64,000 nucleotides of DNA, taken from NCBI GenBank assembly GCA_004298155.1, contig SCRD01000012.1, forward strand, positions 248,001 through 312,000. The letters are read 5' to 3'. Below the pieces are notes generated by a model that did no database searches, was not told the origin of the DNA, and saw nothing but the letters and a program-made list of their open reading frames with translations. Positions 1-64,000 of the stretch are shown piece by piece. This stretch comes from Acidobacteriota bacterium. Its GTDB lineage: Bacteria; Acidobacteriota; Terriglobia; UBA7540. The position numbers and the translations under genes were made by a program. Positions within the stretch are counted from its first letter, which is position 1. Each line of letters opens with the position of its first letter.

Positions 1-136
1 GCGCAAAAGTGTTCTGTATCATCAGGCGGGGTAGCCACCGCGCCCCGAAAACGCAGCCCTGGCATCAGGCGTCGCAGGCATCGCGCTTGTGGCAACACTG
101 CCCAGAATAACAACTTCACCTTTTGGGAGACCTTTG

Positions 137-1033
137 ATGAATCGTCGCGCCTTTAATCGAATCCTTGCAGGGGCAGGCCTGGGCAGCCTCGGCGCGCCTT
201 CCCTGCTTCCGGCCGCACCGGCGGGCCAGGAAAAGGCAGCTGCCGCTGCGCCGTACAAGATTTCCATCATGTTGTGGACGGTCTTTCATGACCTGCCGTT
301 CGAGCAGCGCCTGGAAAAAGTTTCGAAAGCCGGCTATCGCGCCGTGGAACTCGTGCGCGAGTTTGAACACTGGAGCGGTTCCGATTACGCCCGCGTCAAC
401 CGGAAGAAGCGCCAGCTTGGCATCACCTTCGACACAACGGCTGGGCTCCGCCATGGAGTTGGCGATCCCAGGGAGCGCGAGGCCTTCTTGAAAGACCTGA
501 GCGGAATGCTGGCGGTTTGTAACAAGCTGGAATGCCCTCGCCTGATCGTTATGTCGGGCAACGTTGTGCCGGGTATGACGCGCGCCGATCAGCACCAGAG
601 TTGCATCGAGGGATTGAAACGCGCCGCAGAGAAGGTTGAGGGCAAAAACATCACGCTGCTTGTGGAGAACATCGATCCGGAAGAAAACTCCAGGTATTTC
701 CTGACGTCGGTGGCGGAAGGATTCGAAATCATCAGGGCCGTCAACCACCCGCAGGTGAAGTTCCTCTACGACTTTTACCATGAACAAATCGCCGAGGGTA
801 ACCTGATCGAGAAAATGGAAAAGAACATCGATCTGGTCGGCCTCTTCCATATCGCCGACGTCCCGCACCGCCATCAGCCTGGCACGGGCGAAATCAATTA
901 CGCCAACATCTATAAAAAAATGGTCGAACTGAAATATGACCGCTACATAGCGATGGAATTCATGCCCGTTGGCGACCCCATTCAGATACTCCGTGCCGCG
1001 CGTATGGAGGCGGAGCACGCCGCAGCAAGTTAG
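137..1033 (+). CDS. Tat-exported TIM-barrel sugar isomerase (hydroxypyruvate isomerase-like)
   Basis: This is a xylose-isomerase-like TIM-barrel protein of about 298 residues, closest in look to hydroxypyruvate isomerase (Hyi). The N-terminus has a twin-arginine signal (NRRAFNRIL followed by an Ala/Gly/Leu-rich stretch), so export is predicted. Family metal-site features are visible: VENID, YDFYHEQ, a HIAD...RHQPGTGEINY stretch and a C-terminal AMEF. I chose the ATG at 137 rather than the in-frame ATG at 89 because GGGAGA lies just upstream and the Tat motif then sits at the very N-terminus. The true substrate is unknown; exported members of this family occur widely in Acidobacteriota and Planctomycetota. 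The gene stands alone, facing a minus-strand gene. Confidence 0.85.
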   Translation: MNRRAFNRILAGAGLGSLGAPSLLPAAPAGQEKAAAAAPYKISIMLWTVFHDLPFEQRLEKVSKAGYRAVELVREFEHWSGSDYARVNRKKRQLGITFDTTAGLRHGVGDPREREAFLKDLSGMLAVCNKLECPRLIVMSGNVVPGMTRADQHQSCIEGLKRAAEKVEGKNITLLVENIDPEENSRYFLTSVAEGFEIIRAVNHPQVKFLYDFYHEQIAEGNLIEKMEKNIDLVGLFHIADVPHRHQPGTGEINYANIYKKMVELKYDRYIAMEFMPVGDPIQILRAARMEAEHAAAS

Positions 1034-1134
1034 CCGCTACGAAGCCGGGAAGAAGTCTTTGCTGGAGCCGGCTATCCGTCCGTCAACCTGAATCTGCCGC
1101 AGCATCTGCTTACCTGCCAGGCCGTGTTATTCGA

Positions 1135-2298
1135 TTATTGATACATGATGTAGCTCGGCCGGGGAGACAGGCGCAGGATTTCCGCCGGTGTCATTAGATG
1201 CTGGCCAATCCTCACGTCGTTGTTATAAAACAACTTGAATCCGGTAAACTGCACCGGCTGCCTTGCGATATAGGACTTGTACGTGGAGGTCTTCAAGGCG
1301 GGCGCTCCGAACCCATCCATATCCATCACGATCTCTACTTCGGGCAGTGGCTTGATGGCGCGGAAGTCCGTCACCATACGTTCAGTGAATCGATGGACAA
1401 CCAGGATTTTGGGGGGCAATTTGTTTTCGTGCACGATCTGCGCCAGGAAGCGCGCGGCAAAGTTTATGTCAGCGGCACCCAGCGTGCCGACCCATGCTCC
1501 TGGCCGTTTGCCGTCGGTCAGCGCGAACTCCGGATCGAGAGCAAGCTCTACGTTCGGGCGTTTGAGGTACGATGCCAGGCGCGGCGCCTCTACCTCCACA
1601 GTGCTCCACCCGGGCTGCACGTCAAGAAACACCAACCCATTGATCCTGTCCGCCAGACTGGTTGCTTTTTCGATCTGGCTGGATGGCATTCGCAGGCGGT
1701 ACTTTCCGTCGCGCCCCGGAATCCCCTGTGCGGAGACCACAATGTAGTCCACGGCGGGCACCACAGGCGTTGAGGGATCAGCCGCTGCCCATGAGGCTGC
1801 CACCGACGAAAGCATGGAGAGTACTTTGTCCGGCGGATATTCCCCCAGGATCCCCATGCGCGTGGAATAAAAATTGCCATAATACGCGACGATGCGCTTG
1901 AAAGGCAGGATGGCGCCCGCTTCGGGATAGGGAGCGTGCGCCGGCCAGAGCGCCTGCGGGCACGGACGAAGCACGGCCTCCTTTGTAACGAATGCCACAG
2001 GCCGGGACCTGGTATCGGTCCGGTAAGCCCTTTTCCGTGCTGCCTCAGGAGTTGCGGCAGAGGGCGCCTGCGCGCATCCGTCGCGTGGCGGAAGGTTCGC
2101 GAGCTCGAGCATTTTTTCGTTATAAGCCGCTCGATCCGGGATGGGGACCAGGGGGGAGCGCACTACAGATAAGGGCCCGGAGGCGGCCCTCGTCCGCGTA
2201 TAGTGGTGTCGTAGAAGGAGCGTGGCGCCGATGCCGGCGACTGCAACCGCGCACAATACAACGATAATTTCCCTTGGCCTTATGACTCGATCGCTCAT
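1135..2298 (-). CDS. Membrane-anchored protein of unknown function (387 aa)
   Basis: I do not recognise this protein. It has a short basic N-terminus and one hydrophobic segment at about residues 10-29, then a largely soluble extracytoplasmic part. The body alternates predicted strands and helices (RIVAYYGNFYS, VVPAVDYIVV, GLVFLDVQPGWS, VELALDPEF, KILVVHRF, VEIVMDMDGFG, FTGFKLFYNND), spaced as in a TIM barrel. Acidic residues at strand ends (FLDVQ, ALDPEF, MDMDG) would suit a glycosidase-like active site. That fold is an inference from pattern only. An AGGAA sequence lies just before the start. A 342-base gap separates the gene from the dehydratase upstream on the same strand. Confidence 0.75.
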   Translation of the reverse strand: MSDRVIRPREIIVVLCAVAVAGIGATLLLRHHYTRTRAASGPLSVVRSPLVPIPDRAAYNEKMLELANLPPRDGCAQAPSAATPEAARKRAYRTDTRSRPVAFVTKEAVLRPCPQALWPAHAPYPEAGAILPFKRIVAYYGNFYSTRMGILGEYPPDKVLSMLSSVAASWAAADPSTPVVPAVDYIVVSAQGIPGRDGKYRLRMPSSQIEKATSLADRINGLVFLDVQPGWSTVEVEAPRLASYLKRPNVELALDPEFALTDGKRPGAWVGTLGAADINFAARFLAQIVHENKLPPKILVVHRFTERMVTDFRAIKPLPEVEIVMDMDGFGAPALKTSTYKSYIARQPVQFTGFKLFYNNDVRIGQHLMTPAEILRLSPRPSYIMYQ

Positions 2299-2640
2299 AG
2301 TTTCCTATAGCCTCAATCCCTGGCCGCATGGTGGTCCCTCCAACCGCCATTTGGGCTCCCTCCGCCCTCTGCCGCGCGGCGAACCCGTTGGCTAGCTCGC
2401 TAGCACGGCCCTACATCTTACCACAACACCGCAAGTCCGATGTAGCCGGATCTCTCGATGATTGATCTGGAGCAGATTGTGATCTGTTTGAGATTTGTGG
2501 TTTGCCCGCCAATGGCGCACAGTGCCCGACGGCCCTTATCGCGGACAGTGCCGAAAGAAGCGGTACCTCGCGACCCTCCAACTTTACCGTCGGAGGGCCC
2601 TTTATGGATGGAAACAGGCGACCGAAGGCGCCAGAGCCGG
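2299..2640. other. Gap without a recognised gene
   Basis: This stretch lies between the start of the 387-residue protein and the stop of the dehydratase, both on the minus strand. I see no protein-like reading frame, RNA gene or convincing terminator. It presumably carries the promoter of the downstream minus-strand gene. Confidence 0.5.
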
Positions 2641-4398
2641 CTACATCCCGGGGTTTTTAAACTTCAGCGGCGGGGCAACTCTCTCCGGGCCATTCACTGC
2701 CTTCAGGAAGTCGAAATCACATCCTTCGTTTGCTTGCAGGATATGATCCAGGAAGAGCCGGCCGTAACCACGAACGTAGTGCGGGCGAGTTGGCTTCCAT
2801 GCCTTCAGGCGTTTCTTTAATTGTGAGTCGGATACTTTTAATTCTAAACGTCTTCCAGGAACGTCAAGTTCGACCACATCGCCGTCTTCCACTACCGCGA
2901 GAGGCCCGCCCACTGCGGATTCGGGCGCAACGTGGACCACCATCGTGCCGTAACTCGTCCCGCTGATGCGCGCATCGCTTAACCGTACAATGTCGCGGAC
3001 CCCAGCCTTCAGCAGTTTCTGCGGTATTGGCAGATGGCCCCACTCCGGCATCCCCGGAGCGCCCTTAGGCCCGGCGTTTTTCAGCACCAGCACGCTCGAC
3101 TCGTCGACGTTCAGCTTCGGGTCATCAATCCGTTTGATCAGGTCAAAATTGTTCTCAAACACCACCGCCCGCCCCTTGTGCCTCGCAAAGTGCGGAGAGA
3201 TGGCCGACTGCTTGATTACCGCTCCATCCGGAGCCAGATTGCCGCATAGAATCGCCGTCCCGCCTTCAGGACGCAACGGCTCGTCCAGCGCCTTAATCAC
3301 TTCCCGATTGAAGGTGGCCGCCTGGGCCAGATTTTCAGCAATCGACTTTCCGGTTACGGTAAGGGCCTTGCCATGCAGCAAGGGCAGTATTTCTTTCATT
3401 AACGCCGCAATTCCGCCGGCATAACAGAAGTCTTCCATCAGGTAACGGCCGGAGGGCCGCACGTTTGCCACCACGGGGGTTGTGCGCGAAAGCTCGTCAA
3501 ACTTCTCGAGCGGCAGGTCAATCCCCAGCCGGCCGGCAATCGCCACCAGGTGCACGATGGCGTTGGTCGAGCCGCCGATCGCCATATCCACGCGAATGCC
3601 ATTCTCAATGGCCTGGCGCGTCATCAGGCGCGAAGGCCGCAGGTCCTCATGGACCATCTCCACAATGCGTGCGCCGCTTTTTTCGGCAATCATCAGGCGT
3701 CGCGAATCTGATGCAGGGATGTCTGCCGAACCCGGCAGCATCATGCCCAGCGCCTCAGCCACACAGGCCATGGTGGATGCTGTGCCCATCACCGTGCAAT
3801 GGCCCGCGCTTCTGGACACGCAAGATTCCACCTCGCACCACGCTTCCTCGCTTAACTGCCCGGCGCGAACTTCGTCCCACAGCCGGCGCACGTCCGTACC
3901 GGATCCCAGTTCCTGCCCGCGCCACATACCACGCAGCATGGGTCCGCCCGTCACCATGATGGCCGGAATGCCGGCGCTGGCCGCGCCCATCAACTGCGCC
4001 GGCGTCGTCTTGTCACAGCCAGCCAGCAGAACCACGCCGTCCAGCGGATAAGAGGTGATGCACTCCTCCACATCCATGGCCATCAGGTTGCGGTAAAGCA
4101 TCGTCGTCGGTTTCATGAGCATTTCGCCGAGGGAAATCGTGGGGAACTCGAGCGGAAATCCACCCGCCGCCCACACCCCTCGCTTCACGGCTTCCGCCAC
4201 CTGGCGCAGGTGTGCATTGCAATTGTTCAGCTCGCTCCAGGAGTTGCAGATGCCAATCACGGGCTTTCCCTGAAAGACGCGTTCGCTGAAGCCTTCCGCG
4301 CGCAGCCAGGCGCGATGGCCCACCCCCCAGCGGTCATTCGCGCCAAACCAGGCGCTGCTGCGCAGTGTGTTGCGTGCTTTCTTTCTGGTCGTCTTCAT
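2641..4398 (-). CDS. IlvD/Edd family sugar-acid dehydratase
   Basis: This is a 585-residue dehydratase of the IlvD/Edd family. Length and sequence resemble L-arabonate/D-xylonate dehydratases more than the isoleucine-valine enzyme; they convert aldonic acids to 2-keto-3-deoxy acids. The three family cysteines that hold the [2Fe-2S] cluster are visible: GICNSW (about C51), AGCDKTT (about C128) and GHCTVMGTAS (about C201). The start was set at MKTTRKK because the longer frame upstream has no family resemblance and GGAAAGGG precedes this ATG. The gene diverges from the GH35 beta-galactosidase, so a shared regulatory region and a role in sugar catabolism are plausible. The exact substrate cannot be told from sequence. 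Confidence 0.9.
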   Translation of the reverse strand: MKTTRKKARNTLRSSAWFGANDRWGVGHRAWLRAEGFSERVFQGKPVIGICNSWSELNNCNAHLRQVAEAVKRGVWAAGGFPLEFPTISLGEMLMKPTTMLYRNLMAMDVEECITSYPLDGVVLLAGCDKTTPAQLMGAASAGIPAIMVTGGPMLRGMWRGQELGSGTDVRRLWDEVRAGQLSEEAWCEVESCVSRSAGHCTVMGTASTMACVAEALGMMLPGSADIPASDSRRLMIAEKSGARIVEMVHEDLRPSRLMTRQAIENGIRVDMAIGGSTNAIVHLVAIAGRLGIDLPLEKFDELSRTTPVVANVRPSGRYLMEDFCYAGGIAALMKEILPLLHGKALTVTGKSIAENLAQAATFNREVIKALDEPLRPEGGTAILCGNLAPDGAVIKQSAISPHFARHKGRAVVFENNFDLIKRIDDPKLNVDESSVLVLKNAGPKGAPGMPEWGHLPIPQKLLKAGVRDIVRLSDARISGTSYGTMVVHVAPESAVGGPLAVVEDGDVVELDVPGRRLELKVSDSQLKKRLKAWKPTRPHYVRGYGRLFLDHILQANEGCDFDFLKAVNGPERVAPPLKFKNPGM

Positions 4399-4462
4399 CG
4401 GCGGTTTCCCTTTCCTAATAACCTGCTCATGTCGGTAGTTGGTTGCAATCAATTTCGCGGTT

Positions 4463-4486
4463 ATTATGATACAGCAACACCATAAT
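4463..4486. promoter_or_regulatory. Inverted repeat in the divergent dehydratase/GH35 intergenic region
   Basis: ATTATG and CATAAT form a perfect 6-base inverted repeat with a 12-base spacer. It lies between the start of the dehydratase and the start of the GH35 gene, where a repressor controlling both could bind. The function is inferred from position and symmetry only. Confidence 0.3.
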
Positions 4487-4558
4487 GCAAGATGAATGGA
4501 TGAAGCACTGCGTGACCCCGCAGGCCTTTCTTCACAGGTAAGAGCAGAGGAGCAGAGC

Positions 4559-6445
4559 GTGGACACCGGAAACTCGAGAGGAAGGCTGGGCAGGAGAGAA
4601 TTTCTGGAGGCGGCGGCGACGGCGGCCGGGCTGGAAGCAATTGGTCCGCTCCTGCTGCGCGCCCGGCAGCATGGAGCATCACCTTCCGCCGAAACTGCCA
4701 CGCACACCTTCACCTGGCGCGATGAAGTTTTTCTGTTGGACGGCGAGCCATTCCAGGTCCGTTCCGGCGAGATGCATTACGCGCGGATACCGCGCGAGTA
4801 CTGGCGCGACCGGCTAAAAAAGCTGAAATCCATGGGGCTGAACACGGTTTCCACTTACATGTTCTGGAACTTCCATGAGGCCAGTCCGGGCAAGTTCAAC
4901 TTTTCGGGGCGGCACGATGCGGCGGCATTCGTTCGCACAGCACAGGAAGAAGGCTTGTGGGTCATTCTCCGCCCCGGGCCTTACAGTTGCGCTGAATGGG
5001 ACTTCGGTGGTTTTCCTGGATGGCTGCTGGCAACGCCGGGCATCAGGGTCCGCAGCGCCGACCCCCGCTTTCTCGGCGCCGCGCGCCGCTACATGCTCCA
5101 CGTCGGCTCGGAGCTTGCTCCGCTCCAGGTGAGCCGTGGCGGTCCCATCCTCATGACCCAGGTCGAAAACGAATACGGTTCGTTCGGTAACGACCACCTC
5201 TACATGCGCGCCATCCGGCGGATGCTCCTTGACGCCGGGTTTAACGTACCGCTGTTCACCGCCGACGGTCCCACGCCGCGCATGCTCACCGGAGGGACCC
5301 TCCCAGACGTTCTTGCCTTCATCAATTTCGGTTCCGGTCCCGCCAAACAATTCGAGGCATTTGCCCGCTTTCGGCGTAACGTGCCGCGCATGTGCGCCGA
5401 GTTCTACCCAGGATGGTTTGACCACTGGGGTGAGGTCCATCACCACGGCAACAATCAGAGCCTGATGGACGGCGTGGAATGGATGCTCTCAAACGGCGTT
5501 TCATTCAACCTGTATATGTTTCATGGCGGCACCTCGTTCGGTTACATGAACGGAGCAAATTTCGCCAAAGCTTACCAGCCCGATGTCACGAGCTATGACT
5601 ATGACGCGCCGCTCGATGAGGCAGGCCGGCCCCGCGCAAAGTATTTTGACCTGAAAAAACTGATCGAACAGCATTCACCCGGTGCGCAAACTCCCCCCCT
5701 GCCTGCTGCGCTGCCTCTGATTGAAATTCCCAGGTTCGAGCTCACGGAATCCGCTCGGCTCGACAGCCTCCTCGACAATCCTGTCCACTCGATCCAGCCA
5801 AAGCCTATGGAGTCTGTGGGACAATCTTACGGGTTCATCCTTTACCGCTGGACTCCCGAACGTCCTACCAAGGGCCGCCTGAACATCATCAGGATGAACG
5901 ATTACGCCCTGATCTATCAGGGCGACAACAAGCTGGCGGAACTTGACCGCCGATTCAACCAGAACGCTGCGGACATCGACCTGGCTCCGGCGCAGCCCCT
6001 GGATATCCTGATGGAAAATATGGGCCGGATCAACTACGGCCCGCGGATGCTGGATGACCGCAAAGGAATCACCGAAAGAGTACTGCTGAACGGTAAAGAA
6101 TTAGGAGGATGGCAGATATTCCGCCTTCCGCTCGACAATCTTACCGAGCTGCAATTCTCACCAAAGCCCAAACGCGGCCCGCGCTTTTACCGTGGCAACT
6201 TCCAATTGTCATCTGTGGGAGACACGTTCCTTGACATGCGCGGGTGGGGCAAGGGACACGTCTGGTTGAATGGCCATCACCTGGGCCGCTTCTGGAAGAT
6301 CGGGCCACAACAGACGCTCTTCTGCCCCGCGCCTTGGTTGAAGGCAGACGGGAATGAGATGATTGTGCTCGAACTTGAAACAACCGGCCAAACCTCCGTC
6401 CAGGGGCTTAGAGACCCCGTCTACGAAACCGTGGAAATCGATTGA
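4559..6445 (+). CDS. Tat-exported GH35 beta-galactosidase
   Basis: This is a glycoside hydrolase family 35 enzyme that releases terminal beta-linked galactose. The family signature with GGPILMTQVENEYG places the acid/base at about E205, and CAEFYPGWFDHWG places the nucleophile at about E281. Other family landmarks are EMHYARIPREYW, YMFWNFHE and RPGPYSCAEWDFGG. The C-terminal third has the beta-sandwich look of GH35 (WGKGHVWLNGHHLGRFW). I chose the GTG at 4559, giving 628 residues, because GAGGAG lies about 7 bases upstream and it puts the Tat motif LGRREFLEA near the N-terminus. An ATG at 4496 is a longer alternative. It is divergent to the sugar-acid dehydratase, which suggests joint sugar use. 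Confidence 0.92.
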   Translation: MDTGNSRGRLGRREFLEAAATAAGLEAIGPLLLRARQHGASPSAETATHTFTWRDEVFLLDGEPFQVRSGEMHYARIPREYWRDRLKKLKSMGLNTVSTYMFWNFHEASPGKFNFSGRHDAAAFVRTAQEEGLWVILRPGPYSCAEWDFGGFPGWLLATPGIRVRSADPRFLGAARRYMLHVGSELAPLQVSRGGPILMTQVENEYGSFGNDHLYMRAIRRMLLDAGFNVPLFTADGPTPRMLTGGTLPDVLAFINFGSGPAKQFEAFARFRRNVPRMCAEFYPGWFDHWGEVHHHGNNQSLMDGVEWMLSNGVSFNLYMFHGGTSFGYMNGANFAKAYQPDVTSYDYDAPLDEAGRPRAKYFDLKKLIEQHSPGAQTPPLPAALPLIEIPRFELTESARLDSLLDNPVHSIQPKPMESVGQSYGFILYRWTPERPTKGRLNIIRMNDYALIYQGDNKLAELDRRFNQNAADIDLAPAQPLDILMENMGRINYGPRMLDDRKGITERVLLNGKELGGWQIFRLPLDNLTELQFSPKPKRGPRFYRGNFQLSSVGDTFLDMRGWGKGHVWLNGHHLGRFWKIGPQQTLFCPAPWLKADGNEMIVLELETTGQTSVQGLRDPVYETVEID

Positions 6446-6935
6446 CGGTTGCATCAGTTATCAGAAGTGTCGTAGTGCAGCACAGCACTCTGCCGGCAAC
6501 ATTCCTGGTTGCTGCAAGCGACTGGATGTAACTGAAGGATTCCATAAAACTGCCGTTGCCAACTGTACATCGATGTGTATAGTGAATTTATCGAGAACAG
6601 GGGGATCAAGAGTTTTACGGCACAATGTGTGCCCCTCTGCATTTCCTCGTCCGCGGCCGATTACAACGCTTGTGTCATCTCCACATCTGTTGCTTGCCCA
6701 GGTGGGGCCGTGTTTCGCCATCAGCCTCTTCCCCGGGAGGACGCTCCTGATGAACGTGTTTGGTGTATCCCCTTATCGGTGGTTATTTCTTGCGGTTCCG
6801 GCCTCTCCTGAAACGGTCCGTCGCCCCCGCCAATAAGCATGGCAGGGGTAACGGCCCGTAACAGTGCTGATTGCTTCTCCGCCTGATTGGCGCAACCTAT
6901 CCCGCAATGGGGGTAACCGCAGGTATCGCATGCAC
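6446..6935. other. Gap without a recognised gene
   Basis: About 490 bases between the GH35 stop and the stop of a convergent small exported protein. Several short open frames occur on both strands, but none has protein-like composition or a good ribosome binding site. No terminator with a T-run was found. Confidence 0.5.
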
Positions 6936-7286
6936 TCAGGATGGCAGTGTGATGGTGCGAGTTTCGCCTTGCAGCTCAATCTGCTGCAAAACTTGCGTGT
7001 CACCGGGCCCCTGCTGCGTTAGCAATCGGGTTTCCTTGTTCTTCTTCTCCCGGGGAATACACTTACAGGCGTGTGTTACAACAACCTTTGAATTTTTAAG
7101 GAACTGGACCTGGTCCAGCTTCTCATTTACCACGACTTCATAAGTGCCGGCTTTCAACGTCTGGCCGCCGGGCAGGAGAACATCCTGATTTATCCGGATG
7201 GTTCTCATTGCGGAGAAGGATGGAGCGGTGAAGAAGACAATTGCAAACGCAAGCAACAGTCCTGTTCTTACTATTCTTGGCAACAT
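6936..7286 (-). CDS. Small exported protein, unknown function
   Basis: A 116-residue protein with a clear Sec signal peptide (RTGLLLAFAIVFFTAPSFSA) and a compact beta-rich body. The body holds the stretch LPGGQTLKAGTYEVVVNE, a motif seen in many small acidobacterial exported proteins of unknown role. A basic segment with one Cys pair (HACKCIPREKK) follows. I chose the ATG at 7286 because GGAGGT is correctly spaced before it; the longer frame would add 13 residues ahead of the signal peptide. A CRP-like palindrome lies 66 bases upstream. Confidence 0.75.
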   Translation of the reverse strand: MLPRIVRTGLLLAFAIVFFTAPSFSAMRTIRINQDVLLPGGQTLKAGTYEVVVNEKLDQVQFLKNSKVVVTHACKCIPREKKNKETRLLTQQGPGDTQVLQQIELQGETRTITLPS

Positions 7287-7351
7287 CGCATTACCTCCGA
7301 AATAACAATTTTGATCTCTCACCATTAATGCATGGCTAACTCCCCGATGTA

Positions 7352-7367
7352 AGTGATCTACATCACT
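7352..7367. promoter_or_regulatory. Perfect palindrome of CRP/FNR type
   Basis: The sequence AGTGATCTACATCACT is a perfect 6-4-6 inverted repeat. It matches the GTGA-N6-TCAC layout of CRP/FNR-family sites. Slightly shifted arms (GATGTA/TACATC) are also symmetrical around it. It sits 66 bases upstream of the minus-strand small exported protein and about 340 bases before the cupin gene. No CRP-family gene is in the window. Confidence 0.45.
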
Positions 7368-7707
7368 CTAGCTTTCTCTGCCAGATGGGCACAAAAACTA
7401 AATAAGTTGGGATATGTGGCGTATAGGCCTGCAAGATCGCCGATGAATTGGATGCCGGGTTTCGGACTACCTTTCAGGAGCGAAGGAATCCCGACCTCAC
7501 CTCGCCACTGCCAAAAGAACCGTGTCCACTTGCCTCTGGGGTCGAAATCTGCCAGTCCCAACCAGGTTGTCGTATGCCTCGCATATTGCAATCGGATTGG
7601 TACGTTATTCTTGCCTGTCGGCACGCGAGGATTCATTGCTCGAACTCATTTTTCGATGATAAAATCCATCTCCAGTTTCTGGAACTCCAATCCCTTGGAC
7701 ACCTGAC
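7368..7707. other. Gap without a recognised gene
   Basis: About 340 bases between the palindrome and the cupin gene. Overlapping open frames on both strands lack protein-like features. An A/T-rich stretch (TTCGATGATAAAAT, around 7650-7665) could contain a promoter -10 for the cupin gene, but no matching -35 is clear. Confidence 0.4.
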
Positions 7708-8313
7708 ATGAGTATCTCGAATGAGCAGACGGGCAGTTTCCTAAAACTGGAAAACCGCCATACGGGGGAGATCTTGCGGCTGCGTCGCACTCACGATGCC
7801 GAGGGGCAAACAGTTCTGGACATCGACGGATCGTTGCCGCCAAACTCGATCGGGCCGCCGCCTCACATCCATTTCCATCTGCGTGAGGTAGGCATTGTAA
7901 AGTCGGGGTCGCTGGGAGTCCGGGTCGGAAATAAAACCATGGTCATTCCGGCTGGAGGGACCGCGGCCTTTCAGCCCGGAGTCATTCATTCCTGGTGGAA
8001 TGCCGGAGACGTTATCCTTGAATTCGGCGGCCGGGCGATTCCAGCGGGGGACCTGGATCGCTACCTGCAAGGGGTTTTTGCAATCCTCAATGCCGGTCCC
8101 TTGGGAAAGCCCTCAATATTCTATCTAGCCCACTTGTTGTGGCGGCACCGGCACACCCAGGCAATTGTGACGCCGCCTCGCATCGTTCAGCGAATCCTTT
8201 TCCCTGCGGTCATTTTGGTCGGACTTGTTCTCGGAAAGTACCGCGGAACAGAATGGCCCGGTTCGCCTGCCTCTTGCACAGGCGCCCCGTTGCTGGAAAC
8301 CGCGAACGTGTAA
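7708..8313 (+). CDS. Cupin-domain protein with C-terminal membrane segment
   Basis: A 201-residue protein. Residues about 15-120 form a single cupin barrel with motif 1 PPHIHFHLRE (metal-binding histidines and Glu) and motif 2 PGVIHSWWNAG. A hydrophobic stretch (FPAVILVGLVLG) near residues 155-170 suggests a membrane anchor after the cupin. The substrate is unknown; single-domain cupins act as isomerases, dioxygenases or sensors. There is no good Shine-Dalgarno before the ATG. The gene is convergent with the epimerase, leaving only 7 bases between the stops. Confidence 0.8.
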   Translation: MSISNEQTGSFLKLENRHTGEILRLRRTHDAEGQTVLDIDGSLPPNSIGPPPHIHFHLREVGIVKSGSLGVRVGNKTMVIPAGGTAAFQPGVIHSWWNAGDVILEFGGRAIPAGDLDRYLQGVFAILNAGPLGKPSIFYLAHLLWRHRHTQAIVTPPRIVQRILFPAVILVGLVLGKYRGTEWPGSPASCTGAPLLETANV

Positions 8314-8320
8314 GAGTTGG

Positions 8321-9289
8321 TCATACCTCAATTGCTCCATTTTGAATCAACCAGGTGAGAGATTCTTTGATGGCCTCAAGTGAAGTGTAACGCGGCTGGT
8401 ACCCGAGCATTCGCCGCGCCTTTTCAATGCTGCAACAGGAGGAATGGCTTATATGGTCCCAGGTGGATGCAGCGTCTTCTTCTGAAACGGTCTTCTTCCA
8501 TTCATCCCACGGCAGGAATGCGAGCTTCGCCGGCTTGCCAAACCACCCGGCGATGGCCTCCGCATAGCCGCGCAGCGTAAGCGCCGAGGCAGAGGTCACA
8601 TTGAAAACTTCGCCTTTGGCGCCATTCCAGTTTGACAGGGCCTGCATGAACGCCTGTGCCACGTCGTCGGCGTGGACGTGATGCAGCGTTTCGAGTCCCA
8701 GGTTCGGAAGGCTCAGTTCTTGCCCCTTCGCGAGCTTCGAATAAACCTGCGGGTTGAAATTGGCTGCCGGATTGACGGGCGACCAACCGCGCCCCACCAT
8801 GTGCCCAGGCCGCAGGATGGTGACAGGAAATCCCGACCGCCGCGCCTTATCCAGCAAGTATTCCTCGATTGCGGCCTTTCGCCGTCCGTAGTCGCAGATC
8901 GGGCGACGCGGCTCATCTTCTGTGCTCGGCGCGCAAAGGCTGGCCCCGCTGGCCCAGATGGTTCCGCAATGGATCAGTAATTGAACGCGCCCGCACAATG
9001 CATCAACCAGTTGCTTCGCACTTTCCGGGTGATAACAGATCATATCAATCACGACGTCGGGGTTCATTGCCGCAACGTTCATGCCAAACTCGCCTGTGGC
9101 CTCCAGCTTGGCCCGATCCATCTCAACCCATTCGACGTGTTCCCAGGCCGCCTGGCCGGTAGATTCATCTGCCTGGTAGCGCCGGCGCTTTTGGCGGCTG
9201 ATCACAGCTACCTGGTGGCCAGCCTCGACAAGCCGCGGAACCAGGTACGTGCCCGTATGCCCTGTCCCGCCAATCACGACCACGCGCAT
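8321..9289 (-). CDS. NAD-dependent epimerase/dehydratase (extended SDR)
   Basis: A 322-residue member of the extended short-chain dehydrogenase superfamily. The N-terminal Rossmann motif is VIGGTGHTGTYL. The active-site Lys is preserved within YGRRKAAIEEYLL, in the YxxxK arrangement. Substrate-side features such as LRPGHMVG, HHVHADDVAQAF and GEVFNVTS match nucleotide-sugar epimerase/reductase-like proteins. AGGAG precedes the ATG. The specific substrate cannot be assigned. It is on the same strand as cstA-ybdD, but a 53-base gap and unrelated function do not prove co-transcription. Confidence 0.85.
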   Translation of the reverse strand: MRVVVIGGTGHTGTYLVPRLVEAGHQVAVISRQKRRRYQADESTGQAAWEHVEWVEMDRAKLEATGEFGMNVAAMNPDVVIDMICYHPESAKQLVDALCGRVQLLIHCGTIWASGASLCAPSTEDEPRRPICDYGRRKAAIEEYLLDKARRSGFPVTILRPGHMVGRGWSPVNPAANFNPQVYSKLAKGQELSLPNLGLETLHHVHADDVAQAFMQALSNWNGAKGEVFNVTSASALTLRGYAEAIAGWFGKPAKLAFLPWDEWKKTVSEEDAASTWDHISHSSCCSIEKARRMLGYQPRYTSLEAIKESLTWLIQNGAIEV

Positions 9290-9342
9290 CGTTTTTCTCC
9301 TGTCACCTAACTCACTTCAATGCTCAAGTGCCCCAGGCCCAC

Positions 9343-9525
9343 TCAGCAGCAGCGGCTCAGACGCGAATACTTCTCCCGTTGCCGTTGTTCGTAGAAATCC
9401 CTCCGGCCCAGAGGATTGCCGCCATCGGCAGTCACCCGCGCGCAGTAGCGGTCATAATCGTTCTCCCCGCTGACTTCGCGAATGTAGTTCCACAACGCGC
9501 TCAGCACAATTGATATTTGGACCAT
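9343..9525 (-). CDS. ybdD: YbdD/YjiX family small protein, CstA partner
   Basis: A 60-residue protein of the YbdD/YjiX (DUF466) family, recognised by NYIREVSGENDYDRYCA, GRRDFYEQRQREKYS and the terminal RCC. In many bacteria this short gene directly follows cstA or btsT and is thought to act with the transporter. Here it starts 19 bases after the cstA stop, with an AAAAGGAG ribosome binding site in that gap. The size is normal for the family. Confidence 0.9.
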   Translation of the reverse strand: MVQISIVLSALWNYIREVSGENDYDRYCARVTADGGNPLGRRDFYEQRQREKYSRLSRCC

Positions 9526-9544
9526 CGGTCGCGCGCTCCTTTTC

Positions 9545-11599
9545 TCATGCCTCTAATTGCGACAGCTCTGCGGGCGCTTCCTTGAGGGCTGGTTCCCTGC
9601 CCTCCACCACATAACTCCACCAGTGCCGTCCGGATTCGGCGAGTATCAGAACCACAAGCCCTGCAAACACGAGAGTAATCACAGCATCCAGGCGATTGTT
9701 GAAAATCAGCCTCTGCGTAGAAACGATCTGCGCAGCGGGGACCGCTCCGCCTGCAATCTGGCTCGACAACATTTGCGCGTGCGAGAGGAATCCGAGACGA
9801 GGGTCCGGGCTCCAGATTTTCTCATAGCTCGCCGTCATGGTCACGGCCACCAGCCAAGCCAGCGGCGCCAGCGTCACCCAGGCATAACGTGTCTTTTTCA
9901 TCTTGATCAGGATCGTTGTGCACACGCACAAGGCGATCGTGGCCAGCAATTGGTTTGAGATGCCAAAGAGCGGCCATAAACTGTTGATGCCGCCGAGCGG
10001 GTCTACCACGCCCTGATACAAGAAGTAACCCCACGCCCCAACTACAATCACGCTGGTCAGCGCCACGCCCGGATACCACCCCGTACGGCCCAGGGGTTTC
10101 CAAATATGCCCGAGAAGGTCCTGTAGCATGAATCGGCCCACGCGCGTGCCTGCGTCAAGCACCGTCAGTATAAATAGCGCCTCAAACATGATGGCGAAGT
10201 GGTACCAGAACGCCATCACTTCTGTCCCACCCAGCACGTTGGAGAAAATGTGGGCCATGCCCACCGCCAGCGACGGCGCTCCTCCCGTACGGTTAAAAAG
10301 AGTAATCTCACCCACCTTCGAAGCAAGGTCCGCCATAGCGGTCTGGGTTACTGGAAACCCCCACCCGGAAATTGTGGCCACGGCTTTACCTGCTGTCTCA
10401 CCCACAACTCCGGCCGGACTGTTGACGGCAAAATACACGCCCGGCTGCAGCACGCCCGCCGCGATAATCGCCATGATGCCTACAAACGATTCCATCAGCA
10501 TGCTCCCGTACCCGATCATTCGAGCGTGCGTTTCTTTGGTGATCAGCTTGGGCGTAGTACCGCTGGAAATCAGTGAGTGGAATCCGGAGATAGCTCCGCA
10601 GGCGATAGTGATGAAGCAAAAAGGAAAAATCTTTCCTGCAAAAATCGGCCCCGTGCCGTCGGCGAAGCGGCTGATGGCAGGCAGGTGCATCACGGGGCGC
10701 GCTGCCAGGATGCCAAGCGCCAGCGCCAGAATCGTTCCAAGCTTGACAAACGTTGAAAGGTAATCACGCGGCGCGAGCAGCAGCCACACTGGAAGAATGG
10801 AAGCCGCAAGCCCGTAAAGAATGATCATCCAGGCCAGCGCAGGACCGTTGTAGTTGAACCAGTGAGAAAGTGTGGTCGATTCGGCTACGTAGCGGCCCCC
10901 CACCACAGCAGCTATCACCAAAGCAACTCCAATGAGAGAACCCTCTAGGATCCGGCCGGGTCGTAGATAACGTAAATGGATGGCCATCAGGAAAGCGATC
11001 GGGATAGTAGCCGCAATGGTAAAAAGTCCCCACGGACTGCCCTTTAACGCGTTCACAACAACCAGGGCGATAACTGCAATGAGGATGATCATGATGAGCA
11101 GAACGCCAAAAAGCGCTGTCCACCCGGCTGTCGAGCCGATTTCTTCTTTGGCCATCTGGCCCAGCGACTTGCCGTCGCGCCGAATGGAGCAGAACAGTGT
11201 CACAAAATCCTGTACCGCGCCGCCCAGAACGCCGCCAATCAGGATCCAGAGCGTACCTGGCAGATACCCGAATTGCGCGGCGAGGATCGGTCCCACCAGA
11301 GGCCCCGGTCCGGCAATGGCGGCAAAGTGGTGTCCAAATACCACCCATTTGTTCGTGGGCGTAAAGTCGCGGCCGTCGTCTTTGCGCTCTGCGGGGGTGG
11401 CCCGCTTTTCATCCAGTTCAAGGACCCGGTAGGCTATGAAGCGACTGTAGAAACGGTATCCCAGCGCGAAAAGACATGCCGCCGCGGCCACCAGCCACAC
11501 GGCATTGAGCTGCTCACCCCGCGATGTGGCAATGATTCCAACGGCCAGCGCCCCCAGCCCTGCTACCAATAGCCAGAAAAGCTTCTCGATGATGCTCAT
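9545..11599 (-). CDS. cstA: CstA-family carbon starvation protein / pyruvate transporter
   Basis: A 684-residue polytopic inner-membrane protein of the CstA/BtsT family, which imports pyruvate and possibly peptides with protons. Family landmarks include the N-terminal [44 protein letters not shown] and [12 protein letters not shown]. About 16-18 hydrophobic segments are visible. An AGAGGCGC sequence precedes the ATG. It forms an operon with ybdD. No LytS/LytTR-type regulatory pair lies next to it, unlike the E. coli btsT and yjiY systems. Confidence 0.95.
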
Positions 11600-12961
11600 G
11601 CGCCTCTTTCATATCCCTTGCAAGCAAGCGTTGTTTGGTTGCAGGTGTTTCCCAAAACGAAGAGACGCCCGCATTGTAACGTAAGCAATTGCGCGATGCG
11701 AGACCGTCGAAGACCTCTTTTGCAGCCTCGCCGCATTATGTATGCTTTATGCGAATGCAGCTCCTCGCCTTCTTTCACTACTTTCTGTGTCGTTGCCATC
11801 CGCCAGCCCTGCCCGTTGAAATCCAGTATCCGCCCTGGGCTAACCCGGTCGGTCGTTGCGAAAGTCCTGAGCGTGAACCCTGAGGGAGGCAGTAATTCGT
11901 TTGCATTGAAATCGTATTTAGTATCGGGGAATAACCGTTGCCCTAATTCGGAAATTTGGAAGAGACACCGTTCAAGTTTCGGTTTCAAAATCAGCCCCGC
12001 ATCAGAACAACCCGGCATGCCCCGAAGGCCAAAAACGCGCACAACGGCTTTCGCTGCGATTCTTTCACGAGACAAAAGGCATGACGCCAGTAGACTCACC
12101 GCTCACATCCGCGTCGCAACAAAACAAGATGGGCGTCACGGTTTTGGTGTATCAAATTGACACAGTCCTAACACGGAGAGCCCAAACGGCGAGTGCGCCC
12201 GTTTCCGGGTGGCGTCTAAAGGCCCGGCAGCCACCTGAGACAACTAGCGTAAGCATTTCATTCTGCAGCACCTGTGGTACGCAAGCGGAAACAGCAGGTA
12301 TGCAATCCGCGCCGTGCCAATCGGCTCTCATCCCGGAACGCTATTGGAAATCTTTCTTCGTTCATAATTCGTGCCTTACCGCGCGCCGCTGTCATTCAGA
12401 CGCAACGTTGTTGATTGCTTCTGTGCATTTGGCCCGGAAGATACCAGCCCTGAAGGTTCTCTGCGGAAAAGCGGGAGAAGCCATAGTTGAAAAGTGATGC
12501 ATCTGGTGCGCAAGGCTCTGCAATTTGTGATCCGAATTCATAGCGTTCCTCCTCGGGGATTTCCTTATTCCATCCGCTCTTCGCCGATAAACCATCGGGC
12601 GGATAATTTCACCCTTTGCTGCAATTGCCGAATTGAGCAAGCCCCGTAAACGCCTTAATGTCATCTTGTAGCAAATGCGGCCCAAAGCAGCCTTAACATT
12701 TTCAGTCTCAGGGGAAGCAGTTGTAATCGCAGTCACCCGCGGAGGGATGATGCCAAACATTTTAAATGAAGGATAGATTGCTTTTTCGAATAGGAGCCGG
12801 AAATCGAGCTCGTGGATACATAAGATCTCGGCCAATGCGACGAAGCCCAGGACCGAACGTGATTCGCAATAACGGCCTGTGTTCCTGACCATGTAACCCA
12901 GGAGCTCACTTTTGGAAGCTGATTAAACACCACACATCTCGAAAACACAATGGAGGGGTTC
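11600..12961. other. 1.36-kb gap without a convincing gene
   Basis: This is the longest stretch in the window with no supported gene. Open frames exist on both strands (for example 11596-12099 minus, 12081-12497 plus and 12392-12892 minus). Their translations are rich in Arg, Cys, Ser and His without domain-like patterns, and they overlap one another antisense. I found no RNA gene, repeat or strong terminator. It must hold the cstA promoter and probably that of the Flp-type pilin; decayed genes are also possible. Confidence 0.5.
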
Positions 12962-13429
12962 ATGAAGAAATTCCTTAAGAGATCATGGCACGAACAGAAA
13001 GGTCAGGATTCAGCGGAGTATGCTCTTATGTTAGTCCTGGTATCCCTGGCCGTCGTCGCAGTACTTCAAGTTATGGAAGTCACTTTGCGTAACACCTATT
13101 CGAGTACGTCTTCAACTATGGCCACAATTGCAGGACACGGCTCGGCCGCTGGATCGAGTCCGGCAGGCCAACCCACATCAGGGAGTGGATCTGGTTCGCC
13201 GGGTGAACCAGATTCTGGCGGTGCTAGTAGCTCGGGTAGTGGCGGTGGTTCGGGTAGCGGACAGAGAACCAGTGGGGGGCATGGGTCCGGCGGTAACCAT
13301 GGAAACAGCGGTGGACATGGATCAAGCATTGGTAATGGCTCCGGTGGCGGAAACGGCTACGGTGGTGGTAATGGCGATACCCATGATGGCCATCAGGATG
13401 GAAGCGGGAAGATCCGAAAAGGTCACTGA
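12962..13429 (+). CDS. Flp-type (type IVb) pilin-like protein with Gly/Ser-rich tail
   Basis: The N-terminal 50 residues match Flp/Fap pilins: a basic leader (MKKFLKRSWHEQK), then GQDSAEYALMLVLVSLAVVAVLQV with the conserved Glu-Tyr at the start of the hydrophobic helix. Instead of ending at about 60 residues like most Flp pilins, the protein continues with some 100 residues of Gly/Ser/His/Asn low complexity and ends in a short basic tail. I chose the ATG at 12962 because GGAGGGG lies just before it. No prepilin peptidase, Tad ATPase or secretin gene is nearby, so assembly machinery would have to be encoded elsewhere. It may be a surface-exposed or adhesive pilin variant. Confidence 0.7.
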   Translation: MKKFLKRSWHEQKGQDSAEYALMLVLVSLAVVAVLQVMEVTLRNTYSSTSSTMATIAGHGSAAGSSPAGQPTSGSGSGSPGEPDSGGASSSGSGGGSGSGQRTSGGHGSGGNHGNSGGHGSSIGNGSGGGNGYGGGNGDTHDGHQDGSGKIRKGH

Positions 13430-13835
13430 TCGTGGAGACTGACTTAGCGAAACGTCTCGTCCGTTTGCTTTATCACGACGGGTCGCCAAGCACCGTTGGC
13501 ATATCCCCGATTTAACGGAGATCGATGCCGCCGCGAGGATCCGTAACATGCTGAAAGAGTGATTTAACATTATTCGCCACACACGCGGATGCCACGAATT
13601 CCAGGCTGATGGGAAAAGGCCTTTTGGTCAGGCGATCAGGGTACCCATCAAGAGTATCCTCGGGTTGCGGTGTGCCACCGAATTCAGGCGAGTCTTTAGA
13701 GGAGAGAATTGGTTTCCAGCGACGGGCTGGATATCTTTGACCTTACTGATCCGGAACCAGCCCAGGTACGCGGAAAAGGAACGGCCAGTACAAAGGTTTC
13801 CACCGCACCTGTGTTGCGAATAAAGGATACGTAAC
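13430..13835. other. Gap without a recognised gene
   Basis: About 400 bases between the pilin-like gene and the three-repeat protein, both on the plus strand. I see no gene, hairpin terminator or RNA. The two genes may or may not be co-transcribed. Confidence 0.4.
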
Positions 13836-14942
13836 ATGGAGCTACATGGCAGGCAAATCTTCGCGATCTTCGAAAAACCCCTGGATCTAACGACGAAATT
13901 TGCTCTCGGCCTGGTTAAAGGAAATGGAGCCTCGTCGCATGGAGGGTCGCAGGACGGTTATTACAAGCCCTCTCCGTCAACTCATTCCCCAATAACTTCG
14001 AACCCCTTGATCCCGGCGTTTCTACTGCTGTTGGTCGGATTCCTCGTGCTCTATTCATCTCCAGTCAAGGACTGGTTGGAAAAGACGGATGGACTTCCGA
14101 CCCTGGTTCAGATGTTTTCGTTCTCTGGGAAGAAACAGATGTACGCCTTGCCAGAAGCCGGTGGGAACGTGGGTGTCTGGACAAGGAAGCAGTCCGGTTT
14201 CTATTACTGCCAGGGTGATACTCTTTTCGGTAATGACCCGGGGGAAATGATGACGCAGGATGATGCTCTGACGTCAGGCTACCGGCCCTTCGGCGGCGAA
14301 TACTGCGCGAATAGCCAGCAAATGGTGGCGGCTTCCGACGATTCAACATTCGGAAGCCAGCAACAGCCTGCCCAGGCAAATACGCCTATCCCGCAGGAGG
14401 GGTCGCTTGCCCAAATCCCGACGAAACCACCAGACATTTCAAAGACAGAAGCGGACATTAGAGTATGGGCGATTGAAGAGATTGGCTCTTACTATTGCCC
14501 AGGCGAAGTAATGTTTGGCAATGATCCGGGCAAGTTGATGTCGCAATCTGACGCTCTGATGGCAGGTTACCAACCTTCGGAAAGCCGCTGCACGAATGAC
14601 AATTCGATTGAGGCGCCCGCTGGCAATCTATCTCGAGGGTCTCAAATACCGGTTGCGCCAGCAGTGACCTCCCCGCCTGAACTGGGGTCGCTCGCTCCAC
14701 TTTCAAAGAAGCCACTGGATGTTCCAAAGGCCGAGGCCGTCGTGGAAGTGTGGGTGAAAGCGCAGTTCGGCTTTTATTATTGTCAGAACGACGTTCTGTT
14801 TGGGAACAAGCCGGGCCAGTTGATGACACAAGCAGCGGCCCTGGATTCAGGCTACCAACCCTCTGACAGCCGGTGCACCAAGAACAAGCCAACGCGCGCC
14901 GCCGAAATGTTCCCTGCACGGGCGTTCCCCGGAACGAGATAG
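13836..14942 (+). CDS. Membrane-anchored protein with three Cys-containing tandem repeats
   Basis: A 368-residue protein I cannot name. One hydrophobic segment at about residues 57-75 (PLIPAFLLLLVGFLVLYS) separates a short N-terminal part from a larger C-terminal part. The latter carries three copies of a roughly 43-residue unit at residues 114-157, 210-252 and 305-347. The pattern is VW-x6-G-x-YYC-x4-x2-FGN-x-PG-x2-M-x-Q-x2-AL-x2-GY-x-P-x4-C. Linkers of about 50 residues are also similar between units 2 and 3 (GSLA...K-P-D/L-x-K). Each unit has two Cys (YYC and a terminal RC or YC), hinting at a disulfide or metal site. The MTQ-x-AL-x-GYQP part recalls small Ada-like or thermonuclease-tail modules. 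A strong terminator follows the stop at once. Confidence 0.75.
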   Translation: MELHGRQIFAIFEKPLDLTTKFALGLVKGNGASSHGGSQDGYYKPSPSTHSPITSNPLIPAFLLLLVGFLVLYSSPVKDWLEKTDGLPTLVQMFSFSGKKQMYALPEAGGNVGVWTRKQSGFYYCQGDTLFGNDPGEMMTQDDALTSGYRPFGGEYCANSQQMVAASDDSTFGSQQQPAQANTPIPQEGSLAQIPTKPPDISKTEADIRVWAIEEIGSYYCPGEVMFGNDPGKLMSQSDALMAGYQPSESRCTNDNSIEAPAGNLSRGSQIPVAPAVTSPPELGSLAPLSKKPLDVPKAEAVVEVWVKAQFGFYYCQNDVLFGNKPGQLMTQAAALDSGYQPSDSRCTKNKPTRAAEMFPARAFPGTR

Positions 14943-15008
14943 GCCGAAACGTACAATATTTAATCCCTGTGCTGCCTTGGGTGGCACTTGTACGTTTTTT
15001 TCCGGCCT
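14941..15008 (+). terminator. Rho-independent terminator after the three-repeat protein
   Basis: AAACGTACAA (14947-14956) pairs perfectly with TTGTACGTTT (14988-14997). The hairpin is enclosed by AGGCCG/CGGCCT (14941-14946 and 15003-15008), with seven T at 14995-15001. The structure begins on the stop codon of the upstream gene. It isolates that gene from the paralogue-containing region downstream. Confidence 0.85.
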
Positions 15009-15300
15009 GCCGTATGATCGAGTGCATTCAAAAAATTGCGGGCGACTTGCCAAACCTTCTGAGTTCTGGCCTCCCAATCAATTTTGTCCATACACCTTGA
15101 GAGCCAGAAGGCGCTAGAATCACTTAAAAAAATCTCCGCGAGCCCGGGCGGAAGCCGGAACTGAGGTGGCTCTCGAACCGACAAAGTGCGCGCTTCAAAC
15201 TTTAGAAATGTATACAAAGCCCCGTTGGAAAAATCGCATTTCGCTGCCTCATTATCGACCGTAACACATTCAAACCATTAGGGATTTTGTCATGGCCAAT

Positions 15301-15350
15301 GGTAGTAGCACTATCGGGCGATTGTATAAGAAGGCAATTTACGTTTGAAT
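15301..15350 (+). promoter_or_regulatory. Conserved promoter motif, copy 1
   Basis: A 24-base block at 15301-15324 matches one at 18481-18504 in 20 of 24 positions. It runs into a -35-like TTGTAT (15322-15327), a 17-base spacer and a -10-like TTGAAT (15345-15350). The ATG follows at 15373 after a GGGAGGAAA ribosome binding site. The second copy has the same offsets before a paralogous gene, which argues for a shared activator site plus core promoter. Function is inferred. Confidence 0.6.
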
Positions 15351-15372
15351 CTACATGCGTAGGGAGGAAATC

Positions 15373-16374
15373 ATGGTCGGAGAACAAAGCCCGTTATCCA
15401 TAATTCCAAGTGAATGTTTCCGCTGGCGGCCTCGAGTGCAGTTCATAGATTCATTCAGGACAAAGGCCTTGGCAATTGATTATGCGTTCAAGCACGGTTA
15501 CAACCTGATCGTTGAACGCAATGAGGACCGTACAGCGATTTTTGACGTGCTTCTGGATATTGACGAGACTTGTACGGAAGGCATTAGCCTGGAATTATCA
15601 CAAACAGAAGAAGTGCTGATAGAGCCCGATATGCAAGGCTGGACAAGCCTCATGTTCCTGGCCCTCCTGGGCATTTGTAAGCGTTGCTGGACCGTTATAT
15701 GCCGTTCCTTTCGCAGTATCTGGAACAGGCACATCTATTGGGGCATCCGCGACCTCAAAAAGCACCGTGAATCTGCTGCAAGTTTCTGCTTTTCGCTCGT
15801 CGCACCGCGGTATCGCCATGTCGCCGGCCAGCGCCGCTGGGCGGATGTGCAATTCACTTTTCGCCAAGGGTTAAGCAACTCGTCATCAGTTGTTATCGGT
15901 TTCGCCCGGCAGTTTGCTTCTGCACTTGTTGTCACGTACCAGCAGGAGATCATTCCGTTCATTCGCCGTACCGCCAGCAGGTGCTGGTGGTCAAACTGTG
16001 CAGTCGCTTTTCGGCGCTGGGCGCACAGACACTCGCGAACTCCGGCATCTGATCTCTCCAAACGTTTTGCGGCCTCCATTGACAGCTTGTACACGAACGA
16101 AATTGCCCCGCGGCTGCGCCAGGTTATCGCCCAAAATCAGCAGGAAAGCATGCGAGACGGTGTTCATCGTGTCTGGAGGAGTTCGCTTTTGGCTTTTTCG
16201 AGCCTTGCCAGGCGGTTTGCCGCGGCGGCCGTCGTCTTCTACAACCCTGAGGTCGCCCCATTCATTTTGCACGCTGCCGGAAGCTTCCGGCGCGCTGAGA
16301 TCGGCGATGCTTATCTCCGCAGCGTTGAGGCGGTCACGAAGTCGCGCCATTCAAACACTTCTCAGCTTGGTTGA
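15373..16374 (+). CDS. Unknown-family protein with about 50-residue repeats (paralogue A)
   Basis: A 333-residue protein of an unrecognised family. Residues about 8-110 form a soluble N-terminal domain (IIPSECFRWRP, ALAIDYAFKHGYNLIVERN, AIFDVLLDID, IEPDMQGW). It is clearly related to the whole of the 114-residue protein at 18551. Residues about 130-320 contain roughly four degenerate repeats of about 50 residues, with the pattern F/L-A/S-R/K-x-FA-x6-Y-x2-E-I/V-x-P (examples FARQFASALVVTYQQEIIP and LARRFAAAAVVFYNPEVAP). The C-terminal part is rich in Arg, Trp and aromatic residues and may be amphipathic or membrane-associated. The ATG at 15373 follows GGGAGGAAA. A hairpin (GTTGATT/AATCAAC) spans the stop codon but lacks a T-run. 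Confidence 0.7.
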   Translation: MVGEQSPLSIIPSECFRWRPRVQFIDSFRTKALAIDYAFKHGYNLIVERNEDRTAIFDVLLDIDETCTEGISLELSQTEEVLIEPDMQGWTSLMFLALLGICKRCWTVICRSFRSIWNRHIYWGIRDLKKHRESAASFCFSLVAPRYRHVAGQRRWADVQFTFRQGLSNSSSVVIGFARQFASALVVTYQQEIIPFIRRTASRCWWSNCAVAFRRWAHRHSRTPASDLSKRFAASIDSLYTNEIAPRLRQVIAQNQQESMRDGVHRVWRSSLLAFSSLARRFAAAAVVFYNPEVAPFILHAAGSFRRAEIGDAYLRSVEAVTKSRHSNTSQLG

Positions 16375-16585
16375 TTACCGAACCAATCAACGACCTTCAG
16401 ACCATCTTGCTGGATTTCCATCCTCGGCTCCATGCCCTGAACTGACCGGGTAAAGCGTTACACAACAGCGTTGCACAACCTTGCCCGTGCCTGCTACCCT
16501 ACATCCCCAAAGTTTGTGTTATGGTAGTGCGTCGGCAAGAGCTTCGCAGGTAAGCGATTACCTATTTTCCACCCAACAGGTCAAA

Positions 16586-18349
16586 ATGCCAGGACTGACG
16601 AAACGAGCTTCCCACGGCGCGATTGCAAGCGCCAGGTTCATGATAGCGGCGTCTGTCATCTTTATGGCCATCCCTATGCTCGCCCAGTCGCCGCCGGAGA
16701 CGATCTACTACAACGGCATCATCGTCACAATGTGGCCGTCACATCCTGTGGTGGAAGCCGTGGCAATTAATGGCGGGCGGTTTACGTGCGTCGGCTCAAA
16801 CAAGGATGCGCTCCGTATGGCGGGCCCTGCTACTGTCAAGGTAGATTTGCACGGGCGATGCGTGTTGCCCGGGCTCATTGACAGCCACTGCCATCCCATA
16901 GAGGCGGCCCTTGGTGAGCGGGAAAGTGGGGTGCCACCGCTACACTCCATTGCCGATATTCAGGACTACGTTCGGCATCGAGCAGCGGAGCTGCCGCCCC
17001 GTCACATCATCCTGGTCCCTCACGTTTTTGTAACCCGACTCAAGGAGCGGCGTTACCCGACGCGCGCAGAGCTCGACGCGGCATCGGCAGACCGGTCAGT
17101 GATTGTGGACAACGGCTACGCTTCAGTGCTGAATTCAGCCGCGCTCAAAGACCTTGGAATCTCCAGCTCAACCGCCCAGCCTCCGGACGGAAAAATAATC
17201 AAGGACGCGGAAGGCAGGCCTACCGGCCTCATCCTTGGCGCTCCGGGACTCCTGGTGCGACTCAGGTTCACGCTGCCGGCCACACCCCAAGACTGTCTTT
17301 GGGCGCTCCAAACTATGTTGCATCACTATAATGAGGTGGGCATAACCAGCATCATTGACCGGGCCGAAGGGCCGCCCGGATTTCGCGCCTACCAGCAGCT
17401 TGACCGCGAAGGCAAGCTTACCGCCAGGTGCTACGTAACATATGCCATTGATGCGCAGGGTACGTCAGCCGATGTACGCAACACAGTCCTTCGAATCCCT
17501 TTCCTCACTGGCTGGGGAGACGATTGGTATCGTGTCGGATCTCTGAAAACTTTTGTTGACGGCGGTATCTGCATGGGGACCGCCTATCTTAGAGCGCCCT
17601 ACGGAACCAATACCTCGATCTATGGCTTCCAGGATTCGCATTACCGAGGTGTACTCCGTGTGCCGGAAGCAAACCTAGTTGCCATGGCGAAGACGGCGGA
17701 CGAACTCGGCTGGCAGATGACCGCACACACTACCGGCGGCGGCGCCACCGATCTTCTGCTGCAGGCCTATCAGGCGGCCAACCGCGAAAAGTCGATCCGC
17801 GATCTTCGCTTCACGGTAACCCACGGAGATTTCCCAGACCCTCACGCTATCCGGTTGGCTAAAGACCTCGGAGTCTCCTTCGATAGCCAGCCGGCGTGGC
17901 TCTACCTGGACGGGTCCGCCGTCAAAGACGTTTTTGGGCCGGCTCGAACGGCAAACTTTATTCCACTTGCCTCGCTATTTCGGGCCGGAGTTGTGGTGGC
18001 AGGGGGCTCCGACCACATGATCGGGCTTGATCCAAACACGTCAACCAATCCCTATAACCCCTTCCTGGGCATGTGGATTGCCATCACGCGGAATACCGTG
18101 GACGGCACCGTTATCAACTCCGCCCAGCGTATTAGCCGAGAGCAGGCCCTCCGGATGTACACGCTTAACGGGGCCTACCTCTCCTTTGACGAAAAAAAGA
18201 AGGGATCCATCGAACCCGGCAAACTGGCTGATATGGTAGTGATCTCGAAGAACTACCTCTCCTGCCCTGTTGATCAAATCAAGAGTATACAGGCGCTGCG
18301 GACCATCGTGGGAGGGAGGGTGGTCTTTGATCGTCTGCATTGGCAGTAG
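16586..18349 (+). CDS. Exported amidohydrolase family protein (YtcJ-like)
   Basis: A 587-residue member of the metal-dependent amidohydrolase superfamily (amidohydrolase 3/YtcJ type). The order is: signal peptide (ARFMIAASVIFMAIPMLAQ), a beta-sandwich start (YYNGIIVTMWPSHPVVEAVAI), and the metal-binding DSHCHP after VLPGLI. AHTTGGGATD and VTHGDFPD carry further metal-site histidines, SDHMIGLDPN carries the catalytic Asp, and the terminal SIEPGKLADMVVI closes the beta domain. I start at the ATG at 16586, just ahead of the signal peptide; the frame is open upstream to a TTG. The substrate is unknown. It lies between the two paralogous unknown genes and could have been inserted there or belong with them. 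Confidence 0.85.
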   Translation: MPGLTKRASHGAIASARFMIAASVIFMAIPMLAQSPPETIYYNGIIVTMWPSHPVVEAVAINGGRFTCVGSNKDALRMAGPATVKVDLHGRCVLPGLIDSHCHPIEAALGERESGVPPLHSIADIQDYVRHRAAELPPRHIILVPHVFVTRLKERRYPTRAELDAASADRSVIVDNGYASVLNSAALKDLGISSSTAQPPDGKIIKDAEGRPTGLILGAPGLLVRLRFTLPATPQDCLWALQTMLHHYNEVGITSIIDRAEGPPGFRAYQQLDREGKLTARCYVTYAIDAQGTSADVRNTVLRIPFLTGWGDDWYRVGSLKTFVDGGICMGTAYLRAPYGTNTSIYGFQDSHYRGVLRVPEANLVAMAKTADELGWQMTAHTTGGGATDLLLQAYQAANREKSIRDLRFTVTHGDFPDPHAIRLAKDLGVSFDSQPAWLYLDGSAVKDVFGPARTANFIPLASLFRAGVVVAGGSDHMIGLDPNTSTNPYNPFLGMWIAITRNTVDGTVINSAQRISREQALRMYTLNGAYLSFDEKKKGSIEPGKLADMVVISKNYLSCPVDQIKSIQALRTIVGGRVVFDRLHWQ

Positions 18350-18480
18350 CCTTCGGTCGTGGCAACAATGCTCACATACTATAGACACTACAGCACTAAG
18401 CTCGCAAGTATTCACCAGCCATTCTGCCAGGACCGCACCCCCCTAAAGGGGGAGAACCACTCCTCGAAGGCGCAATCGAA

Positions 18481-18530
18481 GGTTGTAGTACCATCGGACG
18501 ATTGCAAACATTTGCATATATTGGTTCAAT
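18481..18530 (+). promoter_or_regulatory. Conserved promoter motif, copy 2
   Basis: This is the counterpart of the motif at 15301. The 24-base block is at 18481-18504, TTGCAA at 18502-18507, a 17-base spacer, and TTCAAT at 18525-18530. It is followed by GGGAGGAAA and the ATG at 18551. Spacing from block to -35 and to -10 is identical in the two copies, while the DNA upstream of the block is not similar. Confidence 0.6.
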
Positions 18531-18550
18531 AGGCCTCGGGAGGAAACATT

Positions 18551-18895
18551 ATGACGAATGCAACGAGCACAATCGCACTGATCCCAAGCACGGAATTCAA
18601 GTGGACTGCCCAGATTCAGTACAAGGAAAGCCTGCCGAGCCGTGATGCAGCCATTCGTTATGCCGGCCTGCACGGATGCAACCTGATCGTGAAGTACGAT
18701 CGGCGGAGCGGGCCACTGTTCGACGTAATGCATGACCCAAACCTCGCCTATGAGTCCGGAACCGCCGTCAATCCAGTAGAAACAGTGCGCGTAGAGATCG
18801 AGCCCGAACGCCTCGGCTGGAGGAAATCGATGGCTCGCGGCGTTTTTGGTCTATTCGCCCGAAGGCTTGCGTCTGCCGCAAGCGTATCCCACTGA
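18551..18895 (+). CDS. Short paralogue B of the unknown family, probably truncated
   Basis: A 114-residue protein aligning end to end with residues 8-110 of the protein at 15373. Shared features are IPSTEFKW/IPSECFRW, AIRYAGLHGCNLIV/AIDYAFKHGYNLIV, LFDVMHDPN/IFDVLLDID and IEPERLGW/IEPDMQGW. It ends with FARRLASAASVSH, which looks like the beginning of one of the repeats of the longer paralogue (LARRFAAAAVVFY). Just after the stop, another reading frame encodes KERIAPARTP, resembling the repeat continuation TNEIAPRLRQ. A frameshift may therefore have shortened the gene. The promoter and ribosome binding site look intact, so the short form may still be made. Confidence 0.65.
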   Translation: MTNATSTIALIPSTEFKWTAQIQYKESLPSRDAAIRYAGLHGCNLIVKYDRRSGPLFDVMHDPNLAYESGTAVNPVETVRVEIEPERLGWRKSMARGVFGLFARRLASAASVSH

Positions 18896-19567
18896 AAGAA
18901 CGTATCGCCCCGGCCCGAACCCCGGCCGTTAAGTGGCAGGAATACGCAATTGTTCTATTTCATTGCCCCGTTGTTGTAAGGTTTTGGCTTCAGGGATAGG
19001 GACTCATGACCCGGGCCTCCGGCACTATCGGCGGCCCGTTGAGCGCGCATCTGATCTACCCCATCAATATCGACTGCGAACAACCCACCGAACGAACTCC
19101 TAAAGCCTCGGCATAGCTGGCGCCAGGCCACTCACCCTGGCATCCGCCTGCCGTACAAAATGTTGCACGACCAACGTCAATGAGCCAAATACCTGCGCCG
19201 CGGCCGCTCGCGGACTCAGCGGGGTGTATGCACTGAGCAGGTTCCGGGAACCCACCTGCCTTCTATATCCCCCATTGGCCGCACCCCCTACCCTGGCTTA
19301 CAATACGTTTTCTTCCGGCATGTGGGAACGAATTCGCTCCTCGGCTTTCCTGTCCGACCTGCATTTAAAGGAGGTCCCGGTCGCTATACGTGAGTGACCA
19401 ACGGCCTCATCGATGCACCAGAGGCTGCGGCATGTGACCCGCATCACTGCATCTTCTTCACTCCTGCTTCATAAGTGTAACTGCCAGCCGTCCCGCCGCC
19501 GTGTTTTGATTGGCCGGGGATGATGGCAACGACGATGCCGTTACGCCGGAAGACAGGAGACTTTGAT
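18896..19567. other. Gap without a recognised gene
   Basis: About 670 bases between paralogue B and the DUF362 protein. The first 100 bases may encode the lost tail of paralogue B in another frame. GCACTATCGG at 19022-19031 recalls the core of the promoter block seen at 15307 and 18487. A perfect AAAGGAGGT at 19368-19376 is not followed by a good start at proper distance. No other feature is seen. Confidence 0.4.
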
Positions 19568-21253
19568 ATGTCCAGTCGAAGAGAATTTCTTAAGGCTTCG
19601 GCACTGCTCTCCGGCAGCCTGGGACTTATTGGACAAACCCCTGTTTTTGCTGCCGAAGAGAAGCCGTCAGGATACTTTGGCGTGCACCCCTTTGTGGACC
19701 AGCATCCGGAAGCGGTCTTCATCATGCGGACCCATGTGGACCACAAGAAGAACTCCGCTGCGTGCAAGCAGGCAGGCCTTGATCTCGGCCACTCGCTGTT
19801 TGTTCCCATGGACAACACCGGCATTCCGCTGACGCACATTATCGCGGCCAAGCCAAACATCACCGCACACGATCCGGTCGACAAGAAGAGAGGATTGACC
19901 CTCGATGACACAATGGGCATCACTACTGATGCCTCCTTCGTGGAGGGTCTATTTAATTCTTTGAAAGATCTCGGAGTGGCAGGGGCAAAAATGAACGTCC
20001 GCGACACAAATGGGGCCCGAGTTGCAGGCCCCCGAGGATACGTCGCCATGGGCGAGCGGACCGGTGCGACGGTACTCCCGGCGAGAAATAACATCCGGAC
20101 GCCGGACGACGCGAATGATGCCGAAGCCTACGTCTGGAAAGAGGTCCCCGAGGGCGTGGTCAGCTACCAGGTTCCGTACCTGTGGCCTTTCAACTCACAC
20201 GATTCGTGGAACCTGAATGTGGCGAAATTCAAGGCCCACGAAATGGGCATGACCCTCTCTGCCAAGAACTGGCAGGGCGCCCATGCTCAACCCTTTCAGC
20301 AATATTGTGGCAACTGGCGGAATATCCGGGCAATACAGGGACTCGAGCAGGTGATTGAGAAGGAAATCATCAATCCGCACGTTTATGAGACGGTCGGTGA
20401 GATTTTCAAGCGCCACACGCGCACCATTCCCCGATGGAGCACTCCGGATTTCACGCAAGATCCATCAGGCGACAATCAGCAGTACTACTACAACGCCATG
20501 TGCATGGAGTTGTGGGCACAGCGGACCATCGACAACCATTCGGCTTCTTCGATAGGTCTGCATATCGTCGAGGGCATTTACGGGCGTGACGGCGACTTCA
20601 ACTGGGGGCCCAATCCCTACGGCAACGAGGACAACTTTGACGGAAAAGCCTGGGACTACATGACGAACATCGTTATCTTCGGCAAGAACCCCTACCTCGT
20701 CGATATCGTAGGCCACTGGCTTGGCGGTCATGAGCCCGGGAACTTCGGCCTGTTCCACATTGCTATGGAACGCGGCAAGCTCGACCTGCTGGATCCGATG
20801 AAAATTCCCGTCTATGAATGGCTGGATGGCGTGGCCGTGCGGCGGCCCCTCACTGGCTTCACGCGTACGCCACTGCGCACTTTCTACCTGCAGCAGCGAG
20901 AGAAAGAACCGCTGTGGCACCTATGCAACGAGCAGTTTGACTATTCCTTGGTAGCCGAAAAGAAACTCGCCATTCCAGCAAAGCCGGCGACTCGCGCGCT
21001 GAACCAACACTACCCCAATCGGGCCAATCCGCGGCTGGCCATCGAGTTCAGCGTTCCGGAAGAAGGATGGGTAATGGTAGAGGTCTTTGACGAGAGTGCG
21101 AAAAATCTGGAAGTAATCTTCAACGCCGTCTGCACGCCGGGTTACCACATGGCTGCATGGAACACATCGAAATACGCTTCCGGCAACTATAAATACCGCC
21201 TTCGCTACAACGGCTACGGCGAAGTGCATGACCTGGCCCTGAACAAGGCATGA
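19568..21253 (+). CDS. Tat-exported DUF362 protein with FlgD-like C-terminal domain
   Basis: A 561-residue protein. It opens with a Tat signal (SSRREFLKASALLSG...VFAAEE). The central part matches DUF362-type proteins, with FIMRTHVDHKKNS, GVAGAKMNVRDTNG and a long region with GLHIVEGIYGRDGDFNWGPN and GHWLGGHEPGNFGLF. The last 90 residues look like a FlgD-type Ig-like fold (GWVMVEVFDES, AVCTPGYHMAAWNTSKYASGNYKYRLR). DUF362 proteins are of unknown function; some carry Fe-S clusters, but no CxxCxxC motif is visible here. I chose the ATG at 19568 from the Tat motif and an upstream AGGAG. Confidence 0.8.
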   Translation: MSSRREFLKASALLSGSLGLIGQTPVFAAEEKPSGYFGVHPFVDQHPEAVFIMRTHVDHKKNSAACKQAGLDLGHSLFVPMDNTGIPLTHIIAAKPNITAHDPVDKKRGLTLDDTMGITTDASFVEGLFNSLKDLGVAGAKMNVRDTNGARVAGPRGYVAMGERTGATVLPARNNIRTPDDANDAEAYVWKEVPEGVVSYQVPYLWPFNSHDSWNLNVAKFKAHEMGMTLSAKNWQGAHAQPFQQYCGNWRNIRAIQGLEQVIEKEIINPHVYETVGEIFKRHTRTIPRWSTPDFTQDPSGDNQQYYYNAMCMELWAQRTIDNHSASSIGLHIVEGIYGRDGDFNWGPNPYGNEDNFDGKAWDYMTNIVIFGKNPYLVDIVGHWLGGHEPGNFGLFHIAMERGKLDLLDPMKIPVYEWLDGVAVRRPLTGFTRTPLRTFYLQQREKEPLWHLCNEQFDYSLVAEKKLAIPAKPATRALNQHYPNRANPRLAIEFSVPEEGWVMVEVFDESAKNLEVIFNAVCTPGYHMAAWNTSKYASGNYKYRLRYNGYGEVHDLALNKA

Positions 21254-21350
21254 TAACGTAGAGGATTTTTGCCTGCTGTGGAAATCAGTGGACGCACCCG
21301 TGGTGTATCTCTGCCCCGCGGTCACAACGGCCAGCAGCGTCGCAGCCTCC

Positions 21351-22403
21351 TCAGGAAAATTCCCAGCCGCGGCACTTATCAATCTCGCACTGGCTGCGAT
21401 TGATGTAGTGGCGGAGTTCTTCCAGGCCGTATTCGGCAGCCAGCTTGCGAGCGCTCACTCCTGGTTTTTTCGCTATCAGTACAAACCACCCCTCGAGCGG
21501 CATCCACTTTTCCTGCGCGACGTCTTCACCGCGCTCCGCAAGAAGCTTGTGGAGTTTTTCCGGATAGTTCAAGTCCTGATGGAAGATGCATCGATCGAGG
21601 TCAAGGGTCACGCGCGTAATGTTGGTTTTGGCGTCGTGGTTGTGCTCGTCGTGGATGAGCTTCTCTCCGTCGATGTCAAAGACGTGGCAATCGGGACACC
21701 ACGTCGCGCTGACAATATAGTAGTTGTAAAGGATAGCCTGCGCCTGGAGCGAGCGTCCTGCTGAATACGCGCTCGGCCAGATCACCAATTCAGCTCCGTG
21801 GTTGGCCAACCCTTCCCACAAGGGCGCCCAGTTCACGTCAAAACAGATAGCGAAGCCGACGCGGCCAAAATCGGCGTCGTAAACCTTCACCTGTTTGCCG
21901 GGCACCACGTCAAGCGGCACGCACTCCTGCTGCCAGACGGGGAAAATCTTATCGTAAATGGAGACCACCTTGCCAGAGCGGTCAAGAAGCACGGCGGAGT
22001 TGGAGTGTTGCTCTCCATGCTGGCGGTCGATGGGGCAAACGATGTAAGTGTGATGTTTGCGGGCCAGTCGAGACATGGCAGTGACGGTGGGGCCATCGAG
22101 CGGCTCTCGAGTAGTTTTGTTCAGGCCGCGGCAGGTTTCCGGGATAGCAATGATGTCGGCCCCCTTCGCTCCCTGCTCGTCCACCAGTTGCACAATTTCT
22201 TCAAGCGGACGCCCGGCGTGAAAACCAATGCTAATCACGCGCACCGGACGGCCAACGGTGTTGGCTGAAGAGTTCGTCTGGCCGGTTTCGGCCTGCGGGG
22301 GGCCCGCGGCCATATCAGCAGAGCCGGTAAACCCGGCGGCAAGCGCCGAGGCTCCCGCGGCCGAACCCTTGAGGAAATCCCTTCGGTTAACGCGATTCGA
22401 CAT
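21351..22403 (-). CDS. Tat-exported carbon-nitrogen hydrolase (nitrilase superfamily)
   Basis: A 350-residue nitrilase-superfamily hydrolase preceded by a Tat signal (NRVNRRDFLKGSAAG). The catalytic triad is complete: Glu in AIPETCRG (about E89), Lys in YDKIFPV (about K152) and Cys in FAICFDVNW (about C187). The family hydrolyses nitriles, amides or carbamoyl compounds, and the substrate here is unknown. Most members are cytoplasmic, so the Tat export signal is notable. GGGAGGT precedes the ATG. It is downstream of the Gfo/Idh gene on the same strand, with a 304-base gap containing a perfect inverted repeat. Confidence 0.88.
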   Translation of the reverse strand: MSNRVNRRDFLKGSAAGASALAAGFTGSADMAAGPPQAETGQTNSSANTVGRPVRVISIGFHAGRPLEEIVQLVDEQGAKGADIIAIPETCRGLNKTTREPLDGPTVTAMSRLARKHHTYIVCPIDRQHGEQHSNSAVLLDRSGKVVSIYDKIFPVWQQECVPLDVVPGKQVKVYDADFGRVGFAICFDVNWAPLWEGLANHGAELVIWPSAYSAGRSLQAQAILYNYYIVSATWCPDCHVFDIDGEKLIHDEHNHDAKTNITRVTLDLDRCIFHQDLNYPEKLHKLLAERGEDVAQEKWMPLEGWFVLIAKKPGVSARKLAAEYGLEELRHYINRSQCEIDKCRGWEFS

Positions 22404-22451
22404 GTTTTACCTCCCAGTGCGGGCTAATTCTCCCTCGAAGGGAATGCAACT

Positions 22452-22473
22452 CAAGGTCTAATATTTGACCTTG
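22452..22473. promoter_or_regulatory. Perfect inverted repeat upstream of the nitrilase gene
   Basis: CAAGGTC and GACCTTG form a perfect 7-base inverted repeat around an A/T-only 8-base spacer. It ends 48 bases upstream of the nitrilase start on the minus strand. An operator is the simplest reading; there is no T-run that would suggest a terminator for the upstream Gfo/Idh gene. Confidence 0.4.
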
Positions 22474-22707
22474 CAGCCCTTGCGTGAAATGAGGGCATAA
22501 GCCACCGTGCTAAGAACAAACGCTCCACTACAGATCGACGACGGAACCACGGTCAATTGGCCAACTGATCGACCGTGACTATCATATTCCCATTCTGATT
22601 TGCGCGAATCAATAACTGCGTGGCGGGCACACCATCCTGGCAGGAGCGCGTAGCCAGCAAACCCTGAACGATGAGGTTCTGCACCGCCCGTGCCGGACAC
22701 ATACCGC
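22474..22707. other. Gap without a recognised gene
   Basis: About 230 bases between the inverted repeat and the stop of the Gfo/Idh gene. Short open frames on the minus strand are not protein-like. Nothing else is seen. Confidence 0.4.
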
Positions 22708-24126
22708 CTAAACGTTTTCCGGCACCGTGAAGGGCGCGCGGAAGGCTCCATGCAACATGGTGCTGGCCTCTTCGTCGCCGACGATGCTCTCCGTGGCGCC
22801 GTCGAAGTTGATAGTTCGGCCCAGCCGATAGGAGACGTTGGCCAGGTTCACCAGAAGCGTGGACTTGTGGCCCTCCTCCACAGGGGCTGTCAGGTCCTGC
22901 TTCTTGTGGGCAATCACAGCGTTGACAAAGTTCGCGAAGTGGTCTCCCTTGCCGTTTGCCTCCGGCCCCGGCTCCTGGTTTGGCCCGAGCCATGTTTTGT
23001 AGGAATCGTAACCCTGGATGGCAAGATATCCTTTCGATCCGTAAAAGATGTTTCCGATCGTGTCCTCGGCGCGCTTTCGCTGGCGACTGCCCACCAGGCC
23101 AGCCGCCGGAACGCCGCCGCTCTTGAATCCGCCAGCGCCGATGCCCGCTTCGTGATTAGTCTCCCAGCCGCGCACTTCAAATTCCATCATGCGAGTTGAG
23201 CCGTCAGGCCGCTTGAATTCGTAGGCGCAGTTGATGACATTGGGCGTTTCCTGGTCATCGTTGAACATGAACTTTCCGCCCAGGGCCGTGATCTTTGACG
23301 GATAATCGACGCCCAAGCCCCAGCGGCAAATGTCCACTTCATGGATGCCCTGGTTGCCCAGGTCGCCGCTTCCGAAATCCCAGAACCAGTGCCAGTTGTA
23401 GTGGAAGCGGTTCCTGGTGAATGGCGTGTCAGGCGCCGGACCCAGCCACAGGTCATAGTGTACGCCGGCGGGAACGGCTGAAACAGACGTATGACCGATG
23501 GTGTCGCGCCACTTGTAGCAAAGTCCGCGTGCCAGGTAAACTTCGCCGATCAGGCCGTCATTAAGGTGCTTGACGGCTTCCTGGATGGCCTCGTTGGAGC
23601 GGCTCTGCGCACCCATCTGAACGACGCGGTCGTATTTTTGAGCAGCCTTCACCAGTTGGTACCCATCAAACCAGGCATGCGAGACGGGCTTTTCCACGTA
23701 GACATCTTTTCCCGCCTGGCAAGCATAGATTCCAATTAATGAATGCCAATGATCAGGCGTGGCGACGGAAACAGCATCAATGGATTTATCTTCCATCACC
23801 TTGCGGCAGTCAACAAACCTCCTGGGGCGCGGCTTCCCCATTTTTTCGATATTCGCCAACCGCTGGTCCAGAATGTTTTCATCCACGTCGCATAGCGCGG
23901 CGAGCGTGGCGTTGGGCAGACGACCGAACGAACGAATATGGTCCATTCCCCGCCCTCTGACGCCGCAGACCGCCAGGTTCACGCGATCATTCGCGCCAAA
24001 CACCCGCTCGGGTTTGGTGATGAATGTAATCCCGCTGAAAGCCGTAAGCCCGGCGGCACCGGCCTTGGCGCCGGTCTTGAGAAAGTCCCGCCGGGTGACG
24101 TCCGGCTTCTGCGATTCATGAGACAT
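22708..24126 (-). CDS. Tat-exported Gfo/Idh/MocA family oxidoreductase
   Basis: A 472-residue member of the Gfo/Idh/MocA NAD(P)-dependent sugar oxidoreductases. A Tat signal (VTRRDFLKTGAKAGAAG) is followed by a Rossmann start (NLAVCGVRGRGMDHI), the family EKP motif (VYVEKPVSHAWFDG) and the C-terminal domain with GDLGNQGIHEVDICRWGLG. Exported members are very common in Acidobacteriota and Planctomycetota, and some act by redox-neutral glycoside cleavage. GGAGGAGGAG precedes the ATG. With the fucosidase upstream it may act on released sugars. Confidence 0.9.
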   Translation of the reverse strand: MSHESQKPDVTRRDFLKTGAKAGAAGLTAFSGITFITKPERVFGANDRVNLAVCGVRGRGMDHIRSFGRLPNATLAALCDVDENILDQRLANIEKMGKPRPRRFVDCRKVMEDKSIDAVSVATPDHWHSLIGIYACQAGKDVYVEKPVSHAWFDGYQLVKAAQKYDRVVQMGAQSRSNEAIQEAVKHLNDGLIGEVYLARGLCYKWRDTIGHTSVSAVPAGVHYDLWLGPAPDTPFTRNRFHYNWHWFWDFGSGDLGNQGIHEVDICRWGLGVDYPSKITALGGKFMFNDDQETPNVINCAYEFKRPDGSTRMMEFEVRGWETNHEAGIGAGGFKSGGVPAAGLVGSRQRKRAEDTIGNIFYGSKGYLAIQGYDSYKTWLGPNQEPGPEANGKGDHFANFVNAVIAHKKQDLTAPVEEGHKSTLLVNLANVSYRLGRTINFDGATESIVGDEEASTMLHGAFRAPFTVPENV

Positions 24127-24363
24127 GTCTCCTCCTCCTGTCCTGTTTATAAGCTCTATTTAGAACTGGTTATAAGGCCGTGCGCGTGACCACACCAAAA
24201 TGCGAAAAGACCTCTTAACCACTTGAACAAATGCGGCCACTGGCGGGCTCGTGAATGACGTTGTGATGTGTCCCCTTCAGCCTGTTCCGACCTCATGATT
24301 CCCCGCTTATATATCATTGACGCAACTGGAAAACAACCTCAATTTGCGTTTTGCATAGCCACG

Positions 24364-25809
24364 CTAGGGCGCGCCGTGGCCATCGTAAATCTGAAACTCG
24401 CGAATGGCCGGCGTGTGGGAGGACATCAGGATGTTGAGCCGGACTGCCTTGGCTGTTGTCTCGGGGAAAATATCAATTTTCTTATGGCCGATGCTTGTGC
24501 CTCGATATAGTGTTTTCCAGCCGCTTGCCTGCGCCCATGCCTGTATTTCGTAGCTTTCAATGTTCTGGCCACGGTTCAGCCATTCCATGGCAACGGTGCG
24601 GTCGAACGCGATCGGGTTCTGGAAGCGCACTTCCAAGGCAGCGTGATAGGTGTGCGATGGCGCCACCCAGAACGAGTCCGGATTGTTGTCAAAGGCAGCG
24701 CGAGGGTTTCCACCCACATCTGAAGACGGCATTCCCTCCAACGCCAGGTTGTGAGTGTAAATTCTCTGGATTTCCTGGCCAAATTCGCGCAACCGCTGCG
24801 CGTCAAGCACCGGCAGAAGGCCTTCTTCGTCAGGCGCAATGCCCAACATCAGCTGGCATCCGTGGCCTACGGAGTTGTCATAGATTTTCATCAATTCGGC
24901 AACCGTCTTGAGCGATTGCGCGTCATTCGGGTGCCAGAACCAGTGGCTTTTGTGGAGCGGCGTATCGCACTCCGCAGGCCGCCAGCGCAGGTAGCCCGCG
25001 CGGTCAATCACTTCCCAGTTTTCCTCGGGCGCGAAGCCAGCTTCGTTACCCACCCACCGGATGTCACCCCACTTCATGAACCCGACGTCGGCAAAAACCA
25101 GCGCGTTGGGCTGATAGACGCGCAGCAGGTGGAGGTACGAATCGAAATCGTAGACGTGGCCTTCGCTGCCAGCCCCGTCGAGCCAGAACTCCTCGATGGG
25201 TCCGTAACGCGTCAGGAGCTCTTCCATCAATCCCTGATAAAACTTGTCATACTCCGCGTTGGAGCTGTAGGAAGGTTCGTGCCGGTCCCAGGGTGAGAGG
25301 TAGATACCGAACTTCATGCCGTGCTGCCTGCAGGCCTCTTCTACAGCCCGCACCACATCTCCATGACCGTTTTCCCAAGGGCTGCTGGCCACGCTGTATT
25401 TTGTCAATTCCGTGGGAAAAAGGCAGAAACCGTCATGATGCTTGGCGACGAACACCAGGTACTTTGCCCCGGCCGCCTGCGCCGCTTCAACCCACTGATT
25501 GGGATCAAATTGTGTGGGATTAAAAAGGGACGGATCAATCTTTCCACTGCCCCATTCCTTGTCTGTAAAAGTGTTCAAGCCGAAATGGACGATCACGCCA
25601 ATCTCGAGGTCCTGCCATTCAACCTGCTGAGGGCTGGGAGAAAGGTCGGTAAAATTTTGCGTCCCTGTCTGTGCGCAAAGAAGAAAGCTAGCAAAGACCG
25701 ACAGGATCAGGATCGACAAACCATAAGTAATATAGCTGGCGCGTACTCGAGGATATATTTTGTTCATTGCCAAAGTGGCAAGCGAGGAAAGCCGCCGTTG
25801 ATTTCGCAT
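24364..25809 (-). CDS. GH29 alpha-L-fucosidase with C-terminal discoidin-like domain
   Basis: A 481-residue protein. A hydrophobic N-terminal segment (YGLSILILSVFASFLLCAQ, about residues 29-47) marks export, possibly through a signal peptide. The GH29 catalytic barrel follows: IGVIVHFGLNTFTDKEWG, FVAKHHDGFCLFPT, and EEFWLDGAG with the nucleophile at about D211. From about residue 360 a beta-sandwich of F5/8 type C/CBM32 kind is present (AAFDNNPDSFWVA, ALEVRFQNPIAFDRTVAMEW, AVRLNIL, REFQIYDG). It would release terminal alpha-L-fucose outside the cytoplasm. The start is uncertain: neither the ATG at 25809 nor the one at 25767 has a clear ribosome binding site. Confidence 0.9.
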   Translation of the reverse strand: MRNQRRLSSLATLAMNKIYPRVRASYITYGLSILILSVFASFLLCAQTGTQNFTDLSPSPQQVEWQDLEIGVIVHFGLNTFTDKEWGSGKIDPSLFNPTQFDPNQWVEAAQAAGAKYLVFVAKHHDGFCLFPTELTKYSVASSPWENGHGDVVRAVEEACRQHGMKFGIYLSPWDRHEPSYSSNAEYDKFYQGLMEELLTRYGPIEEFWLDGAGSEGHVYDFDSYLHLLRVYQPNALVFADVGFMKWGDIRWVGNEAGFAPEENWEVIDRAGYLRWRPAECDTPLHKSHWFWHPNDAQSLKTVAELMKIYDNSVGHGCQLMLGIAPDEEGLLPVLDAQRLREFGQEIQRIYTHNLALEGMPSSDVGGNPRAAFDNNPDSFWVAPSHTYHAALEVRFQNPIAFDRTVAMEWLNRGQNIESYEIQAWAQASGWKTLYRGTSIGHKKIDIFPETTAKAVRLNILMSSHTPAIREFQIYDGHGAP

Positions 25810-25868
25810 GCCGGGAGTTATACCACGAATCGCACCGGCGAGGCATCAAGGACATGCATGCCATGCGC

Positions 25869-27044
25869 CTATAACTCTCGCAACGCCTTTACAATGGGCT
25901 GGCGGGCGGCATGAATGGCAGGAAGTGAGCCTCCCACAATGCCCATTCCAAGCGCGAAGATGATTCCGCCTGCCATCAGGTTCGGCGTGATCTTAAAGGC
26001 AAAAGCCAGATGGGAAAAAGTCTGCCAATTCATGGCCCCGGTAGTAAAGCCATCGAGGGGGAGCACAGCAATGCATCCAAGTGCCCCTCCGACAAAAGCG
26101 ATCAGCAGGGCCTCAATCAGGAATGAAAACACCACTGCGGCAGCGCCGAAACCTAACGCCCGCATCACGGCGATTTCGCGGGTGCGCTCGGCCACGGCGG
26201 AATACATGGTATTGAGTGCGCCGAAAACCGCGCCTATGGCCATAACCCCGGCAACGAGCCCGCCGAGGATGGTGATCAGCCGGGTGAAGGCCTGCGACTG
26301 CTTGGCGTAGTAATCAATTTCCCGGCTGACGTCCACATTAAGGCGTGGATCTTTGCTGACAGAGTCCTTAAACTTCTGGAACGCGTCTGGCGAGGAAAGA
26401 TGGACAGTGGCAGACTGGAAGACGTTGGCGGGCCGCTTATAAACACCGTCGAGGACATGCGCATCGCACCACACTTCTGAGTCAAAAGCGGACCCTCCAG
26501 CATCAAAAACTCCGGTGATGACCCACTCTCCACCGCCGAAGCGGACTTTGTTTCCCACGCTCATGCCGGCATAACTCTTCACAGCGTTGCGCCCCACTAC
26601 CAGTTCTGCCAGGCCGGAGCGGAACATGCGGCCCTCGATGATTTTGACGTTGGGCCGAACTGCGAGAACGTTGGGTGAAACGCCGCGCACCTGCACATTG
26701 GCGTCGGTGTTTGTCGGGCGAAGCGGGAAGGGTGCGATGACGACCACTTCAGAGGTGATCAGTGGCTGTCCCTTTTCGCGTGCCACACCCGGCTCATCCT
26801 GGAGAATATTGATGTTGTCGAGCGAGATACCACTCTCCATTTCGGAATTGGAGCCGGCGCGCAGAATGATGGCATTGTCCACCGAACCCGAGGAGACAAG
26901 CGTGGCACGAAATCCTCTTGCCAGCGCCAGCATGGCTACAAACACGCCGACGGTTCCGGCAATGCCCAGCACGGCAACGATGGCGGATGTCCAGCGGGCC
27001 TTCGCACTGCGAAAGTTATAGATAACGGGGATGGCTATCATCAA
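25869..27044 (-). CDS. ABC transporter permease, MacB/FtsX type (second permease)
   Basis: A 391-residue FtsX/MacB-like permease. It has one N-terminal membrane segment (residues about 15-40), a large periplasmic MacB-PCD domain, and three C-terminal membrane segments. The cytoplasmic loop RTREIAVMRALGFGAAAVVFSFLIEALL is typical of the family. It overlaps the previous permease by four bases (ATGA), so it is the last gene of the tetR-adaptor-ATPase-permease-permease operon. Unlike MacB, the ATPase is a separate polypeptide, and the two permeases likely form a heterodimer. The substrate is unknown. Confidence 0.9.
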   Translation of the reverse strand: MMIAIPVIYNFRSAKARWTSAIVAVLGIAGTVGVFVAMLALARGFRATLVSSGSVDNAIILRAGSNSEMESGISLDNINILQDEPGVAREKGQPLITSEVVVIAPFPLRPTNTDANVQVRGVSPNVLAVRPNVKIIEGRMFRSGLAELVVGRNAVKSYAGMSVGNKVRFGGGEWVITGVFDAGGSAFDSEVWCDAHVLDGVYKRPANVFQSATVHLSSPDAFQKFKDSVSKDPRLNVDVSREIDYYAKQSQAFTRLITILGGLVAGVMAIGAVFGALNTMYSAVAERTREIAVMRALGFGAAAVVFSFLIEALLIAFVGGALGCIAVLPLDGFTTGAMNWQTFSHLAFAFKITPNLMAGGIIFALGMGIVGGSLPAIHAARQPIVKALREL

Positions 27045-28192
27045 ATTCTCCGAAGCGCGTTTACCACGCGCAGCCGCATTGCGCCAATACCAGGCAGAAG
27101 ACCGCTCAGTATACCCGTGGCAAGCGCGAAGCCGATGCCCGCGACTACCATGGACTTGGATAGAATCAGGTTTGGCAGCAAACCATTCAGTGCGGCCCCC
27201 AGAACGGGAATGGCGAGTGTGGCCAAACCCAGTCCGAGCACTGCCCCCACAGAGGCTATGGCCAGAGCTTCGGCGAGCACCATGAGGAGCACTGTGGCGT
27301 TTTTAAATCCGATGGCCTTGAGGATGGCAAGCTCTCCCGTGCGCTCGCGCACGGAGATCGCCATGGTGTTCCCCGTCACCAGAAGCAAGGTGAAAAAGAC
27401 AACGCTTCCGATGCTGAGGATTAGGAATTTAATGTTGCCCATCTGGTTGACCCAACTCGCTGCGAACTGGGATTCGGTATCGGTTTTGGTTTCATAAGGT
27501 GAATTGGCAAACTCCGCGTCGATGGCTTTAGCCACGCGCTGAGCGTCGTCCGGCGAGTCGAGCTTGACGGCATACCATCCAGTCATGTCTTTGAACGAGG
27601 CAGATACATTCCGTTCGAAGTACTTCCACTGGAACCAGAATTGGGATTCGTCGTCCGTCTGGCGCTGGCCGTGATAGATCCCGTCGATGTTGAATTGCCA
27701 CGCCTGACTCCCAAGGTAGGGAGGGGCCTTGATGGAAATGCGATCGCCCACCTTCCACCCGAAGCGCTCAGCCGTACGGGCGCCCACAATCGCTCCCTGC
27801 TGGTCCTTGAGAAAGGTGTTCCACTGGCCGTCGGGAACGATGAGCTCCGGGATGACCTTATGCTGATTTTCCGGATCGATCGCAAACTGCGGAAAGAAAT
27901 TTTTGGGGTCCTGGTAGACCCCGCCAAACCAATTGTAGTGCGTGACGGCTTGAACACCCTGAAGGACTGCAATCTTGTCGCGATAAGAGAGCGGCAGGGG
28001 CTGAATGATGGAGACGCGGTTGATGGTGACGAGGCGGCTGGCGCTGGCAATGGTCCCGCCACGCGTAAAGGCCTCCCTCACGACAGCAAGAAAGGCAAAA
28101 AGAAAAAGCGCCACAGTAAATGACCCGAGAGTAAGGAGCAGCCGCACTTTCTTGCGAAACAAATTGGCTTGAACCAGCCGGCGAAATTTCAT
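27041..28192 (-). CDS. ABC transporter permease, MacB/FtsX type (first permease)
   Basis: A 383-residue permease with the same layout as its neighbour: an N-terminal membrane segment (VRLLLTLGSFTVALFLFAFLAV), a periplasmic domain of about 230 residues, and three C-terminal segments with ERTGELAILKAIGFKNATVL between them. It overlaps the ATPase gene by four bases and the next permease by four, so translation is likely coupled. Together with the ATPase and the MacA-like adaptor it should form a tripartite efflux or lipoprotein-type mechanotransmission system. Confidence 0.9.
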   Translation of the reverse strand: MKFRRLVQANLFRKKVRLLLTLGSFTVALFLFAFLAVVREAFTRGGTIASASRLVTINRVSIIQPLPLSYRDKIAVLQGVQAVTHYNWFGGVYQDPKNFFPQFAIDPENQHKVIPELIVPDGQWNTFLKDQQGAIVGARTAERFGWKVGDRISIKAPPYLGSQAWQFNIDGIYHGQRQTDDESQFWFQWKYFERNVSASFKDMTGWYAVKLDSPDDAQRVAKAIDAEFANSPYETKTDTESQFAASWVNQMGNIKFLILSIGSVVFFTLLLVTGNTMAISVRERTGELAILKAIGFKNATVLLMVLAEALAIASVGAVLGLGLATLAIPVLGAALNGLLPNLILSKSMVVAGIGFALATGILSGLLPGIGAMRLRVVNALRRI

Positions 28193-28932
28193 TCTCCACC
28201 TCCGGCTACGACGCTTTGGCCCGTCTTCGCGGCTTCAACCAACACCCCTTTCTCTAAATGGAGCAAAGTGTGCGCCCGGGCGGCGACGACGGGATCGTGC
28301 GTAACCATCAGGACGGTCTTGCCGTGTTTGTTGACGAGTTCTTCGATGAGCGCCATGATTTCGTCGGCGCTCCGGCGGTCGAGGTCACCCGTCGGCTCGT
28401 CGCAGAGCAGAAACGTCGGATCTGAAACAATGGCGCGAGCGATGGCTACGCGTTGCTCCTGCCCCCCGGAAAGCTGCCGGGGAAAATGGTGCATGCGCTC
28501 TGCAAGCGCTACGATGGATAGCGCTGTTTCAACATGCTGGCGGCGCTCAGACTTGGATAGCCGAGTCAGGAGCAGCGGCAGCTCGACGTTCTGATATGCC
28601 GTGAGAACCGGGATGAGGTTGTACATCTGGAAAATGAAGCCAACGTGGCGAGCGCGCCAATCGGTAAGCCTGCCTGAAGACATGTGAGTGATCTCATCGC
28701 CGGCCACGGAAACGGTCCCCGCTGTAGGAACGTCAAGGCCGCCCAGCAGATTGAGCAGCGTTGTCTTGCCGGAGCCGCTGGGCCCCATGAAAGCGACAAA
28801 GTCGCCCCGGTCCACGTCGAGGTTGAGGCCCTGCAGTACCTGAATCTCCTCCCCGCCGCGCCGATATGCCTTGTTGAGGCCCCGAACCAGAATCAGGGCG
28901 CTGGAACTGCCATTATTATTGACGCTGGCCAT
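28189..28932 (-). CDS. ABC transporter ATPase, MacB/LolD type
   Basis: A 247-residue nucleotide-binding subunit. Walker A is GPSGSGKTT, the signature is LSGGQEQRVAIARA, and Walker B is FLLCDEPTGDLD, followed by VLMVTHD with the switch histidine. The DLDRRS stretch and YNLIPVLTAYQNVELPL are typical of the LolD/MacB subgroup. AGGAG precedes the ATG at about 9 bases. It sits between the adaptor and the first permease in the operon. Confidence 0.93.
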   Translation of the reverse strand: MASVNNNGSSSALILVRGLNKAYRRGGEEIQVLQGLNLDVDRGDFVAFMGPSGSGKTTLLNLLGGLDVPTAGTVSVAGDEITHMSSGRLTDWRARHVGFIFQMYNLIPVLTAYQNVELPLLLTRLSKSERRQHVETALSIVALAERMHHFPRQLSGGQEQRVAIARAIVSDPTFLLCDEPTGDLDRRSADEIMALIEELVNKHGKTVLMVTHDPVVAARAHTLLHLEKGVLVEAAKTGQSVVAGGGE

Positions 28933-28941
28933 CGCTTGCTC

Positions 28942-30168
28942 CTATTGCCGAATTTCAACTTTCATTCCGTCTTTCAAATTTTCCGGACCCCGCACCACGA
29001 GCTCATCGCCTGGGTTGATGCCGGCCATGACTTCAACATCACGCGATATCGTACGCCCCAGCGTGACAGCATGGCGCTCAATTCTTCCGTCGCGCACGGC
29101 AAAGACATAGGATTCTGTACCAGCCCCGCGCACAGCAGTCTGCGGGATGATCGCTCGGGCAGTCGACCCTTTAGATTTGGACTTTTTCGCCGCCTCGGCT
29201 CCGTTCAGGAAAGCGACTTTCACTCCCATATCTGGAAGGATTTTGGGGTCGAGTTTGTCAAATGAGATGCGCACTTTGACAGTTCCTTTATCCCGGTCGG
29301 CAGTCGGAATTACCGTACGGACACGGCAGGGAATGTGCCAGTCAGGGTAGGCGTCGAGCGTAGCCATAACTTTCTGCCCGCGATAAACTCTGGCGATATA
29401 GGCCTCGTTGACATCAACTTCTATTTCATTTGAGTTCATGTCCACGATGGTGGCGATGCCGGTGCGGGTAAAGCCGCCGCCGGCGGAAATCGGCGAGACC
29501 ATTTCGCCCACTTGTGCGTCTTTCGAAACCACAATTCCGCCAAAAGGAGCGCGGATGACGCAATTGTCCACTCCTTGCAGAGCTTCCAGGACTCGTGCTT
29601 CGGAGGCGGTCACTTGATTCCCTGCCAGAAGAATTTTAGCCTTCAGGCTATCGTCATTCGTGCGCGCGGCATCGAGCGCCTCCTGGCTCTGGACTTTCTC
29701 GGAAAAAAGCTCCTGAGCGCGGCGCAATTGAATCTCCGCATACTTGAGTTGGACCTCAAGATCGGCAATAGCGGCCCGGGAGGCGTTGCGGTCAGCTATG
29801 GCGGCGTTGAGCGCGCGCCTGGCGTCTGAATCGTCAAGAGTGGCGAGAATCTGCCCATCCCTCACACTCATGCCTTCATCGAAAAACACTCCAGTGACGC
29901 GCCCCGTAATCTTCGCGGCAACGGTCGAGCGCCGTCGAGGGGTTACATAGCCGCTGGCGTTCAGCAACGTTTCCGCCTGTGGATCATTTGCCGGAAGCGC
30001 GCCTGCAACTTCCACGCCTGGCGTCTTTGTGCGAAACGCCAGAACGCCTCCAATGACAAGAACCAGCACGCCTAAAGAGGCTGACAAAATCCGCAGAATC
30101 CTGCCCCCCACTCCTTTCGAGCGGGCCGAATCACGGATCGTAAGCGATGAGAGGTCTCCAGTAGGCAT
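28942..30168 (-). CDS. HlyD/MacA-type periplasmic adaptor protein
   Basis: A 408-residue membrane-fusion protein. One N-terminal membrane segment (ILRILSASLGVLVLVIGGVLAF) is followed by a lipoyl/beta-barrel region (SGYVTPRRRSTVAAKITGRVTGVFFDEGMSVRDGQILATLDD). Next comes an alpha-helical hairpin of about 90 residues, then the returning barrel (IRAPFGGIVVSKDAQVGEMVSP) and a C-terminal domain ending in GDELVVRGPENLKDGMKVEI. It would link the inner-membrane ABC complex to an outer-membrane channel. It starts five bases after the tetR stop without its own Shine-Dalgarno, so translational coupling is likely. Confidence 0.92.
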   Translation of the reverse strand: MPTGDLSSLTIRDSARSKGVGGRILRILSASLGVLVLVIGGVLAFRTKTPGVEVAGALPANDPQAETLLNASGYVTPRRRSTVAAKITGRVTGVFFDEGMSVRDGQILATLDDSDARRALNAAIADRNASRAAIADLEVQLKYAEIQLRRAQELFSEKVQSQEALDAARTNDDSLKAKILLAGNQVTASEARVLEALQGVDNCVIRAPFGGIVVSKDAQVGEMVSPISAGGGFTRTGIATIVDMNSNEIEVDVNEAYIARVYRGQKVMATLDAYPDWHIPCRVRTVIPTADRDKGTVKVRISFDKLDPKILPDMGVKVAFLNGAEAAKKSKSKGSTARAIIPQTAVRGAGTESYVFAVRDGRIERHAVTLGRTISRDVEVMAGINPGDELVVRGPENLKDGMKVEIRQ

Positions 30169-30173
30169 GAGAG

Positions 30174-30857
30174 TTATGCCGAATCCGACTGTTCCATCCG
30201 TGCCTGGGAAGAGGGTCTATCGGTTTGTCGCGCGATAGCCCGCATCCCGGCCAGGGAGTATTCCACGATTTGGCGCGCGATGAAATCTATGATTTCCGCG
30301 GTAAAATGCCCACCAGGAACCATACGCGCCGCCACCGGACCTGTGAATCCATTGATTTGAGTTTGGATGCATCCGACGCATATGCCCACCCGTGGATCGC
30401 CCGGCGGCAAACCGGTCAGTTCCGTGACCAGCGCCGCAACGCGGGCGGAATTTGGTCGAATCGCCTTCTCGATAATGAGATCGAACGCAGGACTTGGGTC
30501 GGCCATTTCGCGCGCCATTAATTTGCCGGTCCGGCACTCTCGCCCGTTTCTCATGGCGTGGCTCATGAGAGTTCGAACGTAGTGGCTAAATCTCTCTTCT
30601 GCAGGCACGCCAGGTTTTTGGTCATGGGCTGATTTGAAGCCCTCGTTCATGGATTCAATGATCTCAGTCAGGACTTCCTGATAGAGCCCTAGCTTGTCCC
30701 GGAAGTAATAGTTTACGGCAGCTACATTAGCTCCCGCATCCCGGCAAATATCGCGGACCGTTACGTGGTTGTAGCCGCGCTCAACAAAAAGCTCCGCGGC
30801 TGCTTCCAGCAGCCTCTTTCTCGTCTGCTGGTCATGCGCCGTTGTTGTCGCCACCAT
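30174..30857 (-). CDS. TetR-family regulator of the efflux operon
   Basis: A 227-residue TetR/AcrR-type repressor. The N-terminal helix-turn-helix is clear (LLEAAAELFVERGYNHVTVRDICRDAG, then VAAVNYYFRDKLGLY). The C-terminal ligand domain resembles the CerR/DUF1956 type (ARQIVEYSLAGMRAI at the end). I start at the ATG at 30857; the frame is open further upstream, but that part would cover the promoter. As first gene of the operon it most likely represses its own transcription together with the adaptor, ATPase and permeases, with relief by a transported compound. Confidence 0.88.
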   Translation of the reverse strand: MVATTTAHDQQTRKRLLEAAAELFVERGYNHVTVRDICRDAGANVAAVNYYFRDKLGLYQEVLTEIIESMNEGFKSAHDQKPGVPAEERFSHYVRTLMSHAMRNGRECRTGKLMAREMADPSPAFDLIIEKAIRPNSARVAALVTELTGLPPGDPRVGICVGCIQTQINGFTGPVAARMVPGGHFTAEIIDFIARQIVEYSLAGMRAIARQTDRPSSQARMEQSDSA

Positions 30858-30887
30858 TTCAAAGCCCCAATCGTCAATTACAAAACA

Positions 30888-30932
30888 CTTGTATAAAACA
30901 AGCATATATAACACGTGTTTAATTCTTGTCAA
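30888..30932 (-). promoter_or_regulatory. tetR-efflux operon promoter with two palindromes
   Basis: On the minus strand TTGACA (30932-30927) is followed by a 17-base spacer and ATATAT (30909-30904). This fits a strong sigma-70-type promoter. The palindrome AACACGTGTT (30910-30919) lies inside the spacer. A second inverted repeat, CTTGT-N5-ACAAG (30888-30902), falls around the expected start of transcription. Both are well placed for repression by the TetR protein encoded just downstream. Confidence 0.65.
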
Positions 30933-31206
30933 GGTTAGAAAATGTAGGGTTGAAGCACGCCTTTTCATATCTGGAGGTTACGAGGAAATCCTGCCTCTCG
31001 AAAAGGGATCTGAATGTAGCGCGACGCAAAAGGGTGCATTAAAATCGTAAACAAAAGCCTTTTATCTTTCTGGCCGGTGTCATAAGTTGATAGCTTTGCG
31101 CCGGGCTGGTAGAAAGCGGGTGTCTGCGATTCCGCCCATGTGCGAAACGAGGGAGACGCTATTTCTCAGTACCTTGGACTCGACTGAACAATAAATGGGA
31201 GACGAA
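30933..31206. other. Divergent intergenic region before the sulfatase
   Basis: About 270 bases between the tetR promoter and the sulfatase start. No gene or clear promoter for the sulfatase was recognised. Short frames on the minus strand overlap the sulfatase start and are not protein-like. Confidence 0.4.
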
Positions 31207-32592
31207 ATGGACAGGCGGAAATTCATCCGAAGACTGGGTGGAGGATTGAGCGTGGCCAGTGTTGCAGCCTCATCCATGCTCGCCGCTTCCCTGCCCGATA
31301 TCGATGCAGCCGGAAGAAAGTCCCGTCCAAACTTTGTATTCATGATCTCCGATGACCAGAGTTATTCCGGCGCCACCTGCAATGGCAACCCTGCCGTCCA
31401 CACTCCCAACATTGATCGCCTTTCTCGCGAGGGGATGCGCTTTGAGCGGGCCTTTGCGCCGTCACCCTCGTGCAGCCCCAGCCGCTCTGCCATACTGACC
31501 GGCCAGCCTCCGCACGAGACCGGGACTTCGCGCTTCCGTTCGCCCATGCCGCCCGGGCAAAAGACTGTCCTCGAATACCTGAAGAGTGCCAATTATTACA
31601 CTGGCGCTTTCAAAAAAGTTCACCAAGGGGCCGCGTTCTGGAATCGGTGGGACTTTCAGGGATTGCACAAACCGGTCCACACGTTCTTTGACGCGCGGCC
31701 GAAAGAGCGTCCGTTCTACCTGCACATCGGGTATCACGACCCCCATCGCCCATACCTGCCCGGCGAACGCTACCCGGAAAAGAACTCGCGTGCTTCCATT
31801 ACCGTTCCGAATTTCCTGCCGGACACGCCTGCCGTTCGTAAGGATATCTCCCACTATTACGAGGCCATCGAGCGACTCGACGTGAACGTTGGAAAACTTT
31901 TGGAGCTCCTCAAAAAATACGAACTGGCGGAAAATACTCTGGTCATTTTTACCAGTGACCAGGGCATGGCCTTTCCGGGAGCGAAAGGGACGCTATATGA
32001 TCCCGGCCTTCACGTCCCCCTGATTGCGCGCTGGCCGTGGAAAATCAAGCCTGGCCAAGTGTCATCAGACCTGGTGTCGCTCGAAGACCTGGCTCCGACC
32101 TGGGTGGAGGCTGCCGGAATTCCAGTGCCGGCGGCGATGGATGGCAAAAGCTTTCTGCAACTTCTGCTGGGCACGAGTTTCGAGCCGCGCGAGGCCGTCT
32201 ACGCCGAGCGGAACTTTCACACACACCTGGACCTGCAGCGAAGTGTGCGGACCAGAGATTACAAGCTGATCCAGAACTACCTTCCAGATGTTCCCTATCA
32301 GCCGCTCAGCGACATTGCAAGGTCACCAAGCTGGCGGAGCATTGAGAGCCTGGAGCACCAGCGAAGACTTTCACCTGCGCTGTCCCAGCGGTATTTTGAA
32401 ATGCCACGCCCGCAGGAAGAATTTTACGACTTACGGAATGATCCAGACGAGATGAACAACCTGGCAAGCGACCCGAAATACAAGACGGCATTGCTCCACC
32501 TGCAGGAATTGCTGAGCCGGTGGATGATCGGGACGCATGACTTCCTTCCACCGCCCATCCAACCACCTGCGATCGATCAATTAGTGGAATAA
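31207..32592 (+). CDS. Tat-exported type I sulfatase
   Basis: A 461-residue arylsulfatase-family protein with a Tat signal (DRRKFIRRLGGGLSVAS). The formylglycine motif C-x-P-x-R is present as CSPSR within SPSCSPSRSAILTG, so the enzyme needs maturation by an FGE or anSME encoded elsewhere. Metal-binding features are FMISDDQSYS near the start and FTSDQGMAFPGAKGTLYD later. The C-terminus has YDLRNDPDEMNNLASDP, typical of the family. The substrate is probably a sulfated sugar, given the GH35 and GH29 enzymes in the window. The ATG at 31207 follows GGGAG; an ATG 12 bases upstream is less likely. Confidence 0.92.
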   Translation: MDRRKFIRRLGGGLSVASVAASSMLAASLPDIDAAGRKSRPNFVFMISDDQSYSGATCNGNPAVHTPNIDRLSREGMRFERAFAPSPSCSPSRSAILTGQPPHETGTSRFRSPMPPGQKTVLEYLKSANYYTGAFKKVHQGAAFWNRWDFQGLHKPVHTFFDARPKERPFYLHIGYHDPHRPYLPGERYPEKNSRASITVPNFLPDTPAVRKDISHYYEAIERLDVNVGKLLELLKKYELAENTLVIFTSDQGMAFPGAKGTLYDPGLHVPLIARWPWKIKPGQVSSDLVSLEDLAPTWVEAAGIPVPAAMDGKSFLQLLLGTSFEPREAVYAERNFHTHLDLQRSVRTRDYKLIQNYLPDVPYQPLSDIARSPSWRSIESLEHQRRLSPALSQRYFEMPRPQEEFYDLRNDPDEMNNLASDPKYKTALLHLQELLSRWMIGTHDFLPPPIQPPAIDQLVE

Positions 32593-32625
32593 ACGAATTG
32601 CGGAACTGTTCGGAGGTCTCTTTGA

Positions 32626-32654
32626 TTGACCGAAGGCGCGCCAGCGAATAGAAT
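32626..32654 (+). promoter_or_regulatory. Promoter candidate for the MBL-fold gene
   Basis: TTGACC (32626-32631), a 17-base spacer and TAGAAT (32649-32654) match the sigma-70 consensus well. The MBL-fold gene starts at 32773, so the leader would be about 110 bases. It lies just after the sulfatase stop, suggesting the two genes are transcribed separately. Confidence 0.5.
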
Positions 32655-32772
32655 TCTTGCCTGGGGGCCGGGGATACGATTCTGAGGAGATGTATTTCTC
32701 CAAAGAAATTACGCACAACAGAAAGAACCTCCTTTCGGCCACCCGATTCGATATCACACCTGGGAGTTCAGC

Positions 32773-33720
32773 ATGGAACTCTATCCAAAGGCTTACCAGA
32801 TTCAATCAATCTACGGCGGCCGGAATCTTTTTCAGTACCTTTTCGTAGGTGACAACGTAGTGCTGGTGGATACGGGAATCGCCACAACTCCCGAAAAAAC
32901 CATCTTCCCGTTCTTTGACAGCATCGATCTGGACCCTCGGCGTTTGACGCTGGCAGTCACAACTCATGCCGACCTTGATCACCAGGGAGGGAATGACGCC
33001 ATCAAGCGCATCTCGCCCGCTGTTATGCTGAGCTGTGGCGAAGCGGACCGCAAGCTGGTGGAAAATCCCGCGGCACTGTATTGCGAACGGTACAACTTTC
33101 TGAAGGAAGATCACGAGGTAGGATTCGATGGTAACCCATCACCAGATGCCGGCAGACATCGATATATGGACCTGACCTTTTCCGGCGGCGAAAGAATTCA
33201 TCTTGCTGAGAACTGGTGGCTTGAGATACTCCATGTACCTGGCCATTCGAATGGGCACCTCGCGCTCTACGACCGCAGGTTTGGAGCATTGTTTTCGGGT
33301 GATGCCGTGCAGGGTCGGGGCTGCCCGAAGGCAACCGGAGAAATGGCAATTCCTGTCACCTACTACCATGTGGACACCTACATTTCCACCATCCAGCACT
33401 TTGAACACCTGCCGATCAGTGTCCTTTATTCGGGACACTGGCCGGTGATGCGAGGCGAAGAAGTGAAGGACTTCCTTTCGGAATCGCGCCGGACGGTGGA
33501 ATTTGTGGACCGTGTTATCTTGCGCAGTCTGGAGAAGAATCGGCCGGGGATGACGATGAAGCAATTGATCGATACCGTGGCGGCCGCCGTGGGCGACTGG
33601 CCTGACGACGGCGTCTTTCTTGCCATGTTTCCCATCAAGGGCCACATGGACCGCCTGGAACACCAGGGACTGGTGAAGCTTGACCGTGGCAGCCGCCCGG
33701 CGAAATGGGTTGCCGCGTGA
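32773..33720 (+). CDS. MBL-fold metallo-hydrolase
   Basis: A 315-residue metallo-beta-lactamase-fold protein. The first metal motif is THADLDHQGG, the HxDxDH variant seen in YflN-like members rather than HxHxDH. Other ligands are in HVPGHSNGHLALY, LFSGDAVQG and LYSGHWPV. The C-terminal 80 residues look like a winged-helix-like tail (MKQLIDTVAAA, LEHQGLVKLDRG), as in several MBL hydrolases acting on thioesters or lactones. The substrate is unknown. GGGAG precedes the ATG. Confidence 0.87.
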   Translation: MELYPKAYQIQSIYGGRNLFQYLFVGDNVVLVDTGIATTPEKTIFPFFDSIDLDPRRLTLAVTTHADLDHQGGNDAIKRISPAVMLSCGEADRKLVENPAALYCERYNFLKEDHEVGFDGNPSPDAGRHRYMDLTFSGGERIHLAENWWLEILHVPGHSNGHLALYDRRFGALFSGDAVQGRGCPKATGEMAIPVTYYHVDTYISTIQHFEHLPISVLYSGHWPVMRGEEVKDFLSESRRTVEFVDRVILRSLEKNRPGMTMKQLIDTVAAAVGDWPDDGVFLAMFPIKGHMDRLEHQGLVKLDRGSRPAKWVAA

Positions 33721-33749
33721 ACTTGCAGGGATGACGCGTGGCCGCCGGT

Positions 33750-33767
33750 TTCCCGCCTTTCCGGGAA
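33750..33767. other. Hairpin between convergent genes
   Basis: TTCCCG and CGGGAA pair around a 6-base loop between the stops of the MBL-fold and aldo/keto reductase genes. A run of T is missing on either strand, so it is only a weak terminator candidate. Confidence 0.25.
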
Positions 33768-33779
33768 GCGCGACGGAAA

Positions 33780-34751
33780 TCAGCGGTTGTATTTTGGCGT
33801 GACACCCCGCAAGTGACGCCAGACATCGTCGCATCGCTCAAGCACGTCGTTAGGAAGTTTTCCGCCCTCGCAGGCCTTCAGATTTTCCTCCAATTGTTCC
33901 AACCGTGAAGCTCCGAGGATAACAGAATCAACCTGGCCCTGACTGAGTACCCACTGCAGTGCCAGTTCCAGAATTGTCTTCCCAGCATCGCGGGCAATCG
34001 TCTTAAGATCCTCAACCGCCGCAAAATCATCATCGTGCCAGTAACGATCCAGGTACATCTTGTTTCCATCAAAACGCGAACCTGATATCGGCTTGCCCTC
34101 GCGCGACTGTTTGCCAGTCAATAATCCGCCCGCCAGCGGATTGTAAGGAATCACCGCAACACCATACCGCTTGCAGAAAGGCAGATATTCATCTTCGATG
34201 GCGCGGGCCAGCATGTTATACATGGGCTGAGAAATGAAAGGCGGCTGGTATCCATTCTTTTTCGCGATGCAGTGGATTTCCGCAACCTGCCAGGCAGCGT
34301 AGTTGGAAATTGCGGGGTGGCGAACCTTCCCCGCTTTCACCAGGTCATCCATGGCAGCGAGAGTTTCCTCAATGGGAACGTCATAATCGGGCTGATGGAG
34401 ATAGTAAATATCTACATAGTCGGTCTGAAGCCGCTGTAAGCTGCTGTCAATTGCTTTGAGCATAGCCGCCCGTGAAAGCCCCGACTCATCGAGTCCGTCG
34501 CTCATTTTGCCGCGCACCTTCGTAGCAAGAACTACTTTATTGCGGCGGCCCTTCAGCAACTTCCCCACAATGGTTTCTGAAAGGCCTTTGTTATAAATAT
34601 TTGCCGTGTCGATGAAATTGATCCCGGCATCCAAGCATAGATCAATCATGCGCTGGGCGACGCCCTCGTCCGTTTGTGACCCAAAGGTCATCGTCCCAAA
34701 TGAAACGCGCGAAACTTTTAAAGAGGAATTGGGCAAGGTTCGATAATTCAT
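33780..34751 (-). CDS. Aldo/keto reductase
   Basis: A 323-residue NADPH-dependent aldo/keto reductase barrel. The catalytic tetrad is visible: D48 and Y53 in FIDTANIYNKG, K78 in VLATKVRG, and H119 in YYLHQPD. The cofactor end has VIPYNPLAGGLLTGK and SVILGASRLEQLEENL. The closest look is to the YghZ/Tas-like AKR group that reduces aldehydes or sugar derivatives. It is the last gene in a long same-strand run and follows ypdA after 115 bases. Confidence 0.92.
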   Translation of the reverse strand: MNYRTLPNSSLKVSRVSFGTMTFGSQTDEGVAQRMIDLCLDAGINFIDTANIYNKGLSETIVGKLLKGRRNKVVLATKVRGKMSDGLDESGLSRAAMLKAIDSSLQRLQTDYVDIYYLHQPDYDVPIEETLAAMDDLVKAGKVRHPAISNYAAWQVAEIHCIAKKNGYQPPFISQPMYNMLARAIEDEYLPFCKRYGVAVIPYNPLAGGLLTGKQSREGKPISGSRFDGNKMYLDRYWHDDDFAAVEDLKTIARDAGKTILELALQWVLSQGQVDSVILGASRLEQLEENLKACEGGKLPNDVLERCDDVWRHLRGVTPKYNR

Positions 34752-34866
34752 TCAATCCTCCCGATGTCCTGGCAATTTTGACCTGTCAAACGGAGTCTTG
34801 CCATGCAGAGAAACGAGTACGCGTTGAGCCATACCCTTCAAGCCGCATGAAATTTTATTGGGTCTA

Positions 34867-35901
34867 TCAATCCAGCGGCTCGGCCTTGACCTCTTCCTCG
34901 GGCTTTGGAGCGAGGCCGCCAAGATGTTTCTGGATGTCGGTAACGATTTGCTTCCCGTGGAAGCGGCCGTTTTCAATGAAGATTTCGTTTGTGTGTCGCC
35001 CGGAAATTACCACACCGGCCAGATAAACGCCCGGAACATTGCTTTCACGAGTCTTAGGGTCGCAATTTGGGCGGGATGTTTTGGGATCGATTTCGATCCC
35101 CACCCGGCGCAGAAATTCGAAATCCGGGTGATATCCTGTAAGAGCGAATACGTAATCATTCTCGATGCGCGTGCGTCCACCCTGGGCACTTTCCACCCAC
35201 ACTGCGCCCTGCGTAATCTCTTTGACAGTGGTTTCCATGCAGGCGCGGATAGAACCTTCTTTGATTCGGTTTTCGATATCCGGCCGGATCCAATATTTAA
35301 TGTGGCGGCTCAGCTCGGGTTCCCAGTGGATGAGGGTGACTTCGGCGCCGTGGCGGAAGAGGTCAAGCGCCGCAATCGCAGCCGAGTTAGCCCCGCCGAT
35401 GACGGCAACTTTTCTCTGATAGAACGCATGGGCCTCGCCATAGTAATGTGACACCTTCGGCAAGTCTTCTCCAGGGACGCCCATCAGGTTTGGAATGTCG
35501 TAATAGCCGGTTGCGATAATTACTTTGCGCGTACGGTAACACTTCTGGTCGCCGTCAGACGTGCTGGCATGGATTTCGAAATTCCCGTCAGAGCCGACAA
35601 CGCCGGCCACACGCTCCTGGAAATGTACAGGCACGTGATAGAATTCGGCAACACCACGATAATATTCCAGGGCTTCAGCCCGAGTTGGCTTTACGTTAAT
35701 GCTGGGGAATGGGATATCGCCAATTTCAAGGCGCTCGCGAGTCGTAAAAAATGTCATTCCGGGTGGGTAGCTGAAAATGGAGTTGACCAGACATCCCTTC
35801 TCCACCACGAGAACGCTAAAATTGCTGCGGGTAGCCTCAATCGCGCAGGCCAGACCTGTGGGCCCCGCTCCAATCACCAGCACGTCCAGTTGGCCATCCA
35901 T
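34867..35901 (-). CDS. ypdA: YpdA-family FAD-dependent (bacillithiol) disulfide reductase
   Basis: A 344-residue flavoprotein of the YpdA type. In Firmicutes the family acts as NADPH-dependent bacillithiol disulfide reductase; bacillithiol or a related thiol is plausible here but unproven. The FAD-binding motif is VIGAGPTGLACAIEA, the NAD(P) motif is VAVIGGANSAAIAALDL, and the second FAD motif is GVYLAGVV. Family features such as FFTTRERLEIGDIPFP and RGVAEFY are present. There is no CxxC redox pair, as normal for YpdA. Confidence 0.85.
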   Translation of the reverse strand: MDGQLDVLVIGAGPTGLACAIEATRSNFSVLVVEKGCLVNSIFSYPPGMTFFTTRERLEIGDIPFPSINVKPTRAEALEYYRGVAEFYHVPVHFQERVAGVVGSDGNFEIHASTSDGDQKCYRTRKVIIATGYYDIPNLMGVPGEDLPKVSHYYGEAHAFYQRKVAVIGGANSAAIAALDLFRHGAEVTLIHWEPELSRHIKYWIRPDIENRIKEGSIRACMETTVKEITQGAVWVESAQGGRTRIENDYVFALTGYHPDFEFLRRVGIEIDPKTSRPNCDPKTRESNVPGVYLAGVVISGRHTNEIFIENGRFHGKQIVTDIQKHLGGLAPKPEEEVKAEPLD

Positions 35902-35984
35902 TCTGCTTTGCCCTTTCCTGAGAACCCTGCTTCCGGGCGCTGATCATGGTCACAGCGCATGCGCACCTACGCAAAGCGCATCCC

Positions 35985-36395
35985 TCAATCCCTAGTCATC
36001 AGGCGTCGCCCGGAGCGAGAACCTCCGCACAACCGGTAAATCCATGGTTGTATCTCACGCCCGCACACCAGCTTTACCGTCGTTTGCCCGCGCTCGAAGA
36101 CATCCGATCCAAGCCTTTCCGGATCTTAGCCCTCGAACTTGTCCAGCGTTTTGAAGGCTGCGGAAGCTCGCGGCAGCAGATAAACTTCGCCTTAAACCCG
36201 GTTGCCTGGCCTGGCTGACCAGATGGCGCCAGGGTATCCGCCCAGATTATAGAGCCGCCCCTGGACGTGTCCGTTTTCAATGAACCTGGGGTACTGTCCC
36301 AGCGGCAATTCGTGCGCTTGATTCCCCTTCCGCAGAGTCCCGTATACAAACAGCCGTGCTCCCTCCAATGCCAACTCCTGATTTTCAAATCCCAT
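35985..36395 (-). pseudogene. Gamma-glutamylcyclotransferase-like gene broken by two nonsense codons
   Basis: Reading one minus-strand frame through from 36395 gives a full GGCT/AIG2/YtfP-like protein. It starts with RLFVYGTLRKG and runs through LYNLGGYPGAIW, GEVYLLPRASAAFKTLDKFEG, DPERLGSDVFERGQTTVKLVCGRE and PWIYRLCGG. Two in-frame TAA codons interrupt it. One at 36194-36192 stands where a Gln (CAA) would suit; the other at 36128-36126 stands where the family usually has Tyr (EGYxP). The homology continues in the same frame past both stops, so these are point mutations, not frameshifts. The normal stop is at 35985-35987. Other genes here use TAA as a normal stop, which argues against recoding. 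Confidence 0.75.
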
Positions 36396-36579
36396 TCCAG
36401 CGTGCTTCGATCTTCGGAAAGCAGATTGAGAAGTCGCCAGAGCCCTTCGACCTGTCGCAGGAGGGAGAGCCGGGCCGCCGGGCCTAAGGGATGGGGATGA
36501 AAGGCAACGCCACGGTAGCCTCGCGGATGCCACTCCATCGTACCGCGGGCCTACGAGGAAGCAGCTATTCTTCAGCGCC

Positions 36580-37404
36580 TTAGCCTTGCCTTTCGAGCTC
36601 TTCCAGCACTCGGCGCAATGTAGCGATGATCTGCTCCCGCTTGACCTCGCCTTTTTTGAAATGCAGCGTCAGTTTGAAATCCTTGTTCGGCGGGATATAG
36701 CGGAAAGATCCATTGCGGGGTTTGCTTTTGGGATTGCGCTCCTGGCGGGCTTGTTCGCGATTTAACGTTCCCTGCGCAAAGCGGCGGACAACATCGCGCA
36801 TTCTGGCTTCGGTGGGTTGGCGGGCAACCTGGAGAAGCTGGGATTTGGAAATCACCGCATTTTCGATGCAGGTGGCCTTGATGTCGTCAGGAATAACGCG
36901 AAGCGTCAGGAGCTCAGTTACGGAGGAGCGTGACTTCCCGATTTTAACCGCAATCTCCTCATGGGTCAGACCAAACCTGTCGCCGAGGGCCTGGACACCG
37001 TCAGCCTCCTCGAAAGGCGTCAGGTCTTTGCGCTGCATATTTTCGATGAGAGCCAACTCCAGGGTTTCGCCGTCATCCGCATTCTTCTCGATGCACGGAA
37101 GCTCCGCAAGACCGGCCATGCGAGCAGCGAAGTAGCGCCGCTCGCCGGAAATAATCTGGAACTTGCCGGAATCGGGGTTTTTGCGGACCAGCAAGGGTTC
37201 CAACACGCCCTTCTGACGCACCGAATCCGCCAGGCCTGTCAAATCGCCGCGTTCCTTCCGCGGCTGGTCGGCGTAAGGATCGATCTCTTCGATCGCAATC
37301 ATACGGCCGATGGCTGCGCCGCTCCGCGAGATAATATCCTCAACATAGTGCGCGCTGTGGCGCATCTGGATCGCTAGCGGTAATCCTGCCCGTCTAACCG
37401 ACAC
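36580..37404 (-). CDS. parB: Chromosome partitioning protein ParB
   Basis: A 274-residue ParB/Spo0J-type protein. The N-terminal ParB/Srx-like nuclease fold has VLEPLLVRKN and IISGERRYFAARMAG, the CTP-binding GERR motif, followed by LIENMQRKDLTPFEEA. The central helix-turn-helix is LTHEEIAVKIGKSRSSVTELL. The C-terminus differs from the classic dimerisation domain, with a basic region and a short VKREQIIATLRRVLEELER helix. I chose the GTG at 37404 because AAAGGAGGT lies 9 bases before it; it overlaps the parA stop by 11 bases. No convincing parS site was found in the window. Confidence 0.93.
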   Translation of the reverse strand: MSVRRAGLPLAIQMRHSAHYVEDIISRSGAAIGRMIAIEEIDPYADQPRKERGDLTGLADSVRQKGVLEPLLVRKNPDSGKFQIISGERRYFAARMAGLAELPCIEKNADDGETLELALIENMQRKDLTPFEEADGVQALGDRFGLTHEEIAVKIGKSRSSVTELLTLRVIPDDIKATCIENAVISKSQLLQVARQPTEARMRDVVRRFAQGTLNREQARQERNPKSKPRNGSFRYIPPNKDFKLTLHFKKGEVKREQIIATLRRVLEELERQG

Positions 37405-38194
37405 GTTGCAGAACCTCCTTTGCCAGGTTGGCGTACTCATGCGCTCCTGATGATTGAGGGGCGAAGCTGAAAATAGTTTCCCTGTAGGCCGGGCTTTCTT
37501 CCAAGCGGACGTTTTTGCCAATCACTGTCTTGAACACTTTAGGGCCGAAAACTTCCCTGACCTGCTTATGGATGTCGCGCGCCAGGTTGGTCCGCTTATC
37601 GTAGAGCGTGATCAAAACGCCCAGCAACTGGAGTTCGGGGTTGGGCCGGGCGCGGATCCGCTCCAGCGTCTCCAGCAGGTCGTCGGCGCCCTCGAGCGCA
37701 TAGTAGGACGCCTGAATCGGAACAATCAGAAACGAAGCAGCCACCAATGCATTCACAGTGATGATGCCCAGGGCCGGCGGTGTGTCGATGACGATCATAT
37801 CAAAATCGTCGCGGCAGGCGGCTACGGCGTCCTTCAGCCTGAAAGGCCCGTCGAATTGACCCACGAGCTGAGCTTCCAGCTTGGCAAGCGAAATCCGCGA
37901 CGGAACCAGAGACAGGTTCATCCAACGAGTCGGCTTGACCACCTCGAGCAACCTCACCTTGTCGCCAGTGAGGACTTCGTAGATGGAACCGTCAACTTCG
38001 GCCGGATTAATAAATGTCAAGGTGCTGTTGGCTTGCGGATCCAGGTCAATCAGCAGCGTCCTCTGTTTGTGTAATGCCAGGGCGGCAGCGAGATTGATTG
38101 CGGTTGTGGTTTTGCCAACTCCCCCCTTCTGGTTGGCAACGGCTATAACTCTGGCCACTCCTTGACTCCGGTTAAGGCGGGTTGGGTCAATCAC
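37394..38194 (-). CDS. parA: Chromosome partitioning ATPase ParA
   Basis: A 266-residue ParA/Soj-type ATPase. The deviant Walker A motif is ANQKGGVGKTTTAINLA, the Walker A' region is LLIDLDPQANST, and Walker B is DMIVIDTPPALG. It dimerises on ATP binding, coats the nucleoid and moves ParB-parS complexes. The start codon is GTG. It overlaps parB by 11 bases, the usual parAB arrangement, and follows the bifunctional-nuclease gene by 43 bases. Confidence 0.95.
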   Translation of the reverse strand: MIDPTRLNRSQGVARVIAVANQKGGVGKTTTAINLAAALALHKQRTLLIDLDPQANSTLTFINPAEVDGSIYEVLTGDKVRLLEVVKPTRWMNLSLVPSRISLAKLEAQLVGQFDGPFRLKDAVAACRDDFDMIVIDTPPALGIITVNALVAASFLIVPIQASYYALEGADDLLETLERIRARPNPELQLLGVLITLYDKRTNLARDIHKQVREVFGPKVFKTVIGKNVRLEESPAYRETIFSFAPQSSGAHEYANLAKEVLQRVG

Positions 38195-38237
38195 AGGCCG
38201 CCTCTATGAGGAGGTCGGCGTGAACTGCCTTCAAAAG

Positions 38238-38723
38238 CTACATTTTATAACGGCCGATGTCTTCGTCGTTAAGATTTTCCAGCCATTTGCGCAATTCGTC
38301 GTTGTTAGCTTTGTCAGTGCCGGCGCCCGAAACCTTCGAGTTCTTCAGGACTTCGTCCTCGACGAAGATCGGACAGTCCACGCGCAAAGCGAGCGCCAGG
38401 GCGTCGCTGGGGCGCGAATCGACAGAAAAGGTCTCGCCATCCTTCTCGAGCCAGATGAGAGCGTAGAAGGTGTCGTCCTTCAGTTCATTGACAACCACTT
38501 TCCTTACGCGGGTTTCCAGGCCGAGTAGAAGATTCTTCAACAGATCGTGCGTCATGGGCCGGGGAGTTGTCACCTTTTCGATTTCGAGAGCGATGGCGTT
38601 GGCCTCATAGATCCCCACCCAGATTGGGAGCACGGACGCCCCTTCAATATCCTTGAGGATTACAATCGGCATGTTGGTGACGGGATCCATCATCAGGCCG
38701 CGAATTTTAACTTCGACTTCCAT
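38238..38723 (-). CDS. Bifunctional nuclease (BFN/DUF151) family protein
   Basis: A 161-residue protein of the DUF151/bifunctional nuclease family. Typical stretches are VKIRGLMMDPVTNMPIVIL, LPIWVGIYEANAIALEIE, TPRPMTHDLLKNLL and SVDSRPSDALALALRV. Plant relatives cut DNA and RNA; the bacterial role is not settled. A short acidic, Asn-rich tail is present. AAGGA precedes the ATG. It lies 21 bases after miaB, a neighbourhood that suggests co-transcription. Confidence 0.92.
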   Translation of the reverse strand: MEVEVKIRGLMMDPVTNMPIVILKDIEGASVLPIWVGIYEANAIALEIEKVTTPRPMTHDLLKNLLLGLETRVRKVVVNELKDDTFYALIWLEKDGETFSVDSRPSDALALALRVDCPIFVEDEVLKNSKVSGAGTDKANNDELRKWLENLNDEDIGRYKM

Positions 38724-38744
38724 AGTGCATCCTTCCTGCAGCCA

Positions 38745-40214
38745 TCAGGCAAACGGGCCCGGCTGCTCATCGCTGAAAAGCATTCCGTCATTTCCGCGCC
38801 CGGCAGCAGGCGCTCCCACCCGCTGGCCAACCAGGCTGTTCGGTCCCGATGCTGTCACTCGCACCATCATGTACTGGCCTACCCACGATGACTCTCCAGC
38901 AAAATTGACAACCCTGTTACTCGTAGTCCTTCCCACCACCTGCCCCAAGCGGGGGTGAAAGCCTTCGACCAGAACCTCATACTCCTTGCCGATACACTCC
39001 TGGTTTCTTTGAATTTGAATTTGCCGCTGTTTTTCCTGGAGGACCATGAGCCGTCGCCCCTTTTCTTCTTCAGGCACAGAATCTTCAAGGTTGCTGGCGG
39101 GAGTTTTCGGTCGAGGTGAATATTTAAAGGAAAAAACCTGGTCGTATCCGACTTCGTCAAGAAGGCTGATCGTTTGCTCAAAGTCGTCAATCGTCTCACC
39201 GCAGAAACCCACGATGATATCCGTCGAAATGCTAATAGCACGCTTTGCGTTGCGGATGCAATGGATTTTTTCGAGGTATTCTTCGCGCGTATAAGTTCGG
39301 AGCATGCGTTTCAGGATCTGGTTCGAGCCAGACTGCACGGGCAGGTGAATTTGGTCGCACAACACCGGCTGGCGGTCAATGGCATCGACAATCTCTCGGG
39401 TGAAATCGCTCGGGTGCGATGTGGTGAAGCGCACACGCCGAATGCCCGGAGTTTCCGCCACGCGCGACAGCAATTCCGCAAAGCTGGCCCGCATGGCGGA
39501 GGGGTCTGCATAAGAATTGACAGTCTGGCCGAGAAGCTGAATTTCCGTGAAACCTTCAGCCGCCAGAAGACGGGTTTCGGCCAATATCTTATCGGCGGGC
39601 CGGCTGCGTTCCGGCCCTCGCGTCGTGGGGACCACGCAATAACTGCAGGCCTTGTCACAACCTTCGATGATGGTGATATAGGCACGAAACCGATTGTCAC
39701 GCCTTGTCATCTCGGTTTCAAAACAGTCTTCCGTGTCGAGGTCGAGGCCCGTCACGCGGTGGTGGCCGGTTTCAAGCTTCGCCAGCAAATCCGGAAGCTT
39801 CGGGTAACTTGCAGAACCACAAACCAGGCTGACGTGGGGCGCACGCTCGAATATGTTCTCGGCTTCCTGCTGGGCAACGCAGCCCAGGACGCCAAAGACC
39901 TTGCGGCTTCCGGCATAGCCTTTGCGGAACGTCCCGAGCCTCGAAAAGACTTTCTGAGCAGCCTTTTCCCTTATGCTACAGGTGTTATAAAAAATGATTT
40001 CAGCGTCGTCGGGAGTCGAGACGGGGCGATACCCGCGTGCCATGAGAACACCGGCTACCTTTTCGGAATCGTGCACATTCATCTGGCAGCCAAAGGTTTC
40101 AATGTAGAAAGGTTTGCCTGCGGCCGTGTATCCGACTGAGGAGGCGGATTGACCCTTTGCGTCTGCAGCGCAATGATCGCTACCCGACAAGATTGGAAAA
40201 AGATCATTGCTCAT
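38745..40214 (-). CDS. miaB: tRNA-2-methylthio-N6-dimethylallyladenosine synthase MiaB
   Basis: A 489-residue radical SAM methylthiotransferase that adds the 2-methylthio group to i6A37 of tRNAs. The N-terminal MTTase domain holds the three cluster cysteines in FGCQMN, NTCSIR and LGCVAQ. The radical SAM motif CxxxCxxC is GCDKACSYCVVPTTRG. A TRAM domain is at the end (GKEYEVLVEGF, VVGRTTSNRVVNF, VGQYMMVRVTA). About 30 residues precede the conserved start, so a later true start is possible; no clear Shine-Dalgarno decides it. Confidence 0.95.
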   Translation of the reverse strand: MSNDLFPILSGSDHCAADAKGQSASSVGYTAAGKPFYIETFGCQMNVHDSEKVAGVLMARGYRPVSTPDDAEIIFYNTCSIREKAAQKVFSRLGTFRKGYAGSRKVFGVLGCVAQQEAENIFERAPHVSLVCGSASYPKLPDLLAKLETGHHRVTGLDLDTEDCFETEMTRRDNRFRAYITIIEGCDKACSYCVVPTTRGPERSRPADKILAETRLLAAEGFTEIQLLGQTVNSYADPSAMRASFAELLSRVAETPGIRRVRFTTSHPSDFTREIVDAIDRQPVLCDQIHLPVQSGSNQILKRMLRTYTREEYLEKIHCIRNAKRAISISTDIIVGFCGETIDDFEQTISLLDEVGYDQVFSFKYSPRPKTPASNLEDSVPEEEKGRRLMVLQEKQRQIQIQRNQECIGKEYEVLVEGFHPRLGQVVGRTTSNRVVNFAGESSWVGQYMMVRVTASGPNSLVGQRVGAPAAGRGNDGMLFSDEQPGPFA

Positions 40215-40323
40215 CGGAGAAAGAGTTGCCTCACCGCGTCCAGTATATCCTGAGGCGGTTGCTTTGGGTAGAAGATGTGCCGCCGGGTTCTATTCTGCCA
40301 TGAGACCGGAAATGAATTCCAAT

Positions 40324-42042
40324 TTATGCGGAAGCTTGTTTCAACATCGTGGCAGCATGCTTCAGAACGGCATCGGTCACTTGCCTGCCGGAAAGCATGC
40401 GTGCCAGTTCTTTGGCGCGCTCCTTTTCGCCTTCCAGGTGGCGGATGCTTGTATGCGAGCGGCCGCCTCGCTCGAATTTCTCCACGTAGTAATGATGGTC
40501 GGCAAAGCAGGCGATTTGGGCGAGGTGCGTCACGCAGATAACCTGGGCGGTTTGTGACAGGCGTTTGAGCCGTTGTCCGACGCTTTCGGCCACCCGGCCT
40601 CCGACGCCTGTATCAACTTCATCAAAAATAAAAGTAGGGCAATATGTTTTGTTGGCGCCATTCTCCCGGCCCGGCCTCTCTGTGCCGAGCACGGTTTTGA
40701 GCGCCAGCATAATGCGCGAGAGTTCGCCCCCTGAAGCAATCCTGCCCAGGGGCCGGAGGTCTTCGCCTGGATTCGGTGAAATTCTGAACTCAATGGCGTC
40801 AATCCCTTTGGGGCCTCCGGTATGGGCCGCATCGGTGGCTGCTATTTCAAAGTGAACTGCAAACCGGCTTTTTTCCATGCTGAGCGCGGCAAGTTCCTTC
40901 CGAACAAGTTTTTCAAGGCTCGCCGCAGCTTCCCGCCTCCTCTGGGAAAGCTGTTCGGCTGCACCGCGAAATTTCGCCGCAACCTGTTTTAATTCACTCG
41001 TCAATTCCTCGCGACGCTCATCGGAATGCTCGAAGCCTGAGAGCTGCAACCGCACCTTCTCACGATAAGTAATCGCTTCTTCGATGGTCTTACCGTATTT
41101 CCTTTTGATTCGATCGAGTATGGCCAGGCGGTCTTCAATCTCTTCAAGGCGGCTGGGGTTGGCATCAAGGTCCTTTGCATAGTCGCGAAGGGTCATCGCG
41201 AGATCTTCAAGCTGGGCTTTTGCGTCCCGGAGAAGACTGACGTGGGCGTCAAAAGAGGAGTCATAGGCCCGCAAATCATCGAGCGCTCGCCCGGCGACCC
41301 CAACCCTTTCACACGCGGAGTTCTCGTCATCGTACAACGCGCCGTAAATGGTCGAAACGGCCGACAGAACCTTTTCGCGGTGCGCGAGGACGTGTTTCTC
41401 TTCTTCCAGTCGCGAATCTTCACCCAGCTCGAGCTGCGCCTGGTCCAGTTCGCGTAGCTGGAAACCAAGCAGGTCGATCATCCTCAGGCGATCCTGCTCG
41501 TTCTGGTTAAGGCTTTCGAGTTCTGTTTCAATCTGTCTTCGACGCCCATAAAGTTCCGCCACCTGCCCGACCAATTCACCTGCTCTTGTGAAACGGTCAA
41601 GCAATTCAAGCTGGGCTTCCTGACTAAATAGAGTGACCTGCTCGTTCTGCCCATGGACTTCGACCAGTAGATCGGCAAGCGCCCTGACGGCAGAGGCCGT
41701 CACGGGCTGGTCATTCAGAAGCAGCCGGCTGCGCCCGTTCGATTGAATCACTCTGCGAAAGAGGATCTCTTCACCGTTCGTCTCCTCGAGGCCCAATTCT
41801 TCCCGCCATTTGTCCCACACCGGCTGGGCCGGCGAACGGAATACGGCTGTGACCGTAGCCCGGTCGCAACCTGTCCGGATGGCGTCCGCCGCGGCCCTGC
41901 CGCCGAGAGCTAACCCTAAGGCGTCAACTACGATGGATTTGCCGGAGCCGGTCTCACCTGAAAGCAAATTCAACCCGGGGTAAAAATCCACGGTAAGATC
42001 ATCGATGACGGCATAGTTCTGGATATGAATTTCATGAATCAT
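40324..42042 (-). CDS. recN: DNA repair protein RecN
   Basis: A 572-residue SMC-like ATPase acting in double-strand break repair. Walker A is LLSGETGSGKS at the N-terminus (after MIHEIHIQNYAVIDDLTV), a long coiled-coil region runs through residues about 150-370, and the C-terminal lobe has IASGGELSRIMLALK and FIFDEVDTGVGG. VICVTHLAQIACFAD follows, as in all RecN. I chose the ATG at 42042, which matches the usual family start; the frame is open 51 codons further upstream. Confidence 0.95.
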   Translation of the reverse strand: MIHEIHIQNYAVIDDLTVDFYPGLNLLSGETGSGKSIVVDALGLALGGRAAADAIRTGCDRATVTAVFRSPAQPVWDKWREELGLEETNGEEILFRRVIQSNGRSRLLLNDQPVTASAVRALADLLVEVHGQNEQVTLFSQEAQLELLDRFTRAGELVGQVAELYGRRRQIETELESLNQNEQDRLRMIDLLGFQLRELDQAQLELGEDSRLEEEKHVLAHREKVLSAVSTIYGALYDDENSACERVGVAGRALDDLRAYDSSFDAHVSLLRDAKAQLEDLAMTLRDYAKDLDANPSRLEEIEDRLAILDRIKRKYGKTIEEAITYREKVRLQLSGFEHSDERREELTSELKQVAAKFRGAAEQLSQRRREAAASLEKLVRKELAALSMEKSRFAVHFEIAATDAAHTGGPKGIDAIEFRISPNPGEDLRPLGRIASGGELSRIMLALKTVLGTERPGRENGANKTYCPTFIFDEVDTGVGGRVAESVGQRLKRLSQTAQVICVTHLAQIACFADHHYYVEKFERGGRSHTSIRHLEGEKERAKELARMLSGRQVTDAVLKHAATMLKQASA

Positions 42043-42271
42043 AAGAGTCCGTGCCCAGACCGCCTCCCATTCTGGTTCAACCTTTTCCCCTTTGCAATAG
42101 GAGATAGCCGATGATACCCCGCAATCCTCCGAACAGAAAACACGCAGAAACGTTTGCAGCCGGATGGAAAAACCACAACCTGAACTGGAGGACAATTGAC
42201 GGGATTTGCCGCGCTATGCTAGCTTCGAGGAATGATCGTGTCGCACCATTCACGGCACCGAAGGAGGTCGT

Positions 42272-42964
42272 TTGGTTCCAGCCCTACTCGTTTTTTTTCA
42301 GGGTGATATCTGGCAATACCTGTCTAGCACCGGTCTTGTCGCACGCCTTGTTCTCCTGATCCTTCTTTTTTTCTCTGTTCTTTCCTGGGCCATCATATTC
42401 CACAAGCATCGCGCTTTTAAGCGTGCCCTCCGCGAATCGGGGGAGTTCCTGCAAATATTCCGGCAAAGTAAAAAGCTGTCTGAAATTCGTTCCTCCTGCT
42501 CGATGCTATCCGGCAGTCCTCTGCCGGAAATGTTTCAGTCAGGCTACCGCGAAATTGAGAGCCAGGCAACCGTCAGTGAGAACCCCGGCAAGCCAGTCAT
42601 TCGCAGCCTGGATTCCGTACGGCGCTCACTGCAAATTGGATCCACCGCGGAACTAACTCGTCTGGAAAGCTGGATGTCGTGGCTGGCAACGACGGCTGCC
42701 GCGGCACCTTTCATCGGGCTCTTCGGGACAGTCTGGGGCATTATGGATGCGTTTCACGGCCTTGGAGCCTCCGGGGCTGCCAGCCTTCGCAGCGTGGCCC
42801 CAGGCATTTCCGAGGCGTTGATTACCACCGCAGCTGGATTATTTGCTGCGATTCCGGCGCTGATTGCCTACAATCAGTTCGTCGCGCGATTAAAGCAATT
42901 TGGCACCATGCTGGATGATTTTGCATTGGAATTCCTAAACATGACGGAACGGTACTTCACATAA
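42272..42964 (+). CDS. tolQ: TolQ, MotA/TolQ/ExbB proton channel subunit
   Basis: A 230-residue inner-membrane protein with three membrane segments (about residues 20-42, 135-155 and 170-195). Family hallmarks are LILLFFSVLSWAIIFHKHRAF near the start and TTAAAAPFIGLFGTVWGIMDAF with the channel Thr/Ala positions. APGISEALITTAAGLFAAIPALIAYN follows. It powers the Tol-Pal system with TolR. The start codon appears to be TTG at 42272 with AAGGAGGT only a few bases upstream. It opens the tolQ-tolR-tonB/tolA-like-tolB set. Confidence 0.93.
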   Translation: MVPALLVFFQGDIWQYLSSTGLVARLVLLILLFFSVLSWAIIFHKHRAFKRALRESGEFLQIFRQSKKLSEIRSSCSMLSGSPLPEMFQSGYREIESQATVSENPGKPVIRSLDSVRRSLQIGSTAELTRLESWMSWLATTAAAAPFIGLFGTVWGIMDAFHGLGASGAASLRSVAPGISEALITTAAGLFAAIPALIAYNQFVARLKQFGTMLDDFALEFLNMTERYFT

Positions 42965-43058
42965 AAACCGGCATTCCACACGGAACGTCCGGCAACCCGG
43001 TTCCGCGGTTGTTACATCAAGGCACAGGGAGCCATCGAAACATTCAGTGAGGTTGAAT

Positions 43059-43484
43059 ATGGCCTTTACATCTCCCAAAGGGACAACCCAGACCTCGATG
43101 TCCGACATCAACGTCACTCCCTTCGTGGACGTGATGCTGGTGCTGCTGGTTATCTTTATGGTCACCGCCCCTCTGCTCGAGTCGGGTATTGAAGTGGACC
43201 TCCCGAAAACCCGGACCGTGAAGGTCATCTCTGAAGAGCGGGTAGTGGTGACTATCGACAAACGACAAACCATTTATGTAGGGAACGATCCGGTCAACAT
43301 CCATCGCCTGGGAGACATTATTCGTCAGCGATTGAAAGACGCGGACAAATCCCCGGTCTATATCCGATGCGATCAGGCGGTTTCATTTGGAGCATTCGCG
43401 CAGGTGATTGACGCCTTGAAGCAATCCAATCTGACCAACATCAATATTGTCACTGAACCCCTTAATACCAAGGGGACAACGTGA
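43059..43484 (+). CDS. tolR: TolR, ExbD/TolR family
   Basis: A 141-residue ExbD/TolR protein. The N-terminal cytoplasmic part leads to SDINVTPFVDVMLVLLVIFMV, which contains the conserved membrane Asp used in proton flow. The periplasmic domain follows (IEVDLPKTRTV, VVVTIDKRQTIYVG, VYIRCDQAVSFGAFAQVIDAL). I chose the ATG at 43059, after GTGAGG; a GTG at 43047 would add four residues. It works with TolQ. Confidence 0.93.
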   Translation: MAFTSPKGTTQTSMSDINVTPFVDVMLVLLVIFMVTAPLLESGIEVDLPKTRTVKVISEERVVVTIDKRQTIYVGNDPVNIHRLGDIIRQRLKDADKSPVYIRCDQAVSFGAFAQVIDALKQSNLTNINIVTEPLNTKGTT

Positions 43485-43519
43485 CTTTCGACGGACATTT
43501 CCGGCCAAACGATTAAGTC

Positions 43520-44356
43520 ATGGGTGCTGCACCGTTCCCAGTCTTCGACCATCGCGAGAGCCTTCGAGGGGCGCTCACGGCGTCAATTATTTTTCACGTG
43601 GCGCTGACGCTCTCCGCAGTCGTGTACACCCTCTGGGGAGCGCGGCTTGGCAAGGGATGGGGGGTGTCCGTCAATGCCGGCAACACCGTCCGCGTAAAGA
43701 CAGTGGCTTCCCTGCCAGGCGTGCCATTGCCGATGCCCAAGATTACCACTCCCAACACCGTGGCGGTAGAAAACCCCGGCCTCTATAAGCCTGAACACGT
43801 CCCCAAGCCACCGTCAGAACTGCTAACGGGGCAACAGATTCCCAAGTTCAAGGAGGCCATCAAGCCTCCCACACCGAAGGTCACTGCTAATAAGCGGATT
43901 CAAAAGGAAGAGAAGATCAGTGCCAATAAACGGATTCAAAAGGAGCAGGTTGAGCCGCCTCCGAACGCCGTGCCTTACGGGCAGGGTGGCGCACCGACCA
44001 TGAGCTACAGTCCGGCAACCACTCCTTCCGGCGAAATGGCGCTGGGTATTGGCCAGCAGGATTTTGGAGAGCGTTACGGCTGGTACGTACAGGCCGTAAA
44101 GAATCGGGTCAGCAGCAACTGGCTGCTTTCGACGATCAGTCCGAGTTTGCTGAGCGCGCCTCGAGTGTATGTCGATTTTGACATCAACCGGGACGGGAGT
44201 ATCAGCAATGCGCAAGTCAAGCAGTCGAGCGGCATCCCGGAAGTGGACCGCTCTGCCTTGAGAGCGGTCCTCGCATCGAGTCCTCTCGCCCCGCTCCCGG
44301 CCGATTATTCCGGAAACAAGGTGTCGGTGGAGGTTTACTTTGATCTGAAACGGTAG
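43520..44356 (+). CDS. TonB/TolA-like energy transducer
   Basis: A 278-residue protein in the tolA position. An N-terminal membrane anchor (GALTASIIFHVALTLSAVVYTLWG, about residues 17-41) is followed by a Pro/Lys-rich spacer and a C-terminal TonB-like domain of about 90 residues (YGWYVQAVKNRVSSNW, VYVDFDINRDGSISNAQVKQSSG, VDRSALRAVLAS). It would connect TolQR to TolB/Pal. The spacer holds a 12-residue direct duplication with the core ANKRIQKE. The anchor lacks the SHLS motif of E. coli TonB but keeps FHVAL. Confidence 0.88.
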   Translation: MGAAPFPVFDHRESLRGALTASIIFHVALTLSAVVYTLWGARLGKGWGVSVNAGNTVRVKTVASLPGVPLPMPKITTPNTVAVENPGLYKPEHVPKPPSELLTGQQIPKFKEAIKPPTPKVTANKRIQKEEKISANKRIQKEQVEPPPNAVPYGQGGAPTMSYSPATTPSGEMALGIGQQDFGERYGWYVQAVKNRVSSNWLLSTISPSLLSAPRVYVDFDINRDGSISNAQVKQSSGIPEVDRSALRAVLASSPLAPLPADYSGNKVSVEVYFDLKR

Positions 44357-44424
44357 CTTCCCGGCCTGCAGATCGAGGAAGCCGCTTCAGAAACATCCAT
44401 TTACGGTGGTGCATCATTCTAAAG

Positions 44425-45768
44425 ATGAATAAACGAATCCTGAATTACATTGTCCTTCTTGCAATCCTCGTGGCGATTCTAATAGGCCAGACGACAGTGG
44501 TGAGAAGCCAGGGCCAGGGCTGGTTCCGGTTCGGAATCAACATGGGACAGGCCATCGTCCGAATCGCGGTCCCCGATTTCCCTGCCCGTTCAACTGATCC
44601 TCGCCTGGTCAACCTTACGAAGGATTTTAACCAGGTGCTGTGGAACGACCTGAACAATTCAGGGATAGTGGAGGTTGTCAGCAAGAGCCTCTATCCGATC
44701 AAGGTTCCTCAGGAGCCGCAGGATGTGGATTTCAATGGGTGGAGCAACCCGCCGGCCTCGGCACAGATGCTGGCCTTCGGATTCACCGAAATCCGGAACA
44801 ACAGCCTTGTGGTCACGGCACGCCTGTTCGACGTCCACAGCCCCCAGAACCCCGGCGTGCTGGCAAAACGTTACGTTGCGGACCTGAACGAACTCTCCGC
44901 CCGTGATGCCGCTCACCGCTTTGCCAATGAGATCATCCAGACGCTAGGCGGCGGAATCCCCGGAATCAACCTGACGAAAATTGCGTTTGTCAGCAACCGA
45001 ACGGCCCACACCCAGATCTGGGTTATGGACTACGACGGGTACAACCAGCACCAGATCACAAATTATCCCTCTCTCAACCTGACTCCCCGCTGGTCACCGG
45101 ACAATTCCATGCTTGCTTTTACCAGCTACGCAACCGGTAACCCCGAAATCTATATTTTCTCGTTGCTCACCAACCGCCGAATATCCTTTCCGACATACAA
45201 GGGCCTCAATACCACTCCTGCCTGGTCTCCGGACGGAAAGAAGATCGCATTCTGCTCAAGCATGGGGGGCACCCAGGAAATCTATGTTTCAGACGCCAAT
45301 GGAATGGGCCTCCAGCGGTTGACATTCTCCCCTAGCGTCAATATTTCCCCGGTATGGAACCCCAAAACGGGGAATGAGATTGCCTTTGTGTCAGATCGTA
45401 GCGGGGCCCCGCAGATTTACATCATCAACTCCGACGGGTCCAATTTACGCCGGCTTATTACGGCAGGCGGGGATGCTGAAGCCCCTTCATGGTCACCCAA
45501 TGGGCTCTTCATGGCCTTCTCATGGCGCGTCACGGAAACTGGAAACTTCGACATTTACATCATCGAGATCGCATCAGGTCGCATTGTGCAACTCACCCAT
45601 GACGCTGGAAGAAACGAGCACCCATCGTGGGCGCCGGATGGACGGCACCTGGTGTTCGAATCCACACGCACCGGAAAGCGCCAGTTATGGACTATGCTTG
45701 CCGACGGGTCCAGTGCGCATCAGTTGACAACACAAGGAACAAATTGGAACGGTAATTGGTCCAATTGA
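44425..45768 (+). CDS. tolB: TolB, periplasmic beta-propeller
   Basis: A 447-residue TolB. A signal peptide (ILNYIVLLAILVAILIG) is followed by the N-terminal domain (RIAVPDFPARSTDP, LWNDLNNSGIVEVV) and a six-bladed propeller built of PD40 repeats. Repeat examples are IAFVSNRTAHTQIWVMDYDG, PRWSPDNSMLAFTSY, PAWSPDGKKIAFCSS, PSWSPNGLFMAFSW and PSWAPDGRHLVFES. It binds Pal at the propeller. It starts 68 bases after the TonB-like gene. A 393-base gap separates it from pal. Confidence 0.95.
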   Translation: MNKRILNYIVLLAILVAILIGQTTVVRSQGQGWFRFGINMGQAIVRIAVPDFPARSTDPRLVNLTKDFNQVLWNDLNNSGIVEVVSKSLYPIKVPQEPQDVDFNGWSNPPASAQMLAFGFTEIRNNSLVVTARLFDVHSPQNPGVLAKRYVADLNELSARDAAHRFANEIIQTLGGGIPGINLTKIAFVSNRTAHTQIWVMDYDGYNQHQITNYPSLNLTPRWSPDNSMLAFTSYATGNPEIYIFSLLTNRRISFPTYKGLNTTPAWSPDGKKIAFCSSMGGTQEIYVSDANGMGLQRLTFSPSVNISPVWNPKTGNEIAFVSDRSGAPQIYIINSDGSNLRRLITAGGDAEAPSWSPNGLFMAFSWRVTETGNFDIYIIEIASGRIVQLTHDAGRNEHPSWAPDGRHLVFESTRTGKRQLWTMLADGSSAHQLTTQGTNWNGNWSN

Positions 45769-46161
45769 ATTCCTTTTTCAAGTCGAAGCCGAGGATGAGC
45801 GCTCCGCGACTGGTGCGCAATTCAAAACTGATAACGTATCTAAAGGGAAGCAAAGGAAGATCTACCGGCACCCCCGACGGTGCATCGGGCCGGGATTGAG
45901 ATTCCTCATCTTTCTCACCCCGGGGGTATGTGTTTCCTCTAAATTTTAATAGATTCTAACTGCACAACGCGCGATGACAAAAAAGAGGTGTTGTATTTTC
46001 TTATTGTTTGGTGCTAGGATTTAACGCTTTGATGTTAGATGTTTGGTTTGCGGTTTTAATTAAGTAAATTCAGTTAATCGTACCATTACACCTTGGTTTA
46101 TCTCACCATTTTAACAATCTTCGGGAAAGCAGAAGTGCCCACCGATCAAGGAGGATTCAAC
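45769..46161. other. A/T-rich intergenic region before pal
   Basis: About 390 bases between tolB and pal. The second half (roughly 45930-46100) is clearly richer in A and T than its surroundings, as expected for a promoter region, and suggests pal can be transcribed separately from tolQ-tolB. CCCGA/TCGGG near 45876-45893 could form a small hairpin, but no T-run follows. No gene is seen. Confidence 0.4.
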
Positions 46162-46917
46162 ATGCGACAGAGGACACGCAATCTCGCGCTTCTCGTCGGT
46201 ATTTTGGGAGTAGTTATGTTTGCGGCTGCATGCCACAAAAAGGCGGTAGCTCCGCCGCCACCACCGCCGCCACCTGCGGCAGCTCCGGAAAAGCCAACTG
46301 TCAACTTGACTGCCGTGCCCAGCACGATAGAATCGGGCCAGTCGGTCACGCTGAGCTGGACTTCAGAAAATGCCACAAGTCTTGACCTTCAGCCTGGCGT
46401 TGGGGCCGTTCAATCCAGCGGATCAACCAGTGTCTCTCCAACTGAATCAACCACCTACACTTTGACGGCAACAGGCCCTGGCGGGACAGCCACATCCACA
46501 GCGCGTGTCACCGTCACCAGTGCACCGCCACCTCCTCCACCGCAACAGCCTCAGGTTTCTGACGCAACGCTTTTTGAACAGAACATCAAGGACGCCTATT
46601 TTGACTACAACAAGTCTGATATCCGTTCGGACGCCCAGCAGGCACTGACGGCCGATGCCGACTTCCTCAAGTCTCACCCGAGCATCACCTTCACGGTTGA
46701 AGGCCATTGCGATGAACGGGGTAGCGAGGAATATAACCTTGGCCTGGGCGACCGCAGGGCCAATGCAGCCAAGAGCTTCCTGGTGAACCTCGGCATTTCC
46801 GCCTCGCGGATCACCACGATCTCCTACGGCAAAGACCGCCCGTTCTGCACCGAAAGCAACGAATCGTGCTGGCAGCAAAACCGGCGCGCCCATCTAGTCA
46901 TGGGTGGCGGGCAGTAG
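46162..46917 (+). CDS. pal: Pal-like OmpA-family lipoprotein with inserted Ig-like domain
   Basis: A 251-residue lipoprotein. The signal peptide ends in a lipobox (VMFAAAC, Cys at about 24). A Pro-rich stretch leads to an Ig-like domain of about 75 residues (VNLTAVPSTIESGQSVTLSW, TSTARVTVTS). A second Pro-rich linker precedes the C-terminal OmpA/Pal peptidoglycan-binding domain (AYFDYNKSDIR, FTVEGHCDERGSEEYNLGLGDRRA, ISYGKDRP, NRRAHLV). E. coli Pal has no such insert. AAGGAGG precedes the ATG at 46162. A strong terminator follows. Confidence 0.92.
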   Translation: MRQRTRNLALLVGILGVVMFAAACHKKAVAPPPPPPPPAAAPEKPTVNLTAVPSTIESGQSVTLSWTSENATSLDLQPGVGAVQSSGSTSVSPTESTTYTLTATGPGGTATSTARVTVTSAPPPPPPQQPQVSDATLFEQNIKDAYFDYNKSDIRSDAQQALTADADFLKSHPSITFTVEGHCDERGSEEYNLGLGDRRANAAKSFLVNLGISASRITTISYGKDRPFCTESNESCWQQNRRAHLVMGGGQ

Positions 46918-46930
46918 CAATAACCGATTC

Positions 46931-46988
46931 TCCGGGAGTTCCCCTCTGCCTCTTGCAGGAGAAATGGGTGGGGGCTCCCGGATTTTTT
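46931..46988 (+). terminator. Rho-independent terminator after pal
   Basis: TCCGGGAG (46931-46938) pairs with CTCCCGGA (46975-46982), extended inward by CCCC/GGGG, and six T follow at 46983-46988. It ends the pal transcript and separates it from cpoB. Confidence 0.85.
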
Positions 46989-47190
46989 GCCCTCGCCGAG
47001 TTGTTTTGCCGCACCGTCAAAGCAGGCATGGCAGAACCTACCGGGCAACCCATCCGCGCAAATTTCATGGCCGGCTTTTTTACGAAACTCTGCGAGAAGT
47101 TTTGAGGCGTTTCTATGCCAGTTGACCGGGCCATTGTGCTGAGGATAGACTTACAACTGATTGAATCTTCTTGCCGGAGGTTGACCAACG

Positions 47191-48120
47191 TTGAAAAAGT
47201 ATGCCCTGACTATCTTTTCGGTTGCCTTGCTGTCAGTGGTCACTGCTTCCCCGGCCCTTGGCGTGAGCCGTGAAATTATCCAGATGATGCAGCAGCTGGA
47301 CACGCTGCAGCAAAGCGTTCAGGCCCTTCAAAATACCGTGACCACCCAGACCGCAATCCTGCACACTTTGCTCCAGCAGACTTCCCAGGATGTCAGCCAA
47401 ATGAAGTCCCAGATGGCTGACCTGCAGAAGAATACTGAGCAGAACCTGGCGTCCTCTTCATCCAAGGTGGACTCGATGACCTCGCAGATTCAGGCGCTCA
47501 GCTCGAGCCTGGAGCAAACCCAATCGCAGCTCACAAAACTCAGCGAACAGCTCGCGCAGACGCAAAAAGAAATCCAGACTTTGAATGCCCCACCCAATGC
47601 TGCTCAGACTATCCCGGGAGCCCCGGGCTCGCAACCGCCAGGCCCGGCTGGAACGCCTTCTGACACTTCCGGTGCCGGCGGATCGGCCCAAATTGCCGGA
47701 CCATCTCCAGCCAATACTCCAGATCCAAACTCGCTGTTCAATTCCGCGATGGGCAGTTTCAACAGCGGGCAATACGCCCTGGCTGTCCAGGGATTCCAGG
47801 AGTTCCTCCAGTATTACGGAACAACCCCGCGCGCATCGAGCGCCCAGTATTACATTGGCGAGAGCTACTACAACAACGGGGACTACAGGCACGCGGTTGA
47901 GGCCTATGACAAATGTGTCGAGCGATACCCCAACGGCGATAAAACGCTTGCCGCACGATTAAAGAAGGGATATGCTCTGCTGGCCAACGGCGATAGAGCC
48001 GCCGGGATCCGCGAACTTCGTTCCTTGGTTGAGCAGCATCCACAGGCCCATGAATCGGAATTGGCATCACAACGGTTGCGCCGCCTGGGCATCATTATTC
48101 GCGCAGGAAACCAGGGATAG
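47191..48120 (+). CDS. cpoB: CpoB/YbgF-type Tol-Pal associated TPR protein
   Basis: A 309-residue periplasmic protein. A signal peptide (LTIFSVALLSVVTASPALG) is followed by a coiled coil of about 100 residues (MMQQLDTLQQSVQALQNTV through LTKLSEQLAQTQKEIQTLN). A Pro/Gly-rich linker comes next, then TPR repeats (FNSAMGSFNSGQYALAVQGFQEFLQYYG, SAQYYIGESYYNNGDYRHAVEAYDKCVERYPNG). CpoB links Tol-Pal activity with septal peptidoglycan synthesis in E. coli. The start codon is TTG with GGAGG 10 bases upstream. Confidence 0.9.
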   Translation: MKKYALTIFSVALLSVVTASPALGVSREIIQMMQQLDTLQQSVQALQNTVTTQTAILHTLLQQTSQDVSQMKSQMADLQKNTEQNLASSSSKVDSMTSQIQALSSSLEQTQSQLTKLSEQLAQTQKEIQTLNAPPNAAQTIPGAPGSQPPGPAGTPSDTSGAGGSAQIAGPSPANTPDPNSLFNSAMGSFNSGQYALAVQGFQEFLQYYGTTPRASSAQYYIGESYYNNGDYRHAVEAYDKCVERYPNGDKTLAARLKKGYALLANGDRAAGIRELRSLVEQHPQAHESELASQRLRRLGIIIRAGNQG

Positions 48121-48170
48121 CTCGCAGGTCTCTGCGGGATGGCAGTAATCCACGCGCGAGTGAGGTTTTT

Positions 48171-48638
48171 ATGGCCGGTTCTGTGAATAAAGTCATCCTG
48201 ATTGGCCGCGTCGGACGTGACCCTGAGGTCCGCTACATCTCCAGCGGTACTCCGGTTGCAAGCTTCTCTGTCGCCACAGATGAATCATTTAAGGGCCGGA
48301 ACGGCGAGCAGCAACAGCACACGGAGTGGCACAAAGTTGTCGCCTGGAACAAGCTGGCGGAAATCTGCGGCGAATACCTCACCAAAGGCAAGCTGGTTTA
48401 TATTGAAGGCAGCATTCGGAGCCGCCAGTGGGAAGACCAGTCCGGTAACAAGCGCACCGCGTATGAAATCATTGCCCGCAACATGCAGATGCTTGGTTCC
48501 CGCACTGAGGCTGAACGTGCTGCATCAGGCGGATCTCGTCCTGCAGCCACGCAGGGGACGGCTTCTGAAGAACGGGACGAAAGCAGTCCGGAGCCTTCTG
48601 CTGAAGGCGAGATTACAGACGACGACATTCCTTTCTAG
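48171..48638 (+). CDS. ssb: Single-stranded DNA-binding protein
   Basis: A 155-residue SSB. The OB fold is at residues 1-110 (NKVILIGRVGRDPEVRYISSGTPVASFSVATDE, TEWHKVVAWNKLAEICGEYLTKGKLVYIEG). A low-complexity acidic linker leads to the conserved C-terminal tip DDDIPF, which recruits partner proteins. It follows cpoB by 50 bases. A GCGGCG/CGCCGC hairpin lies just after the stop, without a T-run. Confidence 0.95.
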   Translation: MAGSVNKVILIGRVGRDPEVRYISSGTPVASFSVATDESFKGRNGEQQQHTEWHKVVAWNKLAEICGEYLTKGKLVYIEGSIRSRQWEDQSGNKRTAYEIIARNMQMLGSRTEAERAASGGSRPAATQGTASEERDESSPEPSAEGEITDDDIPF

Positions 48639-48924
48639 CGGCGTCATCGCGCCGCACCCCTTCCACATACCTGGCTTTTGCCGAAGCGTCCGACTTTGGA
48701 AGATTTGCGCCCGGCGACCAATACCTGCCTACCCAGTTTTTATGGCTGCTGCGGCCCAACCGCGCCGCGAGTACATGATAGAAGCGGAGGGGGATCTTCG
48801 ACACTTGGTTGCAACCGAACACAGTTCTGTTACATCATAGCTAGAAGCGCTATGGGGGGGATTTCACTATTGCTCTCGGAACGGTTGAGGTTCAAATGCT
48901 GATCAAGAAGGAGAACATTCCCCT

Positions 48925-49509
48925 ATGCGAAAAGTGCTTGTCTTTGGATCCGCCCTGTTTTTGCTGACGGTCGCATCAGTACCAAAAGCTTACAGCCAGG
49001 TCGAACTCTTCGGCGGGTATTCCCACCTGCAACTGAACGGCGCTCCGCCCAATATCGGATCAAGTTCGAATGGATGGGAAGGTGGCGCCTATCTGCACCT
49101 GCTGGGACCGTGGGGCATTGACGCCGATTACAGCAACCACTACGGAGTCAGCCCAAATTCATTCAGCCCTGGCTATTACGTGCCCAGATTTACGGAGCTA
49201 TATGGGCCTCGATTTACACTCTCCTTGCCGAAAATCCATCCCTTTGTTCACGCGCTGTTTGGAACAGTCCACGGCGAGACCGCAGAACCGCCAATAGGTG
49301 CTCCGTGTACACCACTGGGTTGCCCGTCGCCGAAGTTGAGCGAGAACGCCTTCGGGATGGCCCTCGGTGGCGGCATCAATGTCAAAGCCACCCGGCATGT
49401 CTGGGTGCGATTGATCCAGGTGGACTACCTTCGAGCCCAATTCACTAACAACGCGCAAAACGATACGCGCATCTCCGCTGGCCTGGTTTTCAGATTTGGC
49501 GAGTGGTGA
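48925..49509 (+). CDS. Outer-membrane beta-barrel protein
   Basis: A 194-residue protein with a signal peptide (VLVFGSALFLLTVASVPKAYS) and an eight-stranded barrel look (VELFGGYSHLQLNG, GWEGGAYLHLLGPWGIDADYS, GPRFTLSLPKIHPFVHALFGTVHG, FGMALGGGINVKATRHVWVRLIQVDYLRAQF, RISAGLVFRFG). It ends in a typical aromatic residue. It resembles OmpA-like or porin-like small barrels common in Acidobacteriota, without a peptidoglycan-binding domain. The AAGGAG ribosome binding site is clear. Confidence 0.85.
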   Translation: MRKVLVFGSALFLLTVASVPKAYSQVELFGGYSHLQLNGAPPNIGSSSNGWEGGAYLHLLGPWGIDADYSNHYGVSPNSFSPGYYVPRFTELYGPRFTLSLPKIHPFVHALFGTVHGETAEPPIGAPCTPLGCPSPKLSENAFGMALGGGINVKATRHVWVRLIQVDYLRAQFTNNAQNDTRISAGLVFRFGEW

Positions 49510-49814
49510 AATCCCGCGCCCAGGCCGCCCTTTCCGCGCCAAGCGCCGCTTGAACAGTCGGCCTGGAGGCCGCTCCCATGGCCAGTACCCGTCGACCGCC
49601 CGCGGGAACAACCGCGCGCCCGCCGATGTATACTTGGGATGTCGCCAGTCACGCCGTTTCGTGACACGGAACACAGACAGCCCAGGAGTTGAGGGCGCAG
49701 GCTGATTTCAGTCCCAGGCAGGATGGGAAATTCCGCCGGCTGGCAAGGCAACTCCTAAACTCTGTATCTGTAAACCTGCCAGGCGCCCGGTTGGCATTGC
49801 ACGGGAGGCTCCAG
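49510..49814. other. Gap before malic enzyme
   Basis: About 305 bases. No separate gene is supported; the malic-enzyme frame is open back to 49689 but that part has no family similarity. No clear promoter or terminator is seen. Confidence 0.4.
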
Positions 49815-52094
49815 ATGGAAATTCATCAACAGGACGCTCTCGATTATCACCGCAAAGGACGCAAAGGCAAAATCGAGGTTGTCGCCACGAAACCCTGCCG
49901 TACGCAATGGGACCTGAGCCTGGCTTACACGCCCGGCGTGGCCGAACCGTGCCTCGAAATTGCAAAATCGTCCGACTTGAGCTTTGAGTACACAGCGCGA
50001 GGCAACCTGGTGGCCGTGGTTTCAAATGGAACAGCCGTCCTGGGCCTCGGCAACATCGGGCCGGCGGCTGGCAAGCCCGTCATGGAAGGCAAGGGTGTGC
50101 TGTTCAAGCGGTTTGCAGACATAGATGTCTTTGATCTGGAGGTTGATTCCAAAGAGCCCTCCGAGGTTATCAGATTCTGCCAGCTTCTTGAGCCGACCTT
50201 CGGCGGCATCAACCTGGAAGACATCAAGGCGCCGGAATGCTTTGAGATTGAGGAGACCTTGCGCCGCACTATGTCGATTCCCGTGATGCACGACGACCAG
50301 CACGGAACGGCCATCATTTCCGGCGCAGCATTTCTCAATGCGCTGGAGATTGCCCGTAAGGATATCGGCAAGGTGCGGGTGGTTTTCAACGGCGCCGGGG
50401 CTTCCGGAATTGCCTGCGCGGAGCATTACATCCGCCTGGGAGTAAAGCGGGAGAACGTGGTTATCTGCGACTCGAAGGGCGTCGTGTACGCCGGCCGCGG
50501 GGAGGGCATGAATCCCTACAAGGCCCGGCTTGCTTCCAGTACCAATGCTCGAACGCTTGCCGAAGCACTGAAAGACGCGGACGTTTTTGCGGGCCTTTCA
50601 ATTCCGGGCTCCGTCACGCGGGACATGGTCCGGTCCATGGCCGATCATCCCATCATATTTGCCCTCGCTAATCCAGTGCCTGAAATCAGTTATGAAGACG
50701 CCAAAGCCGCGCGCCCGGACGCCATCCTGGCCACAGGGCGCTCCGACTATCCGAACCAGGTAAACAACGTGCTGGGATTTCCCTTTATCTTTCGCGGAGC
50801 GCTCGACGTCCGCGCGCGCGCCATCAATCAGGAAATGGAGATTGCCGCCACGCGCGCCCTGGCCACTCTTGCCCGGGAGGACGTGCCGGACTCCGTTCTT
50901 CGTGCCTATGGGCTGCGGCGGCTCAGCTTCGGCCCGGAGTACATTATTCCCAAACCCTTCGATCCGCGAGTATTGATCTGGGAGTCAGCGGCGGTGGCAG
51001 ATGCTGCAATGAGGACCGGCGTGGCAAGGATACAGGTGGACCTTGACCAATACCGGGAGGCGCTTTCCAGACGATTGGGGCGAACCTATGAGGTGATGCA
51101 AAGCGTCCGGCAGCGTGCCAGGGCGGCGCCCAAGCGCATTGTTTTTTCAGAAGGCGAGCGGGAGAAGATCATTCGGGCCGCTTACCAGATCAATGAGGAA
51201 AAGATCGGCCGGCCGATCCTGATCGGCCGCCAGAGTGTGATCCGGGCGCGCCTTACGGACCTTGGCATTCAGCATTTTGAGCCCGAGATCGTTGAGCCGG
51301 AGCAGTCGCCACGCCTGGACGCTTATGTGGAGGAATATTTCCGTCTTCGGCAGCGCCACGGAGTGACCTTGAGCGAGGCGCGCGACCAGATGGCCAACCC
51401 GAACTACTACGGCGCCATGATGGTGCACATGGATGATGCCGAGGGCTTTCTGGCCGGTGTGGCCCAGCACTACCCGGAAACTATCCGTCCGGCGCTGCAG
51501 ATCATCCGGATGCGGGAAAACGTTCGGCGTGTCTCAGGCGTCTATGTGATTGTGACCCGGCAGCAGGTTTACTTCTTTTCCGACACCACGGTGAACATCG
51601 AGCCGACAACTGAAGACCTGGCGGAGATAGCTCTGCTGGCCGCGGAAGTGGCCCGCGACTTCAACTTTGAGCCCCGTATTGCGATGCTTTCATTTTCGAA
51701 CTTCGGCAGCACGCGCCATCCGATGTCGGAAAAGATGCGCCGGGCTGCAGAGCTCTTGAAACAAGCCCACCCGGAGATGATGGTGGAAGGAGAAATGATG
51801 GCGGACACGGCCGTAGTCCCGGAAATCCTGGAGGAGGATTATCCCTTCTCGACGCTGAAGGGCGGCGCCAACGTGCTCATCTTTCCCGATCTCGGTTCGG
51901 CAAACATTGCTTATAAGCTGATGTTGCGCATCGGCGGCGCAGAAGCTCTGGGACCCATTCTGGTGGGTATGTCAAAACCCGTCCACGTGCTTCAGCGCGG
52001 CGCCACCGTCGAAGAAATTGTAAACATGACCGCCATCGCCGTGGCCCACGGCCGCGTGATTGCTTCCTCAGTGAAGGCCTTGCAGCATTCCTGA
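49815..52094 (+). CDS. maeB: NADP-dependent malic enzyme with phosphotransacetylase-like domain
   Basis: A 759-residue MaeB-type enzyme converting malate to pyruvate and CO2. Residues 1-430 form the malic domain ([70 protein letters not shown]). Residues 431-759 form a phosphotransacetylase-like domain ([51 protein letters not shown]), which in E. coli is regulatory. GGGAGG precedes the ATG at 49815. Confidence 0.95.
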
Positions 52095-52210
52095 GGCCGG
52101 CCGACGGGCTGCACGCTGTCCGTACGCGCGGGGCAAAGCATCACGAAAATCAGAGGCGCGGCGGCTGGCGGATTTGTTGCGAGCGAAAAGAATTGTACTC
52201 GGGGCCGAAT

Positions 52211-52603
52211 TTATTTTGAGGGGGGAGATGGCGGCTGGCGCACGGCCTTTTTCCTGTTTGCGTCCCACCGTTTTACCATTTCGTTGAACTTTTCCAGTTG
52301 CTGCGCATTTAGAATCTTGCGGGTTTCGGCGCGGGTCTCTTCGCGAATGGCTTGAAACTGCGGCGCAATCTGGTCGCGCAATTCGGACTCTTTCTGGTCC
52401 ATGTTGCGGATAATCTGCCGCAACTGCTGCGTCTGACTTTGCGAGAGATCCAGTTCCTTCTGAAGGTAATCAATCACCTGACGGCGGCTGAATCCACGGT
52501 GCCAGTGGCCTGTGTACCAGCCGTAGCTGTACATCCCGGCGGCCCCGATGACGATGCCCAGCACGAATATCAGCGTGAAATAGACGTAGGCGCGCCGTTT
52601 CAT
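52211..52603 (-). CDS. Spy/CpxP-like periplasmic protein
   Basis: A 130-residue protein with an N-terminal membrane/signal segment (YVYFTLIFVLGIVIGAAGMYSY) and a helical body (FSRRQVIDYLQKELDLSQSQTQQLRQII). The body pattern fits the LTxxQ-type Spy/CpxP/heavy-metal-sensor families: a chaperone-like envelope stress protein. It overlaps the anti-sigma gene by four bases and is the last gene of the sigma operon. It probably stays membrane-anchored, since no cleavage site is evident. Confidence 0.8.
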   Translation of the reverse strand: MKRRAYVYFTLIFVLGIVIGAAGMYSYGWYTGHWHRGFSRRQVIDYLQKELDLSQSQTQQLRQIIRNMDQKESELRDQIAPQFQAIREETRAETRKILNAQQLEKFNEMVKRWDANRKKAVRQPPSPPSK

Positions 52604-53085
52604 TTAGTGCCTCGCGCCTCCGTGTTACCAAGGGTTGGCGGCGAATCCTGCACATCCCCAGGGTCGGCGCCGTCCACGCCCAGGACCTGTTCATTCGTCA
52701 GCGTTGCAAGCTGGTTCCGCACCAGGACGGATTCTGAAATACCTGAACTCCGCAGCGGCCCTGACGATGGCAGCGCAAGGAGCAGTCCAAGCATCAGCAC
52801 CACCATCAGCGTCGCATAGACAACCCGCATTGCAATTTGATCCATGAGCTGTTGGCCGAATGGATACTCTGCCGGAGCTTTCTCCAGCCGGCGCATCAGA
52901 CGCGTTGTGAAACCGATCGTCGGCTCAGGAGTCTCCTCCTCTCTCAGAGCCACCAGGCCCGCCCGGAGCGCCTCCCACATGCGCAGGTATTCCTTGCATC
53001 CTGAACAGGATTCGAGGTGGGCCTGCACCGCAGGCGTCCTCGTCATGTTTTCTTCAGCCATTTGCCGGACAGCGTCGCACCGCAT
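52600..53085 (-). CDS. Zinc-finger (zf-HC2) anti-sigma factor
   Basis: A 161-residue membrane protein. The N-terminal cytoplasmic domain has the H-x3-C-x2-C motif (HLESCSGC) of zinc-binding anti-sigma domains. A membrane segment follows at about residues 86-107 (VVYATLMVVLMLGLLLAL), then a short extracytoplasmic tail. It lies four bases after the sigma gene and should hold that sigma factor inactive at the membrane until a signal arrives. Confidence 0.88.
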   Translation of the reverse strand: MRCDAVRQMAEENMTRTPAVQAHLESCSGCKEYLRMWEALRAGLVALREEETPEPTIGFTTRLMRRLEKAPAEYPFGQQLMDQIAMRVVYATLMVVLMLGLLLALPSSGPLRSSGISESVLVRNQLATLTNEQVLGVDGADPGDVQDSPPTLGNTEARGTK

Positions 53086-53088
53086 GGT

Positions 53089-53685
53089 TCACCGTCCCTC
53101 CTGCCACTTTTCAAAATCCTTGATCATTCGCTTTCTTGCCCGATGCAAGCGTACCTTAACCGTGCTCAATTTTAGGCTCAGGACCTCAGAGATTTCCTCG
53201 ATGGACCTGTCTTCAAGTTCCTTCAAAGTCAAGATCATGCGGTCCTCGGCCGGCGCCCTTGCCAGTAATTTGCCGGCAAGGTCACCCACGGCAAGCCTTT
53301 CCGAGCTGTCGAGTCTGCCGTTTGAAGGATTGTGGCTGTGCGATTCAACCTGCCGCTGTCCATCCTCCGACATCTCCCAGAAATAGGTAATTCGCGACGA
53401 CCGTTGACGGCGAAGATAATCGTAACAGTGATTGACGGCAATCCGATTGATCCACGTTCCAAACGACGACTGTGAATTGTAACTCCCGATCGCTGCAAAA
53501 GCTTTCATAAATATTTCCTGAACGATGTCTTCCACATCGTTCCTGCGCCGGACCAGGTGGAAAACAATGGAAAATATTCTCCGTTGATAGGCGTCAACCA
53601 GTGGCGCAAAAGCTTCTGTTTCTCCAGCCTGGCAGCGTCTGATCCATTCAGCTTCCTGGCTGGGGTCTGGCCGAGAGTGTACCAT
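53089..53685 (-). CDS. ECF-type RNA polymerase sigma factor
   Basis: A 198-residue group IV sigma factor. Region 2 is clear (FAPLVDAYQRRIFSIVFHLVRRRNDVEDIVQEIFMKAF, GTWINRIAVNHCYDYLRR) and region 4 has LTLKELEDRSIEEISEVLSLKLSTVKVRLHRARKRM. A linker of about 45 residues lies between them. The following anti-sigma and Spy-like genes indicate an envelope-stress regulon. A matching ECF-type promoter lies just upstream. Confidence 0.92.
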   Translation of the reverse strand: MVHSRPDPSQEAEWIRRCQAGETEAFAPLVDAYQRRIFSIVFHLVRRRNDVEDIVQEIFMKAFAAIGSYNSQSSFGTWINRIAVNHCYDYLRRQRSSRITYFWEMSEDGQRQVESHSHNPSNGRLDSSERLAVGDLAGKLLARAPAEDRMILTLKELEDRSIEEISEVLSLKLSTVKVRLHRARKRMIKDFEKWQEGR

Positions 53686-53718
53686 TCAGTATCCATAGTA
53701 GCTCTTTTCCTGTGTCTT

Positions 53719-53747
53719 ATGACGAGGATAAGTCACATCGGGTTACA
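53719..53747 (-). promoter_or_regulatory. ECF-type promoter of the sigma operon
   Basis: On the minus strand TGTAACC (53747-53741) is followed by exactly 16 bases and CGTC (53724-53721). This is the AAC...CGTC pattern of many ECF-dependent promoters. It would start transcription about 27 bases before the sigma gene. Autoregulation is the natural reading. Confidence 0.55.
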
Positions 53748-53800
53748 GGGGTTGGGAGAAAATCGGGGACTGGCCGTCTTGCCAGTAACGGGGATTTCTA

Positions 53801-53829
53801 TTGACTTATCAATCACCTTATGGAATAAT
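53801..53829 (+). promoter_or_regulatory. Promoter giving a possibly leaderless XRE transcript
   Basis: TTGACT (53801-53806), a 17-base spacer and AATAAT (53824-53829) fit a sigma-70 promoter. The expected start of transcription, about 7 bases later, falls on or next to the ATG at 53837. No Shine-Dalgarno precedes that ATG. Confidence 0.5.
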
Positions 53830-53836
53830 TCCTTCC

Positions 53837-54211
53837 ATGATTATAGGCATTCGTCTGAGGAAACTGCGTGAAGAGCGCAAACTTTCCCAGGGCGACATTG
53901 AGAAACGCACGGGACTCCTGCGCTGCTATATTTCCCGGGTCGAGAACGGGCACACGGTGCCTTCTCTCGAGACCTTGGAGCGATTGGCTGCAGCCATGGA
54001 GATCCCCCTCTATCAGCTGTTTTATGAGGGGGAAAGACCACCGGACCTCCCTAATCTGACCCAGCGCAAGAGTACCGACGAGCTGGCCATGGAGATTCCG
54101 GCAGACCGTGATTCGCGGTTTTTCCAGAAAGTCAAGCGACTGCTTGGCAACATTAATGACCGCGACCGACGGCTGCTGCTCTACATGGCACAGAAGTTAG
54201 CGAATCGTTAG
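53837..54211 (+). CDS. XRE-family transcriptional regulator
   Basis: A 124-residue protein. Residues 5-62 are a Cro/C1-type helix-turn-helix (IRLRKLREERKLSQGDIEKRTGLLRCYISRVENGHTVPSLETLERLAAAM). The C-terminal part has a short charged region and a final helix (KVKRLLGNINDRDRRLLLYMAQKLA). No ligand domain is recognised. The target is unknown. It is divergent to the ECF sigma operon and converges on guaA. Confidence 0.85.
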   Translation: MIIGIRLRKLREERKLSQGDIEKRTGLLRCYISRVENGHTVPSLETLERLAAAMEIPLYQLFYEGERPPDLPNLTQRKSTDELAMEIPADRDSRFFQKVKRLLGNINDRDRRLLLYMAQKLANR

Positions 54212-54274
54212 CCAGGACGGTTCGCCGTTCGGGGATCCATGGGACGCGCGAGGGCTGTATGGAGGGGGAAGCAC

Positions 54275-55813
<1,539 letters not shown>

Positions 55814-56167
55814 CTTCGAGTTTGCTCCAATACTCCGCCTGATAACGACAGCGTGGCCACGGGCGTTGGATTGATCAGCTATTGTACAACATATTGTGCT
55901 GAGGGTGGCAAGCAAAGACAACCTGTCGTGTATTTGCCAGGCGTTTATCCGGCTGGCGATTTATGGCCATGCTGACTAGGGCTGGATATCGATTGTGCTA
56001 AGGCGCATCGCCATTCGCTTCAAAAGTAACCATAAGCAATTCTCGATGGCCCGAGAGCACGCCGAGAGGCTATTTTCCTGGGGAAAAAAAGGAATCATTT
56101 TTCAAACTGATTGCTTGCCATGATTGCCTGCGGCACTACTTGGGCCCACACGTCTCCCAGACGGTAA
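55814..56167. other. Gap between leuS and guaA
   Basis: About 350 bases. On the minus strand a T-rich stretch (CCTTTTTTTCCCC, around 56077-56090) lies downstream of leuS, but no stable hairpin precedes it. The guaA promoter should be in this region; no strong match stands out. Confidence 0.4.
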
Positions 56168-58675
56168 TCACTTTACGACAATATTGATGAGCTTTTGCGG
56201 CACGATGATGATTTTAACGATCTGGCGGCCGTTGGTGCTTTGGGTGACCTTTTCGTCGGCAAGTGCAAGCTGCCGGATGTCATCCTCGGTTGCCTCAACC
56301 GCCACGCGAATCCGGGTGCGAAGTTTGCCATTTACCTGGACGGGCAGTTCCAGTTCTTCTTCGGCCGCAAGTCCCGAGTCGTAGGCCGGCCATTTCACGC
56401 GAAGGGTTGCTCCAGAATGGCCAAGACCCTCCCAAAGCTCGTCAGCGATGTGAGGCGCAAAAGGCGCCAGGGTCAGAACCAATATCTCAAGTGTTTCTTT
56501 AACTATCTCCCGGCGAACCTTCCCGCTCGAAATCGCAGACTCCATCTCGCCAAGTTCATTCACTAGCTCCATCGCCAGGGCAATATCGGTATTGAAGTGC
56601 CAGCGCTCCTCCATGTCCTCAGTTACGTGCCGGAGCACCTGGTGTGCTTTGCGCAGCAATTTCCGCTCTTCGAGTGTATATTCCGGAACAACCGCCGGGC
56701 GGGCCGTCTGACCCAGCATTGATTTTGCCATCCCCAAGCTCTCAGCATATTTGGCAACCACACGATAAACGCGGTTCAGAAAGCGTGACGAGCCTTCGAT
56801 GCCGGTGTCGCTCCAGTCGAGGTCCTTTTCAGGCGGCGCAGCGAACAGCATGTAGAGGCGAACCGTGTCGGCGCCGTACTTTTCAAACATGGCGGTGGGG
56901 TCAACCACATTGCCCTTGGATTTTGACATCTTCGCCCCATCCTTGATCACCATTCCCTGCGTAAACAGCCTGGCGACGGGCTCGGAAAAGCTGACCAGGC
57001 CAATGTCCTTCATCACCTTGGTGAAGAACCTCATGTAAATCAGGTGGAGGATGGCGTGCTCAATGCCGCCGATATACTGGTCCACTGGAAACCAGTAGTC
57101 CACGGCTTCCCTGCTGATCGGCGCCGTATCAATTTTGGGATCTGTGTAGCGGTAGAAATACCACGAAGAATCGACAAAAGTGTCCATCGTGTCCGTCTCT
57201 CGACGTGCCGGTCCGCCGCACTTTGGGCAGGTTGTGGCCACAAACCCAGGAACGTTGGCCAGCGGTGACTGCCCGGTTCCTGTCAGTTTCACGTCGGCGG
57301 GCAGGAGAACCGGCAACTGCGATTCCGGAACAGGGACTACTCCGCAGGACTGGCAATAAATGATGGGTATCGGAGTACCCCAATATCTCTGACGCGAGAT
57401 ACCCCAGTCCTTGATCCGGTACTGTGTTGTTCCCTTGCCGAAGCCGTCGTTCTCAGCATCGCGGGTCATGCGCTCAATTGCCCGTGCAGAACTGAGACCG
57501 GTGTATGGGCCGGAATTCACAAGCTTGCCGTACTCTGTGAAGGCTTTCTCAAGTTTTGCTTGAGGTATTCCATCTTCCGGCACAATAACCGTCCGGATGG
57601 GAAGATTAAAAGTGGTGCAGAACTCGTAGTCGCGCTGGTCATGCGCTGGCACGGCCATCACGGCTCCCGTACCGTATTCCATCAGGACAAAATTCGCTAC
57701 CCAGATGGGAACCTGCTCCCCGTTATAAGGATTGCGGGCGGCAAATCCGGTTGCCACGCCATCCTTCTCAAGGTTCACTTCAACCCGCGCACGGAGAGCA
57801 GAGGCCTTGATACGCTCCACCTCTCCGCGGAGATGTTCCTGGCCTTTCGATGCTGCGATCAAATTTTCAACCAGAGGGTGTTCCGCAGCCAGAAAGACAA
57901 CCGTGCATCCGAAGATCGTATCCACGCGAGTGGTAAAAACACGAAGCGGAAGGCCAAGCGCCTCAATCCGGAAGGCAACTTCGGTCCCCTGTGACTTCCC
58001 AATCCAGTTCTGCTGCATGGTCAGGACGCGTTCCGGCCAGCGAACCAATTCTTTCATGTCGTCCAGCAAGCGCTCAGCATAATCGGTAATCTTCAAGAAC
58101 CACTGTTCGAGCTCTTTTTCAACCACTGGCGTATCTTCGTGCCGCCAACAGCAACCGTCTACGACCTGCTCGTTGGCAAGGACGGTTTCGCATTGTGGAC
58201 ACCAGTTAACCCGGCTCTTCTTGCGATAGGCCAGGCCTCGTTCATACATCTTCAGGAAGAACCACTGGTTCCAGCGGTAATATTCCGGGACACAAGTGGT
58301 TACCTCGCGGCGCCAGTCGTAGCTGACGCCCAACCTCTTCAACTGTTGTCGCATTCGGTCTATGTAGGCGAAGGTAAATTCCGCCGGCGGCCGCTGGTGC
58401 TTGATGGCTGCGTTCTCGGCCGGCAATCCAAAGGCATCCCATCCGATAGGATGAAGGACGTTGAAGCCTTTCATCGACATGTAGCGCGCCAGGGCATCGC
58501 CAATCGAGTAGTTGCGGACATGGCCCATGTGGATATCGCCAGAGGGATAGGGCAACATTTCGAGCACGTAATACTTTTTGCGCCCGGGCGCGAGGTCAGC
58601 ATCAAACAGATCCTGTTCGGCCCATAGCTTCTGCCACTTCGATTCAATTTTCTGCGGGTCGTAGTTGGTGTCCAT
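56168..58675 (-). CDS. leuS: Leucyl-tRNA synthetase
   Basis: An 835-residue class Ia synthetase of bacterial LeuRS type. The HIGH motif is within PYPSGDIHMGHVRNYS, the editing domain has TTRVDTIFGCTVVFLAAEHPL, the leucine-specific region is present, and KMSKSKGNVVDP is the KMSKS loop. The anticodon-binding and C-terminal domains are complete. It starts 11 bases after the hypothetical gene and is the last gene of nfo-hypothetical-leuS. Confidence 0.97.
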   Translation of the reverse strand: MDTNYDPQKIESKWQKLWAEQDLFDADLAPGRKKYYVLEMLPYPSGDIHMGHVRNYSIGDALARYMSMKGFNVLHPIGWDAFGLPAENAAIKHQRPPAEFTFAYIDRMRQQLKRLGVSYDWRREVTTCVPEYYRWNQWFFLKMYERGLAYRKKSRVNWCPQCETVLANEQVVDGCCWRHEDTPVVEKELEQWFLKITDYAERLLDDMKELVRWPERVLTMQQNWIGKSQGTEVAFRIEALGLPLRVFTTRVDTIFGCTVVFLAAEHPLVENLIAASKGQEHLRGEVERIKASALRARVEVNLEKDGVATGFAARNPYNGEQVPIWVANFVLMEYGTGAVMAVPAHDQRDYEFCTTFNLPIRTVIVPEDGIPQAKLEKAFTEYGKLVNSGPYTGLSSARAIERMTRDAENDGFGKGTTQYRIKDWGISRQRYWGTPIPIIYCQSCGVVPVPESQLPVLLPADVKLTGTGQSPLANVPGFVATTCPKCGGPARRETDTMDTFVDSSWYFYRYTDPKIDTAPISREAVDYWFPVDQYIGGIEHAILHLIYMRFFTKVMKDIGLVSFSEPVARLFTQGMVIKDGAKMSKSKGNVVDPTAMFEKYGADTVRLYMLFAAPPEKDLDWSDTGIEGSSRFLNRVYRVVAKYAESLGMAKSMLGQTARPAVVPEYTLEERKLLRKAHQVLRHVTEDMEERWHFNTDIALAMELVNELGEMESAISSGKVRREIVKETLEILVLTLAPFAPHIADELWEGLGHSGATLRVKWPAYDSGLAAEEELELPVQVNGKLRTRIRVAVEATEDDIRQLALADEKVTQSTNGRQIVKIIIVPQKLINIVVK

Positions 58676-58686
58676 CGGTTAACTCT

Positions 58687-59073
58687 TCAGAGAATTTCGG
58701 AATCTCGTCTGGGAAGCCGCTGCACGGCCTTCATCCCCTTTTCCGTGACGTAATACCATAGCATGCCGGCCTTGTTCTGGCTGAAATCTACGGGCCAGAA
58801 CCGCTTCGTCTCAGTGTCATAACTGCACGCTTGCGCGAAGCCTTCCAGCTCCAATTCCTTTAACGCATTGATAACTTCCTGGCGGGAGACTGGGACGGCT
58901 GCCAGCGCCTTCCAGCGATTGAGACCAGATTCAACTCGATACTCTTGATTGATCGTCTTCAGAATAATATCAAGATTTTCATAATCGTCGGCTATCGCGT
59001 TGAGTACAAGCTCAAGAATCGCGGCGAACCGGTCCCGCGTCAGGTCGTCCCACCAGCGCTCAACGCCTGGCAC
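58687..59073 (-). CDS. Conserved-looking protein of unknown function between nfo and leuS
   Basis: A 128-residue soluble protein starting with GTG after AGGAGAG. It overlaps the nfo stop by 14 bases and ends 11 bases before leuS, so it is very likely translated as part of that operon. The sequence has a helix-rich N-terminal half (RFAAILELVLNAIADDYENLDIIL) and a winged-helix-like second half (VSRQEVINALKELELEGFAQAC, MLWYYVTEKGMKAV). It has no membrane segment, signal peptide or metal motif. I cannot assign a function. Confidence 0.8.
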   Translation of the reverse strand: MPGVERWWDDLTRDRFAAILELVLNAIADDYENLDIILKTINQEYRVESGLNRWKALAAVPVSRQEVINALKELELEGFAQACSYDTETKRFWPVDFSQNKAGMLWYYVTEKGMKAVQRLPRRDSEIL

Positions 59074-59947
59074 GGGGTTTCTCTCCTGCCAGCCTGCGCA
59101 TCATTGTAAGGTCTCGTCTGTCGTCGCCCGGCTCGTCCACCGGAGTTTCGCAGATGAATGGAATGCCGCAGAGTTTTGGATGGCGCACAATTCTGCCAAA
59201 AGCTTCCGCCCCAATTTGCCCCTCGCCGATATGCTCATGCCGGTCAACGTGAGAATCAAAGGCCGATTTTGAATCGTTGGCGTGAATAACTCGAACCTTC
59301 TTAATGCCCACGGTCCTCTCAAGTTCCGAGATCGTCCTGGATAGGCCTGCGACAGTATGAACTGAATAACCAGACGCAAACGAGTGAGCGGTGTCAATGC
59401 ATGCTCCGACTGGCAGATCCCTTCCCGCTCCAGAAACCATTTCCGCAACTTCTTCAAAATTCCTGCCGATAGCAGATCCCTGGCCTGCTGTGTTCTCAAT
59501 CAAAACTGTCAGTCCGTCGAGCGAGAGCCCACTGGCCGCTTCTTTGAGCGACTCGACGCAGGTTACTATAGCCTGGGCGACACTTGCCCCTTTGGAGCTG
59601 CCTGGGTGCGCCACAAGGTAGTCCGCTCCGAGCGCGAGGGCACGCTTGAGTTCCCGCCTGAAAGCCTCGACCGACTTTGCGCGAATGCCCGGATCGGCCG
59701 AGGCGAGATTGATCAGGTAATTGTCGTGAATTACCAGCGGTGAGAGCTTACGGGATTCGCGCTCTGAACGGAAGCGCTCGCATTCCTCCGGCGCAGGGTC
59801 AATGGTTCGCCAGCCTCGAGGGTTGGCAGAAAACATCTGAAAGGTGTCACAGCCGATTTCGCTTGCACGGCGGGCCGCATTTTCCAGCGCCCCCGCAATC
59901 GATGTGTGTACTCCCACCCGCAATCGGCTTTTTTGCGCTTTCTGCAT
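59060..59947 (-). CDS. nfo: Deoxyribonuclease IV (AP endonuclease, Nfo)
   Basis: A 295-residue endonuclease IV that cuts at abasic sites in base-excision repair. Family motifs are VGVHTSIAGALENA, TFQMFSANPRGW, LVIHDNYLINLAS, LVAHPGSSKG, VLIENTAGQGSAIG, VGACIDTAHSFASGY and IHANDSKSAFDSHVDRHEHIGEG. The trinuclear zinc ligands (His, Glu, Asp) are present. It is first in the operon with the unknown 128-residue gene and leuS. Confidence 0.95.
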   Translation of the reverse strand: MQKAQKSRLRVGVHTSIAGALENAARRASEIGCDTFQMFSANPRGWRTIDPAPEECERFRSERESRKLSPLVIHDNYLINLASADPGIRAKSVEAFRRELKRALALGADYLVAHPGSSKGASVAQAIVTCVESLKEAASGLSLDGLTVLIENTAGQGSAIGRNFEEVAEMVSGAGRDLPVGACIDTAHSFASGYSVHTVAGLSRTISELERTVGIKKVRVIHANDSKSAFDSHVDRHEHIGEGQIGAEAFGRIVRHPKLCGIPFICETPVDEPGDDRRDLTMMRRLAGEKPRARR

Positions 59948-60555
59948 GAGGCATCTTAACAGAGCCTCTTCAGAAGCGTCAATTTCAAGCGTTTGAAAGA
60001 CATGCTGAGGGATACCCTCGGCAAATTACACGGATCGGGTATCAATGCGTATTATTATTTTGCATTCAGAGAGGCTGCACTTGCCGAAAGATCGTGGGAT
60101 GTTCCATGCGCTTAATTGTCGGCGTGCCGACATGTTGAAGTGAAACATTAAGGAAGTTACCCACAACATCACCGATAGCGCATTCCTGCTGGGAGCAAGA
60201 CACCAGCAATGCCCAAGCATTGCATCCAACCATACCATAAAGTAATGCATTAATAGTGCCTCACGAACCAGACCTTCGCGGCAGAGACCTGAGGGCCGTA
60301 CAGAAGCAATCAGAACCAGTAATGAGCCAATCATTGAGCGGTACAGTTGTAATCCTGCAAGGCATGCGCTAAACTTCGTCGCTCTGGCCGTGCGTCAATT
60401 GACACATGTTATTGCCTGGAGATCCGATGGCCTCGATGCACTAGACCTGAACTGGACGGCGGCCAAATCTTACATCCAGTAATCGACATGAAACTTCCGG
60501 TTATCGCCCCCAGCAAAACTTTAGGGCCGTCTTTCCAAAGAGAGTGTTTCGCCGT
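59948..60555. other. Divergent gap without a recognised gene
   Basis: About 600 bases between nfo and the beta-propeller lipoprotein, transcribed away from each other. A minus-strand open frame around 60026-60334 has a Met/Cys/Trp-rich translation without domain features, so I do not call it. No RNA gene or strong promoter was recognised. Confidence 0.4.
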
Positions 60556-61767
60556 ATGAGACTTCCCTCCTCTCAAGGCTGTTTAACTCCAGTCAATTTG
60601 TCCCGCCTTGAAACATGCAACGGCGCCGTTCCGCGGACGCTCAAGGGGGCCGTTTCTCTCACAATTGGACTGATTGCACTTGCCTGCTTGAGCTGCCACA
60701 AGAAGGAACCGCCGCCACGCCCGTATCTCGCCTTCGTCGTCAACAACCAAAGCCAGTCGGTGGCCGTTGTTGATCTGGCGGACCCAAAGGTCGTCGCCAC
60801 AATTCCTGTTGCGCCACTGCCTGAAAAAGCCGTCCGCAGGCCTGGACACCATCAAATCTACGTCGTATCTCAGTCCGGAAAAATCAGTGTCATAGATTTC
60901 CCGGCGTTGAGGGTTTCGCACACAATCGATATCGGGCAGTCCGCTGGAAACCTGCTGTTCTCCCCCGATGGAAACCATGCTTACACGATTGACCCTCGGG
61001 CCGGGCAGGTGGTTTTTCTCGACTGCAATACTCAGAAGGAAACCGGCCGCATCAGTCTGGTTCCAAATCTCGCGCAAATTGCCATCACGCCAGATGGGAA
61101 AACCCTGATTGTCAGTGATCCAGCAGGAAATCGATTGTTTTTAATAAGTGCGGATACACAAAAAGTGCTAGGCAATGTCATAGTCGGCAAAACACCCGGG
61201 CCTTTGGCGGTCTCGCTCGACAGTTCAGTGGTCTATGTGGCGGATACAGGCGACGAAAAAATCTCCGCCGCGCAGGTCTCTTCGCGAACAATTATTGCTC
61301 ACATTGAGACAGGATCCAGACCGGACGCTCTGGTCCTCAAACCCGATGGAGGCGAGCTTTTCGTCCTCAGCGGCGAGGCTTCAACGATGACGATTGTTGA
61401 CGTCTCCCATGAAAACGTCGAGCAGGTGTTGCCCACGGGAAGACGTCCGATCGCCGCTGCCTTCAAGCAGGATTCAAGCGTGATGTACCTAGCCACCGGG
61501 GGGGATGGCTCCGTTACCGCATTCGACATTGTTAACCGGGCAGTCGAAAGCACCATCCACATGGGGGTGTCGCCTCGTGCCCTTGCCCTGACGCCCGATG
61601 AGCGCTTCCTGGCCGTGGTGGACGGTGCCTCGGGCACTCTGGCTGTTACCCGCTCAACTCCCCTGTCCATGGTCGCCGTTATACCTGTCGGATCAAACCC
61701 GGTTGACATCATCATCCCCGGGTGGGAATGGACGAACAGCAGTCGGCAAGAAAGTCGCTCGGATTGA
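60556..61767 (+). CDS. YVTN-type beta-propeller lipoprotein
   Basis: A protein of about 403 residues. A hydrophobic segment ends in a lipobox (LIALACLSC), and the mature part is a seven-bladed propeller of YVTN/NHL-like repeats. Repeat examples are YLAFVVNNQSQSVAVVDLADPKVVATIPV, LLFSPDGNHAYTIDPRAGQVVFLD, IAITPDGKTLIVSDPAGNRLFLI and LALTPDERFLAVVDGASGTLAV. The role is unknown; relatives bind surface partners or cofactors. The start is uncertain: the n-region before the hydrophobic segment is long, and a GTG at 60544 is also possible. Confidence 0.82.
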   Translation: MRLPSSQGCLTPVNLSRLETCNGAVPRTLKGAVSLTIGLIALACLSCHKKEPPPRPYLAFVVNNQSQSVAVVDLADPKVVATIPVAPLPEKAVRRPGHHQIYVVSQSGKISVIDFPALRVSHTIDIGQSAGNLLFSPDGNHAYTIDPRAGQVVFLDCNTQKETGRISLVPNLAQIAITPDGKTLIVSDPAGNRLFLISADTQKVLGNVIVGKTPGPLAVSLDSSVVYVADTGDEKISAAQVSSRTIIAHIETGSRPDALVLKPDGGELFVLSGEASTMTIVDVSHENVEQVLPTGRRPIAAAFKQDSSVMYLATGGDGSVTAFDIVNRAVESTIHMGVSPRALALTPDERFLAVVDGASGTLAVTRSTPLSMVAVIPVGSNPVDIIIPGWEWTNSSRQESRSD

Positions 61768-61897
61768 TGGCTGATGTGACTTACATGTCAAGAAGTTGAT
61801 ATGGACTTAATCTTATACTTTATATATTTGATATAGCTGATTGTTCTGCTTCGATATTGAATAACGATAAAGAACCATAGATTTCCGCCAACGACGC

Positions 61898-64000
61898 CTA
61901 CCAATCCTGAAATTCTTCGGAAAGATGCAATGTCAGCCAGCCTTCCTGCGGCATGATCTGGAGCGGAAGGTCGTCGGCCCAGAGTGAAATCTGAATCCGA
62001 ACCTGCTTCCCCGGGCTGATTCCCAGGATGCTATTGGTCAATTGGGCTTCGAATATCTGTAAAAAACTGGCTTTCACGTTATCTCCGGTTCCCTCTGGGA
62101 TCTTTAGTGACTCACTGCCTTTCCAGAACTCGATGTTGGCAACCATCCCATCACAAACCGATACGTGGAGCCGCGCATTACAGTCTCCATCGATGGTGAT
62201 CCGGATCTCGAAGGAGGCATATTCCTGTCTGAAAGCCGCCTTGAAGTCCAGGCGAAGAAAGAGGGCATCGCGGCTGCAGCCGTAGTAAAGGGATTCAAGA
62301 CAATTGTGCGCTCCATGCATCGAGCCTGAAGTGGTGTTGGGAAGATAGATTCCCGCACCAATCCATTCAAAGTAGTTTGTCTCCATCCCGTCAATCGAGG
62401 GCTTAATGGTTCCCGTTGGTAGGTAGTTTACCGCCCGGGGTTCAGTCCCTTTGATTGGAACCGCCAGACTGTCTGGCGGCGACTCGCCCAGCAGGCGGTA
62501 GATGTTGCTCAGGTGTGTGCGGTAAAGATGATCAAATTCCTCATCGTGGCCACTTGAATGTTCAGGACCATACCACCAGCACCAGTCGCTCCCTTCACTG
62601 ACCCAGAGCTCGTGCTGCGCACGCTCGCGGTTTGAGTCGTTGACACTGCTTCGGGCTTGGTGTTCGCCGAAAAATTCGCGAGCTTCAGCCAAGAGATTCC
62701 AGGCGCGATTGTCTTCTTCAGCCCCAATCCACACGTCAAAATTTGCGTTGATCCAGGAGCCAGGCACAACGTGCTGGATTGTTTGCGCTTCACATAGTTC
62801 CAGGGCCTCACTTGCCGTAACCGCTTTCAGATCAGGATCATCCACAACTTTCTTATAAAAACACTTCAGAAATTCACGGCCGTTGCGAGGGAAAAATTCC
62901 CAGGCGTTTTCACCGTCGAGAATAATGGAGATCACCCTGGGGCCGTCCCCAGCGCAACGCGCGGCAGCGTGGATTCGCTGGTGAAGATCATGAGCCGCAG
63001 CCTCGGGCGGCATGTTGGCGTAGGCAAATCCAATCAGGTCTGAAAGGTAGTGGTCTCTGAAAAAAACGGAGATTGTCTGGTTTCCCGCACTAAACCTGTA
63101 AGGCCGATAAAGCTCGCATGCCCCTTCAAGCGACCCGTCATGGCGACGGCTAAAGTTTGTTGGAAGTGATTGACTCAGCACGCCCTCGTCCGTCGCAGTC
63201 CAATTAAAGCCCTCCCGCGCGGCGAGCCCCAACACTTCGTCAGAAACACTTCCTTCGCTCGGCCACAGCCCCGCAGGCCGACGACCGAAAACATTCTCAT
63301 GCAGATTGACGGCGGCCTTTAATTGCGCTGCCGCATCTTCCGGATGTTGGAAGACCCTCTGCGGCAAGCGCACTCCGGGGTGGGACTCCGTGGCCACATT
63401 CGTGTCACAAATCAGAGGCAGGATGGGATGATAGAAGGGGGATGTGGAGAGTTCAATCTGGCCGCGTTCGGAGGCGGCACGATATTCTTCAAGTGTTACA
63501 TTAAATATCTCGATTTCTTTCTTGCGCACTGTTTGTTTGTCCGCTTCTGTAAATCCCTTCCCCTTTTTTACAAGACTTCGAACCGTTTCATCCGAAGAAA
63601 GGTAAATTTCGTCAAACCAGGCAAGCTGCGACAAAACCTGAAGGTCGATAAAATCACGCACAGCCCAAAATCGGCCAATGTCGCCTGGATTGCCGCCGTG
63701 CGCTTTGTCGTAAAGCTCGCGCAGGCGCGGGAAGCGATTCACAAGGTTCTTGAGGTTCATCTGAAACGAGACTTCAACCAGCTCTTCACGTTCTGAAGAG
63801 GACAGTTGGTCCACAGGTTTAAATGCGATGTTGAAGGCTTGCTCGTGTACCTCATCTCGGGCATACTCTTGAAGTTGGGAAATCAGAGACGGGACAAGGT
63901 TGAACGTTGCGTGGAACTCGGGGAATTCCCGGAGCATAGCGACCATTCCGTAATAGTCCTTCAGCGCGTGGAGCCGGACCCACGGCATCGTGTAGACGCC
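61898..64000 (-). CDS. GH57 glycoside hydrolase (partial, cut by window edge)
   Basis: About 700 residues are visible; the frame stays open to the right edge and reads GVYTMPWVRLHALKDYYGM. In GH57 this normally follows the first strand with the HQPYY motif, so roughly 20-30 residues are missing. The catalytic nucleophile is in GLWPSEGSVSDEV (Glu), and the acid/base Asp is in ISIILDGENAWEFF. A C-terminal beta-sandwich follows from about residue 500. The family includes amylases, 4-alpha-glucanotransferases and branching enzymes; the exact activity is open. There is no signal peptide in the visible part. Confidence 0.92.
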   Translation of the reverse strand, partial: GVYTMPWVRLHALKDYYGMVAMLREFPEFHATFNLVPSLISQLQEYARDEVHEQAFNIAFKPVDQLSSSEREELVEVSFQMNLKNLVNRFPRLRELYDKAHGGNPGDIGRFWAVRDFIDLQVLSQLAWFDEIYLSSDETVRSLVKKGKGFTEADKQTVRKKEIEIFNVTLEEYRAASERGQIELSTSPFYHPILPLICDTNVATESHPGVRLPQRVFQHPEDAAAQLKAAVNLHENVFGRRPAGLWPSEGSVSDEVLGLAAREGFNWTATDEGVLSQSLPTNFSRRHDGSLEGACELYRPYRFSAGNQTISVFFRDHYLSDLIGFAYANMPPEAAAHDLHQRIHAAARCAGDGPRVISIILDGENAWEFFPRNGREFLKCFYKKVVDDPDLKAVTASEALELCEAQTIQHVVPGSWINANFDVWIGAEEDNRAWNLLAEAREFFGEHQARSSVNDSNRERAQHELWVSEGSDWCWWYGPEHSSGHDEEFDHLYRTHLSNIYRLLGESPPDSLAVPIKGTEPRAVNYLPTGTIKPSIDGMETNYFEWIGAGIYLPNTTSGSMHGAHNCLESLYYGCSRDALFLRLDFKAAFRQEYASFEIRITIDGDCNARLHVSVCDGMVANIEFWKGSESLKIPEGTGDNVKASFLQIFEAQLTNSILGISPGKQVRIQISLWADDLPLQIMPQEGWLTLHLSEEFQDW

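Follow-up and report, generated by a model that had tools for sequence, protein, structure and literature searches.

A conserved dyad at the -35 region of two paralogous genes of an uncultured Acidobacteriota bacterium represents a diverged version of a promoter element found across the bacterial family and is probably read by an XRE-type regulator

Two related genes of an uncultured soil bacterium of the Acidobacteriota are each preceded by a nearly identical 24-bp block, which raises the question of what reads this block and whether it serves these two genes only. To our knowledge, little is known about gene regulation in this family. The genes lie 3.2 kb apart in the window, a term used here for the whole stretch of 64,000 nucleotides that was analysed. 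The long paralog (15373 to 16374, + strand; 333 aa) has a genus-specific N-terminal domain and a variable C-terminal part, while the short paralog (18551 to 18895, + strand; 114 aa) consists of the N-terminal domain alone; the ATG starts are at 15373 and 18551. The N-terminal ~100 residues of the two proteins were 31 to 33% identical (E = 9e-13), in agreement with the relationship claimed in an earlier note on this DNA. Of 399 genomes of the class, only 3 contained the gene family, and all of these belong to a single genus out of 136; both paralogs were present in each of the three species. Comparison of both paralogs with Pfam and NCBIfam detected nothing above the cut-off. The short protein was modelled as a single domain of ~60 residues with a predicted beta-beta-alpha-beta-beta arrangement; the model was modest (pLDDT of 61 overall and ~80 in the core, residues 10 to 60), and a Foldseek search of the PDB with this low-confidence model gave no match at an E value of ≤0.001. 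The C-terminal part of the long protein (window 15682 to 16374) contained degenerate repeats around Y..E[IV]AP, and this part varied among orthologs, whose total length ranged from 281 to 333 aa. The protein encoded at 13836 to 14942 of the window had three repeats of the form W..Q.GFYYC..D.LFGN.PG..M.Q..AL..GY.P...C and no Pfam match above the cut-off; in genome G001, a gene with a similar ending sits upstream of the long gene.

The promoter regions were examined by direct reading. The block was located at 15301 to 15324 (+ strand; GGTAGTAGCACTATCGGGCGATTG) for the long gene and at 18481 to 18504 (+ strand; GGTTGTAGTACCATCGGACGATTG) for the short gene, and the two copies were identical at 20 of 24 positions. 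The long-gene block comprises a half-site (GTAG-TA), a dyad (GCAC-TATC-GGGC) and a GATTG overlapping the -35 region; the short-gene block comprises a half-site (GTTG-TA), a dyad (GTAC-CATC-GGAC) and a GATTG. The second half-sites of both dyads, GGGC and GGAC, are diverged. A -35-like hexamer was read at 15322 to 15327 (TTGTAT, + strand) and at 18502 to 18507 (TTGCAA, + strand), and a -10-like hexamer of the form TTSAAT followed exactly 20 nt after each block, at 15345 to 15350 (TTGAAT, + strand) and 18525 to 18530 (TTCAAT, + strand), giving a 17-nt spacer between -35 and -10 in both promoters. The usual A at position 2 of the -10 hexamer was missing in both. A ribosome-binding site, GGGAGGAAA, was present at 15362 to 15370 and at 18538 to 18546 (both + strand). 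These readings confirmed the coordinates and the common offset given in the earlier note, as well as its statement that the DNA upstream of the block is dissimilar, with 14 matches in the 60 nt directly 5' of the blocks. The best ungapped 24-mer common to both 200-nt upstream regions had 20 of 24 matches, in comparison to 14 to 17 of 24 (maximum, 17) for 60 random pairs of 200-nt stretches from the window. A sigma54 promoter was rejected on visual inspection because the distance between GG and GC did not fit. No Rfam model matched the window at the gathering threshold, and the block also lies 5' of the -10 hexamer; the exact block was not found in viral contigs.

Conservation of this arrangement was assessed in the six orthologous promoters of three congeneric genomes. 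The block and the exact 20-nt gap to the -10 hexamer were kept in all six, with TTSAAT or TCTAAT as the -10-like sequence and the TTG of the -35 hexamer in every case. Block identity ranged from 16 to 23 of 24 positions over all pairs, while identity in the 20-nt spacer was 4 to 11 of 20, except for one close pair with 18 of 20, and the flanks of the block also diverged. Because the block and its spacing are kept while most spacers and flanks diverge, purifying selection on a putative binding site, as suggested in the earlier note, is supported by these comparisons. The genes are paralogs and near neighbours, which could suit a reading of the block as a duplication leftover, or else as a mobile-element end or a chance similarity. 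However, the DNA around the block is at background level, the proteins are only 33% identical and the block is conserved in all three species. Furthermore, the two paralogs of G002 sit on different contigs and the block is still present at both, so that a recent tandem duplication does not account for it. A leftover or chance origin thus has next to no probability, and the best explanation is that the paralogs kept their operator after the proteins had diverged to about 33% identity.

The earlier note had also proposed that the two genes are under one dedicated regulator. When up to 3 mismatches were permitted, three occurrences of the block were found in the 5.2-Mb genome: the two window sites, which were the only intergenic copies, and one inside an NAD-kinase-like reading frame. 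This near restriction to the pair would be in keeping with a dedicated regulator, yet the block is built around a dyad, and less similar versions of this dyad are present elsewhere. A search pattern derived from the block (TAGYACY-N3-GKRC-NN-TTG-N20-TNNAAT) was run on 101 related genomes, in which the strict pattern detected 23 sites and the reversed pattern detected none. Of the 23 sites, 20 were from the family to which the window belongs. The promoter element of the family has the form GTAC-N4-GTAC-nnTTG-N20-TAnnnT, and the window block is a diverged copy of it; the ideal operator and promoter form is best explained as TAGTAC-N4-GTACTA-TTG-N20-TAtaAT. A perfect TATAAT was present at the predicted -10 place in one relative (L056). 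With 2 mismatches permitted, 33 matches were obtained versus 29 in the reversed control, a mixture of true and chance sites. Single sites from this looser pattern are weak because the control matches nearly as many overall, and only sites that recurred in relatives, or that scored at least 18 and had a -10 hexamer, were counted from it. With 3 mismatches, matches were mostly in coding sequence and at about the control rate. A literature search that stopped short of full texts did not find a description of the motif.

A matrix trained only on sites from other genomes was utilized to scan 844 kb of this genome, consisting of the window and further stretches, a sample partly chosen around known sites; the portion from contig C12 (~464 kb, including the window) was sampled as blocks and contained four sites. 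Ten sites scored above 18, in comparison to none in the reversed control. Nine of the ten had a -10-like hexamer, at a distance of 20 nt in eight cases and 21 nt at the promoter of an XRE regulator gene; besides the XRE promoter, these nine promoter-like sites comprised both window sites and six further ones. The distance from dyad to promoter was therefore fixed, at 20 nt in all six orthologs and in eight of the nine top promoter-like sites. Because this spacing is invariant and a perfect TATAAT occupies the corresponding position in the relative L056, the predicted -10 hexamers at 15345 to 15350 and 18525 to 18530 are favoured as the true sites. A third, weak paralog (C12:72214), detected at E = 3e-27 with a profile that itself included it, had no operator at the expected place, and the surrounding stretch contained no site with a score above 11. 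Overall, the same element at the same spacing precedes a minimum of seven further genes of this genome, which are unrelated to the pair, and the element is found at many genes of relatives that do not carry the paralog family. A regulator dedicated to the two paralogs is consequently very improbable. The earlier note had named wide occurrence upstream of unrelated genes as evidence against its proposal; such occurrence was found for the dyad element, in other genera as well as here, and it removes the dedicated regulator only. The best explanation is that the two window genes belong to a regulon that comprises some ten promoters or more in this genome.

The genes downstream of the element sites were unrelated to one another. 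They encoded small membrane proteins, receiver-like proteins, a membrane protein ahead of a receiver, a sigma54-type response regulator, the XRE regulator, a Flp pilin in G002 and a secreted, repeat-rich peptide with a multi-pass membrane protein encoded next after it. Sites recurred at orthologous genes in two or three congeneric species at C28:86325, C12:440499, C13:19554, C23:71974 and C28:183756. From these targets we infer a role of the regulon at the cell surface or in signalling. Because the other targets share the element, our working guess is that the two window proteins, like most of them, have a function in signalling or at or close to the cell envelope. No operator was found at the Flp-pilin-like gene of the window (12950 to 13429), whose product has a glycine/serine-rich tail; the Flp pilin gene of G002 (L199) has one. 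At L052, L053 and L054 (genus g3 of the family), the operator lies 5' of a gene for a small secreted peptide with tandem repeats (IGTSPVPTGGP, GIGGTPAPIPPM), followed by a gene for a multi-pass membrane protein; the peptide resembles the precursor of a signalling peptide, and the membrane protein would be its receptor-like partner.

The XRE gene was of particular relevance to the identity of the factor that reads the dyad. The first-type XRE gene of this genome (G000:C28:183856) encodes a 130-aa HTH_3 protein (PF01381; E = 1.3e-13; 51 bits versus a gathering threshold of 23), and a homolog was found in all 39 genomes of the family. A tandem array, GTAC-N4-GTAC-TA-GTAC-N4-GTAC-nnTTG, was present 5' of the XRE gene in 23 of 31 loci examined. 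Four of the eight loci without an array were clear second-type paralogs, and the array was absent from all clear second-type (n = 7) and third-type (n = 3) promoters; when the clear second-type loci were set aside, 27 loci remained and 23 of these had the array, the type assignment being close for several of the 27. Array scores were 18 to 22, and random stretches rarely scored above 15. The operator at the regulator's own gene was hence conserved across genera. A matrix was then built from the 23 XRE promoters only, with no promoter of the two paralogs included, and among ~128,000 window positions it ranked the long-gene block first and the short-gene block fourth. As the scores of these blocks, 13.7 and 9.8, are well below the 21 to 37 of the training sites, the window sites are clearly diverged. 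This ranking is the strongest non-circular link between the window blocks and the XRE gene. Across the family, the XRE proteins have a nearly invariant recognition helix, which fits a conserved operator, and the HTH matched the SinR and DdrO structures. A second-type XRE/HTH_3 gene is located in the window itself (53837 to 54211, + strand), with a recognition helix identical to that of the first type and no operator array at its own promoter. Because the helix is common to both types, either the first- or the second-type protein may be the binder. We infer that an XRE protein binds the dyad, and a DNA-binding XRE regulator probably reads the block.

The element was also sought outside the family. 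In a search of one genome per species (84,980 species), the strict element matched 93 stretches; among the matches listed (80 of 93), many were from Chloroflexota and Lachnospiraceae and five were from one Elusimicrobiaceae genome (SI047_bin93; L130, L134, L141, L144 and L179). In Anaerolineae the element occurred with a perfect or near-perfect -10 hexamer before TadE-like genes. In Chloroflexota, the dyad, TTG, 20 nt and a TATAAT-like hexamer were observed 5' of TadE-like pilus genes (L113, L158 and L172) and, by eye, the same layout 5' of subtilisin-like genes (L178 and L180). An XRE of this type was not found near the Chloroflexota or Lachnospiraceae sites in the contigs read, and because the layout is present there other proteins may use such dyads. 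The dyad could accordingly be read by another dimeric activator, for example of the NarL/FixJ or LuxR type, with the XRE gene as one more target: a class II position with fixed spacing is typical of these activators, and the targets include receiver-domain proteins and a sigma54 response regulator. However, the XRE gene was the only transcription factor gene with a tandem array, across many genera, and no NarL/LuxR-type gene adjoined the sites that were read. Another activator is thus doubtful, if to be taken seriously. The GTAC dyad with its 4-nt spacer also resembles the cyanobacterial LexA box, a string (RGTACNNNDGTWCB) that occurs in PMC3091678, and one match, in Nostoc, was 5' of a DinB-like gene. 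Unlike that box, the dyad here is fixed relative to the -10 hexamer and its targets are not SOS genes; no SOS gene was present among the targets read in the family. A crude motif scan of the 844 kb sampled found no recA, lexA or dinB gene, and hence none of their promoters. A LexA-type SOS box is highly unlikely.

We consider it somewhat more probable than its negation that a dimeric XRE/HTH_3 protein of the CI/SinR type binds the dyad at a sigma70-type -35 region, activates transcription and controls a regulon that includes the window genes. The block would then be a putative transcription factor operator overlapping the -35 region of a sigma70-type promoter, and if the -10 hexamer is set at -12 to -7, the centre of the dyad falls at about -43.5 and the dyad abuts the -35 TTG. 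The factor would most likely be the product of G000:C28:183856 and its orthologs; it would probably activate by contacting sigma region 4, as does lambda CI at PRM, and would regulate its own gene through two tandem copies of the dyad, the genus-specific window genes having been recruited into its regulon. A class II activator would fit because the placement of the dyad is fixed and the core promoter is weak. Lambda CI at PRM is the model of an HTH_3 class II activator and resembles the proposed system in its dimeric Cro/CI-type HTH, a dyad near -42 beside the -35 region and autoregulation via tandem operators; it differs in operator sequence, and here the regulon is chromosomal, with binding and activation only predicted. 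The closest solved relative of the XRE HTH by sequence is SinR of Bacillus subtilis (PDB 1b0n and 3zkc; E = 6e-9, residues 3 to 96). SinR controls genes for surface properties and multicellularity, but it is a repressor with a different operator, and the XRE protein was far below the NCBIfam cut-off of SlrR, a SinR relative. Repression was considered in this light: an XRE protein bound to a dyad that abuts the -35 TTG could block this region and keep the genes silent until release, and the HTH_3 relatives SinR, RstR and DdrO repress. Repressors tolerate variable placement, however, whereas the dyad here is 20 nt from the -10 hexamer nearly everywhere, and the weak -10 and -35 hexamers of the window suit an activated promoter. 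Repression is therefore unlikely, and activation by the XRE protein is the role that we assign to it provisionally.

These results have implications for the family as a whole. A broader proposal, which we advance as a tentative possibility, is that a conserved regulon built on TAGTAC-N4-GTACTA-TTG-N20-TATAAT is under the control of an undescribed XRE-type activator throughout the uncultured Acidobacteriota family, and that orphan genes of single lineages with surface and signalling roles, the window pair among them, continue to be drawn into it. A control system that crosses phyla is only a possibility, the count of 93 stretches having no background rate beside it; if true, the identical layout before Tad-pilus-type genes in Chloroflexota would belong to such a system. 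Within the family, a defined operator with a candidate regulator would turn scattered "hypothetical" genes into one testable regulon and would open a way to the function of the two orphan genes, which are unrecognised by the databases searched, as lineage-specific genes that may have been wired into an older control circuit.
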